A stretch of 22,941 nucleotides of DNA from a virus. The notes under the pieces are model-generated. The model had not been told where the DNA came from. It did not search any database and saw only the letters and a program-made list of their open reading frames with translations. Each line of letters opens with the position of its first letter. The stretch's first letter is position 1. Positions 1 through 22,941 of this stretch are shown here, piece after piece. The position numbers and the translations under genes are program-made. The stretch covers positions 1 to 22,941 of IMG/VR virus record IMGVR_UViG_3300007363_000113; one strand, 5' to 3'.

Positions 1-1
1 C

Positions 2-2428
2 ACAGTAGTTGACACAGCAGATGCAAGTTTTCAATACCAAGACTTAATACTAGCAAACCTCAGTGCTACAGGCAATGTCAACGGTACATACTTTCTTGGC
101 AATGGTGCTTGCTTAACAGGCATTATTACATCAGTATCAAATGTAACAAACGGCACCAGTGGTGTGTATGTTCCAGCACTCAACGGCAACGTTATTGTCA
201 ACGTAGGTGGAGCCACAATTGCTACAGTCTCAAGCTCAGTTGGTTTAGCGATTACAGGCAATGTCAATGCCACCACAGGAGTAAGTGCAACTGGCAATAT
301 TGTTGGCGGCAACATTACCACAGCTGGTATTGCTAGTGCAACTGGTAATATAACATCTGCTGGAAACGTCAGTGGTGGAAATATTCTCACTGGTGGATTG
401 ATTAGTGCTGCAAGCTCAATTACCGTAGGAGCTGGGGCCAATATCACTGGCGTAATGAGCGCAAGTGGTAACGTCACCGGCGCTAACTTGATTACTGCAG
501 GTTTGGCCACTGTTACAGGCAACATCATGGGTGGAAATGTAAGAACCACTGGGGTGTTATCAGCCGCAGGCGTAATCTATGGTAATGCTGTAAGCATTAA
601 TACCACAATCAACGCAGGCACTGACATCACAGCCGCTGGAGCTCTTTCAGCAGGAACCACAATCAGTGCTGCAGGTAGTATAACCAGCGGACTAGAAATA
701 ACTGCATCAGGTAATATCACAGGTAGTTTTTTCTTGGGCAACGGTAGAGCCTTAACTGGCATTGATACCACAGGTGTCTCAAGTGGCACATCTAATATTA
801 AAATTGTATCTGCCAATGCAAATGCTACTGTGAACATAGGTGGCACATCAAATGTGGTGGTGTTTAGTTCAACAGGACAAATTACAACAGGATTTGTCAG
901 CGCATCAGGTAACGTTATTGGCGGTAACATTACTACTGCGGCACAAGTTTCGGCTACTGGCAACGTCACCGGCGGTAACATCAACACAGGCGGTTTAATA
1001 TCAGCCACAGGCAACATTACAGGTGGTAACATCTTGGGTGGTGCCAATGTCAACGCCACAACACACACAGGTACTACTGCCAGCTTGAGCGGCAACGTAA
1101 CTGGCGGTAACATCATCACCGGCGGTGCAGTATCAGCAACTGGAGTGATATCAGCCACAGGCAACGTCACGGGCGGCAACATAATCACCAGTGGTGTTGT
1201 GAGTGCTGGAAGTGCTGGGGTGTCAGCTTTGGGTAATGTGGTTGGTGGCAATATTGTTACCGCAGGTATTATCAGTTCAACTGGTAACTCTGTACACGGC
1301 ACAGCCAACGTTTCGGCTGGTAATGCAATTATTACATCATTGGTACAAGGTGCAACCGTCAGTGCTACAGGTAATGTGATAGGCGGAAACTTAAATGCCA
1401 CAGGATTGAGTCTGAGTGGTAACGTTGTTTCTGGACTGAGCATGACAACAGCAATTACCACCACTGCCAACATCACAGGTGGATATTTCTTGGGCAACGG
1501 CAGTCAGCTGACTGGTATTGACGCCACAAGCATACAGAACGGCACATCAAACGTTCGTGTAGTAAGCTCGGGTGGTAACGTAGCGGTCAGTGTCGGCGGC
1601 ACATCTAATGTGGCAGTATTTGCATCTACGGGTGAATATGTAACTGGCGTAATAAGCGCAAGTGGTAACATCACCGGCGGCAATGTGATATCAGGCGGGG
1701 TTAGAGTTTTCAAATACACCGCAGCAGCTTCAGTTCCAAGCAACGCAGTACCGGGAGACGAATGGTACGCAACTGGTACTGACAAACTGTACAAATATAT
1801 CAACGATGGTACAACCAATCAGTGGGTTGATCAAAGTTTCCCCACTACCATTTCAACTCTTTCAATCAATGGCAATTTATCGGTGGGTGGAACACTAACA
1901 TCCGCTAATATAAATTTTACTGGTGGTAGTTTTAGTGTCAGTGACTTGCTAAATTCTGGTGCAAACGGTGTTGGAAATATTGGTAACAGTACTACAAGAT
2001 TCAATACTGTTTTTGCAACTACATTTAGTGGAGTATCAACTACAGCCAATTACGCTGACTTGGCAGAAAACTATCAAGCAGATGCTGTCTATGAACCTGG
2101 TACTGTGGTGGTATTTGGTGGCGCCAACGAAATTACAGTAAGTGATGTTAATCATGATACTCGTATTGCAGGTGTAGTGTCAACTAACCCAGCACATTTG
2201 ATGAACAGTCAACAGGAAAATGGAACACCAGTGGCCCTGGCCGGGCGTGTGCCGTGTTTTGTGCAAGGCCCTGTAACCAAAGGAGACAGATTGGTAAACG
2301 TAGCTTCAGGTATAGCTGGCAAATTTGATCCAACTAAAGCAGAATTAGGTTGTGTTGTGGGCAAGAGCTTGCAAGATCTGCCACATGATCATGTAGAATT
2401 AATTGAAATAGCAGTGGGGCGAACATAA
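2..2428 (+). CDS. Long tail fibre protein, 5'-truncated, with GNxTGGN repeats
   Basis: The reading frame is open from base 2, so the N-terminus lies outside the window; about 808 residues remain. Most of the protein is a low-complexity beta-type repeat, with SATGN(V/I)xGGNI(x)TxG units repeated dozens of times. Three longer super-units each begin with (Y/F)FLGNGxxLTGI, near bases 86, 727 and 1484; units 2 and 3 continue clearly into GTSN and VGGTSNV segments, and unit 1 has a diverged version. Around bases 1738-1835 comes a module of the form PGDEWYxT...LYKYxxDG...QWV. The last 130 or so residues (YADLAENY, YEPGTVV, GVVSTNPAH, LAGRVP, KGD) form a globular domain that recurs in the next gene. 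This looks like a distal fibre or adhesin shaft plus a C-terminal tip or processing domain. The family resemblance is from memory, the fibre role is inferred from repeats and context, and receptor specificity cannot be read from the sequence. Confidence 0.8.
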   Translation, partial: TVVDTADASFQYQDLILANLSATGNVNGTYFLGNGACLTGIITSVSNVTNGTSGVYVPALNGNVIVNVGGATIATVSSSVGLAITGNVNATTGVSATGNIVGGNITTAGIASATGNITSAGNVSGGNILTGGLISAASSITVGAGANITGVMSASGNVTGANLITAGLATVTGNIMGGNVRTTGVLSAAGVIYGNAVSINTTINAGTDITAAGALSAGTTISAAGSITSGLEITASGNITGSFFLGNGRALTGIDTTGVSSGTSNIKIVSANANATVNIGGTSNVVVFSSTGQITTGFVSASGNVIGGNITTAAQVSATGNVTGGNINTGGLISATGNITGGNILGGANVNATTHTGTTASLSGNVTGGNIITGGAVSATGVISATGNVTGGNIITSGVVSAGSAGVSALGNVVGGNIVTAGIISSTGNSVHGTANVSAGNAIITSLVQGATVSATGNVIGGNLNATGLSLSGNVVSGLSMTTAITTTANITGGYFLGNGSQLTGIDATSIQNGTSNVRVVSSGGNVAVSVGGTSNVAVFASTGEYVTGVISASGNITGGNVISGGVRVFKYTAAASVPSNAVPGDEWYATGTDKLYKYINDGTTNQWVDQSFPTTISTLSINGNLSVGGTLTSANINFTGGSFSVSDLLNSGANGVGNIGNSTTRFNTVFATTFSGVSTTANYADLAENYQADAVYEPGTVVVFGGANEITVSDVNHDTRIAGVVSTNPAHLMNSQQENGTPVALAGRVPCFVQGPVTKGDRLVNVASGIAGKFDPTKAELGCVVGKSLQDLPHDHVELIEIAVGRT
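62..1700 (+). repeat. Degenerate in-frame repeats inside the tail fibre gene
   Basis: The DNA repeats short variants of 'ggcggtaacat' and 'gcaacaggtaac' that encode GN(V/I)xGGN(I/L). On top of these sits a longer repeat of about 640-760 bases, each copy starting with the FLGNGxxLTGI segment near bases 86, 727 and 1484. The repeats stay in frame and vary at wobble positions, so they are selected as protein. They would also allow unequal recombination and changes in fibre length. Confidence 0.75.
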
Positions 2429-3123
2429 TGGCATTTCCAGTATCTCCAACAAACGGACAAACAGCAACAGTTAATGGTGTAATATACACCTATAGTACCG
2501 CCATTGGTGCGTGGACAGTGACCACCAGCAATGCCGGTGATATCTCAGCTAATACAATTGCCAGCTCGGGTGCTATAACTGGCAGTTCAACATTGAGTGT
2601 GACAGGTAATATCACTGGTGGAAATTTAATTACTGGCGGAGGACTTGCCACCAACGGAATTACCAACACAGGAGGCAACGGCATTGGCAATATCGGTAAT
2701 TCATCAGTTTATTTTAACACAGTTTTTGCTAAATCAACCAGCGCACAATATGCTGACCTTGCAGAATTCTACATTGCAGATGCGTTGTACGAGCCAGGTA
2801 CAGTATTGAGTTTTGGTGGTTCAAACGAGGTTACTTTGAGCAATGCGTCCAGTGATGCTCGTGTGGCAGGTGTGGTATCGACCAATCCGGCACACGTAAT
2901 GAATTCTGGCAGCAATCATGAATATGCAACCATAGTAGCCTTGGCAGGCCGGGTACCCACTAGAGTAATTGGTACTGTGCGCAAAGGAGACATGATGGTT
3001 TCGGGGGGCAATGGTTATGCACAGGCCAGTGCCCAACCAATGATGGGATCAATACTTGGCAAAGCACTGGAAGATTTTGATGGCAATACAGGCATTATAG
3101 AAGTGGTTATAGGTAAAATTTAA
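2428..3123 (+). CDS. Short tail fibre or structural protein sharing the C-terminal domain of the preceding fibre
   Basis: The 231-residue product starts at an ATG that shares one base with the upstream stop (TAATG), so translational coupling is likely. The N-terminus (about residues 1-35; SPTNGQTATVNGVIYTY and then AWTV) resembles an anchor module I recall from fibre proteins of marine T4-like phages. A short run of the GNITGGN repeat follows at about 60-75, then GNGIGNIGNS. Residues from about 105 to the end repeat the domain that closes the upstream fibre: YADLAEFY, YEPGTVL, GVVSTNPAH, VALAGRVP and KGD all line up. The protein is therefore a miniature of the long fibre with the same tip. 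It could be a second fibre, a tip protein or a product of tail gene duplication; the sequence alone does not decide. Confidence 0.75.
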   Translation: MAFPVSPTNGQTATVNGVIYTYSTAIGAWTVTTSNAGDISANTIASSGAITGSSTLSVTGNITGGNLITGGGLATNGITNTGGNGIGNIGNSSVYFNTVFAKSTSAQYADLAEFYIADALYEPGTVLSFGGSNEVTLSNASSDARVAGVVSTNPAHVMNSGSNHEYATIVALAGRVPTRVIGTVRKGDMMVSGGNGYAQASAQPMMGSILGKALEDFDGNTGIIEVVIGKI

Positions 3124-3132
3124 GGATACAAA

Positions 3133-3525
3133 ATGAGTTATGTAGGTTACACACCGCAAATTGGACAGTATCGCAAAATGGATGCGTTGACCTTTAATGG
3201 GTCAACTACTCTGTTTAATATCACAGTAGGTGGAACTTCAGTTGCCCCGCCCACAGCCTATGCAATGATGGTAGTTCTTGACGGCCTGGTCCAAAATCCT
3301 GGTGTTGATTTCAGCATCGCAGGATCAACAATAAGTTTTGCAGTGGCACCAGAATCAAACACGCCTTTCTTTGGCATAATCTTTGGTGACACGCTATATA
3401 CTGGCACGCCAAGCGATGCCACAGTAACCACAAGCAAAATAGCTGAAGGTGCAATTACTTACAGCAAGTTTGGCACAGATACGCAAGCACGTTTGACAGC
3501 AGGTCAAATTATTTTTGGAGTTTAA
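3133..3525 (+). CDS. Small virion structural protein, fibre or baseplate associated
   Basis: The 130-residue product is preceded by AAGGA at a good distance. It starts MSYVGYTPQIGQYRKMD. A beta-rich core follows: FNGSTTLFNITVGGT, then APPTAYAMMVVLDGLVQNPG, then a SIAGSTISFAVAP strand and FFGIIFGD. This pattern of 'predicted value, optional name, initial guess' style strands is common in small fibre-associated proteins of marine T4-like phages. The C-terminus (TTSKIAEGAITYSKFGTD) resembles the short linker repeats found in fibre proteins. It lies between the short fibre gene and the 1320-residue structural gene with gaps of only a few bases, so it is probably co-transcribed with them. The exact position in the virion is unknown. 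Confidence 0.65.
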   Translation: MSYVGYTPQIGQYRKMDALTFNGSTTLFNITVGGTSVAPPTAYAMMVVLDGLVQNPGVDFSIAGSTISFAVAPESNTPFFGIIFGDTLYTGTPSDATVTTSKIAEGAITYSKFGTDTQARLTAGQIIFGV

Positions 3526-3528
3526 AAG

Positions 3529-6500
3529 ATGGCAAGAAAAAGACTATACGAGTATTCGTTTACACCAGGTACAGCCGGTTTAGGTACCGTCAAGGTTCCA
3601 GGTCGTTACAACCTGGCTGACATACTAGCCATCTACGATACTACAACAAATACAGCGATTTACAACTTTGCTGATTCGGCACTGGGAGGTACAATTAGTT
3701 GGGCCACAGGAACTACCGCTACTTTTCCAACCGCCTATGCTGGTGTTACTACAATAACACTAGATACAAATACAGCAGCATTGAATGCCAATGACAAACT
3801 GGCAATCTATGTTGAAAGTGAATCATTAATAGTTGAGCCCTGGGCCTTTGGCGAAGATGCCATTGGACGCGATCGTATTAGTAATCCAGAGGCCTTGATC
3901 GACGCTGACTTTGAATATGGTTTGCAAAACACCAAGTGGCAAAATGTTGCTGTAAATAACAACATTCCAGGGTTTTATGAAGATATTGGTGTTGATTTAA
4001 GTTATAATACCAACGGTTATATAGCACTGCTCTCCGGCGACGATGTTATTACGTCAAACGTTGATACAGCAGTAAAACTCAATAACCCAGGCACCGCACC
4101 ATGGGTAGCCAACGACTATGTGTTAATTAACAGTCAAACTCAGGGTAATATCTCTGGTTTGTCATCAACTTATATTACAGCCAATGTAAACAGTTCAGCT
4201 GAAAGAACATTTACGGTAGGAAGCACCACAGGCATTACTGCTGGTGATCGTGTGCTGATTATTGGACGTCCTACCAGCGGTGGAACAACATTGGCCACAG
4301 CTAACATTACCAGCAATGCTACCACTACTGTTAATTGTGCTAACGTGGCCGCAGCACCGTTAATTGTTGATGGTAGTTACATTATTGTTCAAACTGATAC
4401 AGCAAATGTTTATGAAACCATGGCGGTGACCAACGTTGCTGCCAATGCACTAACTGTTATTCGTCAAACTAACAATACCAATGGCGCTGCTGCTAACATT
4501 TCTATTGGCAACAACATTTATCCAGTGAGTACATTGGAAATTGCACAAGTTCAATCAGTTACTGACAGCACAACACTTCAATTAAATCGTGGTTGGTACA
4601 ATACCACAGCCGCAAACTCTTACGTAACAGGTACTGTGTTACAACGTTTGAGCTCTAACGTTGAGCTTTGTCAACACACAGTGATAAGTACCGCGGTCAA
4701 CGGTACTCAAACTATTGCTCGAGGCGAATTCAATACCACAGCATTGACAGCTGCCGGTGTAGGATCTCCGTTTATACGCATGACTGGTATGTTCTATGCC
4801 ACAGGATCTAACACTATTCCTCAAGTTGGTGTTAATCAAAGCGACACACCAATAGATGCGGGTGAGTACGTTAGTACGCAAAATACCGCAGCCTCAAACA
4901 CCGAAGGTGTAGGGCTGGTATTCCAAGCCAACGCCAACAATTTCTTCTACTATCCACGTCGTAGCCCAGATCTTCAACCCGGCCACCCATTGAATCAAAC
5001 TGATACAGTGATTCGTCAGGCATTTCCTTACACGGGTGCTGATCTAGACGTTACTTCTATTACTAGCGATGGTTCTAATCCTAGTACAATTACAGTGACA
5101 ACAACTTATGCACACGGACTTGTTCCAGGAACACCAATTCTTGTTAATTTAAGTTCGGGCACTAACCAAGCCTATGGCGAAGGCAGTTTTGTAATTATTT
5201 CTGTGCCTAGTACAACCACATTCACTTATCAAGCCAAGACTGGTGCGGCAGTATCAGGCTCGCTGGCAGGCCTTGTGTATGTAAGAAGCAATGCGGCGTT
5301 CTTGCCTCGTCCGTTTGACGGAGGCGTTATTTTGGGTCCAGGAACGCCCACACGCGGAGCCAGTGCTATACGTGCAACTAAGAAATATTTCCGTTATCAG
5401 TCTGGTAAAGGTATTTTGTTCTCATCAGGTACAATGTTGAAGCCAAACTTTGACATCTCTGCTTTGAGTGCCGCCGGCACCTCTGCCGGTAGTGCTATCA
5501 CTGTTACCACTGATTTAGAGCACGGATTAAATGCTGGGGCCGGTGTTCAAATTACCGGCATTACCACCAGCGGATACAATGCATCGGGTTATGTTGTAAC
5601 CAGTATTGTAAGCGACACAAGTTTCACAGTAGAAGCACAAGGTACTCTAGGTTCTACTACACCTGAACTTGGTGTACAACCTCGAGTATACATTACTTCT
5701 TGGCACGGTAGTTCTATCCGTGCCGGTATATTTGATGATCAAAACGGATTGTTCTGGGAACACGATGGCATTACATTGAACGCGGTTCAGCGTTCAAGTA
5801 CATTCCAGTTGGCTGGTTTGGTGTCAGTTGGCGCGGGCAGCAACTTGGTTACTGGCGATGGTAATTGCCGATTCCAAGATCAGCTCAATAACGGAGACAA
5901 TGTTGTGATCAAAGGTATGACTCATACAGTAACCGGCATCACTGATAACAATAGAATGAGTGTGATACCGCCATTCCGTGGAGTATCAAATCAAAATCGT
6001 GTAAAAATGACAGTGCGTAGCGAGATACGTGTGCGCCAAGCAGACTTTAATATTGACACAATAGACGGAACAGGCGCCAGCGGATATACTATTGATCCAA
6101 GCAAAATGCAGATGTTGGGTATTGAGTATAGCTGGTATGGTGCTGGCTATGTCACATGGATGTGTCGCGGTCAAGATGGACGTATGATTCATGCTCATCG
6201 TAGACCAAACAACAACTTGAACAACGAAGCATACATGCGTTCAGGTAACTTGCCAGCACGCTACGAAGCAGCAAATGACACCCCAATCTCATCGTTGAAC
6301 GGAGCAATTGACAATAGTCAAACAACAATTACATTGGTTGATGCTACTGATTATCCTGATGCCAGCGTAACATATCCTGTGTATGTGATGATTGAGTCAG
6401 AAATTATCAAGTACTCTGGCAAGAGTGGCAATGACTTAACTGGTTGCACACGCGGCGCAACATTTACACAGTGGGCCGAAGGCCAAAGCCGAAGCTACAC

Positions 6501-7491
6501 CTCTAGCGCAGCAGCAAGTCATGCCAACAATACTGGTGTAATACTGATTTCTAATACTTGTGTACCACTGGTCAACCATTGGGGTAGCTCAGTTATCATG
6601 GACGGCAATTTTGATGGCGACGAAGGATATCAGTTTACATACAACCGTGTTAACTATGGCTTGCCAGCCAACATTGGCGACAAATCTGTAGCGTTTGCCA
6701 TGCGCTTGGCACCGTCAGTATCCAACGGTATTATTGGTAGCTTGGGCGATCGTGACTTGATCAACCGCGCTCAGTTAACCATGTCAAACTTGAATATTCA
6801 GGTCAGTGCTGGACGTTACTTGGTTGAAGGTATTTTGAATCCTTCAAACATTGACTCTGCCAACACTAGCTGGCAAGGTCTAAACAACTTGGGAGGCGGC
6901 TACCAACCTAGCTTTTCACAATTTACAACAGCTCCACGTTACACAGCAGAAGCAACAGGTGGTTTGACAAGTGCGCCATTTAATACCACAGGTGGTATGA
7001 CACGTTCGGGTACAAAACAAACGTTTAGTACGGCAAAAACTTATGCCAACTTGACACCAATCAACGTGTCCAGTTCTGGTGCAAATGCAAAAATTACTGT
7101 TCAACTTACTGCAGCCGGTACAACATATTCAACTACCACGACACAGATTACTGTACAAACTCCAGGTGATGGTTACGCCGTGGGCGACACAATCAAGATT
7201 CTTGGCAATACTATTGGCGGATCAACCACTGCCAACGACTTGACCATGACCATTGCAGCTATTACCAGTGAACTGCAAGGCGGAGAACGTTTGTTTGCCA
7301 TCCCAATTTCAACTACTAACTCGGGTGTGTTGGACTTGAGTTCTGTCAAACAAATTGGAACAAGTTTGGTGCCAGGTCAAGGAACATTCCCCAACGGCCC
7401 CGAAGTTCTTGCTGTGCAAATTACTGCTCTAACAACACAAACTACACCAGTTGGAGAGATTCAGCTACAGTTCCAAGAAAGTCAGGCTTAA
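3529..7491 (+). CDS. Very large virion structural protein (fibre or baseplate associated), 1320 residues
   Basis: The ATG is preceded by GGAG about 8 bases upstream. The N-terminal 130 residues (MARKRLYEYSFTPG, then EPWAFGEDAIGRDRISNPEALIDADFEYGLQ) and a C-terminal region (AFAMRLAPSVSNGIIGSLGDR, then GRYLVEGILNPSN) resemble a large structural protein conserved in T4-like cyanophages and SAR11 phages. The middle is modular. Two copies of a TITVTT...HGL...G...Y...TTFTY type beta module lie at about residues 509-585 and 645-707. A TITLVDATDYP...IESEIIKYSG module sits at about 925-985. There is no signal peptide or membrane segment. It is the last gene of the left structural block and ends on the opposing Nudix stop codon. 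The fibre or baseplate role is inferred from neighbours. Confidence 0.7.
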   Translation: MARKRLYEYSFTPGTAGLGTVKVPGRYNLADILAIYDTTTNTAIYNFADSALGGTISWATGTTATFPTAYAGVTTITLDTNTAALNANDKLAIYVESESLIVEPWAFGEDAIGRDRISNPEALIDADFEYGLQNTKWQNVAVNNNIPGFYEDIGVDLSYNTNGYIALLSGDDVITSNVDTAVKLNNPGTAPWVANDYVLINSQTQGNISGLSSTYITANVNSSAERTFTVGSTTGITAGDRVLIIGRPTSGGTTLATANITSNATTTVNCANVAAAPLIVDGSYIIVQTDTANVYETMAVTNVAANALTVIRQTNNTNGAAANISIGNNIYPVSTLEIAQVQSVTDSTTLQLNRGWYNTTAANSYVTGTVLQRLSSNVELCQHTVISTAVNGTQTIARGEFNTTALTAAGVGSPFIRMTGMFYATGSNTIPQVGVNQSDTPIDAGEYVSTQNTAASNTEGVGLVFQANANNFFYYPRRSPDLQPGHPLNQTDTVIRQAFPYTGADLDVTSITSDGSNPSTITVTTTYAHGLVPGTPILVNLSSGTNQAYGEGSFVIISVPSTTTFTYQAKTGAAVSGSLAGLVYVRSNAAFLPRPFDGGVILGPGTPTRGASAIRATKKYFRYQSGKGILFSSGTMLKPNFDISALSAAGTSAGSAITVTTDLEHGLNAGAGVQITGITTSGYNASGYVVTSIVSDTSFTVEAQGTLGSTTPELGVQPRVYITSWHGSSIRAGIFDDQNGLFWEHDGITLNAVQRSSTFQLAGLVSVGAGSNLVTGDGNCRFQDQLNNGDNVVIKGMTHTVTGITDNNRMSVIPPFRGVSNQNRVKMTVRSEIRVRQADFNIDTIDGTGASGYTIDPSKMQMLGIEYSWYGAGYVTWMCRGQDGRMIHAHRRPNNNLNNEAYMRSGNLPARYEAANDTPISSLNGAIDNSQTTITLVDATDYPDASVTYPVYVMIESEIIKYSGKSGNDLTGCTRGATFTQWAEGQSRSYTSSAAASHANNTGVILISNTCVPLVNHWGSSVIMDGNFDGDEGYQFTYNRVNYGLPANIGDKSVAFAMRLAPSVSNGIIGSLGDRDLINRAQLTMSNLNIQVSAGRYLVEGILNPSNIDSANTSWQGLNNLGGGYQPSFSQFTTAPRYTAEATGGLTSAPFNTTGGMTRSGTKQTFSTAKTYANLTPINVSSSGANAKITVQLTAAGTTYSTTTTQITVQTPGDGYAVGDTIKILGNTIGGSTTANDLTMTIAAITSELQGGERLFAIPISTTNSGVLDLSSVKQIGTSLVPGQGTFPNGPEVLAVQITALTTQTTPVGEIQLQFQESQA

Positions 7492-7925
7492 CGATCAGCA
7501 AGATCCTGCTCAACCAGCAGGATTTTGCTTTGTACAGCTTCAATATTGACTGTGTTCCACAAACCAGGGTGCATGGGCCGAGGCCATGTGCCTTTGTCTA
7601 TCCAAGCATAACCTAAGTGTTCGTAGTTTAACCGAGGTGTAAACTCATTTGCTACCACACAGACCCAGGTGTGATATTCAAAGGCCAAATCAGCTGACGT
7701 AAATTTTTCCAACGGTATAAGACGCAAGTATGTAGGGAAAAATCCTAGTTCTTCTATACATTCACGTTCCATACCACCTAACAGGGTTTCGCCTGTTTCT
7801 ATTTTGCCTCCCGGCAAACCCCAGGCACCTGGATGTTTCGAGTCATTGCGTAAAAGGTATAGGTAACGACCAGTGTCCAAGCTTCGAAACCAAACGCCAA
7901 CCGCTTTTAAAGCACTAGACGCCAT
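7488..7925 (-). CDS. Nudix hydrolase (MutT-like)
   Basis: The 145-residue product carries a full Nudix box at residues 40-62: GKIETGE, seven residues, then RECIEELGF. This matches G-x5-E-x7-R-E-U-x-E-E-x-G-U, with Cys at one hydrophobic position. GLPGGKIETGE is the usual strand and turn before the catalytic helix; the Glu residues bind Mg2+. The family cleaves nucleoside diphosphates linked to another group, often damaged dNTPs, ADP-ribose or dinucleoside polyphosphates; the substrate here is not predictable. Its start overlaps the 3' end of gp15 by 19 bases, so it is the last gene of the minus-strand operon. Its stop overlaps the opposing stop at TTAA. T4 also encodes a Nudix enzyme (NudE), but orthology is not claimed. 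Confidence 0.88.
   Translation of the reverse strand: MASSALKAVGVWFRSLDTGRYLYLLRNDSKHPGAWGLPGGKIETGETLLGGMERECIEELGFFPTYLRLIPLEKFTSADLAFEYHTWVCVVANEFTPRLNYEHLGYAWIDKGTWPRPMHPGLWNTVNIEAVQSKILLVEQDLADR
7497..7529 (+). terminator. Strong hairpin at the convergent gene junction, probable terminator
   Basis: Bases 7497-7510 pair with 7516-7529 over 14 bp (one G-U pair) around the loop CAACC. The hairpin begins 6 bases after the stop codon of the 1320-residue gene and lies inside the last codons of the opposing Nudix gene. The right arm carries TTTT, but only TTGT follows the stem, so the U-tract is poor. It may terminate or stabilise the 3' end of the + strand fibre transcript. On the - strand the downstream bases are not U-rich. 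Confidence 0.55.
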
Positions 7926-9346
7926 GTTCCTCCCACATAAACACCTTGATAACTTTTGACCCAGGCATCACCATTCCACTCGTATTGTATACCAGTAGTA
8001 ATGTTTGTAACATACTGTCCAGCAGCTTGCCCCTCGGCTCTGAACACGACCTTCCAATAATTACCAGTGTATTCAATAATATCGTTAGCAGCGGCAATTA
8101 GAGGACGACCGTTTTCTCCAACCCATGCCACAGCAGGTGCAAGATTGTCTTCACTGCCAGTATTTTCTGTAAGCAAATATCGTTGGCCCTCAAGAGCTGA
8201 ATCTAATCCATCTTGTGGACCACTTGCTAAAGGATTGATCACAGCGTCAATAGGATCAAGAGTGTTTTGTGGCGTGGTATCTGTGTCAACATCAAATAAC
8301 ACAAATCTATCATCATTGGGATCAAGTACTATAGTTCCAACTACTTCTGATTCATCAGGTTGAATTAATCTTATTTGGCTAATGCCAGGCCGTAGTACTC
8401 CATATGTATCAATTACAGCAGGCCATAATAGATTGCTGTCTGTAACAATTTGTGTAGGCTCTAGACTAGTGTTGTTTGGTTCTTGTACAATACTACGTTG
8501 TTGTAAACATTGCACTCTATTGCCAATAAGCACAACTGCCCAATTGTACGGAGTAATTATTTGTCTAGTGCCCATTAGCAAATCATTGTTGGTCACGGCG
8601 TTGTTTAAGTCACCTTGTGCATCGTACATAGATGCAATAACACGTTCTACCACGCCCAGCTTCTTGACTTTAATCGGTGAGCTGAGCCAAATTGGTATGT
8701 TGAATTTAATTGTGGCCATGTCTATGGGATTGTCGGTACCAATAGGAACTGTGCGAGAAGTCCATGTAACTGACTCAAGTTCAACCACAGTCAAGCTAGT
8801 CCAGTCTATGTAGTTATCGGTGCTTTGTACTTCCAAACTAGGGTTGAACAAAGTCAACATTTGCTCTAACAGTTGCATCTTTTGGTTGGTGTTTGATGTC
8901 CAGATGTCCAAGGTTATGCCCATTTTGTAAGGCACAGGCATTAGACGCTCAATAGTAAAAGCATTGCCTTGTGTGGGTTCAAAAGTATCAGTTTCGCTGT
9001 CATAGGTGCGTTGACGCACATTGACCTTGCTCACAAAGTATGGCTCTTGCATTCTAGGACGATCATAATCCAAACTTGAAATATAGAATGTCATCAGCGG
9101 ACTTGCTGGCATTGAGTTACGACTGTTCTCTTGAATAATGGTTTGTACGTTGCGGCTGGCATCACCATAGCGCACAGGCACACGAATCAACGCGGCGTTG
9201 TTAACACCGTTGTTTTCGTTACCGTATTCGATTTGAAAATTGCTGACAATTCTAGTGAATTGTAGTAGGAACCGGCGTAATTGTTCATCGTAAAAATAGG
9301 CTTGAATTTTAATTCTCCTTGGCCAATTGGCGTTTTTGTTCTTCAC
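7907..9346 (-). CDS. 15: Tail sheath stabiliser and completion protein, T4 gp15-like
   Basis: The N-terminal half aligns with T4 gp15 by eye: AYFYDEQLRRFL against T4 GYFYNSSFRRYA, SNFQIEYG...IRVPVRYGD against SNIQIKR...IRVPITYAS, and MPVPYKMGITLDIWT...LLEQML...FNPSLEV against SPIKMIYELSIFT...VEQILPYFQPHFN. gp15 forms the ring at the head-proximal end of the tail, where it stabilises the sheath and tube and docks on the neck. The protein is about 200 residues longer than T4 gp15; the extra C-terminal part ends in YEWNGDAWVK and GGTWRLVL strands. The only standard start is a GTG at 9346, inside the upstream endonuclease gene, which adds 13 residues with no counterpart in T4. Homology and a perfect AAGGAG (9320-9315) point instead to an ATT codon at 9307; see findings. 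Confidence 0.82.
   Translation of the reverse strand: MKNKNANWPRRIKIQAYFYDEQLRRFLLQFTRIVSNFQIEYGNENNGVNNAALIRVPVRYGDASRNVQTIIQENSRNSMPASPLMTFYISSLDYDRPRMQEPYFVSKVNVRQRTYDSETDTFEPTQGNAFTIERLMPVPYKMGITLDIWTSNTNQKMQLLEQMLTLFNPSLEVQSTDNYIDWTSLTVVELESVTWTSRTVPIGTDNPIDMATIKFNIPIWLSSPIKVKKLGVVERVIASMYDAQGDLNNAVTNNDLLMGTRQIITPYNWAVVLIGNRVQCLQQRSIVQEPNNTSLEPTQIVTDSNLLWPAVIDTYGVLRPGISQIRLIQPDESEVVGTIVLDPNDDRFVLFDVDTDTTPQNTLDPIDAVINPLASGPQDGLDSALEGQRYLLTENTGSEDNLAPAVAWVGENGRPLIAAANDIIEYTGNYWKVVFRAEGQAAGQYVTNITTGIQYEWNGDAWVKSYQGVYVGGTWRLVL
9305..9320 (-). promoter_or_regulatory. gp15 ribosome binding site with apparent AUU start
   Basis: On the minus strand AAGGAG (9320-9315) is followed by 7 bases and then ATT (9307-9305), the codon aligned with the initiator of T4 gp15. 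The Shine-Dalgarno sequence is formed by the last Lys-Glu codons of the homing endonuclease, whose TAA stop (9311-9309) lies between the two. This makes AUU the best-placed initiator, although use of the upstream GTG at 9346 cannot be excluded. Confidence 0.5.
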
Positions 9347-9830
9347 GCTTTTTACAACGAATTGAATGGGCTAATTTCATTTCTTCGGACCAGCGTTTTG
9401 CATGCGGTTTACCTTTTCCAGGATGAACCTTGCCCTTCATAGCACCACCATCTTGTCTTTTCCATCCACCTACTTTGGTAGTAGCATGTCGTAGCTTTTG
9501 TGCCACCCTCATTCTTTCAATGCTTTCGGGGCTATGTGTCTTGTTGCCACCAGCTTCTCTGTTGTTGTAAACTACAATTCCTTGAGATCTATAATAGGTA
9601 AGCCAGTAGTCTTCTTTGTCATTTAATTCTTCTAGGGATTCAGCGTTATCAATAATTTCCCATGTAAATGATTCTTTTCCGTACTTCCTGATACTGTCTA
9701 GCAAATAACTTTTCTTTCCACGGCGAGCATCGGATAAATGAGAATACCAACGTGTCTTAGGATTTCGTTGAACAGTTTGCCCAATGTAGACTTTACCATT
9801 AGAAGTGTTTGTTATTTTATAAATGTGCAT
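9309..9830 (-). CDS. GIY-YIG homing endonuclease with NUMOD3-type DNA-binding repeats
   Basis: The 173-residue protein has a GIY-YIG nuclease domain at residues 1-95: HIYKITN (3-9), KVYIGQT (13-19), an Arg at 27, a catalytic-type Glu near 73 in the LNDKEDYW helix, and YNNREAGGN at 88-96. Two NUMOD3-like basic segments follow: SPESIERMRVAQKLR (100-114) and GKGKPHAKRWSEEMKLAHSI (138-157), with a Lys-rich tail. This is the architecture of free-standing Seg-type endonucleases in T4-like phages, which cut phage lacking the gene and spread by recombination repair. It sits between the gp14 and gp15 neck/tail genes and overlaps the extended gp15 frame by 38 bases. No intron or splice-site structure was found around it, so it is taken as free-standing. 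Confidence 0.9.
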   Translation of the reverse strand: MHIYKITNTSNGKVYIGQTVQRNPKTRWYSHLSDARRGKKSYLLDSIRKYGKESFTWEIIDNAESLEELNDKEDYWLTYYRSQGIVVYNNREAGGNKTHSPESIERMRVAQKLRHATTKVGGWKRQDGGAMKGKVHPGKGKPHAKRWSEEMKLAHSIRCKKREEQKRQLAKEN

Positions 9831-9834
9831 CCTT

Positions 9835-9842
9835 TATTTATG
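9835..9842 (-). promoter_or_regulatory. Late-type box CATAAATA before the homing endonuclease
   Basis: CATAAATA differs from the T4 late promoter consensus TATAAATA at one base. It ends 4 bases before the ATG, giving the order CATAAATA-AAGG-ATG. With T4 geometry (box at -13 to -6) transcription would start at or inside the start codon, so it may be a leaderless promoter or simply a fortuitous match. Confidence 0.4.
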
Positions 9843-9861
9843 CGTCAAGATAGAAAAATTG

Positions 9862-11238
9862 TTAACTCGATGGTTGTCCAGGTTGTGTGTTAGGCGGTGG
9901 ATTTGGGGGTAAGTTACCACCTTGGTCGCCGTTGTCAGCACGTGGCTTGAGAGCCTCACTGAGACTTTGACGACTTGGAATGTTGCCCATGTCTGTGGTG
10001 CGCACAGTGTATGTATTGTTAACAAAGCTGGAGCGCAAAGTATTGTTAGCAGGCCCATTATTGAGATTTGTACGCACACCATCTTCAATCTTGGCCCAAC
10101 GTTTCACAGTTGAATTATATCTAAACATACGATTTGGGAAATAATCTAATCTCAAACAATAATCTCCATCCACAGGATTAAGAGGAAAAGCTACACCTGT
10201 GGTAACAGGAGCACCATTTGGCACTGTATCCCCGGTCAAGTAACCTTTGGTATAGCCTGGACCTGAAGGCGTAACATTCATGCCACCTTGCGTACCGTCC
10301 ACAGTAACACCATCAGAAGTGGTCAAAGAAGTTGGGTTTGCGGGACTGCCATCAGCTAATGTTGGCGCAATATAATATTGTGCAGTATCATACCCGCTGA
10401 GAGGAACTTCGACATCTGCTTGTGTGAGTATGGCATCGTTGATTTCGTTGTCTTTGGTTCTTGTACTGAATAGATCACTCTGTGTGGGCGGTGTGTATTC
10501 TGCCCAATATTCTGTGTTGGTTATAGCTGTTCCTGCCGGCACATTTTTTTGTGCTTGATAATACACATCACCATAATTTGTAACCCATCCAGTAGGATAA
10601 AAATTGCCATTGTCCCAAATATTCTCACTGACCACAGGTTTCTTGAGAATGTCTTTGAACTCTTGATTGTTGGTCATTGGTGTGGCTTTTACACGCCAGG
10701 TGTGCGGCATCCAAGTTTGGCTCATGCCTTCTGTGGCATAGTCGGCATCTTGTACAACGTAATATTTTGGAAGCGGCTGCGGAATAGCTTGATTCAGCGG
10801 ATGATAATCTTTTAAGTTAGGAACTTCCAGCACGTCGCCGTTCATTAGTTTACGGCCAAACGTGTCAATCATATCATTGTAGTGAAACGTGATAAACAAG
10901 GTATCGTTGTTCAAGAACAAACCAAATTGTGTGAGGTCAAAGTCAACGTCCTGGTGAGTGTACACACCGCGCATGATGTAAACGTCTTGATCATACACTC
11001 GATCTCGGTTTTCTAATAACAACAGGTCTTGGATGTTAAGTGGGTTTAATTCGTCGTAAATAGGTTGAGTTGCGTCTCCGTTCCCAGATAGCGCAGAATC
11101 TTCACCGCCAGTTTGCGGACCCATGTATTTGTGGACGAAAATGTCCATACCTCCAACTGTGTACATTTCGGAGATAGTACGATCTAGAAACTGATAATCG
11201 CGGGTACGATTCGGGCGGTAAAGTGACAATCGAGGCAT
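9862..11238 (-). CDS. 14: Neck protein, T4 gp14-like
   Basis: The 458-residue product has a core resembling gp14 of marine T4-like phages: DVYIMRGVYTHQDVDFD (85-101), FGLFLNNDTLFITFHYNDMI (105-124), NGDVLEVPNLKDYHPLN (133-149) and the PKYYVV...WRVKATPMTNNQEF region (157-194). gp14 forms the neck with gp13 and joins the packaged head to the finished tail. T4 gp14 is about 256 residues; the excess is a C-terminal extension from about 200 on. It contains a GWVTNYGDVYY...YWAEY module (217-248) similar to one in gp18, a DGDYCLRLDYFPNRMFRY...RW module (357-381), and a Pro/Asn-rich tail. It is the first gene of the minus-strand operon. A CATAAATA box lies 7 bases before the ATG and no Shine-Dalgarno sequence is visible. 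Confidence 0.72.
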   Translation of the reverse strand: MPRLSLYRPNRTRDYQFLDRTISEMYTVGGMDIFVHKYMGPQTGGEDSALSGNGDATQPIYDELNPLNIQDLLLLENRDRVYDQDVYIMRGVYTHQDVDFDLTQFGLFLNNDTLFITFHYNDMIDTFGRKLMNGDVLEVPNLKDYHPLNQAIPQPLPKYYVVQDADYATEGMSQTWMPHTWRVKATPMTNNQEFKDILKKPVVSENIWDNGNFYPTGWVTNYGDVYYQAQKNVPAGTAITNTEYWAEYTPPTQSDLFSTRTKDNEINDAILTQADVEVPLSGYDTAQYYIAPTLADGSPANPTSLTTSDGVTVDGTQGGMNVTPSGPGYTKGYLTGDTVPNGAPVTTGVAFPLNPVDGDYCLRLDYFPNRMFRYNSTVKRWAKIEDGVRTNLNNGPANNTLRSSFVNNTYTVRTTDMGNIPSRQSLSEALKPRADNGDQGGNLPPNPPPNTQPGQPSS

Positions 11239-11245
11239 AGTCTAG

Positions 11246-11253
11246 TATTTATG
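11246..11253 (-). promoter_or_regulatory. Late-type promoter box CATAAATA for gp14
   Basis: The box is 7 of 8 identical to TATAAATA and ends 7 bases before the gp14 ATG at 11238. By T4 geometry RNA would begin about two bases before the AUG, which would leave almost no leader. It lies in the divergent spacer, next to a sigma70-like promoter pointing the other way. Confidence 0.55.
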
Positions 11254-11259
11254 GGCAGG

Positions 11260-11288
11260 TTGACCATTAAATTCCGTTCTGCTATAAT
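11260..11288 (+). promoter_or_regulatory. Sigma70-like promoter TTGACC-17-TATAAT
   Basis: The -35 hexamer TTGACC (11260-11265) has 5 of 6 consensus bases, the spacer is exactly 17 bases, and the -10 hexamer TATAAT (11283-11288) is perfect. Transcription would begin near 11295, giving a leader of about 20 bases with AAAGGAG before a GTG start at 11317. This looks like a host-RNA-polymerase (early) promoter and differs from the late-type boxes found elsewhere in the window. Confidence 0.78.
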
Positions 11289-11316
11289 TACAAATATTAG
11301 CCTAAAAGGAGCCAGC

Positions 11317-12444
11317 GTGAAATCCGTTAAACTGTTAAATCCCCGTAGTTCGGATACCAACGTCATGGGCGGAGAACCCGCTTGGAAAAACCAGCCCACT
11401 GAAAATCGTATCAGTGCTCTAAGCCATGCATTCAGTTGGTATAATTATTTCTACGGCAAAAAAGATGCTCGCGACATGATCGTAAACTACTTGGAAGCAC
11501 ATGGTCGCAAGGCAGATGTTAAAATCTTAAAAAGTATTCCAGATTCATCTATTCGTCTTACCACAGGCTGGCTGTGTCGCATGAGCATGGTAGGACTGCA
11601 ATTGGACGAGCACGAACAAATTAAACTGGATAATTTGCTCAATGAAGTTTTAACTAGTAAACCAGTCCAAACAGTAGAGCCCGAGCCTGATCTAGACACG
11701 CCGGCCAAACCCAATATTCAAGATCGCCTGCGTGAAAAAGTCAGCGAATGCATGGGCGAGCTTGAAGGTTTGTTTGATGAATTTATTGCCACCGGTGCCA
11801 AACTCACAGCCGACTACAAGCCAGTGTCGCTGATGCGTTCAATGAATATTGCACCGCAAATGGTGTCAATAATCCGGGACAAGTGGACTAAAAAGCTAGA
11901 AGAGTTTGAAACAGTGGTGGAAGGCCGAGATCCTGACCTAGCCAAAGCCTATGACTACATGACAAAAACACAGCTCAAATCGTGTGTTAAATTTTGTGAG
12001 CTTGTGATCAGTGACTGCGGTAGTTATGTTCAGATTAAAAAGGTAGAACGCAAGCCGCGCAAGGTCAAGCCAGTAACGCCAGAAAAGAAAGCGGCCAAGT
12101 TTAAGTTTCAAGTAGAGTTTGCAGAGCTCAAGCTCAAAAGCCTGCCTGCCGCACAACTTGTAGACAAGTCAGAAGCCTGGTTGTATGAAAGCAAAAAACG
12201 CAAACTCATACATCTTGTTGCTGATGAGTATGCCAAGGTGTTTACTGTAAAAAACAACAGCATCATTGGGTTTTCTACTGTAGAAACGCTACAGAAAACT
12301 GTTCGCAAGCCGGCCGAAACTCTAAAGGCAATTACAGCCGCAGGCAAACCAGCCGCTCGTAAAATTTTCAAAGATATCAAAACTACCGAAACAGCCTTTA
12401 ACGGTCGTGGCACGGAGAACTTGATCATCCTTCGCGTCTGGTAA
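11317..12444 (+). CDS. Conserved phage protein of unknown function, probably early expressed
   Basis: I chose the GTG at 11317 because AAAGGAG lies 5 bases upstream and the frame's earlier ATG at 11251 lies upstream of the -35 box of a strong promoter. The product is 375 residues. The N-terminal part (KLLNPRSSDTNVMGGEPAW, then AFSWYNYFYGKKDARDMI and TTGWLCRMSMVGLQL) looks like a compact, mostly helical domain that I recall only as a conserved hypothetical of environmental T4-like phages. A negatively charged linker (about 115-140) leads to a second helical half. The segment KKVERKPRKVKPVTPEKKAAKFKF, at about residues 242-265, is very basic, and the C-terminal third is also basic. Nucleic-acid binding is possible but not shown. 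No catalytic motif was recognised. It is the only gene between divergent gp14 and gp13. Confidence 0.7.
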   Translation: MKSVKLLNPRSSDTNVMGGEPAWKNQPTENRISALSHAFSWYNYFYGKKDARDMIVNYLEAHGRKADVKILKSIPDSSIRLTTGWLCRMSMVGLQLDEHEQIKLDNLLNEVLTSKPVQTVEPEPDLDTPAKPNIQDRLREKVSECMGELEGLFDEFIATGAKLTADYKPVSLMRSMNIAPQMVSIIRDKWTKKLEEFETVVEGRDPDLAKAYDYMTKTQLKSCVKFCELVISDCGSYVQIKKVERKPRKVKPVTPEKKAAKFKFQVEFAELKLKSLPAAQLVDKSEAWLYESKKRKLIHLVADEYAKVFTVKNNSIIGFSTVETLQKTVRKPAETLKAITAAGKPAARKIFKDIKTTETAFNGRGTENLIILRVW

Positions 12445-12447
12445 ATA
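12440..12447 (+). promoter_or_regulatory. Late-type box GGTAAATA before gp13
   Basis: GGTAAATA matches TATAAATA at 6 of 8 positions and ends 19 bases before the gp13 ATG; the same sequence with the same 19-base spacing precedes gp19. The box overlaps the stop codon of the upstream gene. With T4 geometry RNA would start at about 12453, inside the left arm of the hairpin described separately. Confidence 0.5.
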
Positions 12448-12468
12448 TAAGGGACTGGAGTCCCTTAT
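12447..12468 (+). promoter_or_regulatory. Hairpin enclosing the gp13 ribosome binding site and start codon
   Basis: ATAAGGGAC (12447-12455) pairs perfectly with GTCCCTTAT (12460-12468) around the loop TGGA. The loop and first paired base supply the GGAG Shine-Dalgarno sequence, and the right arm ends with the A and T of the gp13 AUG (12467-12469). In RNA that reads through from upstream, the start codon would be base-paired. No U-tract follows, so it is not a terminator. Confidence 0.7.
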
Positions 12469-13228
12469 GGCTGAAAATACCCTACCCGAGTTAAAGCAAA
12501 ACCTAATTGAATATTGCAAGTTAACAATGGGTGATCAAATTATTGATCTTGAATTAGATCCTGCACACTACGAAGCGGCGTATCAGCGTACTATTGGCAC
12601 CTATCGTCAACGTGCCAACAATGCCTATGAAGAAGCATACATTTTTATGGAGTTAATTCAAGATGTAAACATTTACACCTTGCCCCAAGAAGTGTATAGT
12701 GTGCGTCAAATATTCCGCAGAACCTTTGGCGACTCTACAGGACCATTTGCCTCAAACTTTGATCCTTTTGCACAGGCCTCAATCAACGTGTACCTCATGA
12801 ACTTCAACGTAGCCGGCGGCCTGGCCACATACGATTTCTATTCACAGTATGTTGAACTAGCTGGACGTATGTTTGGTGCATACATGAACTACACCTGGAA
12901 TCCTGTTACAAAGAAACTACAACTGATTCGTGACCCCAAAGGCACTGGCGAAAACGTGCTACTCTGGGTGTATCAAACCAAACCTGAAATTCAACTTTTA
13001 AGTGACTACCAAATTAGTCAATGGATTCGTGATTACATGGTAGGTGCTTGTAAAATGATCATTGGAGAAGCTCGTGAAAAGTTTGCTCAAATTGCAGGAC
13101 CACAAGGTGGCGGCCAGCTAAACGGTACTCAAATGAAAACTGAAGGCCAGGCCATCATGGATGCTAAAATTGAAGAACTCAAACTGTATGTGGATGCAAG
13201 TCAACCACTTACCTGGGTCATTGGGTAA
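12467..13228 (+). CDS. 13: Neck protein, T4 gp13-like
   Basis: The 253-residue product resembles gp13 of environmental T4-like phages. It has an N-terminal helical LKQNLIEYCKLTMGDQIIDLEL region, AYQRTIGTYRQRANNAYEE, then NYTWNPVTKKLQLIRDP (about 140-156), WVYQTKPEIQLLSDYQISQWIRDYMVG and REKFAQIAGPQGGGQ (about 202-216). It ends in PLTWVIG. The opening LK...I...G..II.VEL pattern also fits T4 gp13, which is about 309 residues. gp13 works with gp14 at the head-tail junction, stabilising the packaged head. It is transcribed away from gp14, whereas in T4 genes 13, 14 and 15 are adjacent and collinear. Start choice is clear: GGAG lies 6 bases before the ATG, though in a hairpin. Confidence 0.75.
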   Translation: MAENTLPELKQNLIEYCKLTMGDQIIDLELDPAHYEAAYQRTIGTYRQRANNAYEEAYIFMELIQDVNIYTLPQEVYSVRQIFRRTFGDSTGPFASNFDPFAQASINVYLMNFNVAGGLATYDFYSQYVELAGRMFGAYMNYTWNPVTKKLQLIRDPKGTGENVLLWVYQTKPEIQLLSDYQISQWIRDYMVGACKMIIGEAREKFAQIAGPQGGGQLNGTQMKTEGQAIMDAKIEELKLYVDASQPLTWVIG

Positions 13229-13909
13229 TTGAGTAAAACACTAATAGCTGGTTGTAGTTATGTTCACAAATTAAAGTTTGTTGAACAAATCAACCAGAAT
13301 CAATATAGCATACACGGCTCATCGGGCGCAGGCAATCAGGCCATTGCCGCACGAGTCATTTACGAACTATCACAACAACATTTTGATCAAGTTATAGTTT
13401 TATGGAGCGGAATAAACAGGTTGGACATGCCTGTTCCGTTGCCGTTGCACCAAACGTTTGACTATAACTTTGTTGATGTAGTGGGTGATATAGCCTGGTA
13501 CCATTCAGGAGGTATAGGGTGTTCGGGGCAATCAGCAGAAGCACCACGCACAGTAAAACAATATTTTGATATTTTATATGTCGGTGCTGATCAGAACTAT
13601 CTTTCAGAGTTAACGTTACGTTCTATACTTTCAGTACAAACATTGTTAAAAACTCAAAATGTACCCTACAAGATGTGTTTCATTTATGACGTACATAACT
13701 CCCGTCTTAGTCAACACGAAGTTAGTCACGGCACTTTATCTAAAACATCTCCAATATATTCTCAAATTGATTGGTCGGCGTTTGGTGCTGAGCCCCCATG
13801 GGAATGGGCAATAGCTCAAAATCGTTTAGATCATACTGAATATTATCCAACTAGAGATGCATTTTTTGATTGGTTTCGAGAGCAAATGAACGTTGACTTA
13901 ATTCAGTAA
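13229..13909 (+). CDS. SGNH-hydrolase-like protein of unknown substrate
   Basis: The 226-residue product starts with TTG directly after the gp13 stop (TAATTG), which suggests translational coupling; no strong Shine-Dalgarno sequence is visible. GCSYV (8-12) resembles SGNH block I with Cys in place of Asp beside the nucleophile Ser10. GSSGAGNQAI (30-39) and VLWSGINRLD (57-66) fit the Gly and Asn oxyanion blocks. The C-terminal block, normally DxxHP, reads DHTEYYPT (201-208): an Asp-His pair is present, but the usual His position before Pro is Tyr. The fold call is moderate and activity is uncertain. Similar 'GCSxT...GxGN...WS' proteins occur in other T4-like phages, where a role in glycan or ester modification has not been established as far as I know. 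Confidence 0.55.
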   Translation: MSKTLIAGCSYVHKLKFVEQINQNQYSIHGSSGAGNQAIAARVIYELSQQHFDQVIVLWSGINRLDMPVPLPLHQTFDYNFVDVVGDIAWYHSGGIGCSGQSAEAPRTVKQYFDILYVGADQNYLSELTLRSILSVQTLLKTQNVPYKMCFIYDVHNSRLSQHEVSHGTLSKTSPIYSQIDWSAFGAEPPWEWAIAQNRLDHTEYYPTRDAFFDWFREQMNVDLIQ

Positions 13910-13921
13910 CTGTGCTACAAT
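13893..13921 (+). promoter_or_regulatory. Sigma70-like promoter TTGACT-17-TACAAT before the dexA-like gene
   Basis: TTGACT (13893-13898), a 17-base spacer and TACAAT (13916-13921) give 5 of 6 matches at each hexamer. The -10 box ends only 5 bases before the ATG at 13927, so initiation would fall near 13928. RNA would then be leaderless or translated from the in-frame ATG at 13939. It overlaps the 3' end of the SGNH-like gene. Confidence 0.55.
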
Positions 13922-13926
13922 AGTGT

Positions 13927-14448
13927 ATGAGCTCGCTAATGATTGATATCGAAACACTGGGAGTAGCCCCGGCCGCTACAATTCTAACCATTGCCGCTCA
14001 AGCATTTGATCCACTGGGCAACGGCTATTTTGATCGGTGTTTCTACGCAAGAATTACTCTTGAAAGTCAAGAAAATCGAACCATTGACGACGGCACCATA
14101 GCCTGGTGGGCCACTCAACCACTGGCACAGGCCGAAGCATTTGCTGAAGAAAATAGAATACCATTGGATCAAGCCCTAGACGAGTTAGGCAAACTAATAT
14201 GGACCAGCAATTTTTTGTATAGTCAAGGCCCCACGTTTGACATGACCATACTAGAACACGCCTACAAAAGTTACGGTAAACCCATTCCCTGGCAATACTA
14301 CAAGGTTCGTGATAGCCGTACAGTATTCTCTCTGTGGCCTGGCTTGCCTAAGCCGCCCACAAGTCACCACGCACTTGAAGATTGTCGCAGGCAAATCAAA
14401 CTGCTACAAACGACACTTAAACACTTAAACGTAAAGGAACTGGCATGA
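13927..14448 (+). CDS. dexA: 3'-5' exonuclease of the DEDDh family, T4 DexA-like
   Basis: The 173-residue product has Exo I DIET (Asp7, Glu9), Exo II GPTFDM with Asp105, and Exo III HHALEDC with His148 and Asp152: the complete DEDDh metal-binding set. Other blocks match T4 DexA in order: TIAWWATQPLAQA against TIEWWKNQSPEAR, FDMTILEHA against FDFPILVDL, and VRDSRTV against QRDIRTR. DexA degrades single-stranded DNA from 3' ends; in T4 it is non-essential and may help in host DNA breakdown or recombination. The start could be ATG 13927 or ATG 13939 (MIDIETLG). The latter suits the promoter better, because RNA from it would begin at about 13928. The stop overlaps the kinase start by 4 bases (ATGA). 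Confidence 0.83.
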   Translation: MSSLMIDIETLGVAPAATILTIAAQAFDPLGNGYFDRCFYARITLESQENRTIDDGTIAWWATQPLAQAEAFAEENRIPLDQALDELGKLIWTSNFLYSQGPTFDMTILEHAYKSYGKPIPWQYYKVRDSRTVFSLWPGLPKPPTSHHALEDCRRQIKLLQTTLKHLNVKELA

Positions 14449-15107
14449 TCGTTGGTATTGTGGGCCTGATAGGCGCTGGCAAAGACACTGCCGCCGACTA
14501 CCTGTGTAATTTTCATGGTTTTCGCAGAGAAAGTTTTGCCAATACGCTGAAAGATGCTGTGGCCTGTGTGTTTGGATGGGATAGAGTTTTGCTAGAAGGC
14601 CGTACAAAACAGGCTCGCGAGTGGCGAGAACAAGTGGATCCCTGGTGGGCCCAGCGTTTAAATGTGCCTGACTTGACCCCAAGATACGTGCTACAACAAT
14701 GGGGTACTGAAGTTTGCCGCCGTGGATTCCATGATGATATTTGGATTGCCAGTTTAGAAAACAAACTACGCAACAGCCAGGATGATGTGGTGATCAGTGA
14801 CTGTCGTTTTCCCAATGAAATAGCAGCAATTAAACAGGCTGGGGGACTAGTGGTTAGGGTAGTTCGCGGGCCCGAACCCGAGTGGTACGAGGCTGCTGGT
14901 AGTGTTAATCGAGGCCCCAACGGCAATGTTACCTGGGCTACCAGCCGTGAACGACTGAAAAAACTAGGCATTCATGCCAGCGAAACTGCTTGGATTGGCA
15001 CCAAGTTTGATGCGGTGTTGGACAATAACAGCACACTGGACCACTTATATCAACAGGTAAAAGCCCTGGTCACAAGTCCGGCTCAAGATCTCCCGGACGC
15101 CAAGTAG
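14445..15107 (+). CDS. 1: Deoxynucleoside monophosphate kinase, T4 gp1-like
   Basis: The 220-residue product has an N-terminal P-loop GLIGAGKDT (7-15), a LKDAVACVFGW helix (35-45) as in the LAGPIKDALAYAWG region of T4 gp1, an LQQWGTEVCR block (83-92), VVISDCRFPNE (115-125) matching the T4 IVPDTRQDHE substrate block, and a conserved SETAWIG near 179-185. T4 gp1 phosphorylates dNMPs, including modified dCMP, to dNDPs for phage DNA synthesis. Substrate range, and whether this phage uses a modified base, cannot be told here. It is translationally coupled to the exonuclease gene (ATGA overlap) and probably shares its sigma70-like promoter. Its last 38 bases overlap the opposing HNH-like gene. Confidence 0.85.
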   Translation: MIVGIVGLIGAGKDTAADYLCNFHGFRRESFANTLKDAVACVFGWDRVLLEGRTKQAREWREQVDPWWAQRLNVPDLTPRYVLQQWGTEVCRRGFHDDIWIASLENKLRNSQDDVVISDCRFPNEIAAIKQAGGLVVRVVRGPEPEWYEAAGSVNRGPNGNVTWATSRERLKKLGIHASETAWIGTKFDAVLDNNSTLDHLYQQVKALVTSPAQDLPDAK

Positions 15108-15417
15108 CATCGGTTTTTTTCAATAACTCAACACAGTTAAGACAAACTGTTTTTAAATTTCGTTGTTCTAGGTTGTTGAGATTTCCGTCCACATGAAACA
15201 CCAATAGTTGCGTTGACAGCTTGGCCTTAAACCCGCATCGATCACATGCGGGTTTTTTCTTGTAGCCAGCAGATTTCCACCGTGGTTCTCGTGGGCGAAG
15301 TCCACGTCCCTTTCTTGTGCAGTTTTCACACCGTGATCTATAGTGTGTGATATTTTCTTTGATGTAGTTTACAGCACATGGACGTTGATGACATGACTGA
15401 CAAATGGGCCTTTGCAT
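15070..15417 (-). CDS. HNH-like zinc-ribbon protein, probably not a standard nuclease
   Basis: Taking ATG 15417, the product is 115 residues; a GTG at 15453 would add 12. It begins MQRPICQSCHQRPCAVNY, with a first Cys pair, then a CENCTRKG pair. A second zinc site follows in ACDRCGFKAK and VCLNC. Between them, QLLVFHVDGNLNNLEQRNLKTVCLNC has the layout of an HNH domain (normally xDHxDGNxxNN...NLxxLCxxCH). Here Phe replaces the Asp before His and Val replaces the terminal His, so catalysis is doubtful. I recall similar degenerate proteins in other marine T4-like phages, close to structural genes. A structural zinc-binding or DNA-binding role is as likely as nuclease activity. It is a lone minus-strand gene, convergent with gp1 and divergent from gp18. 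Confidence 0.68.
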   Translation of the reverse strand: MQRPICQSCHQRPCAVNYIKENITHYRSRCENCTRKGRGLRPREPRWKSAGYKKKPACDRCGFKAKLSTQLLVFHVDGNLNNLEQRNLKTVCLNCVELLKKTDATWRPGDLEPDL

Positions 15418-15421
15418 GGCA

Positions 15422-15429
15422 TATTTATG
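15422..15429 (-). promoter_or_regulatory. Late-type box CATAAATA before the HNH-like gene
   Basis: CATAAATA ends 4 bases before ATG 15417, the same spacing as at the homing endonuclease and gp16. No Shine-Dalgarno sequence lies between. If the box were used, the RNA would be leaderless or begin within the start codon. Confidence 0.4.
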
Positions 15430-15478
15430 GTGGACCTTGGCCAAAGGGCGCACAACTCAGCGGTTTTTGGCATTCGTC

Positions 15479-15486
15479 AATAAATA
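15479..15486 (+). promoter_or_regulatory. Late-type promoter AATAAATA for the tail sheath gene
   Basis: AATAAATA is 7 of 8 identical to TATAAATA and ends 24 bases before the gp18 ATG. An AAAAGGA ribosome binding site sits in between at a good distance. This is a typical T4-late arrangement and the most convincing late promoter in the window. Confidence 0.65.
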
Positions 15487-15510
15487 TTAGAACTTGAAAA
15501 GGAAACCATT

Positions 15511-18500
15511 ATGGCTCTAGTATCACCAGGCGTAGAAGTAACAGTAATTGACGAGAGTCAATACATCCCTTCTGCTGTCAACACAGTCCCTTATTTCTTA
15601 GTTGCAACTGCACAAAACAAAGTATCCAGCGACGGCGTAACCGTAGCAGCTGGTACACTTGCTGCCAATGCAAACAAAACATATTTAATCACTAGTCAGC
15701 GCGACCTGGCAGCCACATTTGGTGTGCCGTTCTTTTACAACACCACAACTGGAACTCCAATCAATGGTTACGAACTCAACGAGTACGGCTTGTTGGCTGC
15801 GTATTCAGCGTTGGGCGTTACAAATCGTGCTTATGTACAACGTGCTGACATTGACCTAACAGAATTAACTGCAAGTTTAACACGCCCAACTGGTGCTCCT
15901 GCCAATGGTGATTATTGGTTAGACACCACAGTCAGCACCTGGGGCATCTTTGAATGGGATCAAATCAATGCTACATTTACCAATGTTGTACCATTGGTGA
16001 TTACAGATGCTACAGACTGTGTAAGTGGGGACGACACAATTGCTGGAAATACTCCCAAGGATTCAATTGGATCAATTGGTGATTATGCTGTAGTTGCAGT
16101 GGGTGTAAACATATTTGGATACTATAAAAAATATGACAACACCTGGAACCAGATTGGCAGCGACGCTTGGAAAACTTCATGGCCCACAATTACGGGATCT
16201 GCGGCCCCAACCGTGCTGACAGCAGGTAGCAACATCTTTATCAACGATAGTTTGATAACTGTTCCAGTGGCACCCAACAACACAGTAGCAGGCTTGGCTG
16301 GAGCTATAACAGGTATCACAGGAGTTACTGCCACTGCTACAAACAATGTATTGCGTATCTATGCAGACAGCACGGCTGCCAATGATGGATCAACGCTGAG
16401 CAACAATGGTATTGTTACTATTGATGTAGGCACTGTGGGTGGCTCGGCCTTGCTCACTGCTTTGGGGATCTCCGCAGGTGAGTATGCCGCCCCAGAATAT
16501 AACCCATCTTACAGTTATGAACAGCCACGTTGGAGAACCACTGACAGTGACGGCGGCCGCCCAACCGGTTCTGTGTGGCAAAATCTTTCCACAGCCAACA
16601 ATGGTTTAAACTTGAGCTTCAAGTCATACAGCGCCACTTTGGGTGCTTTTGTATCACAAACAGTGCCAGCTTATGCCAATGACACTGCTGCACTTTATGG
16701 ACTTGACCCCAGTGGTGGCGGCAAGAATATTCCTGTAGGAACAAGTTATGTACTGTTTGATAATTTTTTCTATCAAACTACTCCACTTATAACATTTGCA
16801 TTTGAAATTTTAAATCGATATGCAATTGGTGCTACAGAAGTAACAGGAACCACTACACCAACAGGTAATGCATTTACTGTTGGCAATACTTTTACATTAA
16901 CAGGTACTGCTGCAGGACAAAGTTTTAACAATTCTGGAACAGTTACCATTGGTGGTACAGGTACTGTGGCAGATTTTATTACGGCAGTGTCTGCAGCCAA
17001 CGTGCCGCATGTGTCTGCTAGCGTTAACACCGCAGGCAACATTGTGTTTACACACAGCCAAGGCGGTACTATATTTTTAGCCAACACCAGTGGCACCCCT
17101 GCAACAACAGCAGGTTTTACTACATCTACAGACAAAGTACGTCAAAGTCCAGTCAGCGCAATTGGCCTGGTGTTGAGTAATTTTGTAACTGATCCGTTGT
17201 TTACCTACAGTTCAAGTTCAACTGCTCCGGATCAAGATCCAGCAGACGGAAGATTATGGTATTACAGTTCAGTTGACGAAGCAGATATCATGATTCAAGA
17301 CAACGGCTCTTGGCAAGGATATCAGCTGGTTACCAATGATGTTCGTGGTTATGATTTGACCTTATGTAATGCTACTGGACCCATTATTTCGGCTACAGCA
17401 CCAACTACACAAACAAACACAGCTGAAAGTCCTTTGGCGTATGGAGATCTTTGGATTGACACATCAGATTTGGAAAATTATCCCAAGTTATATCGTTGGG
17501 AAAGTGTAAACGGACTTGACCAGTGGGTTGAAATTGACACGTCAGATCAGGTCACACAGAATGGTATATTGTTTGCTGATGCACGATGGGCGCCTAACGG
17601 TACCACGGATCCCGTAGCAGACGCTATTCCTAGTATTAGTGATCTACTAACTAGCAGTTACCTAGATCCTGATGCTCCAGATCCTTCATTGTACCCCCAA
17701 GGCATGTTGTTGTTTAACACACGTCGCTCAGGATACAATGTCAAGAGTTTCCAACAAAACTACTTTACAACCTCAGCAACTGACTATGCCATTGACTCTT
17801 GGTCTAGCACTGCCACTTATGCCTACAATGATTTTGTAAGCTACAATAATAACATTTATGTGTGTATATTGGCTCCCACTGCTAACCAGAACCCTAGCAA
17901 TGGCACATATTGGGCTGCGATCAATCTAAACACCTGGCTCACCGCCAGTGGCAACAAAGACAATGGCAGCATGTGGTCTGGTCGACTAGCACAACGTCAA
18001 CTGATTGTGTCTGCATTAAAAGCTGGTATTGACACCAGCGTATCAGCACGTGAAGAACAAAACCAGTACAATATTATTGCCACACCTGCTTATCCAGAGT
18101 TGACACCAAACATGATTGCACTCAGTAACGAGCGCAACAACACATTGTTTGTTGTAGGCGACACACCAATGCGCTTGGGACCAGATGGTAATAGTTTGGT
18201 TGAATGGGCAACTAACAATAATGGACTGGGCTTGGCCACAGAAGACGGTAATTCAGCAACAAGTAACTATTGCGGTGTGTTCTACCCAAGTTGCCAAACT
18301 ACTGACCTAAGCGGTAATACAGTTGTACAACCACCAAGTCATATGATGGTGCGCACAATTCTACGTAGCGATGCAGCAAGCTATCCATGGTTAGCTCCAG
18401 CTGGTACACGTCGTGGTGTAATTGACAACGCTAGCTCAATTGGTTACATTGACGCTGCAACAGGCGAATTCAATCAAATTGGTGTAAGTCAAAGTGTACG

Positions 18501-18930
18501 TGACATTCTATATGAGCGTAACATTAATCCAATTACGTTTATTCCAGGAGTTGGTATTACTAACTTTGGTAACAAGACATCAACTGTGACTACCACAGCA
18601 TTGGATCGCATCAACGTTGCACGTTTGGTTGCATTCTTGCGTGGCCGCCTAGAAGAAATTGGCAAACTATACTTGTTTGAACCTAACGATCAAATCACAC
18701 GCAACGAGATAACAAACACATGCAATAGCTTGATGATTGACTTGGTTGCAAAACGTGCAATCTATGACTATTTGGTGGTTTGTGACTTGAGTAACAACAC
18801 ACCAGCACGCATTGATCGCAACGAACTGTGGGTTGATATTGCCATAGAACCAGTAAAAGCGGTGGAATTTATCTACATTCCGTTGCGTATCAAGAACACT
18901 GGTGAAATCGCTGGAGGCGCTGGAGTTTAA
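15511..18930 (+). CDS. 18: Tail sheath protein, T4 gp18-like, greatly enlarged
   Basis: The 1139-residue product starts MALVSPGVEVTVIDES, the standard sheath N-terminus, followed by YFLVATAQN and the LNEYGLLAAYSALGVTNRAYV segment (about 89-109). The C-terminal 300 residues carry the conserved part: PWLAPAGTRRGVI, NPITFIPGVGITNFGNKT, LDRINVARLVAFLRGRLEE, FEPND, and the closing KAVEFIYIPLRIKNTGEI. These domains build the contracting sheath around the gp19 tube. T4 gp18 is 659 residues, so several hundred residues are inserted between about 125 and 825. Insert pieces include GDYWLDT (about 133-139), DGRLWYYSS (about 575), GDLWIDTSD (about 644) and a YAYNDFVSYNNNIYV...YWAAI module (about 769-804). 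The inserts probably decorate the outer surface. No intein splice residues were found. Confidence 0.93.
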   Translation: MALVSPGVEVTVIDESQYIPSAVNTVPYFLVATAQNKVSSDGVTVAAGTLAANANKTYLITSQRDLAATFGVPFFYNTTTGTPINGYELNEYGLLAAYSALGVTNRAYVQRADIDLTELTASLTRPTGAPANGDYWLDTTVSTWGIFEWDQINATFTNVVPLVITDATDCVSGDDTIAGNTPKDSIGSIGDYAVVAVGVNIFGYYKKYDNTWNQIGSDAWKTSWPTITGSAAPTVLTAGSNIFINDSLITVPVAPNNTVAGLAGAITGITGVTATATNNVLRIYADSTAANDGSTLSNNGIVTIDVGTVGGSALLTALGISAGEYAAPEYNPSYSYEQPRWRTTDSDGGRPTGSVWQNLSTANNGLNLSFKSYSATLGAFVSQTVPAYANDTAALYGLDPSGGGKNIPVGTSYVLFDNFFYQTTPLITFAFEILNRYAIGATEVTGTTTPTGNAFTVGNTFTLTGTAAGQSFNNSGTVTIGGTGTVADFITAVSAANVPHVSASVNTAGNIVFTHSQGGTIFLANTSGTPATTAGFTTSTDKVRQSPVSAIGLVLSNFVTDPLFTYSSSSTAPDQDPADGRLWYYSSVDEADIMIQDNGSWQGYQLVTNDVRGYDLTLCNATGPIISATAPTTQTNTAESPLAYGDLWIDTSDLENYPKLYRWESVNGLDQWVEIDTSDQVTQNGILFADARWAPNGTTDPVADAIPSISDLLTSSYLDPDAPDPSLYPQGMLLFNTRRSGYNVKSFQQNYFTTSATDYAIDSWSSTATYAYNDFVSYNNNIYVCILAPTANQNPSNGTYWAAINLNTWLTASGNKDNGSMWSGRLAQRQLIVSALKAGIDTSVSAREEQNQYNIIATPAYPELTPNMIALSNERNNTLFVVGDTPMRLGPDGNSLVEWATNNNGLGLATEDGNSATSNYCGVFYPSCQTTDLSGNTVVQPPSHMMVRTILRSDAASYPWLAPAGTRRGVIDNASSIGYIDAATGEFNQIGVSQSVRDILYERNINPITFIPGVGITNFGNKTSTVTTTALDRINVARLVAFLRGRLEEIGKLYLFEPNDQITRNEITNTCNSLMIDLVAKRAIYDYLVVCDLSNNTPARIDRNELWVDIAIEPVKAVEFIYIPLRIKNTGEIAGGAGV

Positions 18931-18936
18931 AAAGGT

Positions 18937-18952
18937 GGCGGTTTCGACCGCC
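18937..18952 (+). terminator. UUCG-loop hairpin between gp18 and gp19
   Basis: GGCGGT and ACCGCC form a perfect 6-bp stem around TTCG, starting 6 bases after the gp18 stop. T4 uses UUCG hairpins between structural genes as partial terminators or RNA stabilisers. No U-tract follows on the + strand, so attenuation or mRNA protection is more likely than full termination. On the other strand the stem is followed by TTTTT, but no gene there needs it. Confidence 0.5.
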
Positions 18953-18962
18953 TACCAATCCA

Positions 18963-18970
18963 GGTAAATA
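18963..18970 (+). promoter_or_regulatory. Late-type box GGTAAATA for the tail tube gene
   Basis: GGTAAATA (6 of 8 to TATAAATA) ends 19 bases before the gp19 ATG, and TAGGAG lies between as ribosome binding site. Identical box and spacing occur upstream of gp13. It would give gp19 its own late transcript beyond the UUCG hairpin. Confidence 0.5.
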
Positions 18971-18989
18971 AACACATAGGAGATAACAA

Positions 18990-19625
18990 ATGGCAGTTTC
19001 ATCATTACAGCGCATGACAGTACCACTAGCTAGCGATCAAAGCTCTAGCGTACAGGGTTTGTTGATGCCAAAACTCAAATATCGCTTTAGAGTGATGTTT
19101 GAAAACTTTGGCATTTCAAAGCCAACAACAGAATTAACCAAGCAAGTGGTGAGCGTGGCTCGTCCTAACTTGACATTTGAAGAAATCGCATTGCCGATTT
19201 ATAACTCAACATTGAAACTGGCCGGTCGCCATACTTGGGCAGACGTTGCTTGCTCAGTGCGTGATGACGCGAGTGGTAGCGTAAGCAAGTTGATCGGCGA
19301 GCAACTACAGAAGCAAATGGACTTCTTGGAAATGGCTTCGGCAGCTTCTGGTATTGATTACAAATTCTTGACCAAGATTGAAATACTAGACGGTGGCAAC
19401 GGTGCCGCAACTCCAGTGGTTCTTGAAACCTGGGAACTGTATGGATGTTATTTGAAAGGTGCAGACTACGGCGAATTGAACTACGGCACCAATGAAGGTG
19501 TCACAGTTAATATGACAATTGCCTACGATAACGCTAACCAGACACCTAACGGTACCGGAGTCGGCACAGCAATTGGTAGAACCATTGGTGACGTTGTAAC
19601 AGGTGCTGGCAACGGCGCTGTCTAA
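18990..19625 (+). CDS. 19: Tail tube protein, T4 gp19-like
   Basis: The 211-residue product is of normal tube-subunit size, though longer than the 163 residues of T4 gp19. MPKLKYRFRVMFENFG (26-41) and VVSVARPNLTFEEIALPIYN (48-67) are the beta-strand blocks typical of gp19, followed by GRHTWADVACSVRDD (74-88) and VVLETWELYGCYLKGADYGE with VTVNMTIAYDNA near the end. The protein stacks in rings to form the inner tube through which DNA passes. TAGGAG 7 bases before the ATG is a strong ribosome binding site. It directly follows the sheath gene, as in T4. The last 25 residues are Gly/Thr-rich and probably flexible. Confidence 0.9.
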   Translation: MAVSSLQRMTVPLASDQSSSVQGLLMPKLKYRFRVMFENFGISKPTTELTKQVVSVARPNLTFEEIALPIYNSTLKLAGRHTWADVACSVRDDASGSVSKLIGEQLQKQMDFLEMASAASGIDYKFLTKIEILDGGNGAATPVVLETWELYGCYLKGADYGELNYGTNEGVTVNMTIAYDNANQTPNGTGVGTAIGRTIGDVVTGAGNGAV

Positions 19626-19636
19626 GGCGGCCTAAC

Positions 19637-20782
19637 ATGCCAACATTTGGCCAACAACTTTGGCAAGGATTTACTAATTCAAACAACTTGCGTGATTATA
19701 CTCACGCAAGTAAAACCTTTACCTCAAACGCATTTGAACTTAAACCTCGGTACAAGTTCCTTTTTCACGTCAGCTTTACGCTTAATACTGATATTCCTGC
19801 CATTTCAAAAGTCATTGGCACACAAGAAGCACAAAATCTAAGCTACGTAGTAAAAACCGTAGACCTACCCAAATACAATATTACTAATGAAACAATGAAT
19901 CAGTATAACCGCAAACGTGTTGTACAGACAAAAATAAATTACGATCCTGTTACTCTTACATTTCATGATGATTCAGGAGACAATGTAAGAAACATGTGGT
20001 ATAACTATTTTAGCTACTACTACAAAGATCCTAGCCAGACTTATCTTGCACCTAATAGCACTAACGGCAGTCTTGGACCCAGCGGAAACAAAGCAAATGG
20101 ATTTGGCTATAATGCTAGAGATATTTACGAAAACCAAAGATTAGGTAATGTCAATGATTGGGGCTTTATTGGCGAAGCATTCAATGACGGTACTAGTTCT
20201 GCGTCAGGAAAACCACCATTTTTTAGAGACATTCGTATATATGGAATGGATCAACATAAATTTGCTGAATATGTGTTGATAAATCCTATTATTACTGCTT
20301 GGAACCATGACCAATACAATTACAGTGAAGGCGCCGGCACCATGCAAAATACCATGACCATTGCATATGAAACCGTTAAATATTATTCTGGTGCTATTGG
20401 CAATCAAAGACCTGATATCAATGTTCAAGGGTTTGCTGACCCAAGTCATTATGATACAACTACAAGTCCAATCGCTCGTCCAGGTTCTAGAGCCACCGTT
20501 TTTGGGCAAGGCGGTTTGTTAGATGCAGGAGGTGGTATATTGGAAGATTTACAAAGTGGTGGATTGTTGGGTGCAATTGGTGCTGTGCAAAAAGCCGGCA
20601 CGGTCTATAATACTTTCAAAGGCAAAAACATTGCTAGTATTGCTACTAGCGAAGCAGTGGCTCAAGGAGTCAAGAGTATTCAGGGTGCTATTCCTGGTGC
20701 AATTCGTAGTATTCCAGGTCGTTCCAGCGGCATGTATTTTCCCAGTCCACAGAGTCCTAGTAACAACACCACAGGTAGATAA
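19637..20782 (+). CDS. Tail tube-related structural protein (gp19 family), possible tube initiator or cap
   Basis: The 381-residue product begins 11 bases after gp19. Its N-terminal 280 residues follow the tube-protein plan: ELKPRYKFLFHVSFTLNT (about 35-52) parallels KYRFRVMFENFG, LSYVVKTVDLPKYNI parallels VVSVARPNLTFEE, and the FHDDSGDNVRNMWYNYFSYY, FFRDIRIYGMDQHKF and TMQNTMTIAYETVKYYSGAI segments correspond to later strands. The C-terminal 100 residues are Gly/Ser/Ala-rich and probably flexible. I recall this protein as a standard neighbour of gp19 in marine T4-like phages. In T4 the baseplate tube proteins gp48 and gp54 share the tube fold, so a tube initiator, cap or terminator role is a reasonable inference. 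It is not proved here. Confidence 0.68.
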   Translation: MPTFGQQLWQGFTNSNNLRDYTHASKTFTSNAFELKPRYKFLFHVSFTLNTDIPAISKVIGTQEAQNLSYVVKTVDLPKYNITNETMNQYNRKRVVQTKINYDPVTLTFHDDSGDNVRNMWYNYFSYYYKDPSQTYLAPNSTNGSLGPSGNKANGFGYNARDIYENQRLGNVNDWGFIGEAFNDGTSSASGKPPFFRDIRIYGMDQHKFAEYVLINPIITAWNHDQYNYSEGAGTMQNTMTIAYETVKYYSGAIGNQRPDINVQGFADPSHYDTTTSPIARPGSRATVFGQGGLLDAGGGILEDLQSGGLLGAIGAVQKAGTVYNTFKGKNIASIATSEAVAQGVKSIQGAIPGAIRSIPGRSSGMYFPSPQSPSNNTTGR

Positions 20783-20784
20783 TC

Positions 20785-21159
20785 ATGTCAACCATTAACG
20801 ATACTAATTATCGCATTGATCAAACTGTGCGAGTCTTTGACACTTTTTACGAGTACGATGTTGACATTCCTGTAGGCGAATATGATGTGGTTCACAGCTA
20901 TTTTCGATCAGTGATGACCAGTAAACAAGCAGCAGATAACTTTACTGTGAGTTTGTTTAAAGTGGCCGAAGATACCAAGATTCCAGCACTGACATTGTTA
21001 GAATCATTTCAAGCCAGCGGTGGCGGTGTCGGCAACTCAATGAGCCTAGATTTGAATATGGCCTATTATCTCAACAGCATTCGTAACAGGGCAACTTTAT
21101 TGGGTGTTGGAGTGGCTGTGGTACCAAACTATTATGCAGCTAGAAATGTGGTGCAGTAA
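20785..21159 (+). CDS. Conserved small phage protein, probably structural
   Basis: The 124-residue product begins 2 bases after the preceding stop and ends on the gp4 start (TAATG), so it is part of one operon. The sequence has VFDTFYEYDVDIPVGEYDVVHSYF (about 17-40), SKQAADNFTVSLFKVAEDT (about 46-64), LLESFQASGG and a C-terminal hydrophobic strand LLGVGVAVVPNYYAA. There is no signal peptide, membrane segment, or catalytic motif. I recognise the style as a conserved hypothetical next to tail tube genes in environmental T4-like phages but know no function. A virion or assembly role is suggested by location only. Confidence 0.65.
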   Translation: MSTINDTNYRIDQTVRVFDTFYEYDVDIPVGEYDVVHSYFRSVMTSKQAADNFTVSLFKVAEDTKIPALTLLESFQASGGGVGNSMSLDLNMAYYLNSIRNRATLLGVGVAVVPNYYAARNVVQ

Positions 21160-21590
21160 TGGCTCGCTGGGCACAGGGGTACTATGACATTCAAAACCCT
21201 GCCAAATACGTAGGCTCAGGCAAGCCAAGATATAGATCTGGTTGGGAACTCAGCTTCATGCGGTTTTGTGATTCTAACAATGCTGTGATTCAATGGGCTA
21301 GCGAAGCAGTACAAATACCCTACAGACACCCACTCACAGGCAAGCAAACTGTGTATGTGCCAGACTTTTTGATAACTTATCGCACTCGCAACAATACTAT
21401 GCGAGCCGAATTGATAGAAATCAAACCAAAAAAACAAAGTGTGATAGAGTCAAAAATGAGCAGCCGAGATCGAGCTGTGGTAGCCATTAACTATGCTAAA
21501 TGGCAAGCTGCAACTAAATGGTGCCAACGACAAGGACTAACATTTAGAGTGGTTACAGAGCAGGACATGTTTCACAACGGTCGTGTCTAA
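21159..21590 (+). CDS. 4: Head completion protein, T4 gp4-like with TnsA-type nuclease fold
   Basis: The 143-residue product matches the length of T4 gp4 (150). Aligned blocks are YRSGWELSFMRFCD (25-38) against YRSNWEKFFFEWLD, VIQWASEAVQIPY (43-55) against IIAWGSETAVIPY, and ELIEIKPKK (84-92) against FFIEIKPKK. The PD-(D/E)xK pattern is preserved: Glu30, Asp69 in VPDF, and Glu87-x-Lys89. gp4 (also called gp50 in T4) is needed to finish DNA-filled heads so that tails can attach; in T4 it is thought to process DNA ends or structures. It shares one base with the upstream gene (TAATG) and is followed 15 bases later by gp16. Confidence 0.87.
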   Translation: MARWAQGYYDIQNPAKYVGSGKPRYRSGWELSFMRFCDSNNAVIQWASEAVQIPYRHPLTGKQTVYVPDFLITYRTRNNTMRAELIEIKPKKQSVIESKMSSRDRAVVAINYAKWQAATKWCQRQGLTFRVVTEQDMFHNGRV

Positions 21591-21593
21591 ACC

Positions 21594-21601
21594 ACTAAAT
21601 A
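21594..21601 (+). promoter_or_regulatory. Late-type box ACTAAATA before the small terminase gene
   Basis: ACTAAATA matches TATAAATA at 6 of 8 positions and ends 4 bases before the gp16 ATG. This is the third case of a 4-base spacing and, like the others, has no clear Shine-Dalgarno sequence. Confidence 0.35.
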
Positions 21602-21605
21602 TGGT

Positions 21606-22112
21606 ATGACAAAAAAATTAGCGGAATTGTTTGACCTACCTCCTACCGAAGATGATATTAACACGTCAGTCCCGTCGCTATTGGAAAACAAAGAAAAAAT
21701 GCAGGCGTTGGACGAAGCAATTGATAAAGTTGAAGCAGCACTACCACAAGTTAGAGGATTAGAATCTAGCGATCAAGAAATGGATGAGTTAGCCTCACTT
21801 GCGGTTGCTGGATATAAAGATCTGACAGATCTAGGCATGCAAGTGGACAGCCGTTTTGCTAGTGAAATATTTTCAGTAGCATCAAACATGCTGGGGCATG
21901 CAATTACAGCTAAGACAGCCAAGCTGGACAAAAAGCTCAAGATGATTGATCTACAGATGAAAAAAATGCGCTTAGATCAACAACAGCAGGTGATAGATTC
22001 CAAAGATTCTGAGGGCACAATATCTTCACAAACAGCACATGGGGTGGTTCTAAGCCGTAATGATTTGCTTGATCGCATAATTGGTAAAAGACAAAACACG
22101 CAAAAAGAATAA
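21606..22112 (+). CDS. 16: Terminase small subunit, T4 gp16-like
   Basis: The 168-residue product is nearly the same length as T4 gp16 (164). It is acidic and helical, with a disordered-looking N-terminus (LFDLPPTEDD), a central helix pair around DLGMQVDSRFASEIFSVASN (about 75-95) and a LDKKLKMIDLQMKKMRLDQQ coiled coil (about 107-126). The central part resembles the T4 gp16 oligomerisation region ([29 protein letters not shown]). The small subunit forms rings that regulate the large terminase gp17 during packaging. The large subunit is not in this window. The C-terminal SRNDLLDRIIGKR may be a contact for gp17 or DNA. Confidence 0.78.
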   Translation: MTKKLAELFDLPPTEDDINTSVPSLLENKEKMQALDEAIDKVEAALPQVRGLESSDQEMDELASLAVAGYKDLTDLGMQVDSRFASEIFSVASNMLGHAITAKTAKLDKKLKMIDLQMKKMRLDQQQQVIDSKDSEGTISSQTAHGVVLSRNDLLDRIIGKRQNTQKE

Positions 22113-22115
22113 ATA
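22108..22115 (+). promoter_or_regulatory. Late-type promoter AATAAATA before the 202-residue gene
   Basis: AATAAATA is 7 of 8 identical to TATAAATA and ends 18 bases before the ATG at 22134. CAGGAC lies between as the ribosome binding site. It overlaps the last codons of gp16, which is typical for compact T4-like genomes. Confidence 0.55.
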
Positions 22116-22133
22116 TACAACAGGACACTGAAC

Positions 22134-22742
22134 ATGAAACCATTTGCAAAATACCTAGCCGAAAGCGAACGTACATACAACTATCGCATCAAAGTAGTTG
22201 GAGAAGTTCCCGAAGGCTTTTTTAAAAATCTAAAGGAAAAGTGTGCTCAGTTTGACGTTGTAAAAATGTCAACACCTAAAAGCACTCCAGTTCGTAAAGT
22301 TATTCCAGACTTTCCGGCATTTCCTAATCAATCAGTAACCAGAATTGATGTAGAGTTCAAATATCCAGCCATTGAGCCACAGATCAAACAGTTGGCACAA
22401 TTGCTTGGGTTAGATCCAAATCGTATTGTGATGAATACTACACCTTATGAAGAAAGCATGGATTCAGAGTCTGTGAAGATTGATGATGAAAACAAAGACT
22501 TGCTAGACGATCCCACATATCCTGCTCCTGACCGAGAGCAAAAAGCATTAAGCAAAGATTATGCAACTGGTCCTTACGATCATGAAGTTGTAAAGAACGC
22601 TTACAAGAGCGACTTTACAGTAGCTGGTGGTCAAACAGCACCTGCCAAAACAACAAACGAATTGCCCATGGGAGACCAGAGTCCCTTTAGCAATATCAAA
22701 CGTCAACCCAAGCCAGCCACTGGCGCACAACCTCGAGGATAA
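22134..22742 (+). CDS. Conserved phage protein of unknown function
   Basis: The 202-residue product starts MKPFAKYLAESERTYNYRIK. A compact alpha/beta domain covers about 1-105: YRIKVVGEVPEGF, LKEKCAQFDVVKMSTP, VTRIDVEFKYPAIEPQIKQL, LGLDPNRIVMNTTPY. This alternation of strands and helices suggests a small ferredoxin-like fold. The rest (about 106-202) is polar, Pro/Asp/Lys-rich and probably disordered. Similar proteins in marine T4-like phages lie near head genes, so a prohead-core or packaging accessory role is possible, but nothing in the sequence proves it. It has its own late-type promoter and is followed 5 bases later by another gene. Confidence 0.68.
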   Translation: MKPFAKYLAESERTYNYRIKVVGEVPEGFFKNLKEKCAQFDVVKMSTPKSTPVRKVIPDFPAFPNQSVTRIDVEFKYPAIEPQIKQLAQLLGLDPNRIVMNTTPYEESMDSESVKIDDENKDLLDDPTYPAPDREQKALSKDYATGPYDHEVVKNAYKSDFTVAGGQTAPAKTTNELPMGDQSPFSNIKRQPKPATGAQPRG

Positions 22743-22747
22743 TTCCA

Positions 22748-22941
22748 ATGACATTTTTCTATGACCTAAATAAAAAACTAGACAGCATTCGCGAGAAGCC
22801 AGAAGTCACACATCAGCAACTCAACGAGCGTGACATGAGCCGTGCGGCCAAGGGCTATGAAAAGTATGGCAAGGAAGGCATGGAAGCGTTGGCCAAGGCT
22901 GGTCGTGAAGGCAAAGCTCTTGATCCAATTCGTAAGAAGTA
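22748..22941 (+). CDS. Start of a conserved phage protein, truncated by the window end
   Basis: An ATG 5 bases after the previous stop opens a frame that stays open to the last base (64 codons visible). It starts MTFFYDLNKKLDSIREKP, then EVTHQQLNERDMSRAAKGYE and a Lys/Gly/Ala-rich helix. This highly charged N-terminus resembles conserved hypotheticals of environmental T4-like phages; I cannot assign a function. Coding is supported by the tight spacing and the strongly biased helical composition. Confidence 0.6.
   Translation, partial: MTFFYDLNKKLDSIREKPEVTHQQLNERDMSRAAKGYEKYGKEGMEALAKAGREGKALDPIRKK

Follow-up and report, generated by a model that had tools for sequence, protein, structure and literature searches.

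A covarying hairpin over the start codon of the neck gene gp13 in jumbo phages suggests an early/late translation switch

Introduction

Hairpins in the start region silence early read-through RNA of the T4 genes e, soc and 49, as well as of I-TevI and Aeh1 mobE (PMC3014915), and the same review documents the precedent of e, soc and 49 that an earlier, sequence-only reading of the DNA analysed here had invoked. For the related jumbo phage CBB, the published description reports a gp55-like factor and RpoD-like early promoters, the latter clustered before short hypothetical genes, with ATAAATA motifs before structural genes (PMC5259590).

The gp13 locus

The gp13-like gene considered here matches jumbo-phage proteins annotated as neck proteins, the closest cultured homologues being those of Agrobacterium phage Atu_ph07, PA5oct and XaC1 (43, 40 and 38% identity, respectively). 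The window, that is, the whole 22.9-kb stretch of DNA analysed, is an IMG/VR record whose relatives are T4-related jumbo phages; no near-identical DNA was found in the phage collection. The gene is separated by 22 nt from an upstream gene on the same strand, and the locus comprises the following features.

9862-11238, minus strand: virion structural gene of PHROG 11591, divergent, with its own TAAATA at 11246-11251 (minus strand)
11260-11288, plus strand: sigma70-type extended -10 promoter, TTGACC-N17-TATAAT, 11/12 match with TG; proposed source of early/middle read-through
11317-12444, plus strand: upstream co-directional gene with a GTG start, PHROG 11903 (function unknown), by profile match
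12440-12447, plus strand: late-promoter-like box GGTAAATA, core TAAATA at 12442-12447; core also present ahead of gp13 in relatives whose upstream genes differ
12446-12455, plus strand: left arm of the start-codon hairpin, ATAAGGGAC at 12447-12455 in Watson-Crick pairs, plus U12446
12453, plus strand: predicted late RNA start, 6 nt past the last A of the box by T4 geometry
12456-12459, plus strand: hairpin loop TGGA, read from the sequence
12457-12460, plus strand: Shine-Dalgarno (SD) sequence GGAG, of which GGA is in the loop and the last G in the stem
12460-12469, plus strand: right arm, GTCCCTTAT at 12460-12468, spanning the AUG; from the fold and covariation
12467-13228, plus strand: gp13-like neck gene, PHROG 211 (head-tail adaptor Ad2), E 6e-26

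The perfect 9-bp hairpin noted in the sequence-only reading (12447-12455 with 12460-12468, loop TGGA) can be read directly in the sequence. Two of its details need correction. The gp13 ATG occupies 12467-12469, and the fold adds a U12446-G12469 pair to the nine Watson-Crick pairs (10 bp), so that not only the A and U, as stated earlier, but all three bases of the AUG are paired. The hairpin had also been said to hold the GGAG site, which is accurate for the last G, located in the stem, but not for GGA, which is in the loop. Thus, the start codon and the spacer are locked more tightly than the SD sequence, and given that the latter lies mostly in the loop, the translational block might be partial.

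Folded in isolation, the 9-bp hairpin has a computed free energy of -11.5 kcal/mol, and the 70-nt fold around the gp13 start has a z-score of -2.1. Under a first-order Markov model, 1.45 perfect 9-bp hairpins are expected per window by chance; a bare hairpin of this length is therefore not rare, and its significance comes from its position and the comparative evidence.

The late-type box ends at 12447, exactly where the Watson-Crick left arm begins, in agreement with the sequence-only reading, and this direct junction of a T4-type late box with the 5' arm is kept in relatives. The box overlaps the stop codon of the upstream gene (12442-12444). That GGTAAATA is a mere by-product of this stop codon was considered and rejected because TAAATA persists where another upstream gene, with a different stop, is present. 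Other TAAATA boxes in the window precede the sheath gene, the tube gene and the gene at 22134. In two related loci (L260 and L264), TAAATA is located just 6 nt ahead of the gp13 ATG, so that RNA started from it by T4 late geometry would have almost no leader.

Elsewhere in the window, a GIY-YIG-type homing endonuclease gene lies between structural genes (9309-9830, minus strand), exonuclease-like and deoxynucleoside monophosphate kinase genes are located between gp13 and the sheath gene (13927-15107, plus strand), and a strong terminator-like hairpin with a T-run is found ahead of the sheath gene (15229-15255, plus strand).

Conservation and covariation of the hairpin

Most of the 80 viral contigs whose gp13 shows 83-98% identity have the succession of TAAATA, hairpin and ATG. 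The arms vary (AAGGGAC, GGGGGAAC, AAGGAAC, GTAGGAAC, TCAGGAAC and more) with pairing kept. In the set of 104 unique window-type gp13 sites, the arms stay paired through repeated compensatory change on the gp13 tree: there are 316 paired cells compared with 274 when right arms are shuffled among sequences (0 of 2000 trials reached 316), and the gp13 DNA tree requires at least 8, 13 and 10 changes of Watson-Crick type at pairs 3, 6 and 7, respectively, with rows without a Watson-Crick pair at the given position set aside. The compensatory changes that the sequence-only reading proposed to look for in relatives are thus present. Two pattern scans for the box, the hairpin core and ATG recovered at least 137 contig stretches, with overlapping loci; in the loci covered, all of the 175 exact box-hairpin-ATG matches listed belong to gp13 homologues.

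The pairing is not universal. Some same-strand window-type relatives, for example, L009, L045, L055, L059, L060, L074 and L080, lack the hairpin; altogether, retention of gp13 without the pairing, which by the earlier reading would refute a switch, is found in a minority of the same-orientation relatives (about 13%) and in one clade whose gp13 mostly lacks a same-strand upstream gene. The switch accordingly appears to be common, not obligatory.

Across all loci, the switch is present in 105 of 121 cases with a same-strand upstream gene and in 9 of 47 with an opposite-strand one. On the tree, this link comprises about 5 independent changes, of which 3.6 agree with it and 0.2 disagree (p ~0.25, not significant). 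A strict rule by which a co-directional upstream gene always goes with the hairpin, and the hairpin never occurs without one, was rejected as absolute: the trend is strong, but the independent changes are few and there are clear exceptions. In a further clade, with gp13 45-54% identical to that of the query locus L268, TAAATA is kept and the SD sequence is at a similar distance; gp13 is mostly found beside the divergent PHROG 11591 gene, and the switch score is near the null (median 2.0, 40 unique loci). Among the same-strand loci of this clade, 4 of 6 are without a strong hairpin, two with a sigma70-like promoter upstream. We also discarded the possibility that the divergent arrangement is the same upstream gene inverted; in these hairpin-poor relatives, the PHROG 11591 structural gene is the immediate neighbour of gp13.

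Unrelated hairpins in distant jumbo phages

In Munch and its close relatives, the hairpin is ACCCCTATAAATATTGTA...ATAGGGGT; its left arm contains the box and its right arm the SD sequence. The gp13 hairpins of the relatives L227-L238 and of XaC1 are CCCCTAAATATG...CATGTTTAGGGG and ATCCTCTAAATATG...TTTAGAGGAT, respectively. In PA5oct relatives, the hairpins (TAAATACTCTGTAT-A-ATACAGAGG, TAAATACTCTACATCATAGTAGAGG and others) show matching changes in both arms. The hairpins of Munch, XaC1 and the PA5oct relatives share with the window the geometry around TAAATA and are unrelated to it in sequence. Those of the Munch/XaC1 type are followed by a T-run that also makes them look like terminators, and they may have a dual action; the window-type hairpins lack such a run. 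In T4 itself, gene 13 (L270:3560-3640) has a GGGGCC-GCAA-GGCCCC hairpin just 5' of the SD sequence and no TAAATA box.

Computed accessibility of the start

We computed the opening cost, that is, the free energy required to open the stretch from ATG-12 to ATG+2, for a long RNA beginning 30 nt 5' of the box and for a late RNA beginning 6 nt past the last A of the box. Over 139 unique gp13 sites, the medians are 11.4 kcal/mol for the read-through and 3.2 kcal/mol for the late-start RNA, compared with 4.1 and 2.3 kcal/mol for other open reading frame starts with a TAAATA box (n = 288); the difference for gp13 under the leader-shuffle null averages 1.4 kcal/mol. A difference of at least 3 kcal/mol is observed for 88% of the gp13 sites and 27% of the other starts. 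Folding of both RNA forms for the window, as the sequence-only reading had proposed, predicts a closed start on the read-through RNA and an open one on the late-start RNA (12-14 vs 3.2 kcal/mol). For late starts at 12452-12455, the cost in the window runs from 4.8 to 1.7 kcal/mol; among window-type sites, the result is robust for starts at +5 to +8 and weaker at +3 and +4. The sheath gene, the tube gene and the gene at 22134 of the same window have no such structure (3.1, 2.5 and 2.9 kcal/mol, respectively, on long RNA).

As positive controls, T4 gene e drops from 15.9 to 3.8 kcal/mol (15.4 to 1.1 with the nearer box) and gene 49 from 12.9 to 3.5. T4 soc, a published example, changes only from 7.2 to 6.6 kcal/mol, so the measure misses some cases.

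By switch score, gp13 ranks third among the 49 TAAATA starts of the related genome G001 (~342-343 kb). The top score there (20.5 vs 1.9 kcal/mol) belongs to a tail-fibre-like gene (G001:C1:336676, minus strand; L298) with the TAAATA box inside an SD-pairing hairpin, GGGTTC.TGG-TAAATATA-CCA.GGACCC. Two other late-type starts of this genome (G001:C1:161750 and 306963, minus strand) have the box in or beside the left arm and the SD sequence in the right arm or the loop. Further candidate start-region switches are the tail sheath gene of a Munch-like phage (L224:4518, plus strand; CCTCCAATAAATA...TTTTGGAGG) and a small gene 3' of gp13 in related loci (e.g. L230:3788).

Upstream promoter and late sigma factor

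The strong sigma70-like promoter that the sequence-only reading placed at 11260-11288 is the best such match in the scanned part. It ends 28 nt before the PHROG 11903 gene, and TTGACC-N17-TG-TATAAT precedes this gene in nearly all window-type relatives. G001 contains 35 TTGAC-N16-18-TATAAT sites, compared with about 1 in shuffles, mostly ahead of clustered small open reading frames; in its 317-340 kb region, which encompasses gp13 and the sheath gene, the site present is the one before the PHROG 11903 gene. These sites may well be early promoters, in line with the promoter layout of CBB (PMC5259590).

A late sigma factor of the gp55 family is encoded in G001 and in another relative, G002 (133 kb) (PHROG 12791, E ~1e-75); the late sigma gene falls outside the window, a 23-kb fragment. 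With the T4 protein as the query, no gp55-like match was found in G004, G006 or Munch, maybe for reasons of sensitivity.

A putative translation switch and its alternatives

We consider it likely that gp13 is governed by a cis-acting translation switch set by the transcript start, such that the long RNA is silent and the late RNA open. RNA starting at the promoter at 11260-11288 would cross the PHROG 11903 gene and enter gp13; carrying both arms, it would fold the 9-10-bp hairpin over the spacer and the AUG, which is proposed to block 30S initiation. A gp55-type late promoter (box at 12442-12447) would start RNA near 12453, without most of the left arm; this late RNA would be unable to form the hairpin, and gp13 would be translated. 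With the long RNA blocked and the late RNA open, gp13 would be made from its own late transcript, not from early/middle read-through. At the RNA level, we infer this switch from computation, which supports it, with the late start site, the timing classes and the translational block as the parts of the model deduced in this way. The sequence data themselves establish the hairpin, the box and the promoter with their conservation, the covariation of the arms and the computed gap in accessibility. The early/late reading offered from sequence alone is supported, in that every prediction open to computation held: the covarying arms, the box kept even beside other upstream genes, an RNA start predicted to fall inside the left arm, the conserved early-type promoter, the late sigma factor in relatives and the recurrence with unrelated hairpins.

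The chief rival invokes the same chemistry for a different purpose: the hairpin would be an insulator rather than a timer, blocking any RNA started upstream, late or early, so that the dose of gp13 is set by its own promoter alone. The hairpin structure cannot distinguish early from late read-through, and in the PA5oct relatives L241, L248 and L256, the gene next upstream of gp13 has a TAAATA of its own. In the window clade, by contrast, the upstream gene is preceded by a promoter whose class is found mainly in early-type regions of small open reading frames, and we regard insulation as unlikely.

Less probable still is that the inverted repeat is primarily a binding or processing signal (a protein operator, an RNase site or an intrinsic terminator of the Munch/RaK2 type), with a secondary effect on translation. 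The T-runs that follow the hairpins of the Munch/GAP32/XaC1 type fit a terminator, but window-type hairpins lack them, and there is no matching Rfam family. Furthermore, the arm sequences are free to change with pairing kept, which speaks against recognition by a sequence-specific protein.

It is highly improbable that the hairpin helps initiation by presenting the SD sequence in its loop, as in T4 genes 25 and 38: the GGA is in the loop and helpful structures are documented (PMC3014915), but SD and AUG are normally spaced to begin with, and the window stem covers the AUG itself, whereas in 25 and 38 the stem sits between the SD sequence and the AUG. Least credible of all is a functionless chance hairpin, which, although expected 1-2 times per window, is contradicted by the conserved position, the compensatory changes and the recurrence in distant lineages.

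The early/late switch might extend further. Early/late switching of gp13 is quite possibly widespread and repeatedly re-evolved in T4-related jumbo phages, mainly downstream of a same-strand early-promoted gene, and present at further late genes (some sheath and tail-fibre genes), although we stop short of calling this broader claim probable. If true, early/late hairpin switching would be a general device rather than a T4 curiosity. The gp13 case by itself would show that a mechanism demonstrated for a handful of T4 genes also acts on a virion component, the neck protein, in many uncultured jumbo phages. The unrelated hairpins of the same geometry would serve as natural replicates, and the boxes without a hairpin, where the strand has no upstream gene, as natural controls. 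This would provide a sequence-only way to predict late genes in the path of early transcription, by which genes of unknown function, such as that of PHROG 11903, may in turn be suggested as early.

Comparison with known systems

In kind, the proposed mechanism is that already described for T4 e, 49 and I-TevI. Its conserved occurrence at a neck gene seems to be unreported in the open-access literature searched, as the sequence-only reading had supposed: we found there no report of a hairpin switch on gp13 or in jumbo phages (subscription papers fall outside this scope), and a search for transcript-end maps of close jumbo relatives yielded nothing usable.

CBB and GAP32 resemble the window in the predicted ATAAATA late-type motif before structural genes, the two-promoter logic proposed here and the gp55-like factor, which on the side of the window is encoded in relatives; unlike in the window, a start-codon hairpin is not reported in the available part of that work (PMC5259590). 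T4 genes 25 and 38 are, like gp13, late genes with start-region hairpins (split SD structures), but these structures raise initiation by shortening the SD-AUG distance. In T4 49, soc, I-TevI and Aeh1 mobE, as in gp13, a start-region hairpin acts, or would act, against early read-through RNA (PMC3014915); unlike gp13, these are nuclease or capsid-decoration genes, not from jumbo phages, and recurrence at a single gene with differing, unrelated hairpins is not shown for them. T4 gene e shares with gp13 the late box, an RNA start that falls inside the left arm or past it (predicted for gp13), a start region predicted to pair in the longer RNA only and similar computed opening costs; it differs in being a lysis gene (lysozyme) with two late promoters, in a phage of 169 kb, and in having a switch that is experimentally shown (PMC3014915).
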